NCBI GenBank assembly: GCA_030831965.1
Contig: JAURJZ010000078.1
Span: 1-54,967 of the forward strand
Direction of reading: 5' to 3'
Origin: Verrucomicrobiota bacterium
Lineage (GTDB): Bacteria; Verrucomicrobiota; Verrucomicrobiia; Opitutales; UBA953
Length of the DNA: 54,967 bases
Notes under the pieces: model-generated
Database searches by the model: none
Seen by the model: the letters and a program-made list of their open reading frames with translations, nothing else
Told to the model about the DNA's origin: nothing
In this document: piece by piece, positions 1 to 54,967 of the stretch
How the letters are laid out: every line of letters starts with the position of its first letter
How positions within the stretch are numbered: position 1 is the stretch's first letter
Translations under genes and position numbers: made by a program

Positions 1-123
<123 letters not shown>

Positions 124-152
124 ACGCTGCGAGAATCCCAGCTTCTGACGGC

Positions 153-2063
153 CTAACGCTGCCAACGCTTGCAGACAATTTCATGAACCCAGTCAGAGCG
201 GGCCTTGAGGGCGTCTTCTCCGAAATACTTAAACTGAGGAAGGGCGGTTTTAATCCACTCCCCGGTCTTCCTGGTCAGAATATACTCTCCATTTGCATAT
301 ATGGCAAGTTTCTCGGCCAGCGGCCTGTTGCCTAACTTAGAATTTTCGTCGTTTCTAACGATTGTTAAATTACCAATAACGTGGACATTGTTGGCAAGAA
401 ACGCCTCTAAGTTAGCAACCGAAGAAAGGTGCGACCGCCAGTCACCTTCTTTAGCAGCTGATTGCGGAATGATATGCTCAATCGAATTTTCACTTTCCTT
501 GTAGTTTTTCTGGGTCCGTGGATCCAAAAATCTATCAATTTCACCAAGTACAAAATAGCGCTGGAAGCTCTTACCATTAGTATAAAAAGGAGCCGTGCGC
601 ATCAAATCGCGCAAGCGCTCATTAGTGGGCCATTCCAAATCAGCACCAGTTAGGGCGATATGCAGCTGTGCCACCGGGTCTGATTTCGGTGGCAATGCTG
701 CGAGCGCCCGAAGCAATTTACCATTGGAAAGATTGAGGTTATTAGGCGGCAGGTTCGCTAAGAAGCGTCGCACAATGTAGCTTTCGAGAAACTCGGCGCA
801 CTTAGCGAAAGCGTGCTGATCAATAGCCCCGTCCTTTTTCAGACGAGCAAGCCAGAGGAAGAATGGAGTACAAGTTGAACCACCGGCCTGGAAGACACGC
901 GAAATAGCAGATGCCTCGTTTCTATTGAAGTAAGAGTGTCCTTCAATCTGCTGAGTGCTTTCAATTTTCTCGATTTCTGCGTAAATGGGTGCCCACTCTG
1001 CTATGGCCTGGAGATGCTCACTCATCTTTTCGGCATTTTCTCTGGCTCCTGAGTTAAGTAGCTCGGATTTAACAAGGCTATACACACGGTTCTGCATGGC
1101 GTAACTTCCACGTGAAACGTAATAAGCCCAGATGAAGTGCTCTTGCGAGCTGTCCTGAGATATATGGGTCTTTACCCTGCCCCAATGCTTTTTCATTTCT
1201 GAATTAGCACTATCTGCACCGAGAAGCATGTAATAGTAATTTTTAATTAACTCGATTTGGGCCAATGGCTCACTCTTCGCATTCAAGGACTCAAAGATTC
1301 CGTTAACATCGTCAGCGTCGGCTGTTTCAATCTGAATAAACATGAGCCTGGTCAAAACCACCTCTTCAAGTTTCTCAAGGTCCAACGGGAAAAGCTCTTC
1401 AAACCTTTTTAGCTCGCCGTCGGCTGCAATTACTTCGCGTTCGCGATTAATTGCCCGGAGAAAGTATTTGTAGCTGTCGTAAACTAGCGTCTTTTCCGAT
1501 CCAGATGCAGCGGCAGGCCTTTTCTTCAAAATCACAGCCTCAAGGGCTGCCCGGTCCTCCTCTTGAAGATGAATCCGGTAGCGATGAGAGTCATCTCTAG
1601 CCCTAGCATTAATAAAGAAGTCGTTATTAAAGGCATCGAACTTAGCCTTTTCAGGATCTTCAGTGGACTTAGCCTTTTTCTTTTTTACCCCCTCTTTAGC
1701 AACATCATCCTTCTTTGGAGTATACTTTATCCTGCAATCGCGGATAGCAGCCAAAAGAGTGAACAGCGTAGTAAGACGCTGCTGACCATCGATAACCTCA
1801 GAACTTGCAACTCCACTCAATTGGGATGGCCCTGCGAAAACAAGCGTACCCATGTAATGGGTAGGAGTGCGCTTTAAAGACGCCGTTCGATTCTTGGCGC
1901 CCAGTGCTTCATGGGTCTTTTCGTACTGAGTTAGAATGTCATACCAAAGTTCGTCGCGCTTATCCTTTCCCCACTTGTAAGGCCTTTGAAAAGGGGGGAT
2001 GACGAAACACTTTGTGCCTTGGATTATTTCCTGAAAGTTGGTCGGGGATGAGTCCATGCTCAT
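153..2063 (-). CDS. GmrSD-like DUF262/DUF1524 protein (636 aa)
   Basis: The N-terminal DUF262 (GmrS-like) part carries the signature DGQQRLTT at residues 92-99 and, further on, the F-x-x-LN-x(6)-L-x-x-I-x-LIKN block. The C-terminal DUF1524 (GmrD-like, HNH-type) part carries EHIIPQS with its histidine at about residue 530, followed by the GNLTIV and N-x-KLGN asparagines. In the family these are NTP-using and nuclease modules of type IV restriction enzymes that cut modified DNA, so an anti-phage role is likely, though substrate cannot be read from sequence. Base composition is clearly AT-rich with unrelated codon use (AAA, ATT, TTA frequent) compared with the GC-rich genes on both sides, indicating recent acquisition. 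A weak purine-rich site (AGAAGAG) precedes the ATG. No partner gene, integrase or transposase is next to it. Confidence 0.88.
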   Translation of the reverse strand: MSMDSSPTNFQEIIQGTKCFVIPPFQRPYKWGKDKRDELWYDILTQYEKTHEALGAKNRTASLKRTPTHYMGTLVFAGPSQLSGVASSEVIDGQQRLTTLFTLLAAIRDCRIKYTPKKDDVAKEGVKKKKAKSTEDPEKAKFDAFNNDFFINARARDDSHRYRIHLQEEDRAALEAVILKKRPAAASGSEKTLVYDSYKYFLRAINREREVIAADGELKRFEELFPLDLEKLEEVVLTRLMFIQIETADADDVNGIFESLNAKSEPLAQIELIKNYYYMLLGADSANSEMKKHWGRVKTHISQDSSQEHFIWAYYVSRGSYAMQNRVYSLVKSELLNSGARENAEKMSEHLQAIAEWAPIYAEIEKIESTQQIEGHSYFNRNEASAISRVFQAGGSTCTPFFLWLARLKKDGAIDQHAFAKCAEFLESYIVRRFLANLPPNNLNLSNGKLLRALAALPPKSDPVAQLHIALTGADLEWPTNERLRDLMRTAPFYTNGKSFQRYFVLGEIDRFLDPRTQKNYKESENSIEHIIPQSAAKEGDWRSHLSSVANLEAFLANNVHVIGNLTIVRNDENSKLGNRPLAEKLAIYANGEYILTRKTGEWIKTALPQFKYFGEDALKARSDWVHEIVCKRWQR

Positions 2064-2316
2064 TTAAATAACTCTTCTAAATCTTTCAGCTAGCTCAAAG
2101 AGCCTCCCGACCTAGGATTTGAATCTAAGCTACATCTACACCGGAAATCATTAATATGTAACGAGATATAAAAAATGAATCTGGGTATCCGCGCTTTTAA
2201 ATTACCCAAGGCGCTATCAACAATACCCCTGAATTGAATCAGGTCACGCATGGCACATTAAGTTTACATCCTTCCGAAGGAGTTAATCCCAAAAGGACGT
2301 CTAACAGTCCGACGAC
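2064..2316. other. AT-rich intergenic end of the island
   Basis: This 253-bp stretch shares the low GC of the GmrSD-like gene and ends abruptly where the GC-rich SGNH gene begins. I see no reading frame in it. On the minus strand, bases 2126-2100 read like a weak tRNA T-arm followed by GGTCGGGAGGC, possibly an old attachment-site remnant, but no full tRNA can be folded. A short perfect palindrome (TCCTTC-C-GAAGGA) lies near 2269-2281. The island promoter should lie here, upstream of the minus-strand start at 2063. Confidence 0.5.
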
Positions 2317-3750
2317 TCAGCGACGGCCCAGGAGCTCGTCGACCTTGGGCAGGATGGCCGAGACCCAAGCCTCGGCGCCGGCGGCGTTGGGGTGGATCAG
2401 GTCGGGCATGAGGGCGGTGTCGATCGCGCCGTCGGGACGGAGGAAGACGTGGCCGACATCGAGCCAGAAGACGCTGCGGTTATCGGCCAGCCTCGCCGTC
2501 AGCTCCCCCGCGCGGGTGAGCTCGGCAAGCGCGGCCGCCGAGCGGTTGTATTTCCGGCCGAAGTCGGTGCGCGAGTCCGGCCCGCCGCAGGGGAAGGGAC
2601 GCAGGATGAGCACCTTGGAGGTCGGGTGCCGCTCGCGGATGAGGTCCACGATGGCCTTTGTGCCCGCGAGCACCTGGTCGGCGGTGTGTGTCTTCCTGTA
2701 ATGCTGGTTGTCGGTGTTGTTCGTGCCGATGAGCAGCACGAAGACCTTGGGCGACTGCGGGAAGCCGAGCTCGCCGTCGCGCAGGTTCCAAAGGATGTCC
2801 TCCGTGCGATAGCCGCTGTAGCCGAGGTTGATCGCCTTGCGCGGGGCGAGGTGACGGTCCCAGACCGCCCGCAGGGGGGCCCATTCGCCCCCCATGTCGC
2901 CGACCGTCTGGGTGATGGAGTCGCCAACCATCACGAGATCAAAGCCGCCCTTGCGAACCTCGGCGACCTTGGCCGCATGGCGGCTGGAGGGACGTGGATT
3001 GGGGAAGTCGGCGTCGCCCGGCCGGGGTCCGGGCACCGAGGCCCAGGCGGCGTCGAGGGCCGGGCGGATGAGCTTGGCCATGGCGGCGTAGCCGGCGGGG
3101 CTGGGATGGAGGGCGTCCGGAAGGTAGGTGTCGGGGCGCGGCTCGCCGTCGGGCAAGTTGAGCGCCGGATTGATGTCAACGAACCACACGCCCGGCGCCT
3201 CCTTGGCCAAGGCGGCGGCGCCGCGATTGAACTCGGCGAAGGCCTCCCACTTGGCACGGCGGACCGGCGCGAGGGGCGCGGCGAGGATGACCACGGGCAG
3301 GCCGGGCTGGGCGGCGCGGAGACGCTGGACGACCCGGCGGGCGCGGTCGACGGCGGCGGCGGGCGGATCGCCCGCCCAGATGTCGTTGCCGCCCGCTTGG
3401 TAGACGACGACCCGGGGCTTGTGCGGGAGGACGATGCGGTCGAGGTAGCCGAGGACCTCGGTGCTGAAGGCGCCGCCAAAGCCGCGGTTGAGGATGGGAT
3501 ACGGGGCGAAGTCGGACGGCGCGGAGGACCACATCCGGAGCGAGCTGGCGCCGGCGAGGGCGACCTGGCCGGGCGCAGGGGGCGCGGCGCGGTCGGCGGC
3601 CTCGAAGGCGGCGATCTCCTTGGCGTAGCGCAGGGGGCGGGACTCGAGGGGGACGTGCGGGGTGGCGTCAGCGGCGACGAGGGCGCCGGCAAGGAGAAGG
3701 AGGAGGGCGCGCCGGGCGAGCAGGCCGGGCGACAGCAGGGGCAGATCCAT
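2317..3750 (-). CDS. Secreted tandem SGNH/GDSL hydrolase (two domains)
   Basis: Two SGNH hydrolase domains sit in one 477-residue chain after a signal peptide (LLLLLAGALVAADA). The first has GASS (nucleophile block, about residue 69), GGND (block III) and DALHP (Asp-x-x-His block). The second has GDSIT, GTNN and DLIHP and resembles the PAF-acetylhydrolase IB-type esterases common in Verrucomicrobia and Planctomycetes. Both triads look complete, so both halves could be active, most likely as carbohydrate or lipid esterases outside the cytoplasm. ATG 3750 is chosen; a TTG two codons upstream (3756) is also in frame. It is the last gene of the DUF1080 operon, 73 bp after the cytochrome fusion gene. 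The natural substrate is unknown. Confidence 0.85.
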   Translation of the reverse strand: MDLPLLSPGLLARRALLLLLAGALVAADATPHVPLESRPLRYAKEIAAFEAADRAAPPAPGQVALAGASSLRMWSSAPSDFAPYPILNRGFGGAFSTEVLGYLDRIVLPHKPRVVVYQAGGNDIWAGDPPAAAVDRARRVVQRLRAAQPGLPVVILAAPLAPVRRAKWEAFAEFNRGAAALAKEAPGVWFVDINPALNLPDGEPRPDTYLPDALHPSPAGYAAMAKLIRPALDAAWASVPGPRPGDADFPNPRPSSRHAAKVAEVRKGGFDLVMVGDSITQTVGDMGGEWAPLRAVWDRHLAPRKAINLGYSGYRTEDILWNLRDGELGFPQSPKVFVLLIGTNNTDNQHYRKTHTADQVLAGTKAIVDLIRERHPTSKVLILRPFPCGGPDSRTDFGRKYNRSAAALAELTRAGELTARLADNRSVFWLDVGHVFLRPDGAIDTALMPDLIHPNAAGAEAWVSAILPKVDELLGRR

Positions 3751-3823
3751 GCGCAAAGGGTGGGCGTTGACCGGACATCGGGCAACCCGCGAAAGCAGGC
3801 CTGGAGGGCGGTTGCCGGGCGAC

Positions 3824-6800
3824 TCAGCGCAGCGACCGGAGCCAGGCGACGAGGTCGAGGAGCTCTTGTTCGCCGAAGGCGGCGTCGAGGCCCATGGGCA
3901 TCAGGCTCTGGGGCACGTGGGTCTCGGAGACGATGGAGGCGGTGGGGATGAGGCGCGCGACGCCGCCGACATCCATCAGCGTCAGCCCCTCGAGGCCTCG
4001 GCCCTTGGCGAGGCCGAGGTGGGATTGGCCGTCGGACGTGGCGACGAGCAGCGTCTCGTAGTCGCGGGCGAGAGTGTTGGAGGGCAGAACGATGCTCTCG
4101 AGCAGCTCGCGCTCGGTGCGGATGGCGCCGATGCGGGACAGGTCGGGACCGACGGCCCGGCCGAGGTCGCCCGCCTTGTGGCAGGCCATGCAGGCTCCCT
4201 TGCCGGACGCGAAGACCTTGGCGCCCTCGGCGGCGCGGCCCTCGAGGACGGCCCTGCGGCCGAGCTCGTCGAGACGCGCGGCCTTGGCGAGGTTGGCGGC
4301 CTGGGCGGCGTCGAAGGCCTTCTCCATGGGGGCGAAGACCTCGCGGGGCCAGCGTCCGAAGCCGACCCTCACGCGGTCGGGCTGGAGGGTGCCGAGCTGG
4401 GGCGATTGGGCGAGGGCGGCGGCGATGCGGCGGCCCTGGGCGGGCGTGTAGGTGCGGACAACCTCGAGGAACTCGGCGTGCTCGAGGGGACCGGTTCGGA
4501 CGAGAATGGGAAGGAAGCGGTCGAGCTGGGCGTCGGTGAGGCGGGCCTGGGAGAGGCGGCGGGCGGCGTCGAGGCGCAGGGAGACGTCGGACGCGTCGCC
4601 AAGCAGCTCGAGGAGAAGGTCGAAGGGAGCGGGCTCGAGGCGCGAGGCGTCGGAGCCGGAAAGGGCGAGGAGCGCCTTGAGGCGCACGGCCTTGGGGCGG
4701 GCCGTGTCCTGGGAGAGCGCGCGCAGGGAGGGGTCGAGCGAGCGGTGGCGCGCCTTGGCGGCGGCGTCGATCGCGAGGGGCGAGGGCGACTCGGCGAGGA
4801 GCTTGATCAGCGGCGCGCGCCAAGCCTCGGGCGAGCCATCCTTCGACCGGGAGGCGACGGCGCGGAGGGCGAGGGAGCGGACCTCGGGGGCGGCGTGCGA
4901 GAGCGCGGTGGCGACGACAGGCTCGAGGTCGGGTTCGGAGGCGAGGAGGTCGGCGAGATTGGCGAGCGCGGCGAGGCGGGGCGCGGGCAGCTGGGCATCG
5001 GACAGCCAGGCGTTGAGCAAGGGTTGGAGACGGGCGGAGGCGGAGGCGTCGACCTCGAGGGCGAGCGTGGCGCGACGGGCGAGCGAGGGCTCGGCGGAGT
5101 CGAGATGGGCGAGGGCGAAGTCGAGGAGGGGGGCGGAGGGGACGTCCTTGGCCTGGGAGAGGACGCGCAGGAGTCGGCCTTGGCGAAGCGGCGAGTCGCC
5201 GGCCTTGAGCAGGGCGACATCGGGGGCGCCCACGGTGTGCTGCGCATGCAGGGCGGCGTGCTCGAGACAGGGATCGAGGGGGCGGGCGAGCAGGTCGAGG
5301 AGGGCGGCGCGGATGGCGGGGTCGGACAGGCGACGGAAGGCGGCTTCCTCGAGGGCGCGGCGGGCGACGGCGGCATCCGGGCCGAGGATGGCCTGGGCGA
5401 GGGCTTCGGGGCTGCGGGGCTTGAGAGCGGGGGCGGGGTCGATGGCGGCGAAGGCGCCGGGCTTGGCGGGGCGGAGGCGGTAGACGGCCCCCGGCTTGGT
5501 GCCGGAGGACTTCAGGCTGGAGGGGCAGTGCGGGTACCAGGTGCCGGTGTCGAGCACGAGCAGGGAGCCGTCGGGCGCCTCGATGACGTCGGTCAGGTGG
5601 ATGCCGTCGGCCTTGAGCGTGAGAAAGGGGTGTTCGGTGGCGCGGTAGGCGGCGCCCTCGGGGGTGAGCTCAAGGCGGAGAATCTGCTTGGAGTTGTAGA
5701 GGCTGACGAGGAGGTGGCGGGCGGAGGGGTGGGCGGACCAGGGGCGTCCGGCGGGGGCGAGGTCGTTGGCGCGCGTCCAGAGGTCGCAACCGGAGGGGAC
5801 GCGGTGGCCGAGGTCGTGAAGGAGGGGCATGCGCTCGTGGGCGCGGAAGAGGCCGGCGTTGAGTCGGGCGTAGTCGGGCCGCTCGTACATGGCGCCGAGC
5901 TGCCAGAGCAGGACGGTGTCGGAGCGGGGGACGCCGAAGTGGAGGTTGACCGTGCCGAGGATGTCACCCTGCTCCGTGATGGCGAGGCCGGTGGGGTTGT
6001 CGGCCGCGGCGAGCGCGTGCCAGCGGATGTCGGATCCGTCGGGGTTCATCGACCAGAGACCGCTGTGGAGGCCGGAGTGCACGGGGGTGCCGTCGGCCTG
6101 CCGCACCTCGTGCCCCTTGCGGCCGTGGGTCCAGTAGAGGCGGCCGTCGGGATGGATCCACGGGCCGTGGACGTCGGCGCCGTTGGCGGTCCATTTGAAG
6201 CCGCCGACCATGAGCTTGCGGGATTCCGCGAAGCCATCCCCGTCGGCGTCGGTGAGCTTCCAGATGCCCGGGGGCGAGGCGACGTAGAGGCTGTCCCCGA
6301 GCCAGCAGCCTCCCTTGGGCACGGTCAGCCCGTCGGCGAAGACCGTGCTGCGGTCGAAGACGCCGTCGGCGTCCCGGTCCTCCATCATCACGATGCGCCC
6401 GGCCTTGGCCCGCTCGTGCTGCGAGGCGCCCCAGGCGGTGCCGGGAGAGTCGCCGACGAAGAGGCGCCCGCGGGGGTCGACGCAACCGAGGGTCGGGTGC
6501 GCGACCATGCCGGCGTGGTCGGCGCGGATCAGCTCGAAGCCCTCGGGGGCGGCATGGGGCGGCACGGGGCCGGCCGAGGCGCCGGGCGCGGCGCGCATCT
6601 CAAGCGGACGCGCCACGTGCGGCGGCGCGCCGTCGGGCGCATGGCGCGCCCCGGCGTCCTTGCCCGGCTTGGCGGCCGGCCAGGCCTCCTTGAAGCCGCC
6701 GAGGGGGTGAAGCTCGTAGCGGCGCACGAACATCTCGGCGGCCTCGGTCTGGAGCAGGATGCGCCCGGCGGCGGGCTTGCACTCGAAGGCGCGGTTGACG

Positions 6801-7540
6801 AGGACGCCGTTGACGAGGAACTCCAGGGTGTCGCCCTTGGCGATGACCTCGAGGCGGGTCCATTCGCCGTAGGGCGACTCGACGTCGGCCTTGCCGCGGA
6901 AGCCGCGCACGTCGCGCCAGGCGGGGTCGCGGAACTGCCAGTCGACCCGGCCGCCGCCGACCTTGACCCGGGGAGCGTCGGGCACCCAGACCAAGCCCCC
7001 GCGGCCCTTGGGCCGCACGGCCTCCATCATGGCCGAGACCTGCAGCACGGTGCCGTCGGGCGCCTTGGAGGTGAGGGCGAGGTAGTCCCCGGTGCCGCCC
7101 TCGATGATCTGGGCCTCATGGCTGGCCATCCAGGCGCCGCCGTTGGCGCCCTCGGGGCCGAAGCAGTGGACGAGCACGCCGCTGTCGCGGCTGGCCTTCT
7201 CGCGCTTGCCCCAGGTCTTCTCGCCCCACTTGTAGTCGCAGACCAGGTGGTAGTCCCTGTAGGCGGCCTTGGTGGTGAGGCCGCCGTAGCCCTTGCCGCT
7301 GACGCGCAGCTGGCCCTCGGGCGTGACGCTGAAGACCTCCTTGGGGTCGTCGATGATGTCGGCCTTGGGGTTGAGATGGACCGACATCCCGCCGTCGCGG
7401 AAGGTCTGGATGAGGTCGATCCGCGCGGTGACAGCCTGGGGAACAGGCTCGGGAGGGAGTCCCCCCGGCGGGGACTCGGCGGCGAGCAGGGCGGCGGCCA
7501 GGACGGCCGCGACCCAGCCCGGAGGGGCTTGGGTAAGCAT
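3824..7540 (-). CDS. DUF1080 - PVC beta-propeller - HEAT - cytochrome c fusion (1238 aa)
   Basis: Exported multidomain protein. After a signal peptide comes a DUF1080 (3-keto-disaccharide hydrolase type, concanavalin-like) domain at about residues 35-275, then a membrane-bound-dehydrogenase-type PVC beta-propeller at about 325-690, with calcium-like DRDADGVFD and DADGDGF loops, then alpha-helical HEAT-like repeats to about 1060. The C-terminal haem domain has CMACH (Cys1117, Cys1120, His1121) and a likely axial Met in SLMPMGL. Family knowledge: DUF1080 proteins act on 3-keto-glycosides, and the propeller-cytochrome combination suggests a periplasmic redox enzyme. I infer oxidation of a sugar coupled to 3-keto-sugar cleavage in a single polypeptide. 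Its DUF1080 part is paralogous to the preceding gene, 48 bp upstream. No frameshift is seen. Confidence 0.88.
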   Translation of the reverse strand: MLTQAPPGWVAAVLAAALLAAESPPGGLPPEPVPQAVTARIDLIQTFRDGGMSVHLNPKADIIDDPKEVFSVTPEGQLRVSGKGYGGLTTKAAYRDYHLVCDYKWGEKTWGKREKASRDSGVLVHCFGPEGANGGAWMASHEAQIIEGGTGDYLALTSKAPDGTVLQVSAMMEAVRPKGRGGLVWVPDAPRVKVGGGRVDWQFRDPAWRDVRGFRGKADVESPYGEWTRLEVIAKGDTLEFLVNGVLVNRAFECKPAAGRILLQTEAAEMFVRRYELHPLGGFKEAWPAAKPGKDAGARHAPDGAPPHVARPLEMRAAPGASAGPVPPHAAPEGFELIRADHAGMVAHPTLGCVDPRGRLFVGDSPGTAWGASQHERAKAGRIVMMEDRDADGVFDRSTVFADGLTVPKGGCWLGDSLYVASPPGIWKLTDADGDGFAESRKLMVGGFKWTANGADVHGPWIHPDGRLYWTHGRKGHEVRQADGTPVHSGLHSGLWSMNPDGSDIRWHALAAADNPTGLAITEQGDILGTVNLHFGVPRSDTVLLWQLGAMYERPDYARLNAGLFRAHERMPLLHDLGHRVPSGCDLWTRANDLAPAGRPWSAHPSARHLLVSLYNSKQILRLELTPEGAAYRATEHPFLTLKADGIHLTDVIEAPDGSLLVLDTGTWYPHCPSSLKSSGTKPGAVYRLRPAKPGAFAAIDPAPALKPRSPEALAQAILGPDAAVARRALEEAAFRRLSDPAIRAALLDLLARPLDPCLEHAALHAQHTVGAPDVALLKAGDSPLRQGRLLRVLSQAKDVPSAPLLDFALAHLDSAEPSLARRATLALEVDASASARLQPLLNAWLSDAQLPAPRLAALANLADLLASEPDLEPVVATALSHAAPEVRSLALRAVASRSKDGSPEAWRAPLIKLLAESPSPLAIDAAAKARHRSLDPSLRALSQDTARPKAVRLKALLALSGSDASRLEPAPFDLLLELLGDASDVSLRLDAARRLSQARLTDAQLDRFLPILVRTGPLEHAEFLEVVRTYTPAQGRRIAAALAQSPQLGTLQPDRVRVGFGRWPREVFAPMEKAFDAAQAANLAKAARLDELGRRAVLEGRAAEGAKVFASGKGACMACHKAGDLGRAVGPDLSRIGAIRTERELLESIVLPSNTLARDYETLLVATSDGQSHLGLAKGRGLEGLTLMDVGGVARLIPTASIVSETHVPQSLMPMGLDAAFGEQELLDLVAWLRSLR

Positions 7541-7588
7541 GACCCGACTAGGACTGCCTTGGGGCGAGCGGGGTTCCCGGGGAACGGC

Positions 7589-8422
7589 TCAGTCGCCCGT
7601 CCATTTCTCCCCGAAGGAGCCCGGCGGGTGAAGCTCCCACCGGCGGAAATGGATCTCGGACCCCTCGGACTGCAGCTGGATGCGGCCGGCGGACGGGCGG
7701 CACTCAACGGCGCGGTTGACGACGACGCCGTTGACGCGGAACTCAAGCGTGTCGGAGCGGGCCACGACCTCGAGCCGGCCCCAGCGGCCATGGGTCGGCT
7801 CGACATCCTCGCGCCCGCGGAAGCCGGCCACGCTGCGCCAGGCCGGGTCGCGCCGCGACCAGTTGACGCGCCCCTTGTCAACCAAGGGAATCCTCTCGCC
7901 GCCCTCCTTCCAATAAAGCTCGCGCCCCTCGCGCCGCGCCTCGCCGACCAGGCTCACCGGCAGCGGCGGCTCGGTCGGCTTGCCGTCCGCGGTCAATCCG
8001 GACAGCAGCAGGAGGTCGCCGACCGCGCCCTCGATGATCTCCGCCTCGATGCTCGCCATCCAGGAGCCGCGGCGCCCTCCCTGCGGACCGCGGGCGTGGA
8101 CCAGCACGCCGGAATTGCGCGCCCTGCCGGCGGCCTTGCCCCACTGCGCGTCGCCCCATCGGTACTCGACCACGAGATGATAGTCCCGCCAAGCGTCCCG
8201 GGAGGTGACCGCCCCGTAGCCCTTGCCGCTGACGCGCAGGGTGCCGTCGGGCTGAAAGGCGAAGACCGACGCGGGAGCATCGACCGCGTCGCCCCTCGGG
8301 TTGAGATGCACCTCCCAGCGGCCGGCCCTGCCCTCCGCCAACAGGTCGACCTTGGCGTGCGGCGACCTCGCGGGGGGCTCGGCGCCGGCGGCAAGCAGGA
8401 GGAGGGCGGCGAGGGTCGGCAT
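7589..8422 (-). CDS. Secreted DUF1080 (3-keto-glycoside hydrolase-like) protein
   Basis: This 277-residue protein has a short signal peptide (MPTLAALLLLAAGAEPP) and a single DUF1080 domain filling the rest. Diagnostic pieces are the LRVSGKGYG segment, the RDYHLVVEYRWG strand, NSGVLVH, the EAEIIEG acidic patch and the closing GRIQLQSEGSEIHFR strand. Several of these recur almost unchanged in the N-terminal domain of the next gene, so the two arose by duplication. Start ATG 8422 is preferred to an in-frame start 49 codons upstream because it begins directly with the signal peptide. It opens a minus-strand operon with the cytochrome fusion and the SGNH gene. DUF1080 homologues cleave 3-keto-glycosides; the sugar here is not known. 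Confidence 0.85.
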   Translation of the reverse strand: MPTLAALLLLAAGAEPPARSPHAKVDLLAEGRAGRWEVHLNPRGDAVDAPASVFAFQPDGTLRVSGKGYGAVTSRDAWRDYHLVVEYRWGDAQWGKAAGRARNSGVLVHARGPQGGRRGSWMASIEAEIIEGAVGDLLLLSGLTADGKPTEPPLPVSLVGEARREGRELYWKEGGERIPLVDKGRVNWSRRDPAWRSVAGFRGREDVEPTHGRWGRLEVVARSDTLEFRVNGVVVNRAVECRPSAGRIQLQSEGSEIHFRRWELHPPGSFGEKWTGD

Positions 8423-8577
8423 CGGGAGGCACGCTAGGGCGAGCCGACGGTCGGGTGAAACCAAAACCTCGCCCAACCGCCGAGGGGCGCAGGCAAGGGC
8501 GGCATCCGGGCCCCCGTCCCCGGGGTCGCCCGCTTTTGGCCTTTCGTCCGGGGCGGGCTTGCCCTTCATCGGCGGGG

Positions 8578-9219
8578 ATGGCCCGCCTGCTGCTGATCGA
8601 CTGCGACTCGACGCTCTCCGCCGTGGAGGGCATCGACGAGCTCGGACGCCTGCGCGGCCCGGCGGTCTTTGCCGAGGTCGAGCGCATGACCAACGAGGCG
8701 ATGGACGGCGGCACGCCCCTCGAGACCGTGTTCGCCCGGCGGCTCGAGCTCATCCGGCCGACCCGGTCGGAGGTCGAGACCATCGCGACCAGGTACCTCG
8801 CCACGGTCGAGCCCGACGCGGCGGAGGCCCTGCGCCGCATCCGCGCGGCCGGCTGGCAGGTCGCGATCGTCAGCGGCGGCTTCACCGAGGCCATCCTGCC
8901 CCTCGCCCGCTCCCTCGGCATTGAGAGGGTCGAGGCGGTCGGACTGCGCTTCGCCGCCAACGGCGCCTACGCCGGCTTCGACGAATCCGCCCCGACCTGC
9001 CGCTCGCGCGGCAAGAACGCCGTCGCCCGCCGCCTCCGCGCCGAGCTGGGCGCGGTGGAGGTGGTCATGGTCGGCGACGGCGCCAGCGACCTGGAGGTGA
9101 GGGGCGACGCCGACCGGGTGATAGGGTTCGGGCGCTTCGCGGAGCGGCCGAAGGTCAAGGCCGGGGCCGACGCCTTCATCCGCTCCTTCGCCGAACTCCC
9201 CGGGCTGCTCGGGGTCTGA
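8578..9219 (+). CDS. serB: Phosphoserine phosphatase-like HAD hydrolase (SerB)
   Basis: A 213-residue HAD-superfamily phosphatase that should convert O-phosphoserine to serine, the last step of serine synthesis. Motif I is IDCDSTL near the N-terminus (nucleophile Asp and general-acid Asp), motif II is VSGGF, the motif III lysine lies in SRGKNAV, and motif IV is GDGASDLE, close to the usual GDGANDL. The helical cap between motifs I and II (ERMTNEAMDGG) is typical of SerB. The length fits single-domain SerB without an ACT domain. ATG 8578 is chosen because motif I follows at once. It is 6 bp from thuA downstream and divergent from the DUF1080 operon. Confidence 0.88.
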   Translation: MARLLLIDCDSTLSAVEGIDELGRLRGPAVFAEVERMTNEAMDGGTPLETVFARRLELIRPTRSEVETIATRYLATVEPDAAEALRRIRAAGWQVAIVSGGFTEAILPLARSLGIERVEAVGLRFAANGAYAGFDESAPTCRSRGKNAVARRLRAELGAVEVVMVGDGASDLEVRGDADRVIGFGRFAERPKVKAGADAFIRSFAELPGLLGV

Positions 9220-9225
9220 CACTCC

Positions 9226-9975
9226 ATGCGCCCCCTTCTCCTCCTGCTGGCCGCCCTGGCGCCCCTGTCGCCCGGGGCCGCCGAGCCGCTCCGCGTGCAC
9301 ATCCGCTCGGGACCCAAGAGCCACGGCCCGGGCTGCCACGACCATCCGGCGTTCCTGCGGGACTGGCCCCCGCTGCTGCGCTCGCTCGGCGCGCAGGCGG
9401 GCGGGAGCGACCTGCCGCCGACGGCGGAGGAGCTGGCGCGGGCGGACGTGGTCGTCATCCACCGCCAGTGCGGCGCGGACATGGACGACGCGGAGCGCGG
9501 CCGGCTCGAGGCGTTCGCCCGGCGCGGCGGGGGCATCGTCGTCATCCACGCCGGCATCGCCGCCAACCACACGGCGGGCCTGGACGCGGTCAAGGACCTG
9601 GTCGGGGGCGTCTGGCGCCCGAGGGTCACGCGCTGGCGCGAGGGACCCATGGAGCTCGCCCTCGCCGCCCACGGCCACGCCCTCGGCAAGGGCGTGGCGG
9701 ACTTCGGCATGGACGACGAGATTTACTACGACCTCGACCTCAGGCCCGACATCCAGGTGGTGGCGACGGCGCCCACGCCCAGGCGCCGGGGCGACGGCTT
9801 CGAATCCCAGCCCCAGGTGTGGGCGTACGAGAGGCCCGGCGCCCAGCGCGCCTTCGTCTTCGTGCCCGGCCACCGCTACGCGAACTTCTCCCGGCCGGAC
9901 GTGCGCGAGCTGCTCCTCCGCGGCATCGGCTGGGCGGGGCGCCGCGAGGCCGAGTTCCCGCCGCGGGCGCGCTGA
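9226..9975 (+). CDS. Secreted ThuA-like protein
   Basis: This 249-residue protein has a signal peptide (LLLLLAALAPLSPGAAEP) and a ThuA fold of the class I glutamine-amidotransferase-like superfamily. Visible features are ARADVVVIH, the RGGGIVVIHAGI turn, an H-x-L-x-x-G-V-x-D-F motif after the central GGVW segment, and the late FVPGHRYANF strand. ThuA-like proteins are tied to trehalose and 3-keto-sugar use, and exported versions are very common in Verrucomicrobia beside DUF1080 genes. It follows serB by 6 bp and lies close to the DUF1080 operon, so a role in the same glycoside pathway is plausible. The reaction is not established for this subfamily. Confidence 0.82.
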   Translation: MRPLLLLLAALAPLSPGAAEPLRVHIRSGPKSHGPGCHDHPAFLRDWPPLLRSLGAQAGGSDLPPTAEELARADVVVIHRQCGADMDDAERGRLEAFARRGGGIVVIHAGIAANHTAGLDAVKDLVGGVWRPRVTRWREGPMELALAAHGHALGKGVADFGMDDEIYYDLDLRPDIQVVATAPTPRRRGDGFESQPQVWAYERPGAQRAFVFVPGHRYANFSRPDVRELLLRGIGWAGRREAEFPPRAR

Positions 9976-9978
9976 GCC

Positions 9979-10521
9979 TCAGGCCAGCCCGAGCAGCTGG
10001 CGGATCCTGCGGCGGCGGTAGGCGAAGATGCGGTCGACCTGGCGCGAGACCCAGGGATAGGCGACCTCGCCCAGCGGCCAGAGCGGCAGCCGGTACAGGA
10101 CCTCGTCGTCCATGCGCGTCCGCCCGCCCTCGTCGTAGAAGTTGTGCGTGTGGTGCCAGAAGGCATAGGGACCCTTCAGCTGCTCGTCCACGAAGCCGTG
10201 CGGCGGATCCCAGTGGGCGATGCGCGTGCGCCAGCGGAAACCGAGGCCGTGCAGACTGAGGCGATAGTCGATCAGCGCGCCCTCGCGCATCTCGATCGGG
10301 GTGGGCGTGAGGATGCGGAACCTGAGCTCGGGCGGGGTGATCGCCTCGAGGTTCCGCGCGTCGGAGAAGAAGGGAAAGACCCTCTCGACCGGCAGGGGCA
10401 GGAGCTCGGTGGAGAAGAACCGGTGCGTGCCCCGCGGGAGGGCGATGGGCTCGGCCAGCTGGTTGCGGCGATGGGCGGCGAGGATCTTGCTGTAGTCGGC
10501 CACGGAGGTGGGGGCGAGCAT
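9979..10521 (-). CDS. SRPBCC-fold ligand-binding protein
   Basis: A 180-residue cytoplasmic protein of the START/SRPBCC (polyketide cyclase-like) superfamily, COG4276 type. The pattern is an RFFSTELLPLPVERVFPFFS start strand and helix, EAITPPELRFRIL, a central GALIDYRLSLHGLGFRWRT hairpin, a FVDEQLKGPYAFWHHTH strand and a long C-terminal helix. Such proteins bind a hydrophobic ligand in a central cavity; members are often annotated as CDP-paratose epimerase-related, a label that should not be trusted. About 40 residues precede the fold. It converges with thuA with 3 bp between the stop codons. No specific substrate or pathway can be given. Confidence 0.75.
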   Translation of the reverse strand: MLAPTSVADYSKILAAHRRNQLAEPIALPRGTHRFFSTELLPLPVERVFPFFSDARNLEAITPPELRFRILTPTPIEMREGALIDYRLSLHGLGFRWRTRIAHWDPPHGFVDEQLKGPYAFWHHTHNFYDEGGRTRMDDEVLYRLPLWPLGEVAYPWVSRQVDRIFAYRRRRIRQLLGLA

Positions 10522-10622
10522 GGGCGGGACGGCGGGCGTCCTAAAGACAATTTTGCGGGCGGGTCGGATCTCAATCCGCCTTGCCCCGGGAGCGGGGCTG
10601 GGTTTGCTGGGAGCCCGCCCCC

Positions 10623-11180
10623 ATGTCCGCCCCCCGTTCCCGCAAACGCACCGTCGGCGCCTTCGGCAACCGCAGCCCCAAGCCCATCGGCTTCGTGCCC
10701 AAGGCCCCCCTGCCCCGCGAGGACAAGCCCGGCTTCCGCATCCGGCACGACATCGAGCTGGGCGAGAAGTGGAAGCGCTACACCATGGAGACCGGCCTGC
10801 TCAAGGGGCTGATCGACGCCAAGCCGGTCGGGCCCAAGGCGGTGCACGAGAACCGCCAGGCCATCATCGGCGCCACCAACATCTCCCAGCTGATGTGGAA
10901 CGCGGCCATCAAGGGCCCCGAGGGCGAGGAGGAGGCCTTCAAGGTCATCTCGACGCTCCGGCACCCGGCGACCAAGGAGATCGTCGCCCCGCCCCCCGAG
11001 GAGTGCCGCAAGCTCGTCCGCGACCTGGTCGACCTCAAGAACCGCCTCTACCCCGGGGAAAAGAAGCAAATCGTCGAATACGAGCGCGAGTTCGACGCCA
11101 ACGGCGTGTTCCACTTCCGCGTCAACGGTCAGGACATGAACCCCCAAGGGGTCGTCCGGCCCGAGGGCACCGTCCTCTGA
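10623..11180 (+). CDS. Uncharacterised 185-aa protein
   Basis: I do not recognise this family. The protein is soluble, without signal peptide or membrane segment. It starts with a very basic tail (SAPRSRKRTVGAFGNRSPKP) and then a charged mixed alpha/beta region; the last third (YPGEKKQIVEYEREFDANG then FHFRVNGQDMNPQG) looks like two beta strands. Codon use and composition match the neighbours, which supports real coding. ATG 10623 is preferred over an in-frame TTG 14 codons earlier because the basic tail starts there. It is read in the same direction as pyrC and ends 51 bp before it, but a functional link is not evident. A nucleic-acid-binding role is only a guess from the basic N-terminus. 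Confidence 0.6.
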   Translation: MSAPRSRKRTVGAFGNRSPKPIGFVPKAPLPREDKPGFRIRHDIELGEKWKRYTMETGLLKGLIDAKPVGPKAVHENRQAIIGATNISQLMWNAAIKGPEGEEEAFKVISTLRHPATKEIVAPPPEECRKLVRDLVDLKNRLYPGEKKQIVEYEREFDANGVFHFRVNGQDMNPQGVVRPEGTVL

Positions 11181-11231
11181 ACCCGTCCGCTCCCGCTTGC
11201 CTATCCCCGGCCGTTGGGCTCGGATAGGCGC

Positions 11232-12572
11232 ATGGGATCCCTGCTCTTCCGAGACGCCGAGGTGGTCACCGACGGCAAGCGCCGCGTGACGGACGTGCTC
11301 GTGCGCGACGGGCGCATCGCCGACATCGGGCCGGTCACCGGCGGGGCCGACCGCGAGATCGACGCCCGGGGCAAGCTCCTCCTGCCCGGCCTGATCGACG
11401 ACCAGGTGCACTTCCGCGAGCCCGGCCTCACCCACAAGGGCGAGATCGCCACCGAGTCGCGCGCGGCGGTGGCGGGCGGGGTGACCTCGTTCATGGAGAT
11501 GCCCAACACCGTGCCCAACACGGTCTCGCGCCAGGCCCTTGACGCCAAGTTCGCCCGCGCCGCCGCCGTCTCCCCCGCCAACTTCTCGTTCTTCCTCGGC
11601 GCCACGCCCCACAACCTCGAGGAGATCCAGCGGCTCGAAACCCGCCGCGTCTGCGGCGTGAAGATTTTCATGGGCTCCTCCACCGGCGACCTGCTTGTCG
11701 ACGAGCCGGCCGCCCTCGAGCGCATCTTCGCGAAATCCCCCGTGCCCATCGCCACCCACTGCGAGGACAACCCCATGGTGAGGGCGGCCGAGGCGGGGGC
11801 GCGGGCCCGCTGGGGCGAGGACGTGCCGGCCGCCGAGCACGCCCGCATCCGGGGGCGCGAGGCCTGCTACAAGTCGACCCTCCTCGCCATCAACCTGGCC
11901 CGGCGGACCAACGCCCGGCTGCACGTCCTGCACCTGACCACCGCCGAGGAGGCCTCGCTCTTCGCCCCCGGTCCGGTCAGGGGCAAGCGCGTCACCGCCG
12001 AGGCCTGCGTCCACCACCTCTGGTTCGACGACCGCGACTACGCCGCCCTGGGCAACCGCATCAAGTGCAACCCCTCGATCAAGGAGCCGGCGGACCGGGC
12101 GGCCATCCGCCGCGCGGTGGCCGAGGGCCGCATCGACGTCATCGCCACCGACCACGCGCCCCACACCGCCGAGGAGAAGGCGCAGCCTTACTTCAAGGCG
12201 CCGTCCGGACTGCCCCTGGTCCAGCACAGCCTGCTCATCCAGCTCGACCTCTGGAAGCAGGGAGCGCTCGCCCTCGAGACCCTCGTCACGCGCTCCTGCC
12301 ACGCCCCGGCCGAGCTCTTCGGCGTCGTCGACCGCGGCTTCATCCGGCCGGGCATGTGGGCCGACCTGGTGCTGGTCGACCCGGCCAAGCCCACGCCGGT
12401 CACGCGCGGCAGCCTGCTCTACAAGTGCGGCTGGTCCCCCCTCGAGGGCCACGCCTTCGGCTCGACCGTGGAGATGACCCTGGTCAACGGCCACGTGGCC
12501 TGGGAGTCCGGCCGGCTCCGCGAGGACGCGCCGCGCGGCCGGGAGCTGGAGTTCCTGCCGGAGCGCCGATGA
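11232..12572 (+). CDS. pyrC: Dihydroorotase (class I type)
   Basis: A 446-residue amidohydrolase that should cyclise N-carbamoyl-aspartate to dihydroorotate in pyrimidine synthesis. Metal and catalytic features are visible: DDQVHFREPG near residue 55, the probable carbamylated lysine in GVKIFMGSS, the histidines in ATHCED and LHVLHLTTA, and the catalytic aspartate in ATDHAPH. The first histidine of the usual H-x-H is glutamine (Q-V-H), a variant I recall also from Bacteroidetes enzymes. Allantoinase is the main alternative. ATG 11232 is chosen; a TTG 6 codons upstream is less likely. Its stop overlaps the tgt start (ATGA), so the pair is translationally coupled. TTGCCT at 11197-11202 may be a -35 element. 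Confidence 0.85.
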   Translation: MGSLLFRDAEVVTDGKRRVTDVLVRDGRIADIGPVTGGADREIDARGKLLLPGLIDDQVHFREPGLTHKGEIATESRAAVAGGVTSFMEMPNTVPNTVSRQALDAKFARAAAVSPANFSFFLGATPHNLEEIQRLETRRVCGVKIFMGSSTGDLLVDEPAALERIFAKSPVPIATHCEDNPMVRAAEAGARARWGEDVPAAEHARIRGREACYKSTLLAINLARRTNARLHVLHLTTAEEASLFAPGPVRGKRVTAEACVHHLWFDDRDYAALGNRIKCNPSIKEPADRAAIRRAVAEGRIDVIATDHAPHTAEEKAQPYFKAPSGLPLVQHSLLIQLDLWKQGALALETLVTRSCHAPAELFGVVDRGFIRPGMWADLVLVDPAKPTPVTRGSLLYKCGWSPLEGHAFGSTVEMTLVNGHVAWESGRLREDAPRGRELEFLPERR

Positions 12573-13729
12573 GCGATTTCCGGCTGCTGGCCACCGACCC
12601 CGCCTCGGCGGCCCGCCGCGGCGAGCTCCGCACCAACCACGGGACCGTCCAGACCCCCGTCTTCATGCCCGTGGGAACCCAGGGCACGGTGAAGGGCCTC
12701 ACCCCCGACCAGGTCGCGGACACCGGCGCCCAGATCCTCCTCGGCAACACCTACCATCTCAACCTCCGACCCGGGCGGGAGGTGGTCCGGGCCGCGGGCG
12801 GCCTGCACCGGTTCATGGGATGGGACGGGCCGATCCTGACCGACAGCGGGGGCTTCCAGGTCTTCTCCCTCGCCAAGCTCCGCACCGTGACCGACGAGGG
12901 CATCCGCTTCCAGTCCCACCTCGACGGCTCGCCGCTCTTCCTCGACGTGCGCGACTGCCTCGGCATCCAGGACGCGCTGGGGTCCGACATCGCCATGGTC
13001 CTCGACGAGTGCCCCCCCTGGCCCTGCGACCGCGCCGCCTGCGAGGTCGCCGTCGACCGCACCCTGCGCTGGGCCCGCCAGATGCTCCGCCTCGCCGAGG
13101 ACACCGGCTTCCTCGCCTCGGGTCGCCACCTCTTCGCCATCAACCAGGGCTCCGTCTTCGAGGACCTGCGCATCCGCTGCGCCGAGGAGCTCGGGGCCCT
13201 CGGCTTCCCCGGCCACGCCATCGGCGGCGTCTCCGTGGGCGAGCCCGAGGAGGAGATGCTCCGCCAGGTCGGCATCGCCGCCCCCCGGCTGCCCGCCGGC
13301 AAGCCCCGCTACGTGATGGGCGTGGGCACCCCGACCCAGCTGCTCCGGATGATCGCCCTCGGCGCCGACATGTTCGACTGCGTCATGCCCACCCGCCTGG
13401 CCCGTCACGGCTGCGCCTTCACGCCCGACGGCACGGTCAACATCGGCAACCGGCGGTTCAGGGACGACCACCGCCCCCTCGTCGAGGGCCTGGACAACCT
13501 GGCCTGCCGCCGGTTCACCCGGGCCTACCTGCGCCACCTCCACCACGCCGGCGAGACGCTGGGGGGCACCCTCCTGAGCCTGCACAACCTGCACTTCTTC
13601 CAGGACCTGATGGCGCAGGCCAGGGCCCATCTCGAGGCGGGCGACTTCACCCCATGGTCCCGGGCCTGGATCGCCCGCTACGAGGCGGGGGACGACGAGG
13701 CGGCGGCGGCCGGCCCGGGCGGGGACTGA
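12569..13729 (+). CDS. tgt: tRNA-guanine transglycosylase with degenerate zinc site
   Basis: A 386-residue TIM-barrel enzyme that exchanges guanine-34 for preQ1 in queuosine tRNAs. Typical blocks are present: MPVGTQGTVKGLTPDQ, GNTYHLNLRPG, TDSGGFQVFSL with the catalytic Asp, FAINQG, IGGVSVGE, and the FDCVMPTR nucleophile motif. The structural zinc motif, normally C-x-C-x2-C with a distant His, reads L-D-N-L-A-C here (about residue 310), followed by an intact LHNL. Thus two of the four ligands are absent while the surrounding F-T-R-A-Y-L-R-H sequence is well kept. The base sequence gives no sign of a frameshift. The start overlaps the pyrC stop by 4 bp. No other queuosine gene is in the window. 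Confidence 0.88.
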   Translation: MSDFRLLATDPASAARRGELRTNHGTVQTPVFMPVGTQGTVKGLTPDQVADTGAQILLGNTYHLNLRPGREVVRAAGGLHRFMGWDGPILTDSGGFQVFSLAKLRTVTDEGIRFQSHLDGSPLFLDVRDCLGIQDALGSDIAMVLDECPPWPCDRAACEVAVDRTLRWARQMLRLAEDTGFLASGRHLFAINQGSVFEDLRIRCAEELGALGFPGHAIGGVSVGEPEEEMLRQVGIAAPRLPAGKPRYVMGVGTPTQLLRMIALGADMFDCVMPTRLARHGCAFTPDGTVNIGNRRFRDDHRPLVEGLDNLACRRFTRAYLRHLHHAGETLGGTLLSLHNLHFFQDLMAQARAHLEAGDFTPWSRAWIARYEAGDDEAAAAGPGGD

Positions 13730-13785
13730 CGGCTTTTCCTTGCCCCCGGGCGCGGCGTCCGCTTGCCTCCGCCCTCCGGTGAGCC

Positions 13786-13862
13786 GGTCGCGTAGCTCAG
13801 TTGGTTAGAGCGCCACATTCACATTGTGGATGTCACAGGTTCGAGTCCTGTCGCGACCACCA
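13786..13862 (+). tRNA. tRNA-Val (anticodon CAC), CCA encoded
   Basis: A complete 77-nt cloverleaf can be folded. The acceptor stem GGTCGCG pairs with CGCGACC, the D arm is GCTC/GAGC, and the anticodon stem CCACA/TGTGG encloses the loop TTCACAT, giving anticodon CAC at 13820-13822 (Val, codon GUG). The variable loop is ATGTC, the T arm is ACAGG-TTCGAGT-CCTGT, the discriminator base is A, and the 3' CCA is encoded at 13860-13862. It follows tgt by 56 bp. Upstream TTGCCC (13740-13745) and TTGCCT (13763-13768), 17 bp apart, could form a GC-rich promoter. Confidence 0.95.
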
Positions 13863-14010
13863 CCGGAGGATCGGCCAAGCCCGCCCCCGGCGACGGCCGG
13901 GCGCGCCCGCGGCCCCCCCTTTTTTTTATAATAATATGTTAAAACACATATTTATATTTATCCTGTTGAAGAATTATTGGCCGGGGGTTGATTCACCGCC
14001 TTTCGCGCCC
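13863..14010. promoter_or_regulatory. AT-rich intergenic block with inverted repeat
   Basis: After the tRNA comes a GC-rich stretch with a 6-bp hairpin (CCCGGC-GACG-GCCGGG) and then, abruptly, about 60 bases of almost pure A/T (about 13919-13980). Within it are a T-run, a perfect TATAAT (13927-13932) and an inverted repeat AATATGT-(6)-ACATATT (13933-13952). It precedes the uncharacterised gene at 14011. It could be a promoter with an operator or an upstream AT element, or a trace of foreign DNA. A matching -35 is not evident. Confidence 0.4.
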
Positions 14011-14373
14011 ATGCCCAAGCCCCGCCCCTCCAAGGCCGCCGCCTGCCCCTTCCTCGACGAGATCCGCGCCATCCACCGCCGCCGCTGCAACTGCCGGCTC
14101 GACCGCCGGGCCGACTTCTGGCTCCGCTACGGCGGGGACAAGCTGGAGATCTCCCCGGGCAGCTTCCACCAGAGCCTGGCGACCTGGCTGCACAACGCCG
14201 GCCTGATCCCGGCCAACCGGGTGGACGACCTGGCCGCGGCCTTCTTCTGCCTCGGGGTGACCAACTCGAACAACCTCTTCCAGAAGGTCCGCCAGGGAAA
14301 GGTCGACCCCCACGGCATCGGCAAGGACGGCCGGCGCAACGGCAAGGCCCGCGCGCGGACGGAGGAGCGATGA
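14011..14373 (+). CDS. Uncharacterised 120-aa protein
   Basis: Not recognised. This small cytoplasmic protein has a basic N-terminus, a cysteine trio (CPF, then CNC after a helix EIRAIHRRR), a WLRYGG segment, and a helical core (SFHQSLATWLHNAG, VDDLAAAFFCLGV) ending in a basic tail. The compact helical pattern could be DNA- or RNA-binding, but that is only a guess. ATG 14011 is taken because sequence upstream in the same frame runs through the AT-rich block and the tRNA. Its stop overlaps the start of the ADGS-repeat gene (ATGA at 14370-14373), so the two are probably co-translated. Codon use is GC-rich like the host despite the AT-rich block just upstream. Confidence 0.6.
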   Translation: MPKPRPSKAAACPFLDEIRAIHRRRCNCRLDRRADFWLRYGGDKLEISPGSFHQSLATWLHNAGLIPANRVDDLAAAFFCLGVTNSNNLFQKVRQGKVDPHGIGKDGRRNGKARARTEER

Positions 14374-14891
14374 CCCGCCTCCTGCCCTGCCTTCTCCTCG
14401 CCGCCGCCGCGGCCGCCCCCGCGGCCCCGCGCCAGCCGGAGGGAGAGGCGCGACCCAGCCGGCCCACCACCTACCGGAAGTCCGCCGACGGCTCCCTGCG
14501 GGGATCCGACGGGGAGGTCCTGCGGCGCGGGGCCGACGGCTCCGTCCGCTCCTCCGAGGGGCCGACCGCCCGCCGGATGGCCGACGGCTCGGTGCGCTTT
14601 TCCGACGGGCAGAGCGTCCGCAGCCTGGCCGACGGGTCGATGCGGACGTCCGACGGCGTCACGCTCCGCCGCCTGGCCGACGGCAGCTGGCAGGGATCGG
14701 ACGGCACGCGCATCCGCTCGCAGGCCGACGGCTCGGTGGTCGTCACCCCGCCGACCCGCGGGGGCCTCATCGACCCCGCCCGCGCCGCCATCCTGACGCA
14801 GCCCGGGCTGGGACAGGACCCCCGGCGGCCGGCGGGGCCGCCGGGCCCGCCCATGGGCGCCAGGCCGGGCCCGCAGGAGCCCGGCGGTTGA
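14370..14891 (+). CDS. Exported protein with 16-residue ADGS repeats
   Basis: A 173-residue protein with a signal peptide (MTRLLPCLLLAAAAAAPAAP) and then five full copies plus a partial sixth of a 16-residue repeat of the form ADGS-(V/L/M)-R-x-S-(D/E)-G-x(3)-R-(R/S)-x, from about residue 39 to 124. The tail is proline/glycine-rich. I know no named family for it. The regular D-G turns and alternating residues suggest short beta hairpins stacked as a beta-solenoid or roll, possibly surface or periplasmic. It overlaps the preceding gene by 4 bp and ends 31 bp before corA, whose -35 element overlaps its stop codon. Repeat number may vary between strains. Confidence 0.65.
   Translation: MTRLLPCLLLAAAAAAPAAPRQPEGEARPSRPTTYRKSADGSLRGSDGEVLRRGADGSVRSSEGPTARRMADGSVRFSDGQSVRSLADGSMRTSDGVTLRRLADGSWQGSDGTRIRSQADGSVVVTPPTRGGLIDPARAAILTQPGLGQDPRRPAGPPGPPMGARPGPQEPGG
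14484..14741 (+). repeat. 48-bp tandem repeat encoding ADGS units
   Basis: Five consecutive 48-bp units (14484-14723) and the start of a sixth encode the ADGS 16-residue repeat. Each begins with a GCC-GAC-GGC-like triplet set. The units differ at many bases, so the array is old or under selection rather than freshly expanded. Confidence 0.8.
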
Positions 14892-14917
14892 CACCCTCCG
14901 GCCCCGCGGGCTACCCT
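14888..14917 (+). promoter_or_regulatory. Putative corA promoter
   Basis: TTGACA (14888-14893) is followed after 18 bp by TACCCT (14912-14917). The corA ATG lies five bases later, where transcription would start, so the mRNA may be leaderless. No Shine-Dalgarno sequence is present. Confidence 0.5.
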
Positions 14918-14922
14918 GCGGG

Positions 14923-16101
14923 ATGGAACGCTCCCAGCAGCGCCAGGAGGCGACGCTTCGCTCCCGCAAGTTCATGGAGGAGAGGCTGGCCCAGCTGCGC
15001 GCGAGGCTCGGGCTTCGCGGCGACCACAAGCCCCTGCCCGGGGAGGCCGCGTTCGAGGAGAGCGAGATCGGCCGCGCTCCCGGCCAGCTGCCGGCCGCCT
15101 CGCCGTTCGAGAGCCAGGGTCCGACCCGCTTCCGCGCCATCTGCTACGACGAGGCCTCCGTGCGCACGACGGAGTTCACCGACCTCGACTCGGTGGGCAA
15201 GCTGGTGGGCCAGCCCGGCGTCGTCTGGATCCAGGTGCTGGGCATCACCGACCCCCAGGTGGTGCACGTGGTCGGCGCCTTCTTCGACGTGCCGATGCTC
15301 GCCCAGGAGGACGTGCTGACCGCCGCCTCCCGGCCCAAGTTCGAGCAGTACGGCGACCAGGTGCTCGCCATCGCCCGCGCGGTGCGGGTCGGCGTGACCG
15401 AGGACACCCCCCGCGGCCAGCAGATCTCGCTCGTGGCCGGGCCGGGCTTCCTCCTCTCGTTCCACGAGACCGACGACCCCGTCTTCGGCGCGGTCGAGCG
15501 CCGCATCGCCGAGAACAAGGGCGGCATCCGCAAGTGGGGTCCGGGCTACCTTCTCTACGCCCTGCTCGACACCCTGGTCGACCGACTGCTTGTCCAGACC
15601 GAGGAGATCGAGGACGCCCTGATCGAGCTCGAGGAGGAGGCCCTGGGCGTGGGCCGCGGCCTGAACCTCGACGAGGTCTACCGGCTCAAGCGCGTCATCG
15701 TGCGGCTGAGCCGGCTCGCCCTCCCCCTCAAGGACATGGTCAGCGTGCTCGAGCATTACGAGCACGGCCTGCTGCCGCCGACCATGGACATGTTCTTCCG
15801 CGACCTCTACGACCACGCCATCCGGGCCGGCGACCGCATCGAGCACGCCCGCACCATCCTCCAGGAGCTGCAGGAATACCACCACACGCTGCAGGAGCGC
15901 AAGACGAGCGAGATCGTGCGCGTCCTGACCGTGATGTCGTCCATCTTCATCCCCCTCACCTTCGTGGTGGGCATCTACGGGATGAACTTCGACAACATGC
16001 CCGAGCTGCGGACGGCCAACGGCTACTTCTGGGTGCTGGGCGGCATGGGCGCCTTCACCGTCGGCATGCTGCTCTGGTTCCGTCGCAAGAAGTGGCTGTA
16101 A
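14923..16101 (+). CDS. corA: CorA family magnesium/cobalt transporter
   Basis: A 392-residue pentameric Mg2+ channel of the inner membrane. The long cytoplasmic N-terminal part (about 320 residues) has the CorA alpha/beta domain (VVWIQVLGITDPQVV, FEQYGDQVLAIARAV) and the long stalk helix (LLVQTEEIEDALIELEEEAL, YHHTLQERKTSEIVRVLTV). The first membrane helix ends in the selectivity signature YGMNFDNMPEL, and a second helix (WVLGGMGAFTVGMLLW) precedes the basic C-terminal tail RRKKWL. The first 50 residues are an extra charged extension. It is probably transcribed from its own promoter just upstream, and an 8-bp hairpin follows the stop codon. Confidence 0.93.
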   Translation: MERSQQRQEATLRSRKFMEERLAQLRARLGLRGDHKPLPGEAAFEESEIGRAPGQLPAASPFESQGPTRFRAICYDEASVRTTEFTDLDSVGKLVGQPGVVWIQVLGITDPQVVHVVGAFFDVPMLAQEDVLTAASRPKFEQYGDQVLAIARAVRVGVTEDTPRGQQISLVAGPGFLLSFHETDDPVFGAVERRIAENKGGIRKWGPGYLLYALLDTLVDRLLVQTEEIEDALIELEEEALGVGRGLNLDEVYRLKRVIVRLSRLALPLKDMVSVLEHYEHGLLPPTMDMFFRDLYDHAIRAGDRIEHARTILQELQEYHHTLQERKTSEIVRVLTVMSSIFIPLTFVVGIYGMNFDNMPELRTANGYFWVLGGMGAFTVGMLLWFRRKKWL

Positions 16102-16102
16102 G

Positions 16103-16121
16103 GGCCTCCCTGCGGGAGGCC
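16103..16121 (+). terminator. Hairpin after corA
   Basis: GGCCTCCC-TGC-GGGAGGCC is a perfect 8-bp stem with a 3-base loop, two bases after the corA stop. No T-run follows, so it may act as an mRNA 3' end stabiliser or a weak terminator. Confidence 0.45.
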
Positions 16122-16227
16122 TGGGGGCACGGCGGCACAGCTGCGCAGGGGCACGGGAGTCAGTGCGCCTGAGGAGGTAACCTGCAGGGTTCTGCCACCG
16201 GTCGCCAGCATCGCCGCATCTGCCTTC

Positions 16228-16334
16228 ACATCCTTCGCCTCCTTCGCCTCCATCGTATCCTTCGAGTCCCTCGGCCCCCCTCCCTCGCCTCCGCGACCTC
16301 CGCCACTTCCGCATCGTCCGCCACCTTTTCCTTA
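16228..16334. repeat. Imperfect CCTTCGCCT-type simple repeat
   Basis: The spacer between corA and priA contains a pyrimidine-rich run of imperfect 9-bp units (CCTTCGCCT, CCTTCGCCT, then CCCTCGCCT, CCGCGACCT variants). It is not coding in any convincing way. The rest of the 240-bp gap shows only the hairpin noted after corA. Confidence 0.45.
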
Positions 16335-16341
16335 GCCGGCC

Positions 16342-18600
16342 TCAGCCGCAATCCAGGGCGTCGACGTCGAGGATGTCGGCCACCGAGTCGTCGCGCAGCA
16401 GGCGCTCGCGCAGGGGCGCGAGCTTGCGGAGGAAGGGCGCCACGGCTGGCACGAGGTACCAGACGTGCTGGCGGTGGAGCTCCTGGATGCGGGCGACGGG
16501 GCAGTCGGTCGGGCCGCGGATCTCGGCGGCGCCGGGGAGCTCGCGCTCGACCTCGCGCACCCAGCGCTCGGCGATGAAGGCCACCTTCTCGGGATCGCGT
16601 CCCCGGAAGAGGTGGCGGATGAGGTGCCGGCCGGGCGGGTAGCCGAACTCCTTCCGGCGCCCGGTCTCGGCGGCGGCGAAGCCCTCGTAGTCGCAGCGCT
16701 TGGCGAACTGGATGGGGTCGGAGGCGGGCTGGAAGGTCTGGACGACCACGGCGCCCTCGAGGGCGCCCCGCCCCGCCCGGCCGGCGACCTGGGTGAGGAG
16801 CTGGAAGGTGCGCTCGGCGGCCCGGAAATCCGGCATCTGGAGGGAGAGGTCCGCGTCGAGGATCCCGACGAGGGTGACGCGGGGGAAGTCGAGGCCCTTG
16901 GCGATCATCTGCGTGCCGAGGAGAAGGTCGAGCCGGCCGGCCCGGAAATCGGAGAGCACCTGGCGGAAGAGGTGCTTGCGCGACATGGTGTCGGCGTCGA
17001 TCCGCGCCATCCGCGCCCGCGGGAAGAGCTGGGCGACGACCTCCTCCGCGCGCTGCGTGCCATGGCCCTTCCAGCGGATGTCGGGCGAGCGGCAGGCCGG
17101 GCAGGCCTGGGGGGCGGGCGCGCGGTGGTCGCAGAGGTGGCAGCGGACGGTCTGGTCGGTCCGGTGGAGGGTCAGGGGCACGCTGCAGTGCGGGCAGGGC
17201 GCGGACACGCCGCAGGACGGGCAGACGAGGGCGCGGGAGTGCCCGCGGCGGTTGAGGAAGAGGATGGCCTGCTCGCCCTTGGCCAGGCGGTCGCGGAGGC
17301 CGTCGACCAGCTCGCGCGAGAGGAGGGGGACGCCCTTGGCGTGGAGGGCCTCGCGGCGCATGTCCACGATGCGGAAGGCGGGGAGCGAGCGGTCGTCGAC
17401 CCGGCTGGGCAGGCGGTCGAGGGTGTAGCGGCCGGCCTGGGCGTTGGCCCAGGTCTCGAGCGAGGGCGTGGCGGATCCCAGCACGCAGGCGGCGCCGAGG
17501 ATCTTGGCGCGCATCACGGCGACGTCGCGCCCGTGGTAGAGCGGCGTCTCGGACTGCTTGAAGGAGGGCTCGTGCTCCTCGTCGACGACCACCAGGCGCA
17601 GGTCCGGCAGGGGCGCGAAGACGGCCGAGCGGGCGCCGACCACGACGCGGGCCTGCCCGAGCGCCATGGCCATCCAGGCGTCGAAGCGCTCGCCGGCGGA
17701 GAGATGGCTGTGCCAGACGACCACCTGGGCGCCGAGGTCGGCGAGGCGCGAGCGCAGGCGGCCGACGGTCTGGGGGGTGAGCGCGACCTCGGGGACGAGG
17801 AAGAGGGCGGAGCCGCCCTCGGCGACGACCTTGCGGATCAGGTTGATGTAGACCTCGGTCTTGCCGGAGCCGGTCACGCCGAAGAGCAGGTGGGCGCGGA
17901 ACTGGCGCCGGTCGAGGCTGGCGGCGACGGAGGCCACGGCGGCGGCCTGGTCGGGATTGAGGGCCGGGCCGGCGGAGGGGACGGACTCGGCCTCGGCGAA
18001 GGGGTCGTCGTAGGCGGTGCGCAGGAGGACCTTGGCCTCCTCGGCGGCGATGCCCTTGGCGAGGAGGCCGTCGACGGCCGACTGGCCGATGCCAAGCCCC
18101 TCGGCGGCCTTGTTGCGCTCGACGGGCCCGGGCTGGGCGGCGAGGAAGTCGACGAGCAGGGCCTGCTTGGGCGCGCGGCGGCGAAGGGCCGCCAGGTCCT
18201 CGTCGGAGGGCCTCCGCGCCAAGGTCAGCATCCGCCGCAGCACCGGGCGCACGCCGGTGCGCACCGCCGAGGGGAGGACGGTCTCGAGGACGGAGTTGAA
18301 GCTGCAGCCGTAGTACTCGGCCATCCACTCGGCCAGCCGGCAGACATCGGGTGTCAGGACCGGCTGCTCATGCTCGAGGCTGGCGATGGGCCGGAGCCGG
18401 GTGCCTTCCGGGGGGTCGGCGGGGCAGCGCCAGACGACGCCGAGGCGGACGCGGTTGCCGAGGGGGACGCGGACCAGGTGGCCGACCCGGAGGGTCGCCA
18501 GGAGCGAGCGGGGGACGGCGTAGGTGTAGGCGCGCGAGCCCCCGTCAAGGGGCACCACCTCGGCGGCGCCGGGCGTCGTCTCGCCGAGAAGGTCGGGCAC
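16342..18600 (-). CDS. priA: Primosomal replication restart helicase PriA
   Basis: A 752-residue 3'-to-5' superfamily 2 helicase that reloads the replisome at stalled forks. In order: an N-terminal 3'-DNA-binding domain, Walker A GVTGSGKTE (about residue 240), DEEH box in VVVDEEHEPSFKQ, GSATPSLE (motif III), a cysteine-rich zinc insert with four C-x2-C pairs starting CPSCG and ending CPACRS, then GTQMIAKGLDFP and QVAGRAGRG (motifs V and VI). All catalytic motifs are intact. The start is GTG 18600, giving a normal length. It follows the Mpv17-like gene by 33 bp but may have its own promoter (TTGAAT, 17 bp, GAGGAT, 8 bp, GTG). Confidence 0.95.
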   Translation of the reverse strand: MPDLLGETTPGAAEVVPLDGGSRAYTYAVPRSLLATLRVGHLVRVPLGNRVRLGVVWRCPADPPEGTRLRPIASLEHEQPVLTPDVCRLAEWMAEYYGCSFNSVLETVLPSAVRTGVRPVLRRMLTLARRPSDEDLAALRRRAPKQALLVDFLAAQPGPVERNKAAEGLGIGQSAVDGLLAKGIAAEEAKVLLRTAYDDPFAEAESVPSAGPALNPDQAAAVASVAASLDRRQFRAHLLFGVTGSGKTEVYINLIRKVVAEGGSALFLVPEVALTPQTVGRLRSRLADLGAQVVVWHSHLSAGERFDAWMAMALGQARVVVGARSAVFAPLPDLRLVVVDEEHEPSFKQSETPLYHGRDVAVMRAKILGAACVLGSATPSLETWANAQAGRYTLDRLPSRVDDRSLPAFRIVDMRREALHAKGVPLLSRELVDGLRDRLAKGEQAILFLNRRGHSRALVCPSCGVSAPCPHCSVPLTLHRTDQTVRCHLCDHRAPAPQACPACRSPDIRWKGHGTQRAEEVVAQLFPRARMARIDADTMSRKHLFRQVLSDFRAGRLDLLLGTQMIAKGLDFPRVTLVGILDADLSLQMPDFRAAERTFQLLTQVAGRAGRGALEGAVVVQTFQPASDPIQFAKRCDYEGFAAAETGRRKEFGYPPGRHLIRHLFRGRDPEKVAFIAERWVREVERELPGAAEIRGPTDCPVARIQELHRQHVWYLVPAVAPFLRKLAPLRERLLRDDSVADILDVDALDCG

Positions 18601-18633
18601 GGACGGGCATCCTCGCCCGCGGCGGGCCGGGAT

Positions 18634-19353
18634 TCAAGCCGAGGGATGGGAGGAGGCCGAAACGGGGTCGGCGCCCGAGGAATGGGCGGCGATTCGCACG
18701 CAGAGGAGGGCCCAGCAGCAGCCGATGCCGTTGGCCACCGGCAGCTGGAGGTCGAGCGGCAGGCTGTAGAAGATGGCGGCGCCGGGAACCCAGACCACCC
18801 AGTTGGGCAGGAGATTGGGGACCACGATGCGCCGGTACCAGCCTGGCCGGAGATGCCGGCGCAGCTCGGAAAGGTCCCAGCCGAGGTCCTTCCAAAGGTG
18901 GGAGAGGGCGTTGCCCGGGGACCCGACGAGCGTCGTGAAGAGGGTTCCGTCGATGAGCACCTTGAGCGCCACGACGCCCGGGCCGGGCTGGTCGCCGAAG
19001 GCGGCGGTCAGCAGGCGGTAGAAGCTGCTCACCACGACGCCCATCAGGGACCACCAGACCAGGCTGTGCAGCAGGTCCTTCCAGGGATGCGCGGGCCGGA
19101 GGGAGGGCGTCGCCATGCGGAGGAGCCACGGGATGAGCCCGGCGGTGAGGGCGGTCAGGCCGGCGGCGAAGGCGAGCCCGCCCGAGCGGCTGAGGGCGCC
19201 GAGGCGGTCGAGCGCCTGGCCGACGGCGGGCACATGGTGGTAGGCGATGACGAGGGCGAGGGCGGCGAGCAGGACGAGGCTGGCGGGAAGGGCCACGTCG
19301 CCGGCGGCGCGGCGGCCGGCCTCCCAGGGCGAGGGCTCGCGGGGACCCGTCAT
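18634..19353 (-). CDS. Mpv17/PMP22-like membrane protein
   Basis: A 239-residue integral membrane protein with four to six hydrophobic segments (for example ASLVLLAALALVIAYHHV and GLAFAAGLTALTAGLIPWLL). The C-terminal half matches the layout of the eukaryotic Mpv17/PMP22 family: a VALKVLIDGTLFTTLVGSP helix (family K-x3-D), a WYRRIVVPNLLPNWVVWVPG segment (family NW-x2-WP) and YSLPLDLQLPVANGIGCCWALL (family VP-x2-R/L-x6-W). This is recognition by pattern and not certain. Its ATG overlaps the gatB stop (ATGA), so it is translationally coupled to a housekeeping operon. Proposed roles of Mpv17 relatives are channels for small solutes; the function in bacteria is unknown. Confidence 0.5.
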   Translation of the reverse strand: MTGPREPSPWEAGRRAAGDVALPASLVLLAALALVIAYHHVPAVGQALDRLGALSRSGGLAFAAGLTALTAGLIPWLLRMATPSLRPAHPWKDLLHSLVWWSLMGVVVSSFYRLLTAAFGDQPGPGVVALKVLIDGTLFTTLVGSPGNALSHLWKDLGWDLSELRRHLRPGWYRRIVVPNLLPNWVVWVPGAAIFYSLPLDLQLPVANGIGCCWALLCVRIAAHSSGADPVSASSHPSA

Positions 19354-20843
19354 GAGAGGACGCGGCGGAGGATCTCGTCGACCAGCGCCGGGTTGGCCTT
19401 GCCCTGCGTGCGCTTCATGATGGGACCCTTGAGCGCGTTGATCGCCTTGGCGTTGCCGGCGCGGAACTCGGCCAGCGACTTGGCGAAGGCGGGGTCGGCG
19501 ACGACCTCGCGCACGACCCGCTCGAGCTCGCCGGCGTCGCTGTTCTGGGCGAGGCCGCGGGCCCCGACGATGGCGGCGGGCGCCTGTCCGGTGAGGAACA
19601 TCTCGGCGAGCACCTCGCGGGCCTGCTGCTTGGAGATCGCGCCGGCGTCGGTCAGCCGGACCAGCTCGGCGAGGGCGGCGGGGCGCACCTTGCAGCCGGC
19701 GAGGCCGGCCGGCGCGGGGGGCGCGGCCTCGCCGGGCTGGGCCGAGGCCGCCAGCTCGCGGAGGAGGTCGTTGGCGACGAGGTTGGCGATGCCGACCGGG
19801 TTGGCCGGGTGGGCCGCGACGGCCTCCTCGAACCAGAGGGCGAGGGCGAGGTCGGCGACGAGCACGCTGGCCGCCGTGTAAGGCAGGCCGAGGTCGGCGA
19901 GGTAGCGGCGCTGGCGGTCGAAGGGGCGCTCGGGGAGGCCGGCGCGAAGCCGCTCGACGCGGGCGCGGTCGATGGCGACCGGGGGGATGTCGGGATCGGG
20001 GAAGTAGCGGTAATCCTGCGCGTCCTCCTTGTCGCGGAGGACATAGCCGCGGCCGGCCTCGGCGTTCCAGCCGCGCGTCTCCTGGACGACGGGGCGGCCG
20101 GCCTCGAGCTCGCGGGCCTGGCGGACGACCTCGGCCTCGATGGCGGCGCGGACCCCGGAGATGGAGTTGAGGTTCTTGGTCTCGGTGCGGGTGCCAAGGG
20201 GGGCGCCGGGGCGGCGGAGGGAGACGTTGGCGTCGCAGCGCAGCTGGCCCTTCTCCATGTCGGCGTCCGAGATCCCCGCCTGCGTGACCAGCGCGTGGAG
20301 GGCGCGCAGGAAGGCCTCGGCCTCGGCGGCCGAGCGCAGGTCGGGCTCGGTGACGATCTCGAGCAGGGGGACGCCGGCGCGGTTGTAGTCGACGAGCGAG
20401 CCGCCCGCGGCGTGGCTGAGCTTGCCGACGTCCTCCTCGAGGTGGGCGTGGTGCAGCCGGACGCGGCGGTGCTCGCCCATCACGTTGCGGGAGGCGCCGG
20501 GAAGCTCGATCTCCACCGAGCCGCCGACCACGACGGGGCGGGCCATCTGGGTCAGCTGGTAGTTCTTGGGATTGTCGGGATAGAAGTAGTTCTTCCGGTC
20601 CCACGCGCAGACCTCGGGAATCTCGGCGTCGACCGCCAGGCCGAGGCGGATGGCCTGCTCGAGGGCGGCGAGGTTGACCACGGGAAGGCTGCCCGGGAGG
20701 CCGAGCGAGACGGGGTCGATGTGGGAGTTGGGCTCGGCGCCGAAGCCCCAGGGCGCGGGCGAGAACACCTTGGCCGCGGTGCGGAGCTGGACGTGCACCT
20801 CCAGGCCGATGACGACCTCCCAGGCCTCGCGCGGGTTGCTCAT
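19350..20843 (-). CDS. gatB: Asp/Glu-tRNA amidotransferase subunit B
   Basis: A 497-residue kinase-like subunit of GatCAB, which activates the misacylated Glu-tRNA(Gln) or Asp-tRNA(Asn) with ATP and guides ammonia from GatA. The cradle domain shows EVVIGLEVHVQL, KNYFYPDNPKNYQLTQ, EEDVGKLSHA, VDYNRAGVPLLEIVTEPD, CDANVSLR and TETKNLNS. The C-terminal helical and YqeY-like domain (KQQAREVLAEMF, INALKGPIMKRTQGKANP) binds the tRNA D loop. It overlaps gatA upstream and the Mpv17-like gene downstream by 4 bp each. Presence of GatCAB implies that at least one of glutaminyl- or asparaginyl-tRNA is made indirectly. Confidence 0.96.
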   Translation of the reverse strand: MSNPREAWEVVIGLEVHVQLRTAAKVFSPAPWGFGAEPNSHIDPVSLGLPGSLPVVNLAALEQAIRLGLAVDAEIPEVCAWDRKNYFYPDNPKNYQLTQMARPVVVGGSVEIELPGASRNVMGEHRRVRLHHAHLEEDVGKLSHAAGGSLVDYNRAGVPLLEIVTEPDLRSAAEAEAFLRALHALVTQAGISDADMEKGQLRCDANVSLRRPGAPLGTRTETKNLNSISGVRAAIEAEVVRQARELEAGRPVVQETRGWNAEAGRGYVLRDKEDAQDYRYFPDPDIPPVAIDRARVERLRAGLPERPFDRQRRYLADLGLPYTAASVLVADLALALWFEEAVAAHPANPVGIANLVANDLLRELAASAQPGEAAPPAPAGLAGCKVRPAALAELVRLTDAGAISKQQAREVLAEMFLTGQAPAAIVGARGLAQNSDAGELERVVREVVADPAFAKSLAEFRAGNAKAINALKGPIMKRTQGKANPALVDEILRRVLS

Positions 20844-22291
20844 GGCTGGGCGACGCGGTGGGCGAGGCCCGTGGCGCGCTCGAGGCGCCGGGCGAGGCCG
20901 AGGAGGAGCCCCTCGCCGAGCGGGGGACCCACGAGGTGGAGGCCGACGGGAAGCGCGCCGTCGAGGCCGGAGGGGACGGAGAGGGCGGGCAGGCCCGCGA
21001 GGTTGGCGGGGATGGTGAAGAGGTCCTCCAGGTACATCTGGAGCGGGTCGGCGGCCTTCTCGCCGAGGCGGAAGGCGGAGCTGGGCACGGTGGGGGTGGC
21101 GAGCGCGTCGACGCGCGCGAGGGCGCCGAGGTACTCCTCGCGGATGCGGGCGCGGGCGGCGAGGGCCTTGCCGTAATAGGCGTCGGCGAACCCGGCGCTG
21201 AGGACGAAGGTGCCGAGGAGGATGCGCCGCTTGACCTCGGCGCCGAAGCCCTCGGCGCGGGACTGGGACATGAGGGCGACGATGTCGCCGTCGCGCGCGG
21301 CGCGGTGGCCGTAGCGGATGCCGTCGTAGCGGGCGAGGTTGGACGAGGCCTCCGCGGTGGCCACGACGTAGTAGGCGGGCACGGCGAGGGCGGCGGAGGG
21401 AAGGTCGACGTCGACCAGCTCGCACCCCTCGGCGCGGTAGACCCCGAGGGCGTCGTCGAAGGCCTTGCGGACGCCGGGGGCGACCCCCTCGAGGAGGGCG
21501 CGGGGCACGCCGAGGCGCGGCTTGCGGTCGGCGGGGAGGACGCGCGGGGCGCGCGCGTCGGCCGCAAGGCAGGTCATGTCGCGCGCGTCGGGGCCCGCGA
21601 GGGCGGCGAGCAGCAGCTCGCAATCATCGACCGAGCGAGCCATCGGGCCGATCTGGTCGAGGGACGAGGCGAAGGCGACGAGGCCGTGGCGGGAGACCAG
21701 GCCGTAGGTGGGCTTGAGGCCGACCAGGCCGCAGTGGGAGGCGGGCTGGCGGATGGAGCCCCCGGTGTCGGAACCGAGCGCCAGCGGGGCCTGGCCGGAG
21801 GCGAGGCAGGCGGCGCTGCCGCCCGAGGAGCCGCCCGGGGTGCGCGCGGGGTCCCAGGGGTTGCGCGCCAGGCCGGTGGCCGAGGTCTCGGTCGAGGAGC
21901 CCATGGCGAACTCGTCCATGTTGAGGCGCCCCATGAGCAGGGCGCCCGCGGCGCGCAGCCGCTCGGCGACGGCGCTGTCGTAGGGCGAGACGTAGCCGGC
22001 GAGCATGCGGCTCGAGCAGGTGAGGGGCTGGCCGCGCACGGCGATGTTGTCCTTGATGGCGACGGGGATGCCGTCGAGGGGCCCGAGGGAGCGGCCGCCC
22101 GCGCGGCGGGCGTCGGCGGCGTCGGCCTGGCGGAGAAGGTCGTCGGCGTCGAGGGAATTGAAGGCGCCGAGCTCGCGCCGGGAGGCGGCGCGGGCGAGGA
22201 GGGCCTCGGCGAGGGCGCGCGAGGTGAGGTCGCGCGAGGCGAGCCTGCGGCCGAGCTCGGCGGCGCCGAGGGTGTGGAGCGGCTCGGCCAT
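20840..22291 (-). CDS. gatA: Asp/Glu-tRNA amidotransferase subunit A
   Basis: A 483-residue amidase-signature enzyme that hydrolyses glutamine and supplies ammonia to GatB. The Ser-cisSer-Lys triad is clear: Lys in VAIKDN (about residue 79), the serines in TPGGSSGGSAA and in SDTGGSIRQPA. LDQIGPMARSVDDCELLL and the C-terminal ANLAGLPALSVP block are also typical. The length is normal. The ATG at 22291 lies 3 bp after the gatC stop, and the stop overlaps gatB. The order gatC-gatA-gatB downstream of pheST forms one compact translation operon. Confidence 0.96.
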   Translation of the reverse strand: MAEPLHTLGAAELGRRLASRDLTSRALAEALLARAASRRELGAFNSLDADDLLRQADAADARRAGGRSLGPLDGIPVAIKDNIAVRGQPLTCSSRMLAGYVSPYDSAVAERLRAAGALLMGRLNMDEFAMGSSTETSATGLARNPWDPARTPGGSSGGSAACLASGQAPLALGSDTGGSIRQPASHCGLVGLKPTYGLVSRHGLVAFASSLDQIGPMARSVDDCELLLAALAGPDARDMTCLAADARAPRVLPADRKPRLGVPRALLEGVAPGVRKAFDDALGVYRAEGCELVDVDLPSAALAVPAYYVVATAEASSNLARYDGIRYGHRAARDGDIVALMSQSRAEGFGAEVKRRILLGTFVLSAGFADAYYGKALAARARIREEYLGALARVDALATPTVPSSAFRLGEKAADPLQMYLEDLFTIPANLAGLPALSVPSGLDGALPVGLHLVGPPLGEGLLLGLARRLERATGLAHRVAQP

Positions 22292-22294
22292 GGC

Positions 22295-22588
22295 TCAGGA
22301 GGCGTCGTCGACGACGCGGGGGACGGCGACCTGGCCGTCGCGCGAAGCCGGCGCGTTGCGCAGGAAGTCGGTGGGAGGGAGGGGCTGGCCGGGCTGGTCG
22401 GCGCGCAGCGAGGCGTCGGCGACGGGGGCGCGCAGCCCGGCGTCGGCGGGTCCCGCGCCCATCGAGGCGAGCGCGGCGAAGTGGCCGAGCACCTGCCCGA
22501 GCTGGGCGGCGTAGCGCTCGCGCTCCTCGGGGGCGAGGCTGAGCCGGGCGAGCCGGGCGACGTGGTCGATGTCGAGGCCCTTCGGCAT
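22295..22588 (-). CDS. gatC: Asp/Glu-tRNA amidotransferase subunit C
   Basis: A 97-residue belt subunit that wraps GatA and GatB. The N-terminal HVARLARLSLAPEERERYAAQL helix-turn-helix and the terminal LRNAPASRDGQVAVPRVVD strand are the family hallmarks (usually RxD-x5-D then APE-x-GFFxVPKV). Here the last motif is reduced to RNAPASRDGQVAVP, which is still clear. It starts 3 bp from pheT and ends 3 bp from gatA. Confidence 0.93.
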   Translation of the reverse strand: MPKGLDIDHVARLARLSLAPEERERYAAQLGQVLGHFAALASMGAGPADAGLRAPVADASLRADQPGQPLPPTDFLRNAPASRDGQVAVPRVVDDAS

Positions 22589-22591
22589 CCT

Positions 22592-25021
22592 TCAGCGGCG
22601 GACGGTCCAGCCGGACTTGCCGGCGGCCAAGGCGACTTGGTCGAGCACGGCGGCGACCTCGGCCTCGGCGAGGGTGCGGGCGGCGTGCCGGAGGGTGATC
22701 TCAAAGGCGAGGGAGCGGGCGCCCTCGGGCAGCCCGTCGCCGGCGAAGACGTCGAAGCAGGTGACGGACTCCAACGCGATGTCCTTGCCGGCGGCCTTGG
22801 CGGCGGCCTGGCGCAGGCGCTCGAGGACCTCGCCGGCGCCGACCGCGAGGGGCACGACGAGGGCGATGTCGCGGGCCACCGGCGGCTGGTTGCTGAAGGG
22901 CTCGAGCCGGGCGGGCTTGCGGGCGGCGAGCGCGGCGCGGGGGAGGAGGATCTCGGCGGCGACAACCGGGCCGCGGATGTCCAGCCCGCGGGTCCAGCGA
23001 AGGTCGAGCAGGCCGCAGCCGCCAAGGGCGGCGCGGCCGCGGTCGGCGAGCTCGGCGGCGTGGCCGGCCTGCCAGAGCCCCGAGGCGGCCGGAACCCAGG
23101 AGAGACGGGAGGCGGCGATGCCGGCGGCGAGGGCGAGGTCGGTCACCAGGCGCTTGGCGGAGAAGAGGTCGGGCGCCGGGCGCGCCAGCCAGGACCGGCG
23201 CGCGGGCTCGGCGAGGGCGACGGCGGCGACGGCGAGGTATTCCCTGACCTGGCCGTCGGCTCCCGGGCGGAAGACGGTGCCGGTCTCGAACAGCCGGGAG
23301 GGCTCGGCGTGGACGGAGAGGTTGAGCTGGAGCGCGAGGGCGAGTCCGGGCAGGAGGGAGGCGCGCAGGTGCGTCTGGTCGGCGGTCAGCGGGTTGCCGA
23401 GGGCGAGGGTGTCGGCCGCGCCCTCGCCGAGGGTGCGGACGAGCTCGGCCCGGTCGCGCAGGCTGTAATGGCAGCACTCGGCGTGGCCGGATCCGGCGAG
23501 GCGAAGGGCGACCTCGCGCACGAGGGCCGCGGCGGGCGCCTCCGGCTCGCTGGGCGTGGGGGCGACGGGGCGGCCGACGGGAACCTGGCCGGTGCCGTGG
23601 ATGCGGACGAACTCCTCGACGAGGTCGATCGGGCGCCCGACGTCGGAGCGGAAGGAAGGGACGGTCACGTCGAGGCCGCCCTCGGCGGGGGCGACGGCGA
23701 AGCCGATGCGGCGGAGGACCTCGGCCACGCCGGCGTCGGGAGCCGGGGAGCCGAGCCTGGCGGCGACAAAGCCGGAGGGGAGGTGGATGCGGCGATCGCC
23801 GCGGGGCGCCTGGCCGACGGCGACCGCGGGACCGGTCGGCCTGGCCCCGGCGAGCTCGGCGAGGAGGTCGGCGGCGAGGCGGGCGGCGAGCTCGACCCCG
23901 GCGGGGTCGACGTCGCGCGCGAAGCGGAGGGAGGAGTCGGTCGAGACGCCGAGGCGGCGGGCGGCGCGCCGGACGTCGCCGGGGACGAACCAGGCCGACT
24001 CGAGGAGGAGGTCGGTGGTGCCGGAGGTGACGCCGCTGTCGGCGCCGCCCATGACACCGGCCACGACGAGAGGCCGGGCGGTGTCGGCGATGACGCAGAC
24101 CGACGCGTCGAGCGCGACCTCGCGCCCGTCGAGCAGGGCGAGGCGCTCGCCGTCGCGCGCGGGGCGAACCTCGACGCCGCCCGCGACCTTGGCCGCGTCG
24201 AAGGCGTGGAGGGGCTGGCCGGTCTGGACCATCACCCAGTTGGTGATGTCGACCACGTTGTTGACCGGGCGCAGGCCCGCGGCCTCGAGGTCGCGGCGCA
24301 TCCATTCGGGCGAGGGGCCGACCTTGGCGCCGCGGAAGCCGCGGAGCGTGTAGAGGGCGCAGGCGGGCGAGGCGACGCGGACGAAGCCGAAGGGGTCGCC
24401 GGGCGAGGGCTGGGCGGAGGCGCCGGCGGGCGCGGCGGGCGCAAGGGGCTTGAGCGGAAGGCCGAGGGCGGCGGCGAGCTCGCGGGCCACCCCGCGCAGC
24501 CCGAGGCAGTCGCCGCGGTTGGCGGTGACGGCGATCTCCAGGACGGTGTCGGGCGGGGGGAAGAGGGAGTGGAGCGGCGCGCCGAGGGCGGGCTGGCGCG
24601 GGGTGAGGATGAGCAGCCCGTCCTCGCCGGCGGGGAGGCCGAGCTCCCCGGCGGAGCAGAGCATGCCGTGGGAATCGACGTCGCGGAGGCGCCCCACCTT
24701 GATCTCGAGGTTGCCGGGCAGGACGGCGCCGGGCAGGGCCACGGGGACGCGGTCGCCGGCCTTGAAGTTCCTGGCCCCGCAGACAATCTGGCGCGGGGCG
24801 CCGTCGCCGACGTCGACCCGGCAGACGCTCAGCCGGTCGGCCTTGGGGTGCTTCTCGAAGGCGAGGATCTCGCCGACCACCACATGGGGGATGGGCGCGA
24901 GGCCGAAGGAGGAGACGGACTCCACCTCGAGGCCGAGCATGGGGAGGAGCTCCTCGAGGCGGGCGACGGGGGTGTCGCCGAGGTCGACATGGCGCGCGAG
25001 GGACTGGAGGGAGACGCGCAT
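22592..25021 (-). CDS. pheT: Phenylalanyl-tRNA synthetase beta chain
   Basis: An 809-residue beta subunit of the alpha2-beta2 PheRS. Domains in order: an OB-fold tRNA-binding domain (VVVGEILAFEKHPKADRLSVC, with SHGMLCSAGELGL), the B3/B4 editing domain (TANRGDCLGLRGVARE, VVDITNWVMVQTGQPLHAFD, GGADSGVT), the B5 domain, a catalytic-like core (VEEFVRIHG, NPLTADQTHLRASLLPGL) and a C-terminal ferredoxin-fold anticodon domain (SNQPPVARDIALVVP, EITLRH). The length is normal. It starts 3 bp after pheS and runs into gatC. It acts in the cytoplasm to charge tRNA-Phe. Confidence 0.96.
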   Translation of the reverse strand: MRVSLQSLARHVDLGDTPVARLEELLPMLGLEVESVSSFGLAPIPHVVVGEILAFEKHPKADRLSVCRVDVGDGAPRQIVCGARNFKAGDRVPVALPGAVLPGNLEIKVGRLRDVDSHGMLCSAGELGLPAGEDGLLILTPRQPALGAPLHSLFPPPDTVLEIAVTANRGDCLGLRGVARELAAALGLPLKPLAPAAPAGASAQPSPGDPFGFVRVASPACALYTLRGFRGAKVGPSPEWMRRDLEAAGLRPVNNVVDITNWVMVQTGQPLHAFDAAKVAGGVEVRPARDGERLALLDGREVALDASVCVIADTARPLVVAGVMGGADSGVTSGTTDLLLESAWFVPGDVRRAARRLGVSTDSSLRFARDVDPAGVELAARLAADLLAELAGARPTGPAVAVGQAPRGDRRIHLPSGFVAARLGSPAPDAGVAEVLRRIGFAVAPAEGGLDVTVPSFRSDVGRPIDLVEEFVRIHGTGQVPVGRPVAPTPSEPEAPAAALVREVALRLAGSGHAECCHYSLRDRAELVRTLGEGAADTLALGNPLTADQTHLRASLLPGLALALQLNLSVHAEPSRLFETGTVFRPGADGQVREYLAVAAVALAEPARRSWLARPAPDLFSAKRLVTDLALAAGIAASRLSWVPAASGLWQAGHAAELADRGRAALGGCGLLDLRWTRGLDIRGPVVAAEILLPRAALAARKPARLEPFSNQPPVARDIALVVPLAVGAGEVLERLRQAAAKAAGKDIALESVTCFDVFAGDGLPEGARSLAFEITLRHAARTLAEAEVAAVLDQVALAAGKSGWTVRR

Positions 25022-25024
25022 GGT

Positions 25025-26074
25025 TCAGGCCAGCTGCCGCAGGAAGCGGAGGTCGTTGGCGTAGAGGTGGCGGATGTCGTCGATGCCATGGACGAGCATG
25101 GTGATGCGCTCGAGGCCCAGGCCGAAGGCGAGGCCGGACCACTCGCCCGGGTCGAGGTCGCAGGCGGCGAGGACCTTGGGGTCGACCAGGCCGCAGCCGA
25201 GCACCTCGAGCCAGCGCCCGGAGAGGCGGCCGAGGCCGGGCGAGCGGATGTCCATCTCGAAGCTTGGCTCGGTGAAGGGGAAGAAGGACGGGCGGAGCCG
25301 GGTCTCGGCCTCGGGGCCGAAGGTCTCGCGGACGAAGAAGTCGAGCACGCCGCGGAGGTCGGCCAGCGTCACCGACCGGTCGACCCAGAGGCCCTCGACC
25401 TGGTGGAAGTTGGCGGAGTGGGTGGCGTCGACCGCGTCGCGGCGGAAGCAGCGGCCCGGGGCGACGATGCGCAGGGGCGGCTTGCGGGACAGCATGGTGC
25501 GGACCTGCACGCTCGAGGTGTGGGTGCGCAGGAGCAGCGCCTCGTCGCCCTTGCGCGGGGCGTCGGCCGAGCGGAAGGAGGCGGGCAGGTAGAGCGTGTC
25601 CTGCATGTCGCGGGCCGGGTGGTCGGCCGGCGTGTTGAGCGCGTCGAAGCAGTGCCACTCGGTCTCGACCTCGGGACCCTCGGCGACGACGAAGCCGAGC
25701 TTGCGAAAGGTGGCGAGGACGCGCTCGCGGGTGCGCGTGAGGGGGTGCAGCGTCCCGGCGGGCGCGTCGGGGCTGGGCAGGGTCGGGTCGGGCGCGGGCC
25801 CGAGGGCGGCGGCGAGCTCGGCCTCCTCGACGCGGGCGAGGAGGGCGGCGAGGAGGGCCTCGGCGCGCTGCCTGGCCGCGTTGACCCGCTTGCCGGCCTC
25901 GGGGCGCTCCTCCTTGGGCAGGGCGCCCATCGACTTGGAGACCGCGGTGAGGCTGCCGTTGGGGCCGACGAGGCGGGCCTTGAGCGCCTCGAGCTCGGCG
26001 CGGGTGCGGACGGAGGCCGCGGCCTGTTCGGCCTCGGCGAGGGCGCGGTCGAGCTGCTCCTGCATGGTGGCCAT
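25025..26074 (-). CDS. pheS: Phenylalanyl-tRNA synthetase alpha chain
   Basis: A 349-residue catalytic subunit. An N-terminal coiled coil (AEAEQAAASVRTRAELEALKARL) is followed by the class II core: HPLTRTRERVLATFRKLGF, GPEVETEWHCFDALN, HPARDMQDTLYL (motif 1 region), RTHTSSVQVRTM, GRCFRRDAVDATHSANFHQVEG (motif 2), FFPFTEPSFEMDI and GLGLERITML (motif 3). ATG 26074 is chosen; ATG 26065, three codons later, is equally possible and no ribosome-binding site decides. The gene follows rplT after 94 bp, the largest gap in this operon, so an internal promoter could lie there. Confidence 0.95.
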   Translation of the reverse strand: MATMQEQLDRALAEAEQAAASVRTRAELEALKARLVGPNGSLTAVSKSMGALPKEERPEAGKRVNAARQRAEALLAALLARVEEAELAAALGPAPDPTLPSPDAPAGTLHPLTRTRERVLATFRKLGFVVAEGPEVETEWHCFDALNTPADHPARDMQDTLYLPASFRSADAPRKGDEALLLRTHTSSVQVRTMLSRKPPLRIVAPGRCFRRDAVDATHSANFHQVEGLWVDRSVTLADLRGVLDFFVRETFGPEAETRLRPSFFPFTEPSFEMDIRSPGLGRLSGRWLEVLGCGLVDPKVLAACDLDPGEWSGLAFGLGLERITMLVHGIDDIRHLYANDLRFLRQLA

Positions 26075-26168
26075 CAAGCGAGTCGGCGGCGGGGGCGGCA
26101 AGCGAAAGCACGGGGAGGCGACCCGCCCGGGGGCGGGGCCTCGCCGCGCGGCGCGGGACCGCCGGGCC

Positions 26169-26525
26169 TCAGGCCAGGGCGGCCTTCGCCTTCGCCACGA
26201 TTGCCTCGAAGGCGGGCGCGTCGTGGATGGCGAGCTCGCTGAGGTTCTTGCGGTCGAGGACGATGTTGGCCTTCTTCAGCCCGGCGATGAGCCGGCTGTA
26301 GGAGATGCCGAGGGGACGGCAGGCCGCGTTGAGGCGGACGATCCAGAGCTGCCGGAAGTCGGTCTTCTTCTCGCGGCGGTCGCGATAGGCGAACTTCTGG
26401 GCGCGCATGACCGCCTCCATGGCGTGGAGGTAGAGGCGCGATTTGCTGCCGAAGTAGCCCTTGGCTTTCTTCAGCGTCCGCTTGCGGCGGGCCTTGGTGT
26501 AGGGTGCGTTGGTGACGCGAGGCAT
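26169..26525 (-). CDS. rplT: 50S ribosomal protein L20
   Basis: A 118-residue, strongly basic protein with the full L20 pattern: PRVTNAPYTKARRKRTLKKAKGY near the start, YLHAMEAVMRAQKFAYRDRREKKTDFRQLWIVRLNAACRP in the middle, and the C-terminal RLIAGLKKANIVLDRKNLSELA. It binds 23S rRNA early in assembly and in many bacteria represses its own operon. It lies 85 bp from rpmI in the conserved order rpmI-rplT-pheS-pheT. Confidence 0.97.
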   Translation of the reverse strand: MPRVTNAPYTKARRKRTLKKAKGYFGSKSRLYLHAMEAVMRAQKFAYRDRREKKTDFRQLWIVRLNAACRPLGISYSRLIAGLKKANIVLDRKNLSELAIHDAPAFEAIVAKAKAALA

Positions 26526-26610
26526 GTTGGTCTTGGGTTAGGTTTTTTGGGTTTGGCCGGCGGGTCGCCTGGGGTTGTCACCCGCCTGGCCGAAAGGGGA
26601 GCCGGCCGCC

Positions 26611-26802
26611 TCAGGCGAACGGCATGGAGATCTTCATCTTCTTCTCCAGCCCGGAGTCGACGCGCTTGGCCTTGTTGGCCCGGCGGCGCTGCTTGCGGGA
26701 CTTGGCGGACAGAAGGTGGCGGGTGTTGGGCGAGCGGCGCATGACCTTGCCGGTCCCGGTGACCTTGAAGCGCTTCGCGATGGACTTGCGGGTCTTTTGC
26801 AT
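26611..26802 (-). CDS. rpmI: 50S ribosomal protein L35
   Basis: A 63-residue basic protein beginning MQKTRKSIAKRFKVTGTGKV with the typical HLLSAKSRKQRRRANKA core. The start ATG 26802 is set by the conserved K-T-x-K-S-x-AKRF N-terminus. It is the first gene of the minus-strand translation operon that runs to gatB and beyond. In most bacteria infC precedes it; here infC lies on the other strand, beyond a peroxiredoxin gene. Confidence 0.97.
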   Translation of the reverse strand: MQKTRKSIAKRFKVTGTGKVMRRSPNTRHLLSAKSRKQRRRANKAKRVDSGLEKKMKISMPFA

Positions 26803-26994
26803 GACGGAAGGGTCGGACGAAAGGGAGCCCACCCCCCGATGTAAAGGGAAAAGGGAGCGAAAGCGGGGCCCTGGCCGGACGGGCGAGCCGCCGGGGACCA
26901 ACCCAAGGCCGTCGATTTGCCAAAAGTCGGCTTCCCCCAATCCCTGCCCTGCCCCGCGGCCGCCACACCCCTCATCCCCAGCCCCACGCCAGCC

Positions 26995-27474
26995 ATGCTC
27001 CCCCCCGGCAAGAAACCCAACCTGGACTTCGAGATCGACGCCTTGGTCGGCGGACGACAGGTGCGGACCACCTTCGCCGACCTGATCGAGGGGCCCACCG
27101 TGGTCTCGGTCTGGATGCGCAACAACACCTCGGCCTGCGACCGCCAGTCGGCCGAGCTGGGCAAGGCCGAGAAGGCGATCCTCAAGGCCGGTTACCGGCT
27201 CATCGGCGTCTCGAGGGATGGCTGCGGCTCGCACGCGAAGTACGCGGCCAAGCACGGCTACCGCTACACGCTGGTGGCGGACCCCGAGGACCATTTCTCG
27301 AAGGCTCTCGACGCGATGGTGGAGAAGTCCATGTACGGCAGGAGGTACACCGGACCGGCCCGGGCGGCCTATGTGCTCGACGGCAAGGGCAAGCTCCGGG
27401 CGGTGATCGCCAAGGTGGACGCCGCCGCCCATGGCCGCCAGGTGCTCGAGGCGCTGGGCGGGCCGAAGGGCTGA
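26995..27474 (+). CDS. Peroxiredoxin, BCP-like
   Basis: A 159-residue thioredoxin-fold peroxidase of the AhpC/BCP type. The peroxidatic site reads RNNTSACDRQSAEL, matching the family T-x-x-C arrangement with Cys about residue 45; YRLIGVSRDGCGSHAKYAAKHG and YTLVADPEDHFSKAL follow the BCP layout, with a second cysteine in DGCG that might be the resolving residue. The C-terminal ARAAYVLDGKGKLRAVI strand is also typical. It should reduce H2O2 or organic peroxides. ATG 26995 starts the fold directly; the upstream in-frame sequence is proline-rich and unlikely to be translated. It is divergent from rpmI (192 bp). Confidence 0.8.
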   Translation: MLPPGKKPNLDFEIDALVGGRQVRTTFADLIEGPTVVSVWMRNNTSACDRQSAELGKAEKAILKAGYRLIGVSRDGCGSHAKYAAKHGYRYTLVADPEDHFSKALDAMVEKSMYGRRYTGPARAAYVLDGKGKLRAVIAKVDAAAHGRQVLEALGGPKG

Positions 27475-27560
27475 GGCGACCCACGGGGACGCCATTCTTG
27501 CTTGTATCCAAGGCGTTTGGGGGAATAGTCCGCCCTCATCCCACCACCCAGCAGCACCTG

Positions 27561-28226
27561 ATGTCCTTGCCCTTCCGACCGAGCGGCCCCCGGCCGAACC
27601 CTTCCCAGCAACGAGGCAACTTCAGGCGCGACAAGGAGGAACGCGGTCCCCGTCGCAACGAGCGCATCAAGGTCCCCGAGGTGCGGGTCGTCACGGCCAA
27701 GGGCGAGATGCTCGGCATCATGCCGACCGAGCGCGCCCTGGCGCTGGCCCGCGAGCACGGCGTCGACCTCATCGAGATCGCCGCCAGCGCCCAGCCCCCG
27801 GTCTGCAAGCTGATCGAGATGGGCAAGTTCCTCTACGAGGAGGCGAAGAAGACCAAGCACCAGAAGCACACCGCCAAGATGAAGGAGCTGAAGCTCCGGC
27901 CGCGCATCGACGAGCACGACCTCATGATCAAGATCCGCCGCGGCGAGAACTTCCTCTACCACGGCCACAAGGTGAAGCTCGTCCTTCAGTACCGCTTCCG
28001 CGAGCTGGAGCACGCCGAGATCGGCGTCGAGATGGTCAAGCGCGTCATCGCCGAGCTGACCAACGTCTGCACCGCGGACAACACGCCGAAGCGGGTGGGC
28101 CGGAGCATCGTGGTCGGCCTCACCCCCCTGCAGCAGAACCGACGCAAGCTGGTCCACAACGCCGAGCCCGGCGAGGACGACCTCGAGGACGACTCGGCCG
28201 AGCCCGACGAGGCCGACGAGTCCTGA
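27561..28226 (+). CDS. infC: Translation initiation factor IF-3
   Basis: A 221-residue IF-3 with an extra arginine-rich N-terminus (about 35 residues) and an acidic C-terminal tail (GEDDLEDDSAEPDEADES). The N-domain shows RRNERIKVPEVRVV, GIMPTERALALAREHGVDLIE and PPVCKLIEMGKFLYEEAKK; the C-domain shows KELKLRPRIDEHDLMIKI, FLYHGHKVKLVLQYRFRELEH and NTPKRVGRS. It binds the 30S subunit and checks the initiator tRNA. ATG is used, not the AUU of enterobacteria; an in-frame TTG 21 codons upstream is unlikely. It is 3 bp from the amidase gene and is uncoupled from rpmI-rplT. Confidence 0.96.
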   Translation: MSLPFRPSGPRPNPSQQRGNFRRDKEERGPRRNERIKVPEVRVVTAKGEMLGIMPTERALALAREHGVDLIEIAASAQPPVCKLIEMGKFLYEEAKKTKHQKHTAKMKELKLRPRIDEHDLMIKIRRGENFLYHGHKVKLVLQYRFRELEHAEIGVEMVKRVIAELTNVCTADNTPKRVGRSIVVGLTPLQQNRRKLVHNAEPGEDDLEDDSAEPDEADES

Positions 28227-28229
28227 CCG

Positions 28230-29195
28230 ATGCGGGCCGCGTCCGGCCTCCTGCTCCTGCTCGCGGCGTCGCTGCCGGGCTCGGAGATCTGGCTGGGCGA
28301 CTCCCTGGCCCGGCTCGGCTTCGCCAACCCCGCGCCCGAGCGCGACGGCGCCGAGCGGTTCACGCGGGCCCGGCCCGAGCCCCTGCTGGTCGCGGCGGAG
28401 CGCGACCGCGACCAGCTGCTGGTCGACGGCGTCAAGGTCAGCCTGGGCGACGCGGCGGTCCTCCGCACCCAGCGCCCAAAGGCGGGTCCGGCGATGCAGC
28501 GCCTCGCCATCCGGCGAGCCGACTACGACAAGGTGCTGCTGCCCCTGCTCTGGGACCCGCCGCCCGGGTCGCGACGCCCGATCCGCATCCTCCTCGACCC
28601 CGGCCACGGCGGCCGGGACCCGGGCTTCCAGAACAAGGCGCTGCGGCTCGACGAGAAGGACCTGACCCTCGACACCGCCCGGCGGGTGGCGACGCGGCTG
28701 CGCGCGGCCGGATTCGAGGTGCTGACAACCCGGGACGGCGACGTCTTCCTCGACCTCAAGGAGCGCTCCGCGCTCGCCGCCAAGCTGCGGGCCGATCTCT
28801 TCGTCAGCCTCCATTACAACGCGGCGGCCGCGACCTCCGCCGTCGGCGCGGAGACCTTCTGCCTCACGCCCGCCGGCCAGCACTCGACGCACGACACGGG
28901 CAACCGGGGGTCGACCCAGGCCGAGCCCGGCAACCGCTTCGACGCCCTCAACCTCCGGGCCGCCTACGCCGTGCAGCGGGCCCTGGTGACCGGGCTCCGC
29001 GCGACGGACCGCGGCGTCAAGCGCTCGCGCTTCACCGTCCTGACCGACCTAACCTGCCCGGGCATCCTCATCGAGGCGGCCTTCCTCTCGAACCGCGGCG
29101 AGGCCATCCGCCTCTCCCAGGAGTCCCACCGCGAGCGCATCGCCCAGGCCATCGCCGACGGCATCCTCGCCTACGCCTCCGCGCTGCCGCGCTGA
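28230..29195 (+). CDS. N-acetylmuramoyl-L-alanine amidase (Amidase_3)
   Basis: A 321-residue exported zinc amidase that cleaves the bond between MurNAc and the peptide stem. A signal peptide (MRAASGLLLLLAASLPGSE) and about 95 residues precede the catalytic domain, which shows ILLDPGHGGRDPG (zinc His), LDEKDLTLDTARRVA (zinc Glu), FLDLKERSALA, FVSLHYNAAA (zinc His) and GILIEAAFLSN with the catalytic Glu. No LysM or SPOR domain is attached. It starts 3 bp after infC and its TGA stop abuts the TCA (reverse stop) of crcB, leaving no spacer. It may feed muropeptides into recycling (compare the MurU-AmgK-like gene at 36063). Confidence 0.9.
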   Translation: MRAASGLLLLLAASLPGSEIWLGDSLARLGFANPAPERDGAERFTRARPEPLLVAAERDRDQLLVDGVKVSLGDAAVLRTQRPKAGPAMQRLAIRRADYDKVLLPLLWDPPPGSRRPIRILLDPGHGGRDPGFQNKALRLDEKDLTLDTARRVATRLRAAGFEVLTTRDGDVFLDLKERSALAAKLRADLFVSLHYNAAAATSAVGAETFCLTPAGQHSTHDTGNRGSTQAEPGNRFDALNLRAAYAVQRALVTGLRATDRGVKRSRFTVLTDLTCPGILIEAAFLSNRGEAIRLSQESHRERIAQAIADGILAYASALPR

Positions 29196-29534
29196 TCAGC
29201 GTCCAAGCTGCCAGCCAAGGGCCGCCGCCCCCAGGCAGAGCGCCAGGGTGAGGCCGGCGTAGCCCGCGCCGGCGGCGATCCGCCCCTCGCCGAGCAGGCG
29301 AACGGTCTCGAGCCCGAAGGCCGACCAGGTGGTGAAGCCGCCGCAGAAGCCCGTCATGAGCAGGGCGCGCGAGGCCTCCGAACCGAGGCGGGCCTGGAGG
29401 TAGCCGATGAGCCCGCAGCCGGCGAGATTGGCGGCGAGGGTGCCGGCGGGAGCCCACGCGGCGAGGGCGACGCCCAGGCCGTGGCGCGCGAGGCTGCCGA
29501 GGGCGCCGCCGAGGGCCACGAGAAGCCAGGTCAT
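29196..29534 (-). CDS. crcB: Fluoride channel CrcB/Fluc
   Basis: A 112-residue four-helix membrane protein that exports fluoride as a dual-topology dimer. The family signatures are GGALGSLARHGL in helix 1, GTLAANLAGCGLIGYL in helix 2 and GFCGGFTTWSAFGLE in helix 3 (usually GGFTTFSTF). The length is normal. It converges with the amidase gene with no spacer and is divergent from the TIGR03790 gene. I see no fluoride riboswitch in the 82 bp upstream. Confidence 0.92.
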   Translation of the reverse strand: MTWLLVALGGALGSLARHGLGVALAAWAPAGTLAANLAGCGLIGYLQARLGSEASRALLMTGFCGGFTTWSAFGLETVRLLGEGRIAAGAGYAGLTLALCLGAAALGWQLGR

Positions 29535-29616
29535 GCCCGAAGGATTGGCCGGCGGGCCCGGGCGGCAAGCGACATGTTGCGCTTCCCACGGGGCCGAGGC
29601 GCCCTAGTCTGCGGGG

Positions 29617-31131
29617 ATGCGCCGGCTGGCCGCCCTCTCCCTGCTGCTCGCCTCGGTGGCGCGGGCGGACATCGACCCGGCGACCGTCGTGGTTGTCGGG
29701 TCGGCCCGCGACCCCGAGTCGGCGGCGCTGGCCCGCGACTACGCCCGCTCGCGCGCGATTCCCGAGGCCAACGTGGTCCTGCTCGACCTGCCCGCCGGCG
29801 CGGCAGCCTCGGTCAGCTGGGCCGACTACGCGCGGCTCATCCTGAACCCGCTGCGGGAGGAGCTGCCGCGGCGCGGCCTCGTCGCGGGCAAGGCGGGCGG
29901 TGCCGCCGACGCGCGGGGACGCGCGGCCTTCCTCGCGACCGACGATCCCAAGGCGCGGTGGCTGGTCCTCTGCCACGGCGTGCCTTGGCTCATCCGCAGG
30001 GACGCGGGCCCGGACGGCAAGGTGCCGGGACCCTCGCCGGCCTCCGAGTCGGCGTCGGTCGACAGCGAGCTGGCGCTGCTGGCGATGCCCGACGCCGACC
30101 CTTCCGGGCACCGTCCCAATCCCTGGTTCGGCCAGACGGAGGAAGGCGAGGCGACCCGCAGGCTGCTGCGCACGGCCCGCCTGGACGGGCCGAGCGCGGC
30201 CGCGGTGCGCCGGGCGCTCGCCGGCGCCCGCCTCGCCGAGGAGCGCGGCCTGCGCGGCCGGGCGTACGTGGACCTGGGCGGGCCTTACAAGGAGGGAGAC
30301 CAGTGGCTTGGCCGCGTCGAGCAGCAGTGCCGGGCGCTCGGCTTCCCCACCACCGCCGACACCGCGCGCGCGCCGCTCGGCGGCGACACCCGCTTCGACG
30401 CGCCGGCGCTGTACTTCGGCTGGTACGAGGCGTCGCCGAAGGGACGCGTCGCGGAGGCGGAAACCCGGCTGGCGCCGGGCGCGGTCGCCTTTCACCTCCA
30501 CAGTTTCTCCGCGGCGGCCCTGAGGGACGGCAGGAACGGGTGGGTCGGCGCGCTGGTGGAGAAGGGCGCGGGGCTGACCTTCGGCAACGTGGCCGAGCCC
30601 TACCTCGCGCTGACCATCCGGCCGGAGATCGTCCTGGCCGGCCTTGCGCGGGGCATGACGGCGGGCGAGGCCGCGTGGGCCGCCACACCCGCGGTCAGCT
30701 GGATGGGGGTGATCGTCGGCGATCCCCTGTACCGCCCCTTCGCCACGCCCCTGCACGAGCAGATCGATCCCCGGCGGCACCCCGCGGACCCATGGACGTC
30801 CTACGCCTACCTGAGGGCGGCGAGCCTCGAGCAGGTGGAGCCCGACATCCGGGAGGCCCTGCTCGGGACGGGTCTCCAACGCAGCCCGAGCCTTGCCGCG
30901 CTGCTGGCGTTCGCCCGGCAGCGGCAGGCCGCCGGCAAGCCGTTCAGCTGGCCCAACCGCGCCCTGCCCCGGCTGGCGGAGGAGGACACCGGGCTGCTGC
31001 TCGAGGCGGCGCGGTTCCTGAAGGCGAGCGGCCGGGCCGACGAGGCCGGGGAGATCCAGCACCTCCTGCGCGAGCGGCTGGCGGGGGACCCGGCCCGGCT
31101 CAAGGCGTTGACGGACGAGGCCGCCCGCTGA
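29617..31131 (+). CDS. TIGR03790-type exported protein
   Basis: A 504-residue protein with a signal peptide (MRRLAALSLLLASVARA) and a start that follows the TIGR03790 pattern: VVVVGSARDPESAALARDYARSRAIPEANVVLLDLP, where relatives have a VVVN-x-N-x2-S-x2-A-x3-Y-x2-R-x2-IP signature, then WLVLCHGVPWLIR, GAVAFHLHSFSAAALR, and TAGEAAWAATPAVSWMGVIVGDPLY near residue 370. A C-terminal helical region (last 100 residues) looks like TPR-type helices. The family has no known function but is reported to occur in genomes that have exosortase/PEP-CTERM systems. It is divergent from crcB and lies 162 bp before rpsA. Confidence 0.75.
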   Translation: MRRLAALSLLLASVARADIDPATVVVVGSARDPESAALARDYARSRAIPEANVVLLDLPAGAAASVSWADYARLILNPLREELPRRGLVAGKAGGAADARGRAAFLATDDPKARWLVLCHGVPWLIRRDAGPDGKVPGPSPASESASVDSELALLAMPDADPSGHRPNPWFGQTEEGEATRRLLRTARLDGPSAAAVRRALAGARLAEERGLRGRAYVDLGGPYKEGDQWLGRVEQQCRALGFPTTADTARAPLGGDTRFDAPALYFGWYEASPKGRVAEAETRLAPGAVAFHLHSFSAAALRDGRNGWVGALVEKGAGLTFGNVAEPYLALTIRPEIVLAGLARGMTAGEAAWAATPAVSWMGVIVGDPLYRPFATPLHEQIDPRRHPADPWTSYAYLRAASLEQVEPDIREALLGTGLQRSPSLAALLAFARQRQAAGKPFSWPNRALPRLAEEDTGLLLEAARFLKASGRADEAGEIQHLLRERLAGDPARLKALTDEAAR

Positions 31132-31293
31132 GGATTTTTGCCCTTGCCAGCCAGGCCGGGGGCGGGCTTGCTGTCCCTTCCCTCGGCCCTCGGGCGTCAC
31201 GCCCGCGGACCTTCCGGGGGAAACCCACCACAACCAACCAAACCCCGGGAGCGTCCTTCGCGACACCCGGGACAACCAGCAAAAACAACCCAC
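31132..31293. other. rpsA upstream region
   Basis: The 162 bp before rpsA contain no convincing gene. The last 90 bases are unusually rich in A and C (ACCACAACCAACCAAACCCC and AGCAAAAACAACCCAC) and appear unstructured, which would suit an SD-independent start read by S1. TTGCC-type elements near 31143-31147 may be part of the promoter. Confidence 0.4.
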
Positions 31294-33009
<1,716 letters not shown>

Positions 33010-33030
33010 GAACCCGCCCCATCCCGCACG

Positions 33031-33059
33031 GACCCCGGCGCAAGCCGGGGTCTTTTTTT
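33031..33059 (+). terminator. Rho-independent terminator of rpsA
   Basis: A perfect 9-bp stem GACCCCGGC/GCCGGGGTC with a GCAA tetraloop is followed by a run of seven T. It starts 21 bp after the rpsA stop and is the clearest intrinsic terminator in the window. Confidence 0.93.
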
Positions 33060-33099
33060 GCGTCCTTGTCCCCCGCCCCCGCCCGCCCAGCATCGCCGC

Positions 33100-34383
33100 A
33101 TGCCCGCCTGGGTGCCCGAGCCAACCGCCTGGCAAGCCACCCTCGTGCTGGCGGTCGCCGCCGCCTTCCTCGCCTTCCGTGCGGTCTTCGGGCGGCGCAA
33201 GCACCGCAGGCTGGCCGCCGACCGGCGTCGGCTGCGGGCCCTGTCGGAGTCCCTCGCGCCCGATGGCCGCGCCAGCGCCAACCGCGTGACCTGCCTGCTG
33301 GACCGCGACGGCATCGAGGCGCACGCGGCGCTCGTCGCCGGGATCCGCGGCGCGCGCCGGCGCATCTCCATCGGCACCTATATCCTGGCCCACGACACCG
33401 TGGGCAGGTCGTTGGTCCGGCTGCTGGCGGAGCGGGCGCGGGAGGGCGTCGAGGTCAGGGTGCTGGTCGACGCCGTGGGCAGCCGGTTCCTTCCCTGGAC
33501 CGCCGGGGCGGCCCTCCGGCGGGCCGGGGCGAGGCTGGAGCGATTCAACCCCTTCCTGTCGCTCCGCGGCCGCGGCTCGGCCAATTGGCGCAACCACCGC
33601 AAGATCGCGGTCTTCGACGGCGCAACGGCCCTCGTGGGCGGCCAGAACCTCGGGGGGAGGTACATCGGCTCAAACCCCTCGCGGCGGCGGTTCCGCGACG
33701 CCTCCTTCCTCATCGAGGGGCCCGCGGCGGCCGCCCTCGAGCACATCTTCATCGCCGATTGGTGCCAAGCCAGCGGCGAGCAACCCGAGGACCATCGGGA
33801 CCTCCTCGCGGAGAGCCCGGCCGAGAGGGGCCCGGAGCGCGTCGGCGTGGTCGACTCCGGCCCTGACGCCCCGGGCGACCCCCTCCGGGCCCGCCTGATG
33901 CGGGAGCTGGCCGCGGCGCGCGGGACCATCGACCTCGCCACCCCCTACTTCATCCCCGACGAGGCGCTGCTCGCCCTGCTCGAGTCCAAGGCCCGGGCGG
34001 GAGTCCGGGTCCGCCTCATCGTCCCGCGGCGAAGCGACCACCTTGTCGCGGACCTCGCCCGGCGGTCGGCGCTGCGGCGCCTCCATGCCGCGGGCGGCTT
34101 GGTGCTGCTGCACGGTCCCGGCATCCTGCACGCGAAGCTCGTGGTGGTCGACGGGACAAGGGCGATGGTCGGCTCGGCCAACCTCGACATGAGGTCGCTC
34201 TATCTCAACTACGAGGTGGCGGCGTGGATCGAGGGGGGCGGGGCGACCGGGCGCATCGTCGGCCACGTCGACGCGCTGGCCGGAGAGTCGCGGCGCCACG
34301 ACCCGGCGCGGGCGGACCGTGCGGCGCGCTGGGACGAGCGCATCCTGGAGTGGCTGGCCCGGCTGGTCGCCAACCAGCTCTGA
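33100..34383 (+). CDS. Cardiolipin synthase-like phospholipase D protein
   Basis: A 427-residue membrane-anchored enzyme with one N-terminal hydrophobic helix (ATLVLAVAAAFLAFRAVF) and two PLD domains. The HKD motifs are NHRKIAVFDGATALVGGQNLG (about residue 165) and HAKLVVVDGTRAMVGSANLD (about residue 347), each with the H-x-K-x4-D arrangement. The GTYILAHDTVG and TPYFIPDE segments before them fit bacterial cardiolipin synthases (ClsB-like), which condense phosphatidylglycerols. ATG 33100 is chosen; TTGTCC at 33066, 17 bp, AGCATC, then 5 bp to ATG suggests a leaderless transcript. It converges with metX, 2 bp between stops. Confidence 0.82.
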   Translation: MPAWVPEPTAWQATLVLAVAAAFLAFRAVFGRRKHRRLAADRRRLRALSESLAPDGRASANRVTCLLDRDGIEAHAALVAGIRGARRRISIGTYILAHDTVGRSLVRLLAERAREGVEVRVLVDAVGSRFLPWTAGAALRRAGARLERFNPFLSLRGRGSANWRNHRKIAVFDGATALVGGQNLGGRYIGSNPSRRRFRDASFLIEGPAAAALEHIFIADWCQASGEQPEDHRDLLAESPAERGPERVGVVDSGPDAPGDPLRARLMRELAAARGTIDLATPYFIPDEALLALLESKARAGVRVRLIVPRRSDHLVADLARRSALRRLHAAGGLVLLHGPGILHAKLVVVDGTRAMVGSANLDMRSLYLNYEVAAWIEGGGATGRIVGHVDALAGESRRHDPARADRAARWDERILEWLARLVANQL

Positions 34384-34385
34384 GG

Positions 34386-35504
34386 TCAGGCCAGGAAGCC
34401 CCTGACCTGCTCGGTCAGCCGCGGGTTGGGCAGGAGGAAGGCGTCATGGCCGGCGTCGGTCTCGATCTCCAGGCAGGCGCCCCGGGAGCCGGCCGCGGCG
34501 GCGATGGCGCGGGCCTCGGACGGCGGGTAGAGGCCGTCGGTGGAGAAGCCGACCGCGAGGACGGCGGGGGAGCCGGGACGCGCGAGGACGCCCGCGGCGG
34601 CGCGCGCGGACAGGTCGAAACGGTCGACGGCGCGGCTGATGACCATGAGGCTGACGGCGTCGAAGCGGCGCACGAAGGCGTCGCCTTGGTGGCGGAGGTA
34701 GCTCTCGACCTGCCAGTGCACGGGATCGGCGGGGCCGGCTCCCGGCACGGTCAGGCGCCCGAACTTGCGGGCGAAGGCGGCGGGCGACAGGTAGGAGGCG
34801 TGGCCGATCATCCGGGCCAGGGCCAGGCCGGCGTCGGGACCCTCGCCGGAAAGGTAGTGGCCGCCGCGCCAACGCGGGTCGGCGGACACGGCGAACCGGG
34901 CGAGGGCGTTGAGCGCAAGCGCGTGCGGGGGCTGGCTGAGGGCGGAGGCGAGGGCGACGACCCTGTCCACCGCCTCGGGGTGGTCGGCCGCCCAGAGCAG
35001 GGACTGCATGCCGCCCTTGGAGCCGCCGACGACGGCGCGCAGGCGGCGGATGCCGAGGCTCTCCACCAGGAGACGCTGGGCCCGGACGATGTCGCCGAAC
35101 GTGAGCTCGGGGAAGGTGCCGCCGTAGGGCGCGCCGGTGCGGGGATCGACGCTGAGGGGACCGGTCGAGCCGCGGCAGCCGCCGAGGGTGTTGACGCCGA
35201 TGACAAAGTGCCGGTTGGTGTCGATCATCTTGCCCGGCCCGACGAAGGCTTCCCACCAACCCGGCTTGGGGTCGGAGGGGGAATGGCGACCGGCCACGTG
35301 GTGGTCGCCGCTGAGCGCATGCGGCACGAGCACGGCGTTGGAACGCTCGGCGTCGAGGACGCCGTAGGTCTCATAGCGGAGGGTGAGGGCGGGCAGCTCG
35401 CCGCCGAGCTCGAGGGGAAAGGGGCCGGGGAAGGAGGCGTCGCGAGGCGAGACCAGGCCCACGGAGGCCGTGTCGGTCGGGACGCTGGGCGGGTCGTCGG
35501 TCAC
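34386..35504 (-). CDS. metX: Homoserine O-acetyltransferase MetX
   Basis: A 372-residue alpha/beta hydrolase-fold enzyme that acylates homoserine for methionine synthesis. Diagnostic parts: LRYETYGVLDAERSNAVLVPHALSGDHH, NTLGGCRGSTGP, the nucleophile elbow GGSKGGMQ (usual GGSMGGMQ), the aspartate in FSTDGLYPP and the histidine in DAGHDAFLL. The K for M change beside the nucleophile serine is a minor variant. Some MetX-family enzymes use succinyl-CoA, so acyl preference is uncertain. GTG 35504 is chosen; TTG 35516, four codons upstream, is possible. No SAM riboswitch is seen in the 101 bp shared with the divergent fur-like gene, and no metW or metY is adjacent. Confidence 0.9.
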   Translation of the reverse strand: MTDDPPSVPTDTASVGLVSPRDASFPGPFPLELGGELPALTLRYETYGVLDAERSNAVLVPHALSGDHHVAGRHSPSDPKPGWWEAFVGPGKMIDTNRHFVIGVNTLGGCRGSTGPLSVDPRTGAPYGGTFPELTFGDIVRAQRLLVESLGIRRLRAVVGGSKGGMQSLLWAADHPEAVDRVVALASALSQPPHALALNALARFAVSADPRWRGGHYLSGEGPDAGLALARMIGHASYLSPAAFARKFGRLTVPGAGPADPVHWQVESYLRHQGDAFVRRFDAVSLMVISRAVDRFDLSARAAAGVLARPGSPAVLAVGFSTDGLYPPSEARAIAAAAGSRGACLEIETDAGHDAFLLPNPRLTEQVRGFLA

Positions 35505-35605
35505 GGTTGCAGGCAACCCCGGGGCGGGCCCGGTGGCAAGCCTCCGCCGAGCAATGACGGAGGGAGAAGGTTTGCACCCGCGGTCTCCCGGGCTTTGAAG
35601 AACGC

Positions 35606-36070
35606 ATGCCGTCCGGCCACCACCACGGAGACGACTGCTGCGGCGGCGGGCAGGACCGCGCCGAGCGGGCCTTGGCGCGGGCCCGGGCGGCCGGTCTGCG
35701 CGTGACCGAGGCCCGGCGCTCCCTGGTGCGGATCCTGGCCCAGTCCAAGCTGCCGCTGGCGGTGGAGGAGATTCACCGCAAGGTGGGCCGACAGCGGGCG
35801 GACCGGGTCACGCTTTACCGCAGCCTCGACGCGTTCGAGCGGGCCGGCATCGTGCAGCGGCACACCCTGGAGAAGGGCCGCTCCCTCTACGCGCTGACCT
35901 CGGGGGCGCACCATCACCACCATGTGGTCTGCCGCCGATGCGGCGCGATCGAGCGCCTGGCCGAGTGCGACACCGCCGCGGTGGAGGCGGCCGCCCGGGC
36001 CCGGGGTTTCGCCGACCTGTCCCACGTCCTCGAGATCCAGGGCGTCTGCCCGCGCTGCGCCCATGGCTGA
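35606..36070 (+). CDS. Fur-family metal-responsive repressor
   Basis: A 154-residue Fur/Zur/PerR-family regulator. The winged-helix part has LRVTEARRSLVRILAQSKLPLAVEEIH, and RADRVTLYRSLDAFERAGIVQRH (recognition helix). The dimer domain has HHHHHVVCRRCGAIERL, with a C-x2-C zinc site, and a second C-x2-C (CPRC) at the C-terminus. The N-terminus carries an extra HHHGDDCCGGG cluster that might bind metal. Zur or Fur cannot be separated from sequence. Its last 8 bases overlap the next gene (ATGGCTGA), so regulator and MurU-AmgK-like fusion are co-translated. Possible promoter: TTGCAC (35572), 18 bp, TGAAGA, then ATG 4 bp later. Confidence 0.87.
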   Translation: MPSGHHHGDDCCGGGQDRAERALARARAAGLRVTEARRSLVRILAQSKLPLAVEEIHRKVGRQRADRVTLYRSLDAFERAGIVQRHTLEKGRSLYALTSGAHHHHHVVCRRCGAIERLAECDTAAVEAAARARGFADLSHVLEIQGVCPRCAHG

Positions 36071-37745
36071 GTTCCCCCGCACGGCCTTCCTGCTTGGCGC
36101 GGGCCTGGGGACGCGCCTCCGCCCGCTGACCGACGCGACCCCGAAGCCGCTGCTCCCCCTTGGCGGCGCGCCGATCATCCGGCGGGCGATGGACCACCTC
36201 CTCGCCGCGGGGGTGAGGCGCTTCGTGGTCAACACCCACCATCGGCCGGAGGCTTGGTCGGCGGCGTTCCCCGCGGGCGAGCACCGGGGCGCGCCGATCG
36301 CCTTCGTGCACGAGCCCGAGCTCCTCGAGACGGGCGGAGGCTTGGCGAACATCGCCCCGCTGCTGGCCGAGCAGGATGCGCACATCGTGGTATGGAACGG
36401 CGACATCCTGGCCGAGCCGGACCTCGCCCTCCTGATGTCCGACCACCTCGAGGGAGGGGCGGAGGTCACCCTGCTGGTGCGGGGGGAAGGACCCAACCGC
36501 AACGTGCGGGTGGCGGCCGACGGGGCCGTGACCGACCTCCGCGACCGTCTCGGCTCGGCCGATCCCTCGTATCAGTTCACGGGCATCTGCGTGGTCACAA
36601 GGGCCTTCGCGCGGTCGCTGCCCCCGAACCGGGAGTCGCTGGTGGAGCACCTGCTCCGGCGGATCGCGGCCAAGCCCGGCTCGGTCCGCGCCAGCCTGGA
36701 CACCGGCGCGACCTGGGACGACATCGGCACCCCCGAGGCCTACGCCGCGGCGCGCGCCCGCCACCCGGAACCGGTCGACCTGGCCGCCGCGGCGGCCTCG
36801 GTCGGCGCCGAGCTCTCGCCGGGCGGCGAGCTGGCGCGCGGCGCCTCCTCGCGCGGCTTCGCCCGCGCCGTCTCGGCGGCCCACGGGACCGCGGTGGTCT
36901 GCGCGCACGACGGCGCCAAGGCGGAGAACGCCCTCTACGGCCCGCTGGCGAGGCTCCTGCGCGAGCAGCTCGGCCTCAACGCGCCCAGGGTGCTGGCCGA
37001 GCGCGGCAACATCCTGCTGCTCGAGGACCTCGGCGACCGCGACCTGCTCGCGGCCGCGGGCGAGGCGCCGTTTCCCTGGAAGCCCTACGCCTCGGCGATC
37101 AGCCAGGCCGCGAGGCTGCACCGCGGCGGGCTGGAGGCGGCGGCCGGCGCGGGACTGGCGCTTTCCGCGCCCTTCGACGAGCCGCTTTACCGCTGGGAGC
37201 GGGATTATTTCTGCGAGCACGTCCTGGCGGGGCGGCGGCTCGACCGCGGGGTGGCCGAGGAGATGGCCTCGCTGTCCCGCGAGCTGCTCCGGCAGCCGAT
37301 GGTCGCGGTGCACCGGGACCTCCAGTCGCAGAACATCCTGGTCAGGGGCGAGGAGGCCTGGCTGATCGACTTCCAGGGCATGCGCGCAGGCTGCGCCGCC
37401 TACGATTACGCCTCGCTCATCCTCGACCCCTATGTGACCCGACCCGACATGCAGCTGTGGCGGGTGGACCTCGAGGAGGAGGCGCGCGAGGCTTCCGGCT
37501 GGAAGGAGTCGCGGGACGCCTTCAGCCAGCTCCTTCACACCGCCGCCGCCCAGCGGCTCCTGCAAGCCTGCGGGGCCTATGCGAACCTCGGGCGCAACCA
37601 CGGACGCGCGGACTTTCTCGCGCACCTGCCCGCCGGGCTGGCCAACCTCGAGTGGTCGGCCATGCTCTGCGGCCGACGCCGCCTGGCCGAGCTCGCACGG
37701 TCCCTTCGGGAAAACCCGGAGCCGGTCACCTCGCGTCGCCGTTGA
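36063..37745 (+). CDS. MurU-AmgK-like fusion: nucleotidyltransferase plus sugar kinase (560 aa)
   Basis: Two enzymes in one chain. The N-terminal 240 residues are a sugar-1-phosphate nucleotidyltransferase: FLLGAGLGTRLRPLTDATPKPLLPLGG (NTP loop), LETGGGLANIAPLL, VVWNGDILAEPD (metal Asp), and WDDIGTPEAYA. The rest is an aminoglycoside phosphotransferase/choline-kinase fold with VHRDLQSQNILV (catalytic Asp) and LIDFQGMRAGCAAYDYASLILDPYV (metal Asp). In Pseudomonas the separate AmgK and MurU phosphorylate MurNAc at C1 and make UDP-MurNAc, a peptidoglycan-recycling bypass. LETGGG and LIDFQ...YD-x-ASL are their hallmarks. The fusion and function are inferred; another sugar is possible. It overlaps the Fur-like gene by 8 bp and, convergently, the lipoprotein gene by 20 bp. 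Confidence 0.75.
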   Translation: MAEFPRTAFLLGAGLGTRLRPLTDATPKPLLPLGGAPIIRRAMDHLLAAGVRRFVVNTHHRPEAWSAAFPAGEHRGAPIAFVHEPELLETGGGLANIAPLLAEQDAHIVVWNGDILAEPDLALLMSDHLEGGAEVTLLVRGEGPNRNVRVAADGAVTDLRDRLGSADPSYQFTGICVVTRAFARSLPPNRESLVEHLLRRIAAKPGSVRASLDTGATWDDIGTPEAYAAARARHPEPVDLAAAAASVGAELSPGGELARGASSRGFARAVSAAHGTAVVCAHDGAKAENALYGPLARLLREQLGLNAPRVLAERGNILLLEDLGDRDLLAAAGEAPFPWKPYASAISQAARLHRGGLEAAAGAGLALSAPFDEPLYRWERDYFCEHVLAGRRLDRGVAEEMASLSRELLRQPMVAVHRDLQSQNILVRGEEAWLIDFQGMRAGCAAYDYASLILDPYVTRPDMQLWRVDLEEEAREASGWKESRDAFSQLLHTAAAQRLLQACGAYANLGRNHGRADFLAHLPAGLANLEWSAMLCGRRRLAELARSLRENPEPVTSRRR

Positions 37746-39288
37746 GCCGGACCCCTTCCCCGGACTCGGGCGCGGCGGGAGGGTCCTCCGGTCCATCCAG
37801 GCCGAGGGCGCGGCGGAGGATCGCGCGAAGGCGCGCGGCCTCGCGCTCATAGGCGGCGTACTCCTCGCGCAGCTCCTCCAGGCGTCGCTGGGCCGACCCG
37901 ACGTCGGAGGCAGCGGGCGCACGGGGCGAGGCCTCGGTCCGGCTGGCAACCGGGGACGAGGAGGCGGCCGCCGAGGGGGCGGCCGGGGTACGGACAGGAT
38001 CGGCAGGGCCTGCAGGCGCATCGAGGCCGGAGGGAGCGGGCAGAGGCACGCGGGACACGGATCCGGGACCGGCCGGGACCGGAGCGGTGCCGTCCTTCCC
38101 GCCGGCGGATGCCGCGAGCTTGGCAGGCTGCGGCGAAGGGGCGCCGGTCGAGGCGACGGCGGGCAACCTCGACAAGGCGGCGGAACTGGAACCGGGAGCC
38201 GACGGGGCGCCCAAGTCGGCGACGGGGAGATCGGGCCGCGCCGGCGCCGCGCCGGGCGAGGGCGTGCGATTACCCGAGACCCGGACGGGACGGGGATATC
38301 TGAAGAGCTCGCCGAAAACCGAGGGTCCGGAGGTCTCGCCGAGCGCCTCCGATCCGGCCAGGAGGCTTTCGGGATCGCTCGCCCGGGGGAGAGGGGTGAG
38401 AGGCGCGGGGGCGATCGGCGTCAAGCGCGAGCCAGGGCGCGAGGCCTCGCCCTCGATGGACGGGCCGACCAGCCGGACCTCGCCCGCGCCGGAAGCCTCG
38501 CGAGGCGACAGGCCCGGCAGAATCCCCAGGGAAAACGGCCCCAAGCCTTCGGCCGATTCGGGTTCGCCTGCGGAGACGCGGGGCAAGGAGACGCGGGCCG
38601 CGGCGGCGTCATCCCGCCCGGGTGGCACCCCGATCGAGGGGATGCGGGCGGGAGTGGTGACGCGACCGATGTCCGAGCTCCCACCGAGGGAAGGTCGAGG
38701 AGGGGACTCGGGCGGGGGCAAACCGGCGAGACCGGGGAGCGCGGAAGGCTTGGACAGGGTGTTGGGCCGAACCTCGGCATCGGGAAGGTCGATGCCCGAG
38801 CCGCCGGAGGCCGGGCGTTGCCCGAGCTCGGCGAGCGACGGAATGACGGCGCGGCCATCCGCCGCAGGGGGAGATGTCGGCTGCCCGAGGCCGGGCAATC
38901 CAACGGGTTGCGGTCCCTGGAGGGGACGCGCCCGTCCGGGTTCGTCGCCGACCACCGCCGCGGGCTCCGGGGGAACGCCGCGGGGGTCGGGCACGGTTCG
39001 GATGCTTCCGGGAATGGGACCCTTGTCAGGAACGTCCGGAATCCTCGCGACGGGAGCAACGGGGAGCGGCGGCGGGGTCTCGCCCGCGACGGGAGTAGAA
39101 GCGGGAGACGGAACCTTCGCGGGCGGGTCGCCGCCATCCAGCCTCGCGCGTCCGGGAAGACCCGGAAGGTCGGCCAGGCTGATCCAGCCCCCCGGAACCG
39201 CGTCGACCGACGAAGGCTGGCGGACGCAGCAGCCGGCAAGGGCCGCCGCCAGGAGGGCCGAGGCGAGCGGGTGGGGGCGAGTCGGCAT
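37726..39288 (-). CDS. Proline/serine-rich lipoprotein (520 aa)
   Basis: The N-terminus is a lipoprotein signal (HPLASALLAAALAGCCVRQ, lipobox LAGC). About 400 residues of low-complexity Pro/Ser/Gly/Ala-rich sequence follow, probably disordered. The end is a coiled coil (QRRLEELREEYAAYEREAARLRAIL, about residues 465-495) and a short acidic tail. I recognise no domain. It follows the large coiled-coil membrane protein gene by 6 bp and is surely co-transcribed. The pair may form an envelope complex, with the lipoprotein as an outer-membrane partner. Its 3' end overlaps the kinase fusion gene on the other strand by 20 bp. Coding is supported by its clean lipobox and its tight fit in the operon. 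Confidence 0.7.
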   Translation of the reverse strand: MPTRPHPLASALLAAALAGCCVRQPSSVDAVPGGWISLADLPGLPGRARLDGGDPPAKVPSPASTPVAGETPPPLPVAPVARIPDVPDKGPIPGSIRTVPDPRGVPPEPAAVVGDEPGRARPLQGPQPVGLPGLGQPTSPPAADGRAVIPSLAELGQRPASGGSGIDLPDAEVRPNTLSKPSALPGLAGLPPPESPPRPSLGGSSDIGRVTTPARIPSIGVPPGRDDAAAARVSLPRVSAGEPESAEGLGPFSLGILPGLSPREASGAGEVRLVGPSIEGEASRPGSRLTPIAPAPLTPLPRASDPESLLAGSEALGETSGPSVFGELFRYPRPVRVSGNRTPSPGAAPARPDLPVADLGAPSAPGSSSAALSRLPAVASTGAPSPQPAKLAASAGGKDGTAPVPAGPGSVSRVPLPAPSGLDAPAGPADPVRTPAAPSAAASSSPVASRTEASPRAPAASDVGSAQRRLEELREEYAAYEREAARLRAILRRALGLDGPEDPPAAPESGEGVRLNGDAR

Positions 39289-39294
39289 CCGGGC

Positions 39295-41820
39295 TCAGCG
39301 CATCAGCGCGAGCAGCACGCCGGCGAGCGGTTGGTCGGACTGCTTCTCGAGCCGGGCCGTGACGGTGAACTGGGCCGAGCGCGTGGAGGAGGTCTGGGAC
39401 TTCTCGACCAGCACCTGGTTGATGCCGAGGTTCTCGGCCGCGCCCAGCGCGGCGCGGAAGCGCTCAGCGAGGGCGTCGAGCTCAAGCGTCTCGGCGGCGC
39501 GCCGGAGGAGCCGGGCGGAATCGTCCTCGGCGGCGGCGCCGAGCGCGGAGTCGTCCTTGGCGAGGGCGAGCTTCTCGGGGCGGCCCTGGCGATAATCGTA
39601 ACGGGTCTCGAGGTTGACCTGGTCGGCGCCGACGAGGCGGAGGGTGATGCCCAGCTCGAAGTCGATGGCCGGGCGGATCTCCGCGTAGCGCTCCTCGGTC
39701 CGCTTGCTCATGGGCAGGCGGCGGAAGAAGCGCTCGGCGTCCGCCCAGAGGGAGACGCCCGTGACCGCGCCGAAGGCGGAGCGGGGAAGCGATTCCTGCG
39801 ACTGGTCCTGGCCGGAGGCCAGGGCGAGGCATCGGCGCATCTCGTTCTCGACGCAGGGGGCGGCGGGATCGCCGTCGAACTCGACGAGCAGGATGGCCGC
39901 GCTGTCGGTGAGGCCGAAGGAGAAGAACCCGCGCTCGGGATCGAGGAAGCGGCCGCCGGCGTGCCGGATCATGGCCCGGTTGCGCGTCAGCGAGGCGGGC
40001 TTGCCGGAGTTGCCGCGGAGAACGGTGCGCATCTGGTCGGCGAGGCGCGCCAGGGAGGCCTCCGCCGCGCCGGGATCGGTGATGCGGACGATCAGCCCGC
40101 AGACCACGACCGGGCGCTCGCCGTCCTCGCCGGGAGGACGGGTGGGGTGCTTGGCGAAGGCGACGACCTCGGCGCGGGTGTCGAGGCCGCTCGTCGCGAG
40201 ATCCTGGATGGCGCGCAGGGCGGCGGGGCCTCCGAGCCGCTCGAGGAAGGCCTGGAGGACGGGGTCGGCCACCAGGGGGGCGGCGGGAGCGGGGGACTTG
40301 GGATCGGCGGCGGGGACGAGGGGCCGGAAGGTCATGACGGCGAAGCTGTCGCCGGGCACGAGGCGGAGATGGTCGCGCCCGCCGGAGGTCAGGATGCGGG
40401 TGTTGGAGGGCCAGAGCACCCAGGCGAGGAGGGCGACCAGCACCGCCACCAGGGTGGTGAGGGCGCCGAAGACCCAGCCGCGGGCGGCGGTGGCCGGGGC
40501 GGAGGCGGAGCCGGCGGCGGGCGAGGCGGAGGCGAGGCCCGCGCCGACCGGGGCGAAGCCGGAGGCGGCCCCGGTGTCCCTGAGCAGGGCGACGTTGAAG
40601 CCGATGGTGAGGACGACGGCGAGGGGGTCGAACACCAGCACGATGGCGATGATGAGCCACTTGACGACGACGTCGGCGGTGGTGTCGAAGGCGCGGGCGA
40701 CGAAGCGGTAGGTGCCGATGTCGGAATTGGCGATGGAGTCCTTCAGCGCCTGGATCTCGGTCATGCGGGTGCGGCGGAGCTCGTTGAGGGACTCGAGCTT
40801 GCCCTCGTCGACGTTGGCGGCGCCGGCCAGCCGGGTCTCGACCGCGGCGAGCTGCTTTTCCAGCTCGGCGATGGCGACCTGGCTGATCTTGCGCGCCTCG
40901 CCGATCTCGCCGTCGAGGCGGCGGGACTCGTCGCGGAAGCGGTCCTCGATGGCGCGGAGCTCCTTGGCGGAGTCGCCCGTCTGCCTGGCGAGGTCGGACC
41001 GGACCTGCTCGATGCGGGCGCGGGTCTTCTCGAGCTCGGCGGAAAGGGAGGCGCGCTCGGGCGCCTGCTGGGCGCGGAGCTCCTGGCCGAGGCGCACGCC
41101 GTCGGTCTGGAAGATGAGGACGCCGGTGGTGCCCTGCTGGGTGTAGGCGTCGACCGCGCGGTCGAGCACCTCCTGGCGCTTGAGCAGGTTGGCCACGGTC
41201 GCCTCGTCGGCGGCGATGGTCTTGCGGAAGATGTCGGCCTGGGCGCCCGAGCGCTCGGCGGCCGCCTTGGCGTCGGCGGCGCGGGCCTCGTTGGCGCTGA
41301 CGCGGGCGGCCTCGAGGCGGGAGACGGCCTGGGCCAGGGCGTCCTTCTCCGCGGCGATGCGGGCCTGGGCCTTGACCACGTCCTCGCGGTTGTCGCCGCG
41401 GTTGCGGTTGGTGGAGACGCGGGCGGCCTCGAGGCGGGCGTCGAGGTCGGACACCTCGCGCTCGAAGGCGGCGATCTGGCTCTCCGCGATGGTGATGGCG
41501 TCGTTGGTCTTCTCGTAGGCGCGGGCGAGGTAGCCGTAGTTGCCGAGGGAGGTGATGCCAATGAGGACGAGGAGCGCCAGGGTGAGGTAGAACTTGAGGC
41601 TGGCGGAGGTGGCCTGCCAGTAGCGGTAGAGGAAGGAGGCCGCGACCAGCTTGCCGATCTCGAGGGCCGAGGCCATGATCATGACCGGGATCTCGGAGGA
41701 GAAGAGGAGGCCGAGGCCCCTCACGGAGAAGTAGGCGGAGCACCCCGCGATGAGGAGGGCCGAGGAGGCGAGGACGAAGGGGAAGCCGTACCGTTTGGCC
41801 GGGGCCGGGGAGGAGCTCAT
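39295..41820 (-). CDS. Large coiled-coil membrane protein (841 aa)
   Basis: Not a named family. Three N-terminal membrane helices (YGFPFVLASSALLIAGCSAYF, EIPVMIMASALEIGKLVAASF, LKFYLTLALLVLIGITSLG) are followed by about 250 residues of coiled coil (from NDAITIAESQIAAFEREV to ELEKQLAAVETRL), a fourth membrane segment with VVVKWLIIAIVLVFDPLAVV, and a fifth helix (WVFGALTTLVAVLVALLAWVL). A soluble C-terminal domain of about 350 residues ends the protein. The N-terminal half, notably LEIGKLVAASFLYRYW and VFDPLAVVL, resembles membrane proteins I recall from cyanophage-type genomes. That is recollection, not a search. It has a good promoter upstream and is the first gene of a two-gene operon with the lipoprotein. 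Confidence 0.72.
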   Translation of the reverse strand: MSSSPAPAKRYGFPFVLASSALLIAGCSAYFSVRGLGLLFSSEIPVMIMASALEIGKLVAASFLYRYWQATSASLKFYLTLALLVLIGITSLGNYGYLARAYEKTNDAITIAESQIAAFEREVSDLDARLEAARVSTNRNRGDNREDVVKAQARIAAEKDALAQAVSRLEAARVSANEARAADAKAAAERSGAQADIFRKTIAADEATVANLLKRQEVLDRAVDAYTQQGTTGVLIFQTDGVRLGQELRAQQAPERASLSAELEKTRARIEQVRSDLARQTGDSAKELRAIEDRFRDESRRLDGEIGEARKISQVAIAELEKQLAAVETRLAGAANVDEGKLESLNELRRTRMTEIQALKDSIANSDIGTYRFVARAFDTTADVVVKWLIIAIVLVFDPLAVVLTIGFNVALLRDTGAASGFAPVGAGLASASPAAGSASAPATAARGWVFGALTTLVAVLVALLAWVLWPSNTRILTSGGRDHLRLVPGDSFAVMTFRPLVPAADPKSPAPAAPLVADPVLQAFLERLGGPAALRAIQDLATSGLDTRAEVVAFAKHPTRPPGEDGERPVVVCGLIVRITDPGAAEASLARLADQMRTVLRGNSGKPASLTRNRAMIRHAGGRFLDPERGFFSFGLTDSAAILLVEFDGDPAAPCVENEMRRCLALASGQDQSQESLPRSAFGAVTGVSLWADAERFFRRLPMSKRTEERYAEIRPAIDFELGITLRLVGADQVNLETRYDYRQGRPEKLALAKDDSALGAAAEDDSARLLRRAAETLELDALAERFRAALGAAENLGINQVLVEKSQTSSTRSAQFTVTARLEKQSDQPLAGVLLALMR

Positions 41821-41837
41821 GGGGAGATAAGGACTGA

Positions 41838-41867
41838 ACCCTAGGCGTGGGCCCGCCCGGGTGTCAA
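41838..41867 (-). promoter_or_regulatory. Putative promoter of the coiled-coil membrane protein operon
   Basis: On the minus strand TTGACA (41867-41862), an 18-bp spacer and TAGGGT (41843-41838) fit a housekeeping promoter. Transcription would begin near 41831, about 10 bases before ATG 41820. A 13-bp palindrome lies just upstream of the -35. Confidence 0.55.
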
Positions 41868-41874
41868 AAGCAGA

Positions 41875-41887
41875 CCTTGTCACAAGG
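41875..41887. promoter_or_regulatory. Palindrome CCTTGT-C-ACAAGG upstream of -35
   Basis: A perfect 6-bp inverted repeat around one base sits 7 bases upstream of the TTGACA element. Its position suits an activator site for the coiled-coil membrane protein operon. It could equally be part of the glyS 3' end, since a GGCGG/CCGCC hairpin (41886-41903) lies beside it. Confidence 0.35.
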
Positions 41888-41917
41888 CGGCTTCAAAACC
41901 GCCGTTTCGGGGTCAAA

Positions 41918-43420
41918 TCAGCCGTTAACGCGCTCGTCGAGGAAACGGACGAGGTCGTCCTCGGACATCCTCGCCTGCTCGAGGGTGTCGCGGTCGCGGA
42001 CCGTGACGCCGGCGCCCTTCTCGAGGGTGTCGAAGTCGACCGTGACGCCGAAGGGGGTGCCGATCTCGTCCTGGCGGCGATAACGGCGGCCGATGGCGCC
42101 CGCCTCGTCGTAGAAGACGTTGAACCGGCGCCGCAGCCTGGCGTGGAGGGCGCGGGCGCGCTCGACCAGCTCGGGCTTGTTCTTGAGGAGGGGGAACACG
42201 GCGGCCTTGTAGGGGGCCACGCGGGCGGGCAGGCGAAGGACGGTGCGCTTCTCGCCCTCGACCTCGTCCTCGTGGTAGGCGGTGGCGAGGAGGGCGAGGA
42301 AGACGCGGTCGACGCCGACGGAGGGCTCGATGACGTGCGGGATGTAGCGCTCCTTGCTCGCCTCGTCGAACCAGTCGAGGCGCTGGCCGGAGGCCGCGCT
42401 GTGCTGGGTGAGGTCGAAGTCGCCCCGGGCCGCGATGCCCTGGAGCTCCTGCACGCCGAAGGGGAACTCGAACATGATGTCGGTCGTGCCCTTGGAGTAG
42501 TGCGAGAGCTTCTCCCGGGGATGCTCGTGCAGCGACAGCTTGGCCCGCGGGATGCCGATGGACTCGAACCAGGCGAGGCAGCGCTCGATCCAGGCCCGGT
42601 GCGAGGCCTGCCAGTCGGCCGAGGGGGAGATGAAGTACTCGATCTCCATCTGCTCGAACTCGCGGGAGCGGAAGATGAAGTTGCGCGGGTTGATCTCGTT
42701 GCGGAAGGCCTTGCCGACCTGGGCGATGCCGAAGGGCAGGCGCACGCGCCCGGTGTCGACGACGTTCTTGAAGTTGATGAAGATGCCCTGGGCGGTCTCC
42801 GGGCGCAGGTAGGCCACGGAGGAGGCGTCCTGCAGGGCCCCGACGTGGGTCTGGAACATCATGTTGAACGACCGGGGCGGCGTGAGGCTGCCCGGCTTCC
42901 CGGTCGCGGGCGAGGGCACGAGGGGGATCTCCTCGGCCGTCGCCTGGGTGAAGTCGCGGAGCACGACGGGCTCGAGGGTCCCCTGCCGGGCGAGCTTCCG
43001 CTTCATCTCATGCGCGGCCTCCTCGGCCTTGGCCTGCATGCCCTCGTCCTCGAGGACGGACACGTAGCCGAGGAGATCCCCGGCGACGCGCACCGGCGCG
43101 AAGTGGAGCTGGTCGGCCCGGTAGCGCATCTTGGACTCGCGGCAATCGACCAGGGGATCGGTGAAGTTGTCCACGTGGCCGGAAGCCTTCCAGGTGGCGG
43201 GATGATGGATGATGGAGGAGTCGAGGCCGACGATGTCGTCGGCCCGGTGGACGAAGTCCTGCCACCAGGCCTGCTTGATGTTGTTCTTCAGCTCGACCCC
43301 GAGCGGGCCGTAGTCGAAGAAGCCGTTGAGCCCGCCGTAGATGTCGGACGAGGCGAAGACAAACCCCCGTCGCTTGCAGAGGTTGAGGATGGCGTCCATC
43401 GGTGCGGTGCTCGTGGCCAT
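41918..43420 (-). CDS. glyS: Glycyl-tRNA synthetase, single-chain type
   Basis: A 500-residue class II alpha2 enzyme (eukaryote/archaea-like GlyRS, not the bacterial alpha2-beta2 form). It begins [23 protein letters not shown]; the [15 protein letters not shown] block, [14 protein letters not shown] (motif 2 region), [28 protein letters not shown] and the [14 protein letters not shown] motif 3 are all present. The anticodon domain follows ([39 protein letters not shown]). The ATG at 43420 fits the family start. It charges tRNA-Gly in the cytoplasm. It lies 64 bp after the MCE gene and ends 97 bp from the next operon's start, with a weak GGCGG/CCGCC hairpin after the stop. Confidence 0.95.
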
Positions 43421-43484
43421 GGGTGGGGTGCTTGGCCCGCAGATATCCCCCACCCTGCCCCGCCGCGGCAAGCCCCGAGTGCCC

Positions 43485-44363
43485 TCAGCGACCCTCGGGG
43501 CCGGCGGGCGGGCGCCCCGGGGCGGACTTCCCGGCGACCTTCCCCAGGGCTTCCCGAAGCGAGGCGAGGGCGGCGGGAAGCGAGCCAGCGCCCTCCCGCA
43601 GCGAGGCCGAGAGGGCATCGAGCGAGCCGGCGGCCGAGCGAAGCCGCTCGCGGGCCTCGGCAAGCCGCGACTGGGAGAGCGCGAGGGCGTCGGCGCCGGC
43701 GCCTCGCTCCAGCTCCTCGGCCAGGGCGCGCAGGCCGCGCGCGGACTCGGCGGCCCGGGCGGCCAGGTCGGCGGGGTCGACGAGCGCTTGCTCGGCGGCG
43801 TCGAGGCGCGCGCCCAGGTCGGCGACGACGCGAGCCGGGTCGCCCTCGGCGACGGCCAGGAGGAATCCGGCGACACGGCTGACCGCGGAGGGCGACGCCG
43901 GAAGGGTCGGCAGCTCCCCGGGCTCGCCCGTCGCGCTCGCGACGGGCGAGCCCGGTCGCCAAACCAGGTCGACCTCGAGGAAACCCGAGGCGGGGTTGAC
44001 GGGAAGGAACTCGACCCGCAGCCCCTCGGGGACGGCGGAGCCGAGGTCGCGCGCGGCCGGATAGCGGCGGAGGTCGATCGACAGGGCGAGCTCGGGGCGG
44101 AAGGCCCCCCCGGGGGCGGCTTGCCAGAGCCGAACCGCGGCAACCTCGCCGACCACAACGCCCTGCAGGCGGACCGGCGAGCCCACCGTGACGCCGAACA
44201 CCGGCTGCTCCGGCCTCACCACGTAGCGCGCCCGGGGCGAGAGCGAGGCGCCCGCCGCCCATCCGCCCAGCGCGAGGAGCGCGAGGACGAGGCCGGCGAG
44301 CGCGGTCAGGCCGGCCCGGCGAAGCCGCCTCAGGCGGGGTTCTGGGGATAGCTCCCGAGCCAT
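43485..44363 (-). CDS. MCE/MlaD-family protein
   Basis: A 292-residue envelope protein with one N-terminal membrane helix ([24 protein letters not shown]) and one MCE domain (about residues 45-130): [23 protein letters not shown] is the diagnostic strand pair with the G-x-P-V-x2-(N/Q)-G-V-x-VG signature, and [17 protein letters not shown] follows. The rest is a long alanine-rich helix/coiled coil, as in MlaD or Mce proteins that form hexameric lipid-transfer rings or tunnels. No mlaE or mlaF homologue is next to it. The ATG lies inside the end of pheA (34-bp overlap), so it is read after pheA. Lipid transport across the periplasm is likely by family. Confidence 0.82.
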
Positions 44364-45394
44364 GTGACGCGCTCGCAGCGCGGCGTGAGCTCCGCCAGGG
44401 CGGCCTGGACGCCGGGCGACTCCCAGTGCCCCGGGAAATCGATGAAGAAGAGATACTCCCATGCCTGGCGACGGCTGGGCCGGGACTCGATGCGGAGGAG
44501 GTTGATGCCGCGCGAGGAGAAGGCGCTGAGGGCGGCCTGGAGCGCGCCGGGCTCGTGGCGCAGGGCGAGCACGACGCTGGTCACCTCGTCCTTGGCCCCG
44601 GGCGGGTTGGGCTTGGGGCCGATGACAAAGAACCGCGTGGCGTTGTCGCGACGGTCCTGGATGGCCCGGGCGAGCACGGGGACCCCGCGGGACGAGGCGG
44701 CCGCGGCCGCGGCGACCGCGGCCGAGGCGGGGTCGCCGGCAACCGCCTCGACGGCGGCGGCGGTGCTGGCTGTCTCGACCAGCTCGGCGCCGGGCAGGTG
44801 CCGGGCGAGCCACGACCGGCACTGGGCCAGGGCGATGTCCTTGGAAAGCACGCGGCGCACGCCCTCGAGCGGACCGCGGCCGACGAGGCAGTGCTCAACC
44901 TCCAGGGTGAGCTGGGCAACGACCTTGAGCGGGGACTCGGCGAGCAGGTCGAGCGAGTGGCTGACCACGCCCTCGGTGGAGTTCTCGACGGGCACGACGC
45001 CGTACGAGGCCTCGCCACGCTCGACCGCCTGGAAGACATCCCCGATGCCCCGCTGCGGCCGGGCGGGCACGCTGGAGCCGAAGGCCCGGAGGGCCGCCTG
45101 GTGGGTGAACGACCCCTCGGGCCCGAGGTAGGCGACAGGCGCCGGCATCTGGGCGCCGATGGACATGGAGATGATCTCCCGGAAGACCGCTCGCACCCCC
45201 TCGGGGGGCAGCTCGCCGGCCGCCGAGACGAGGCTCGCGAGCACCTGCTCCTCGCGATGGGGCGCGTAGATGGGGGAACCGGAGCGGGCCTTGGCCTCGC
45301 CGATGGCCCGGGCGACGCGCAGGCGCTCGCTGAGCAGCCGCAGCATCTCGCGGTCGATGCGGTCGACCTCGCGGCGATGGTCGTCGAGGCTCAC
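44330..45394 (-). CDS. pheA: Chorismate mutase / prephenate dehydratase (P-protein)
   Basis: A 354-residue bifunctional enzyme making phenylpyruvate from chorismate. Residues 1-85 are an AroQ-type mutase (VDRIDREMLRLLSERLRVARAIGEAKARSGSPIYAPHREEQVL). Residues 90-270 are prephenate dehydratase (YLGPEGSFTHQAAL, GVVPVENSTEGVVSHSLDLL, and QDRRDNATRFFVIG with the catalytic Thr-Arg-Phe). The C-terminal ACT domain (EPGALQAALSAFSSRGINLLRIESRPSRRQAWEYLFFID) carries the GALV-like and ESRP motifs for phenylalanine feedback. The start is GTG 45394 in a GTGA overlap with the scpB stop. It is thus translationally coupled to scpB. Confidence 0.95.
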   Translation of the reverse strand: MSLDDHRREVDRIDREMLRLLSERLRVARAIGEAKARSGSPIYAPHREEQVLASLVSAAGELPPEGVRAVFREIISMSIGAQMPAPVAYLGPEGSFTHQAALRAFGSSVPARPQRGIGDVFQAVERGEASYGVVPVENSTEGVVSHSLDLLAESPLKVVAQLTLEVEHCLVGRGPLEGVRRVLSKDIALAQCRSWLARHLPGAELVETASTAAAVEAVAGDPASAAVAAAAAASSRGVPVLARAIQDRRDNATRFFVIGPKPNPPGAKDEVTSVVLALRHEPGALQAALSAFSSRGINLLRIESRPSRRQAWEYLFFIDFPGHWESPGVQAALAELTPRCERVTWLGSYPQNPA

Positions 45395-46140
45395 GGTCCC
45401 GGGGCCGAGGGAGGCTCGGCGGGTTCGGCCAGACCCAGCTCGCCCTCGGTGGGCCCGGCGGGAGCGGTCGCCCGGGCGATCCACTCCGAGATCTGGGCGG
45501 GCGAGAGGACGTCGGAGGCGGGCAGCTCGCCGAGCGAGCGGAGGCCGGTGAAATCGAGGAAGCGGTCGGTCGTGCCGTAGGTGAGGGGCCGACCGGGGAG
45601 ATCCGCCCGGCCGGTCACCTGGGCGAGCTCGAGCTCCAGCAGGCGCTGCAGCGCGCTCTCGACCGACACGCCGCGGATGGCCTCCATGTCGGCGCGGGTC
45701 ACCGGCTGCCGGTAGGCAACGATGGCCAGGGTCTCGAGGGCCGCGGGGGAAAGCCGTTGGGGGCGAACCTCGCCGCGGAGGAGGCGGACCCAGTCGGCGT
45801 GAGCCGGCGCCACGACGAGCCGGAAGCCCTCGGGCCCCTGCAGGATGCGGCAGACGTCGCCGCCGCCGGCGAACTCGGCGTCCAGCTGCTCCATCGCCTC
45901 GCGGATCTGGGTGGCGGTGATGAGGGTCGGCACCTGGTCGATGATGTCCCGGATGACCTCCTGGACGGAGGCGGGGTCGGCCGAGGCTCCCTCGGCGGGC
46001 GGGGAGACGGCCGCGCCGGGCTCCGGGGGACGGCGCTCATCGTGGTAACGCTGGACGACCCTCTGGATGTCCTTGATGGAAATCGGCTCCGAGGTCGAAA
46101 GGAGGAGGGCCTTGAGGACCCGCTTGAGGTTGAATTCCAC
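45391..46140 (-). CDS. scpB: Segregation and condensation protein B (ScpB)
   Basis: A 249-residue kleisin-associated subunit of the Smc-ScpAB condensin. Two winged-helix domains are visible: the first ([30 protein letters not shown]) with a longer proline/alanine-rich insert at about residues 36-60, the second with [41 protein letters not shown] and [20 protein letters not shown], which is the family hallmark. The start is GTG 46140. No scpA is adjacent. The insert in the first domain is unusual. It is divergent from ilvD by 100 bp. Confidence 0.93.
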
Positions 46141-46240
46141 GGCAAAAGGTTGCGGTAAGGGGGCCGAGGACTCAAGGTCTGCGGCTGGTGGAAGGGTGGG
46201 TGAGACAACCCCGCCTGTCCACCGCAGAATCCAACCTCCC

Positions 46241-47926
46241 ATGCCCGACCCCAACGCCCTCCGCCGCCATTCCTCGCCCGTCGTCGACGGCCCCGACCGC
46301 GCGCCCAGCCGCGCCATGCTGCGGGCCGTGGGCTTCGCCGACGCCGATTTCGCCAAGCCCGTGGTCGGCGTGGCCTCGACCTGGTCGATGGTCACCCCCT
46401 GCAACATGCACATCGACCGGCTGGCCGAGGAATCGCGCAAGGGCGCGGACGCGGCGGGCGGCAAGTCGGTCGTCTTCTGCACCATCACCGTCTCCGACGG
46501 CATCTCGATGGGCACCCCGGGGATGCGCTACTCCCTGGTCTCGCGGGAGATCATCGCCGACTCGGTCGAGGCGGTCGCCGGCGCGGAGGGCTTCGACGGC
46601 CTGGTCTGCATCGGCGGGTGCGACAAGAACATGCCCGGCTGCGCCATCGCCATGGCCCGGCTCAACCGCCCCTCGGTCTTCGTCTACGGCGGCACCATCG
46701 TCCCGGGCCTGCACCGCGGCCAGGCGGCGGACATCGTCACGGTCTTCGAGGCGGTCGGCAGGCATGCGGGGGGCCAGATCGCCGAGGGCGAGCTGCGCGA
46801 GATCGAGTCGTGCTCGATTCCCGGCGAGGGCTCCTGCGGCGGGATGTACACCGCCAACACGATGGCGTCGGCCATCGAGGCGCTCGGCCTGAGCCTGCCC
46901 GACAGCTCGGCCCAGCTGGCCAATTCCAAGGCCAAGTTGGAGGATTGCGCCCGCGCCGGGGCCGCGGTGGTCGAGCTCCTTCGCAAGGGCATCCGCCCGT
47001 CCGACATCCTGTCCCGGGAGTCGTTCGAGAACGCCATCACGGTCGTCATCGCCCTCGGCGGCTCGACCAACGCGGTCCTCCACCTCATCGCCATGGCCCA
47101 CGCGGCCGGCATCGGCCTCGGGCTGGACGACTTCGAGCGCATCGGGCGGCGCGTGCCCGTGCTCTGCGACCTGAAGCCGAGCGGCAAGTACAACATGGCG
47201 CACTTCGTTCGCATCGGCGGGCTCCAGCCGCTGCTCCGCCAGCTGCTCGACGCCGGGCTGCTCCACGGCGGCTGCCTGACCGTGACGGGCAAGACCGTGG
47301 CGGAGAACCTGGCCGGCGTCCGGCCCTACGCCGCTGACCAGGACGTCGTCCGGCCGATGTCCAACCCGATCAAGCCCGACAGCCACCTCCGCATCCTCCG
47401 CGGCAACCTCGCCCCCGAGGGCGCCGTGGCCAAGATCTCCGGCAAGGAGGGGCTGCGCTTCTCCGGCAAGGCGATTGTCTTCGAGTCGGAGGAGGCCAGC
47501 CTCCGCGGCATCCTCGACGGCGCGGTCAGGGAAGGCCACGTCATCGTCATCCGCAACGAGGGACCGGTCGGCGGACCCGGGATGCGCGAGATGCTCGGGC
47601 CGACCAGCGCCGTCATGGGCAAGGGCCTGGGCAAGGCGGTCGCCCTCGTCACCGACGGGCGCTTCTCGGGAGGCTCCCACGGCTTCGTGGTCGGCCACAT
47701 CACGCCCGAGGCCGCGGTGGGAGGCCCGCTCGCCCTCGTGCGCGACGGCGACACGCTGACCATCGACGCCGTGCGCAACGAGCTGAACCTCGAGGTCCCC
47801 GAGGCCGAGCTCGCGGCCCGCCGGGCCGCGTGGAAGGCCGCCCCGCCCAAGGAGACCCGCGGCGCCCTGGCGAAGTACGCGCGCCTCGTCTCCTCGGCCT
47901 CCCTCGGCGCGGTCACCGACCGCTGA
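46241..47926 (+). CDS. ilvD: Dihydroxy-acid dehydratase
   Basis: A 561-residue iron-sulfur dehydratase for valine, leucine and isoleucine synthesis. The cluster cysteines lie in TPCNMH (about residue 50), [10 protein letters not shown] (about 120) and [13 protein letters not shown] (about 195). [46 protein letters not shown] and the active-site serine in [14 protein letters not shown] are all present. The three-cysteine pattern fits the [2Fe-2S] class. The ATG at 46241 is the family start. A short 11-bp gap separates its stop from the convergent NHL-propeller gene. No other ilv gene is in the window. Confidence 0.96.
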
Positions 47927-47937
47927 GCGGCCGGCCC

Positions 47938-48981
47938 TCAGACCCGGACCAGCTTGACGGGGAAGGTGCGGTGGGTGTTCCACTGCGCGACGTAGAGGGA
48001 CTCCTCGTCGTCGACGCAGACACCGTGGGGGTAGCGGAAGGGGTTGTTGGCGGAGAGGGTCATCGGCTGGAGGACGCCGTCCTTGTACACGGGGGCCTCC
48101 GCGCCGGGGAGGGAGACGACGCGCAGGTCGGCGTCGAGCACCGCCACGCAGCCGCGCTCCTCGGGGTGGCAGTTGCGGTTGAGCGTGATGAGGGGGACGT
48201 AGCTGTGGGCGCCGCGTCGGGGCTGGGTGACGAAGCAGGGGAAGCCGTTGGCGAGGGCGACCTCGCCGAGCAGCTTGCCGTCGAGGTCGTAGCGCTTGAT
48301 CGCGCGGTGCTGGCGGGACGCCACGCGGAGCTCGGGCGAGCCGGAGCGGGAGTCGACCGAGCCGCCGTGGGGTTGGCTGAGCTGGCCGGCCCCGAAGACG
48401 GCGATTTCCTCGCCCTTGGCCGAGAAGCGGATGACGAGCGAGCTCGCGTAGCCGTCCATCACGTAGAGGTCGCCGTTGGGGGCGACGGCCACGTCGGTCG
48501 GGGTGAAGCCGGCGCTGGGATTGGCGTAGGCGCCGCCCTTCGGACGCCCGATGGTCATCACCACCTTGCCCGAGAGCGTGGTCTTGATCACCTGCCGGCG
48601 GGAGGTGTCGGTGATGTAAAGGAACTCCTCGCCCCCCTCGTCGCTGATGACCAGGCCGTGGGCGCCCGGATAGTCCTTGCCCCAGGCGTCGACCGGCTTG
48701 CCGGAGCGATCGTAGACGAGGATGTTGCTGGAGGTGGCGGAGTTGTCGGTCTGGGCCAGGTAGAGGCGCCCGGAGCGGTCCTGGACCATCGCGTGGCAGT
48801 CCTTGACCGTGCGACCCTCGACCTTGCCCCAGTCGCGCTGGATGCGGTAGCGGAAGCCGCCCTGGCCGAGGATCTCCCCCTCGGGGACGGCCTGGGCGCC
48901 GAGACGGCGGGAGAAGAGGCCGGCGGCGAGGGAGACGGTGGCGAGATGGCCGAGGAAACGGCGGCGAGGCAGCGGTTGCAT
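47938..48981 (-). CDS. Tat-exported NHL-repeat beta-propeller protein
   Basis: A 347-residue protein with a twin-arginine signal ([20 protein letters not shown]) and a six-bladed NHL-type propeller. Repeats show [68 protein letters not shown], and [23 protein letters not shown]. Relatives resemble the lyase part of peptidylglycine alpha-amidating enzyme or serve as binding scaffolds; catalytic residues cannot be assigned with confidence. Export folded by Tat hints at a cofactor or metal. It is convergent with ilvD and divergent from pgi (75 bp). Confidence 0.78.
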
Positions 48982-49056
48982 GGCCGGAGCAAAGCGGGGA
49001 GGCCCGGGGTTGCAAGAACGCTTGCGCCCGCGCGGGGAGGATGGAATGAAGGGAGG

Positions 49057-50667
49057 ATGGACGACGCCTTCGCCCGCTTCCGCAGCCAGCTGATGACCTG
49101 GCCCGAGCTGGACCAGAGCCTTTGGCTCGACCTCAGCCGGGCCCGCCTGCCCCGGACCGATCCGGCCTTGCGCCGCGCGCTGGAGTCGGCCCTGGCCGAG
49201 ATGCGCGAGCTCGAGGCGGGCTCCCTGGCCAACCCCGACGAGGGACGCCGGGTCGGCCACTACTGGCTCCGCGCGCCCGAGCTCGCGCCCGACGCGGCGA
49301 CCGCGACCCTCATCCGCGACTCCTGGGCATCCATCGCGTCCTTCGCCGCCAAGGTCCACGCCGGCGAGCTGCGCGGGGCCGACGGCCCGTTCACCGACCT
49401 GCTCTGCATCGGCATCGGCGGCTCGGCGCTCGGGCCCCAGTTCCTGGCCGACGCGCTGGGCGGCCCGGGGGACCGGCTCAGGCTCCACTTCCTCGACAAC
49501 ACCGACCCGGACGGCTTCGACCGGGTTCTGCTCGGCCTGGAGGGCCGCCTGGGGCGGACGCTGGCCGTGGTGATGTCCAAGTCCGGCGGGACACCCGAGC
49601 CGCGCAACGCGATGCGCGAGGCCGAGGCGCGCTGGAAGGCGGCCGGGCTCGCCTTCGCCCGCCACGCCGTCGCCGTCACCGGCGAGGGCAGCGAGCTCGA
49701 CCGCGCCGCCGCGGGCGCGGGCTTCCTCGCCCGGTTCCCGATGTGGGACTGGGTCGGCGGGCGCACGAGCGTGCTCGGGCCGGTCGGACTTGTCCCGGCG
49801 TCGCTCCAGGGGCTCGACACCGAGGGCCTGCTGGCGGGGGCGGCGGAGATGGACGCCATCACCCGCGACCCCGATCCCGATCGCAATCCCGCGGCCCAGC
49901 TGGCCCGGGCCTGGCTTCACCTCACCGAGGGAAAGGCCGGGCGGGCGATGGTGGTGCTACCCTACAAGGACCGGCTTGTCCTCCTCTCCAAGTACCTCCA
50001 GCAGCTCGTGATGGAGTCGCTGGGCAAGTCGCACGACCGCGCCGGCAAGCTCGTCCGGCAGGGGCTCACGGTGTACGGCAACAAGGGGTCGACCGACCAG
50101 CATGCCTACATCCAGCAGCTGCGCGACGGTCCGGACGACTTCTTCGCCTTCTTCGTGGAGGTCCTGCGCGACCGCGAGGGCCCCTCGCCGGAAGTCGAGC
50201 CGGGCGTGACCAGCGGCGACTACCTCCAAGCCTTCCTCCTCGGCACCCGCGAGGCCCTCTCGGCCGAGGGCAAGGCCAGCCTGACGCTCACCCTGGGGGC
50301 GGTCGACGCCCGGGGCATCGGGCGCACCCTCGCCCTCTTCGAGCGCGCCGTCGGGCTCTACGCCTCGCTGCTCAACATCAACGCCTACCACCAGCCCGGA
50401 GTCGAGGCCGGCAAAAAGGCCGCCGGCGAGGCCCTCCGCCTCTCGGCCGCCGCCCGCAGGCACCTTGAGGAAAGGCCCTCCGAATGGCTTTCCGCGCCCG
50501 AGATTGCCGCTCAAATAGGGCTTGAGGGGGGTGGGGAAACCGTGTTCAAGATTTGCCTGCGTCTCTCTCGCAACGGCCGGCTCGATTGCAACCCCCACGC
50601 CGATCCCGGACTCGCCCGCTTCCGCCACCGCAACCCCTCCCCCACCCATCATGACCAAGTCGACTAA
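49057..50667 (+). CDS. pgi: Glucose-6-phosphate isomerase
   Basis: A 536-residue enzyme that interconverts glucose-6-P and fructose-6-P. SIS-type features: [28 protein letters not shown] (phosphate-binding), [28 protein letters not shown] with the catalytic His and Gln, and [16 protein letters not shown] with the catalytic lysine. The size and C-terminal extension ([25 protein letters not shown]) fit the cyanobacterial/plant branch of PGI. ATG 49057 follows GGGAGG with no spacer; ATG 49041 two bases out of frame is not used. TTGCGC at 49022 may be a -35. Its 3' end overlaps the next gene by 17 bp. Confidence 0.93.
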
Positions 50668-51550
50668 CCTGGCCATCCGCCTCCTCGGCATCGTCGCCGC
50701 CGTCGCCTGCGGCGCGTTCGTCTATCTCCTCAACGGCAAGGTGGACCTCGTGATGGCCAAGACCGCCGTCCTCGTCAAGGAAGGCGCCGGCAACGACTTC
50801 GACTCCCGCGTCAACAAGATCCCCGAGGTGCACGCCGTCCTCGAGGAGCGCCGGGCGAAGGTCGTCGAGCACGAGGGCACGATCAAGGACCTGGTGGCCG
50901 ACGTCGCCGAGAAGAAGACCCGCATCGAGGAGCTCAACCGCAACGTCGCCACCCTGGAGGGCGAGCGCACCGAGCTCACCCGGCGCCGCGATGAGCTGGC
51001 CACCAACCTCGCCACCGTGACGGGAGAGCGCGATTCCCTGACCAGCCAGCTCAACACCGCCCGCGAGGAGGTCGCGCGCAAGACCGAGCAGATCGCCGCC
51101 ATGTTCACCCGCGAGCAGCTCGACGCCGAGATCGCCGCCAAGAACAAGATGGAGGACGCCCGCAACGACGTCACCAACAAGTACGTCCAGCTCTACAACT
51201 GGATCCAGAACAACACGGGCAGCAAGCCCCCCTACCCCCGCGACCCCAACTTCGTCGACAACGGCGGGGTGAAGGTCGAGGCGGCGCCCGAGACCCTCAC
51301 CACCCGCGTGGTCGCCATCTCGCCCTCCCAGGGCCTGATCAGCTTCTCCGTCGGCGAGGAGGTCGGCGTCCGCAGCGACGCCGGCTTCGAGATCTTCGTC
51401 AACGAGAAGTCGGTCGGCAAGGTCCGCATCTCCGAGGTCAGCCCCTCCTTCAGCGTCGCGCAGATCCTGCCCAACACCAACCTCGGCGCGCTCGCCCGCG
51501 GCCAGGTCCTGACCCTCGTGCCCTTCACGGGCAAGGTCTCGGCCAAGTAA
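50651..51550 (+). CDS. Membrane-anchored coiled-coil protein (299 aa)
   Basis: Not a recognised family. One N-terminal membrane helix ([21 protein letters not shown]) is followed by a coiled coil at about residues 65-165 ([20 protein letters not shown] through [12 protein letters not shown]) and a C-terminal beta-rich domain ([49 protein letters not shown]), which resembles a small barrel-type domain as found after coiled coils in periplasmic adaptor proteins. Its start lies within the end of pgi (17-bp overlap), and a small lipoprotein gene follows 5 bp after the stop. The pair echoes the coiled-coil/lipoprotein operon at 37726-41820. Envelope organisation is a guess. Confidence 0.72.
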
Positions 51551-51555
51551 AGCCC

Positions 51556-51717
51556 GTGCGCGCGGCCTCCCCCGCCCTCCTGCTCCTGGCGCTCGCGGCC
51601 CTGCTCGCCGGCTGCGCCTCGGACGAGGAGGGCGGAGGGGGCGACCTGCCCCAGGCCCAGCCCGCCCACTGGGAAGGCGGCCTTCCCGGCGTCGCCCCGG
51701 GCGGTCCCCCGCGCTGA
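51556..51717 (+). CDS. Small lipoprotein (53 aa)
   Basis: GTG 51556 opens a 53-residue frame ending at TGA 51717. It encodes a lipoprotein signal (ASPALLLLALAALLAGCAS with lipobox LAGC, Cys20) and a short acidic, glycine/proline-rich mature part of 34 residues. It starts 5 bp after the coiled-coil protein gene, and its TGA overlaps the rsmI ATG (TGATG), so it fits a translationally coupled operon exactly. No domain is evident. It is probably attached to the inner or outer membrane. Confidence 0.65.
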   Translation: MRAASPALLLLALAALLAGCASDEEGGGGDLPQAQPAHWEGGLPGVAPGGPPR

Positions 51718-52448
51718 TGCCCGCGCCGGGACCCAGGCCCGGCGGGATGCTCCTGCTGGTGGCGACCCCCTTGGGCAACCTCGGGGACCTCTCCCCGCGG
51801 GCCCGGCAGGCGCTGGCCGAGGCGGATGTCGTGGCGTGCGAGGACACCCGCACCACGGCCAACCTGCTCCGGCTGGCCGGCGTCAGCGCGCGCTCCCTCT
51901 CGGCCTACCACGACCACAACGAGGCGGAGGCCGCCGAGGCGCTGGCCGACCGGGTCGCGGCCGGGCAGGTCGTGGCGGTGGTCACCGATGCCGGCACGCC
52001 CGGGATGAGCGACCCCGGATTCCGCGCCGCGCGCGCCTGCGCCCGGCGCGGCCTCCGCGTGTCGCCCGTCCCCGGGCCCAACGCGGCCGTCGCCCTGCTC
52101 TCGGCATCCGGCCTGCCGACCAACGCCTTCCGCTTCGTCGGCTTCCTCCCTCCGAAATCGGCCGCGCGCCGGCGCTTCCTCGCGGAGGAGGCCCTAGCCG
52201 CCGCCGAAACCCTCGTGCTGCACGAGTCGTGCCACCGGATCGACGCGCTGCTCGGCGAGATGCTGGAGATCCTGGGACCCGACCGCGTGGCCTGCGTGGG
52301 TCGCGAGCTGACCAAGCTGCACGAGTCGGTCCGGACCGGGCCGCTCGGGGAGCTTGTGCCCGCCGTGCGCGCCGGCAGCCTGAAGGGGGAGTTCACGCTG
52401 GCCATCGGCCCGGCAGGCTACGCTCTGGGACCGGCTTTAGGCCGTTGA
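51717..52448 (+). CDS. rsmI: 16S rRNA C1402 2'-O-methyltransferase RsmI
   Basis: A 243-residue SAM-dependent methyltransferase that modifies C1402 in the ribosomal P site. The tetrapyrrole-methylase fold is recognised by LLLVATPLGNLGDLSPRA, CEDTRTTANLLRLAG, YHDHNEAEAA, VAVVTDAGTPGMSDPGF, VPGPNAAVALLSASGLP and FRFVGFLPPKSAARR, and CVGRELTKLHESVRTG. The length is slightly short at the C-terminus, where LKGEFTLAIGP ends the family core. The ATG at 51717 shares one base with the upstream lipoprotein stop. Confidence 0.95.
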   Translation: MPAPGPRPGGMLLLVATPLGNLGDLSPRARQALAEADVVACEDTRTTANLLRLAGVSARSLSAYHDHNEAEAAEALADRVAAGQVVAVVTDAGTPGMSDPGFRAARACARRGLRVSPVPGPNAAVALLSASGLPTNAFRFVGFLPPKSAARRRFLAEEALAAAETLVLHESCHRIDALLGEMLEILGPDRVACVGRELTKLHESVRTGPLGELVPAVRAGSLKGEFTLAIGPAGYALGPALGR

Positions 52449-52478
52449 CCCAGGGCGGGGCGCGGGCAATCCTGCGGC

Positions 52479-53096
52479 GTGGCGGGCTTCGACGACAACC
52501 TGGTGCGCGAATACTTCGAGCTCGGCGGCTTCTTCGTCCGCCAGTCGCGCAAGTACGCCGTGCAATCCCGCCGCAAGCGGGCGGACGAGGAATCCGACCT
52601 CCTGGTCATCAACCCCTCCCCCCGCCGGGAAACCTCCCCGCCCTTCCAGGTCTTCGGGGCCGACCTAGGGGCCATCTCCCGGGCCGTGGTCGCGGTCAAG
52701 GGATGGCACACCACGCGCGCCGTCACCCCGTCGATGATCCGCAAGGGCGAGCTCCTTGAGTTCGTGCGCAAGGAGGCGGTCGACGCCGCGCGCGAGGCCT
52801 TCGCGGACCTGGGCGAGACGGAGGACGAGGCGGGCGGAGGGCTGACGAAGATCCTGGTGCTGCCGGGGCTGCCGACGGCCGAGCCGCAGCGGGCGGAGAG
52901 CATCGCCCTGCTGCGCGAGCACGGGGTCGACCACGTCCTGACCTTCCGCACCATCCTCGAGAGCATGGTCCAGCGGGTGGAGTCGAACCAAAGCTACGCC
53001 AAGTCCGACACGCTGCAGCTGCTCCGGCTGCTCCGGGTCTACGACATGGTGAAGTCGGCCCAGCTCGAGCTCTTCCCCGACCGCCCGTCCCGATGA
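52479..53096 (+). CDS. Uncharacterised protein, possible PD-(D/E)XK fold
   Basis: I know no named family for this 205-residue soluble protein. FDDNLVREYFELGGFFVRQSRKY, then ADEESDLLVINP and RAVVAVKGWHTT, follow the order helix, acidic strand, and strand with (V/E)-x-K that marks restriction-endonuclease-like folds (Asp in ESDLL, Lys in AVKGW). The C-terminal half is helical (TILESMVQRVESNQSYAKSD, LLRLLRVYDMVKSAQLELF). The start is GTG 52479; upstream TTGACC (52445), 17 bp, AATCCT, then 5 bp to GTG suggests a leaderless transcript. It overlaps lpxA (ATGA). A nuclease function is a hypothesis; a structural role is equally possible. Confidence 0.65.
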   Translation: MAGFDDNLVREYFELGGFFVRQSRKYAVQSRRKRADEESDLLVINPSPRRETSPPFQVFGADLGAISRAVVAVKGWHTTRAVTPSMIRKGELLEFVRKEAVDAAREAFADLGETEDEAGGGLTKILVLPGLPTAEPQRAESIALLREHGVDHVLTFRTILESMVQRVESNQSYAKSDTLQLLRLLRVYDMVKSAQLELFPDRPSR

Positions 53097-53872
53097 TCCA
53101 CCCCGCCGCCCTCGTCGACTCCGGCGCGAGCGTCGCCGCGGGCTGCCGCATCGGCCCCTTCGCCGTGGTCGAGGCGGGAGCCTCGCTCGGCCCGGGCTGC
53201 GTCCTCGGCGCGCACGCGGTTGTGCGCGGCTCCGCCCGGCTGGGCTCGGGCGTGCGGGTCGACAGCTTCGCGGTGGTCGGTGGCGACCCCCAGGACCTCG
53301 GGTTCGACGCCGCGACGCCCACGCGGGCGGAGGTGGGCGACGGCGCGGTGATCCGCGAGCACGCGACCATCCACCGCGCCACCGTCGCCGGCGGCTCGAC
53401 CCGCGTGGCGGCCGGCTGCCTGGTGATGGCCGGGGCCCACGTGGGGCACGACTGCGACGTGGGCCCCGGGGCCATCCTCGCCAACGGCTGCATGCTGGGC
53501 GGCCACGTGGAGGTCGGCGAGCGGGCCTTTGTCAGCGGCGGCGTCGCCGTCCACCAGTTCTGCCGGATCGGCCGCGGCGCGCTGGTCTCCGGCAACGCGG
53601 TGATCACGGAGGACGTCGCCCCCCAGCTGCTCGCCCACGGCCGCAACGAGGTCACCGGCCTCAACCTGGTCGGGCTGAGGCGTCGCGGCGCCTCGGCCGA
53701 GGCCGTCGCCGAGCTGAAGCGCGCCTACCGCGAGGTGTTCGCCCCGGGCGTCTCCTGCGCCGCCCGGGCCGAGGCGGCGCTGGCGTCCGGGAGCTACGCC
53801 ACGGAGGCGGCGACGGACTTCCTCCGGTTCTTCCTGGGCGGACGCCGCGGGCGGTTCGCCTCGCCCGCATGA
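53093..53872 (+). CDS. lpxA: UDP-N-acetylglucosamine O-acyltransferase LpxA
   Basis: A 259-residue left-handed beta-helix acyltransferase for the first step of lipid A synthesis. It starts IHPAALVDSGASVAAGCRIGPF, shows hexapeptide repeats through about residue 185, the AVVGGDPQDLGF segment, IREHATIHRATVAGGSTRV, AGAHVGHDCDVG with the catalytic histidine, and GVAVHQFCRIGRGALVSGNA. A C-terminal helical domain (NLVGLRRRGASAEAVAELKRAY) is present. The length is typical. It implies a Gram-negative outer membrane with LPS. No lpxB, lpxC, lpxD or fabZ is in the window. It overlaps both neighbours by 4 bp. Confidence 0.93.
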   Translation: MIHPAALVDSGASVAAGCRIGPFAVVEAGASLGPGCVLGAHAVVRGSARLGSGVRVDSFAVVGGDPQDLGFDAATPTRAEVGDGAVIREHATIHRATVAGGSTRVAAGCLVMAGAHVGHDCDVGPGAILANGCMLGGHVEVGERAFVSGGVAVHQFCRIGRGALVSGNAVITEDVAPQLLAHGRNEVTGLNLVGLRRRGASAEAVAELKRAYREVFAPGVSCAARAEAALASGSYATEAATDFLRFFLGGRRGRFASPA

Positions 53873-54768
53873 GCGCCCGCCGCCCCATCGCCCTGACCTG
53901 CGGCGATCCCGCCGGGGTCGGCCCCGAGCTGATCGCGCGGCTGCTCGGGTCCGAGCGCGACAACCTCGCACCCATCGGCCCGGCCTCCTGGCTGGCATCC
54001 CTTCCGGTCGCCGGCGTCGCCGTCGGGCCGGACGGCTGGCGGGCCAGTCCGGGCAAACCCGAGGCGGAGGGGCACCGCGTCGCGCTCGCCGCCATGGAGC
54101 GCGCCGCCGAGGGCTGCCGCTCCGGCGAGTTCTCGGCGGTGGTGACGGGCCCGGTGAGCAAGGCGGGGCTCGCCTCGGTCGGCTTCCGGCATCCCGGCCA
54201 AACCGAGTTCTTCGCGGAGCGATGGGGCGGGCAACCCGTGATGGCCTTCGCCGGGGGCCGGATGACGCTCGCGCTCGCCACCTGGCACCTCCCGCTGTCG
54301 GAGGTGCCCGCGGTCCTCTCCACCGAGGTCGTGAGCCGCGCCACCGAGTCCCTCGACCGGTTGCTGTCCAAGCTGGGCAAGGGGCGCCGCATCGGCGTCT
54401 GCGGGATCAACCCCCACGCCGGGGAGGGAGGCCTGCTCGGCGCCGAGGACGACCGCGTGATCCGCCCGGCGGTCGACCGTCTCGCCGCCAAGGGGCTTGA
54501 CGTCAGGGGGCCGATTCCCGGCGACACCGCCTTCGCCCGCCACCTCGCGGGCGAGTTCGACGGACTCGTCGCGATGTACCACGACCAGGGCCTCGCCCCC
54601 CTCAAGGCCGTGGATTTCGCCGAGGCGGCCAACCTGACCCTCGGCCTTCCCTTTGTCCGGACCAGCCCCGACCACGGGACCGCCTACGACCTGGCCGGCA
54701 AGGGAACCGCCGACGGGAGGAGCCTGGCCTCGGCGCTGCGCCTGGCCCGGTTCCTCGCCGCGCCATGA
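53869..54768 (+). CDS. pdxA: 4-hydroxythreonine-4-phosphate dehydrogenase PdxA
   Basis: A 299-residue NAD-dependent enzyme of pyridoxal phosphate synthesis. Key parts: LTCGDPAGVGPELIARLL at the start, AVVTGPVSKAGL, FRHPGQTEFFAERWG (metal-binding His), CGINPHAGEGGLLGAEDD with the second metal histidine, and GLVAMYHDQGLAPLKAVDF with the third, then TSPDHGTAYDLAGKG. It is somewhat shorter than the E. coli enzyme but complete. The start overlaps lpxA and the stop overlaps the next gene by 4 bp each, so four genes from 52479 on are translationally coupled. Confidence 0.93.
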   Translation: MSARRPIALTCGDPAGVGPELIARLLGSERDNLAPIGPASWLASLPVAGVAVGPDGWRASPGKPEAEGHRVALAAMERAAEGCRSGEFSAVVTGPVSKAGLASVGFRHPGQTEFFAERWGGQPVMAFAGGRMTLALATWHLPLSEVPAVLSTEVVSRATESLDRLLSKLGKGRRIGVCGINPHAGEGGLLGAEDDRVIRPAVDRLAAKGLDVRGPIPGDTAFARHLAGEFDGLVAMYHDQGLAPLKAVDFAEAANLTLGLPFVRTSPDHGTAYDLAGKGTADGRSLASALRLARFLAAP

Positions 54769-54967
54769 GCCGCCTTGTCGCCTGCCTCCTCCTTGCGGCC
54801 GCCCTCGCGGGCGCCGGCGAGGCCAGGCGCATCGCGTCCTACTCGCCGGCGGCGACCCGCATCCTCGTCGACCTCGGTCGCGCGGATCGGCTCGTGGCCG
54901 CCACCCGTTGGTGCGAGCTGCCCGCGGGCCACCCCGCGGCACGGATTTGCGACGCCTTTGAGCCCGA
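54765..54967 (+). CDS. BtuF-like periplasmic binding protein, N-terminus (partial)
   Basis: The first 67 codons are visible. A signal peptide (MSRLVACLLLAAALAGAGEA) leads into RRIASYSPAATRILVDLGRADRLVAATRWCELP, which matches the start of class III ABC substrate-binding proteins (family R-I-x-SLSPAATE-x-L-x-x-LG-x-x-d-x-LVG-x-T-x-x-C). These bind cobalamin or ferric siderophores for an ABC importer. Its ATG overlaps the pdxA stop by 4 bp. The gene runs off the window end and the transporter genes are not seen. Confidence 0.75.
   Translation, partial: MSRLVACLLLAAALAGAGEARRIASYSPAATRILVDLGRADRLVAATRWCELPAGHPAARICDAFEP

What the first reader, a model, noticed from the sequence alone, without database searches (positions are those of the whole stretch)
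2317..8422. Secreted DUF1080 - propeller - HEAT - cytochrome c fusion in an operon with DUF1080 and tandem SGNH genes
Seen: one 1238-residue exported protein joins a DUF1080 hydrolase-like domain to a PVC propeller, HEAT-like helices and a CxxCH cytochrome, and sits between a second DUF1080 gene and a double SGNH esterase; a ThuA-like gene lies nearby. Known: DUF1080 and ThuA families are linked to 3-keto-glycosides, and cytochromes to sugar oxidation. Inference: the operon oxidises, cleaves and deacylates a glycoside in the periplasm, with oxidation and cleavage coupled in one chain.
Basis: partly seen in the sequence, partly recalled or inferred. Interest (0 to 1): 0.62.

Follow-up and report, generated by a model that had tools for sequence, protein, structure and literature searches.

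The report
Sugar-enzyme-like domain fused to cytochrome
The gene is real and encodes a long exported protein that joins a sugar-cleaving-type domain to a haem-carrying protein of unknown job; the same design is common in Verrucomicrobiota and seems to have been put together more than once, which suggests the two parts work together on sugars, but nobody has shown what the protein does.

Summary
Gene 3824-7540(-), 1238 aa, joins DUF1080 (PF06439), a DUF7133/TIGR02604 domain, a HEAT/ARM solenoid and a TIGR02603 cytochrome c domain. A tandem DUF1080 paralogue (7589-8422) lies 48 bp upstream and a double-SGNH gene (2317-3750) 73 bp downstream.

The architecture is not unusual. Of 80 named relatives, 60 have the full fusion and 13 more are fused but cut by contig ends. 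They fall into two classes that share one DUF1080 subfamily but carry two distantly related propeller-HEAT-cytochrome backbones. The fused propellers do not form one clade (AU p = 7e-10), and a split adjacent gene pair occurs in class B. This repeated pairing is the best evidence that the domains work together.

Haem ligands and putative DUF1080 pocket residues are invariant in all 57 fused proteins compared. The operon chemistry is weaker: SGNH and ThuA are not conserved neighbours, ThuA lies on the opposite strand, the genome lacks LacA-type GMC oxidoreductases, and PQQ ligands do not line up.

Verdict: a widespread, apparently undescribed variant of PVC haem proteins, probably glycoside-active; coupled oxidation and cleavage remain a hypothesis.

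The parts
3824..7540 (-). fusion gene, 1238 aa: signal - DUF1080 - propeller - HEAT - cytochrome c
   Evidence: homologues of the same architecture
7478..7540 (-). putative signal peptide (residues 1-21, MLTQAPPGWVAAVLAAALLAA; no positive n-region)
   Evidence: read from the sequence; no prediction program was available
6680..7435 (-). DUF1080 / 3-keto-disaccharide hydrolase domain (residues ~36-287)
   Evidence: PF06439; model pLDDT 95.8; VIA-align Z 17.0 to 3imm and 14-15.6 to BT2157-type structures
5549..6547 (-). DUF7133 / TIGR02604 domain, presumed beta-propeller (residues 332-664)
   Evidence: profile match between class A and class B propellers, 99.2%
4244..5410 (-). HEAT/ARM-like helical solenoid (residues ~711-1099)
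3833..4234 (-). TIGR02603 cytochrome c domain (residues 1103-1236)
   Evidence: solved homologue 7zs0
4178..4192 (-). haem motif CMACH (residues 1117-1121)
   Evidence: sequence; invariant in 24 class A, 33 class B and 4 unfused proteins
3899..3901 (-). Met1214 in SLMPMGL, presumed axial haem ligand
   Evidence: invariant; the aligned Met differs (M to C) between solved sequences of the 7zs0 group
7589..8422 (-). free-standing DUF1080 paralogue (ATG at 8422; ORF open to 8569)
   Evidence: PF06439 64 bits; 52-55% identical to the fusion's domain; 48 bp upstream of the fusion
2317..3750 (-). double SGNH/GDSL hydrolase; block I Ser, block III GxN and block V DxxH read in both halves
   Evidence: PF13472, two stretches; motifs read from the translation
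8578..9219 (+). HAD phosphatase-like gene, divergent from the DUF1080 genes
   Evidence: PF12710/PF00702
9226..9975 (+). ThuA-like gene, 6 bp after the HAD gene, opposite strand to the fusion
   Evidence: PF06283

Best explanation
An exported, single-haem c-type protein of the PVC-specific TIGR02604/TIGR02603 class carries at its N-terminus a DUF1080 domain of one particular subfamily (E.Q and QTE motifs). Shown by sequence: the architecture, the haem motif, the conserved pockets and the repeated pairing of this DUF1080 subfamily with such haem proteins. Inferred: the protein works in the periplasm or at the cell surface on a sugar glycoside; DUF1080 binds and probably cleaves it (hydrolysis, or elimination and hydration if the sugar carries a 3-keto group), the propeller offers a second substrate-facing pocket, and the haem passes electrons to or from the respiratory chain. 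The tandem DUF1080 paralogue may extend the substrate range. SGNH and ThuA are not needed for this reading.
For: Domain and fold matches. The DUF1080 fold is closest to DUF1080 structures, with the 3-keto-glycoside eliminase/hydratase (BT2157-type) entries 3osd, 8tda, 8rr2, 9fbe among the best. E142, Q144, W227, R229, E231, N244, Q264, E266, R273 are invariant in 57 of 57 fused relatives and C1117, C1120, H1121, M1214 in all compared. The same DUF1080 subfamily is fused to two distant backbones (AU p = 7e-10), and is a separate gene beside a TIGR02604/TIGR02603 gene in G255. A DUF1080 protein is needed for lactose use with a membrane dehydrogenase in Caulobacter (PMC9007349). Other PVC cytochrome genes carry carbohydrate-binding modules (PMC5615132).
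Against: No conserved catabolic neighbours. The propeller has no recognisable redox cofactor site. DUF1080 members can be plain endo-glucanases (PMC10881899), overlap with CBM66 (PMC5673643; CBM66 Z 15.3) or decorate kinases (PMC11032199), so the name does not fix the activity. Identity to characterised 3-keto enzymes is only ~14% over aligned residues.
Confidence: 0.42

Rival explanations
1. The DUF1080 domain is a carbohydrate-binding (lectin-like) module that anchors the haem protein to a polysaccharide or the cell wall and does not catalyse.
For: Close structural match to CBM66 and other ConA-like binding domains (Z 15.3 for 4azz). DUF1080 and CBM66 annotations overlap in planctomycetes (PMC5673643). 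DUF1080 sits on the outer side of membrane kinases (PMC11032199). Other PVC cytochromes carry CBMs (PMC5615132).
Against: Deep conservation of a polar set (41 invariant columns in 37 sequences at roughly 47-66% identity) is more than a binding module usually needs; the closest named structures are DUF1080 proteins, some of them enzymes.
Confidence: 0.25
2. DUF1080 is an ordinary endo-glycanase and the haem part is only a tethered electron-transfer partner with no 3-keto chemistry.
For: THTE_1561, a DUF1080 protein, hydrolyses xanthan, lichenan and beta-glucan (PMC10881899). No LacA-type GMC oxidoreductase in this genome.
Against: Would not explain why this subfamily was paired with a cytochrome on two backbones. 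The genome does hold 13 Gfo/Idh/MocA matches, one with a Tat-like signal next to tandem DUF1080 domains (L171), as expected for 3-keto chemistry.
Confidence: 0.17
3. The propeller oxidises the sugar itself and hands electrons to the haem, and DUF1080 cleaves the 3-keto product: the reader's coupled one-chain enzyme.
For: Dense set of invariant His and Asp in the class A propeller (H458, H463, H472, H477, H488, D514, H579, H648, D651) and a haem in the same chain.
Against: Those residues are replaced in class B, which has the same DUF1080 and haem domains. PQQ arginines of GSDH dehydrogenases align with D514, H648 and T650 (weak alignment). No flavin or NAD domain found in the chain.
Confidence: 0.16

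Closest known systems
PVC-type haem-binding CxxCH proteins (TIGR02604 + TIGR02603)
   Same: Propeller domain, helical repeats and C-terminal CxxCH domain with conserved Met; both models over cut-off.
   Different: N-terminal DUF1080 domain; the TIGR02604 match is marginal (126.2 vs 122.2) because class A is a divergent branch, whereas class B matches at ~350 bits.
BT2157-type 3-keto-disaccharide hydrolase / 3-keto-2-hydroxyglucal hydratase (PF06439; 3osd, 8tda, 8rr2, 9fbe)
   Same: Same Pfam family and fold; conserved E.Q strand.
   Different: About 14% identity; extra inserted segment (W..RD..W); 'LQ.H' of the canonical forms in the same genome is LQ.E / QTE here; fused to a haem protein.
LacABC plus periplasmic DUF1080 (Caulobacter lactose oxidation, PMC9007349)
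   Same: Periplasmic redox chemistry linked to DUF1080.
   Different: No GMC family LacA in this genome; the cytochrome is in the same chain as DUF1080.
Planctomycete-specific cytochromes PSCyt1-3 with CBMs (PMC5615132)
   Same: Large PVC proteins joining haem c to a sugar-binding-type domain.
   Different: No PSCyt or PSD domains in this protein; different haem-domain family.

Membership tests
PF06439 (DUF1080, 3-keto-disaccharide hydrolase) | profile score over the curated cut-off | tested here: met
   67.2 bits against 26.8; the tandem paralogue 64.3
PF06439 (DUF1080, 3-keto-disaccharide hydrolase) | ConA-like/GH16-like fold as in solved DUF1080 proteins | tested here: met
   pLDDT 95.8; Z 17.0, rmsd 2.1 over 159 residues to 3imm
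PF06439 (DUF1080, 3-keto-disaccharide hydrolase) | catalytic residues of the characterised 3-keto enzymes | tested here: inconclusive
   E.Q strand kept and pocket candidates invariant, but the residue list of the characterised enzymes was not available and canonical LQ.H is LQ.E / QTE here
PF06439 (DUF1080, 3-keto-disaccharide hydrolase) | cleaves 3-keto-glycosides | not testable with these tools
   needs an enzyme assay
PVC-type haem-binding CxxCH protein (TIGR02604/TIGR02603) | both models over cut-off | tested here: met
   126.2 vs 122.2 and 95.8 vs 68.15
PVC-type haem-binding CxxCH protein (TIGR02604/TIGR02603) | CxxCH and distal Met | tested here: met
   C1117, C1120, H1121, M1214 invariant; solved homologue 7zs0
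PVC-type haem-binding CxxCH protein (TIGR02604/TIGR02603) | haem actually bound | not testable with these tools
   needs haem staining or spectroscopy
PQQ glucose/sorbosone dehydrogenase (GSDH, PF07995) | profile match | tested here: not met
   no PF07995 hit at E <= 0.1
PQQ glucose/sorbosone dehydrogenase (GSDH, PF07995) | PQQ-binding arginines | tested here: inconclusive
   aligned positions hold D, H and T, but profile probability is only 1% (class A) and 83% (class B, last part only)
Planctomycete cytochrome PSCyt/PSD proteins | PSCyt1-3 or PSD1-5 domains | tested here: not met
   none in the fusion
LacABC-DUF1080 lactose oxidation system | GMC oxidoreductase LacA in the genome | tested here: not met
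   no PF05199 match in the genome, 98% complete
HEAT/ARM repeat solenoid | superhelical paired helices | tested here: met
   model helices 673-1061, Foldseek hits importin alpha/beta and PP2A scaffold

The most novel reading that the evidence does not exclude
A self-contained redox glycosidase: the propeller oxidises a bound sugar at C3 with the haem as electron acceptor, and the DUF1080 domain of the same chain cleaves the 3-keto-glycoside, a way of breaking glycosidic bonds that was assembled more than once in Verrucomicrobiota and would give a function to a large class of PVC haem proteins.
Probability: 0.14. Interest if true: 0.75.

Novelty: new variant of a known kind. Interest (0 to 1): 0.4.

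Why it matters
[quoted passage not shown] A DUF1080 subfamily that is joined to two distant backbones of such proteins, and sits next to one as a separate gene in a third case, is a direct hint that at least some of them act on glycosides, and it names a small set of proteins on which this can be tested.

Tried and rejected
Operon chemistry with SGNH and ThuA: no SGNH homologue in any of the 80 related loci, ThuA-like in one; rejected as a conserved system. Recurrent neighbours of class A are a beta-lactamase-family hydrolase, a protein-tyrosine phosphatase-like gene, PSCyt3/HXXSHH pairs, LptF/G and purD, of class B PSCyt2/PSD1 genes and housekeeping genes: no sugar pathway. PQQ dehydrogenase reading of the propeller: the PDB profile search found no GSDH, hhalign was weak and ligands not kept. 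Full-length structure: the propeller part is too poor to use (pLDDT ~30), so domain geometry and haem-to-pocket distance were not assessed. Promoter and terminator scan uninformative. Active-site residues of DUF1080 enzymes: the paper in hand does not list them in its text and the 2024 pathway paper I recalled is not held. Two align calls failed on wrong frames; the first was redone, the second replaced by a script.

Full report
What is in the window. The gene at 3824-7540 on the minus strand encodes 1238 residues: a hydrophobic N-terminus, DUF1080 (PF06439, residues 73-274), DUF7133/TIGR02604 (332-664), a helical stretch, and a TIGR02603/cytochrome c domain (1103-1236) with CMACH. The gene before it on the same strand (ATG at 8422, stop at 7589, 48 bp gap) is a single DUF1080 protein 52-55% identical to the fusion's own domain. 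The gene after it (ATG at 3750, 73 bp gap) holds two SGNH domains, each with a nucleophile serine block, a GxN block and a DxxH block (read). ThuA (9226-9975) lies on the other strand behind an HAD phosphatase-like gene, so it diverges from the DUF1080 pair. The genome is a 1.85 Mb, 98% complete assembly. Its closest relatives for this protein are Opitutae/Opitutales MAGs; the same-class family f11, whose fusions are of the type found in named Verrucomicrobiaceae, places it in the Verrucomicrobiota (inference).

The domains. The DUF1080 domain was modelled with 37 sequences at pLDDT 95.8. Its nearest solved structures are DUF1080 proteins (Z 17.0 for 3imm, 16.9 for 4jqt), with BT2157-type 3-keto-glycoside enzymes (3osd, 8tda, 8rr2, 9fbe; Z 14.2-15.6) and CBM66 (Z 15.3) close behind. 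It belongs to a subfamily with its own signature: an inserted W..RD..W segment, the strand EAQIIEGG, and LQ.E / QTE where the canonical forms in the same genome have LQ.H. E142, Q144, W227, R229, E231, N244, Q264, E266 and R273 are invariant in 57 fused relatives. In the tandem paralogue Q144 is replaced by E and its branch is long, so it may be diverging. The full-length model supports a HEAT/ARM solenoid but not the propeller, which rests on profile matches. The haem motif and Met1214 are invariant in class A, class B and unfused relatives; the solved homologue 7zs0 aligns over the whole domain.

How common it is. A scan of 289 genomes of the phylum found the same architecture in five further genomes of one family. 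A scan of about 85,000 species genomes with the DUF1080 subfamily gave 172 encoded relatives, of which the best 80 were kept; 60 of these are complete fusions ending in CxxCH, 13 are fused but cut by a contig end, and 7 are not fused (two of these, L065 and L076, end soon after the domain at a contig end). Records of the window's genome or one very near it may be left out by the tool. In the window's own family the three other genomes drawn lack the fusion, so the distribution is patchy. Organism names of some MAG records look unreliable (for example L061 and L066).

Two pairings. Class A (the window and Opitutae-type MAGs) and class B (Verrucomicrobiaceae, Prosthecobacter, Brevifollis) share the DUF1080 subfamily (class A up to 66%, class B 52-57% identical to the window's), but the class B propeller-cytochrome parts are only about 21-36% identical to the window's in BLAST pieces. 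In the propeller tree each fused group is nested among unfused TIGR02604 proteins, and a tree that forces all fused propellers together is rejected (AU p = 7e-10; the group was named before the test but after seeing the identities). Four genomes of family f11 carry a class B fusion and, separately, an unfused class A propeller-HEAT-cytochrome protein 39-43% identical to the window's. In genome G255 the DUF1080 gene is a separate reading frame directly beside a TIGR02604/TIGR02603 gene of class B type. Two independent joins, or one join and one backbone replacement, or many losses, cannot be fully told apart here; the first two both mean that the pairing was kept or remade, which argues for a shared task.

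Mechanism. Nothing here shows catalysis. What follows from known families: one PF06439 member is a 3-ketotrehalose hydrolase and another is needed for lactose use together with a periplasmic 3-dehydrogenase (PMC9007349); another is a broad endo-glucanase acting on xanthan (PMC10881899); others overlap CBM66 (PMC5673643) or sit on kinases (PMC11032199). The genome has no GMC oxidoreductase, so no LacA, but 13 Gfo/Idh/MocA matches, one with a Tat-like RRNFL signal next to tandem DUF1080 domains on another contig (L171). The class A propeller has a dense set of invariant His and Asp residues, but class B replaces them, and the positions that would hold PQQ arginines in GSDH dehydrogenases carry D514, H648 and T650, in a weak alignment (the PQQ residue list is from memory). 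I therefore favour an exported haem protein acting on glycosides through DUF1080, with the electron step likely but its donor unknown, and give the one-chain oxidise-and-cleave model about one chance in seven.

Comparison and novelty. By its defining features the protein is a member of PF06439 and of the TIGR02604/TIGR02603 class. It is not a PSCyt/PSD protein, not part of a LacABC system and not a recognisable GSDH. The held literature has six papers naming DUF1080; a search for DUF1080 with cytochrome and Verrucomicrobia found none, and the passages read do not describe this architecture. Most subscription journals are not in that library. It is thus a widespread, seemingly undescribed variant of a known kind, not a curiosity of this genome.

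Noticed in passing
window 153-2063 (-): GmrSD-type gene (PF03235 + PF07510, DUF262/DUF1524), a probable modified-DNA restriction protein, directly after the SGNH gene.
   Followed up: no
L171:3610-6506 (-) (genome contig C88): A Gfo/Idh/MocA protein with a Tat-like signal (NRRNFLATTALAAA) lies directly beside an ORF with two DUF1080 domains and near a further one: a layout that fits periplasmic 3-keto sugar chemistry, elsewhere in the same genome.
   Followed up: partly
L012-L015, L167-L170: Unfused class A propeller-HEAT-cytochrome proteins in genomes that also own a class B fusion; neighbours include a Gfo/Idh/MocA gene (L167), a CotH kinase gene (L168), Band 7 genes (L169) and a PSCyt2/PSD1/laminin-G protein (L170).
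   Followed up: partly
L110:5671-6516 and L126:5340-6182: Free-standing DUF1080 genes in tandem before a class B fusion, the same layout as in the window but grouping with class B in the tree, so the tandem arose separately.
   Followed up: partly
L135:5585-8932: Class B fusion split into two adjacent ORFs (503 and 612 aa) within the propeller; sequencing error, frameshift, stop codon or real split.
   Followed up: no
L063:9363-10946, and the same gene family in L066 and L093: A tryptophan-halogenase-family flavoprotein gene (PF04820) lies 39-101 bp after the class A fusion in four loci.
   Followed up: no
PDB chains 7zs0, 7zs1, 7zs2 (relatives of window 3833-4234): Solved TIGR02603-type dihaem protein whose deposited variants differ at the conserved Met (SIMP vs SICP), which suggests the axial ligand was altered on purpose.
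   Followed up: no
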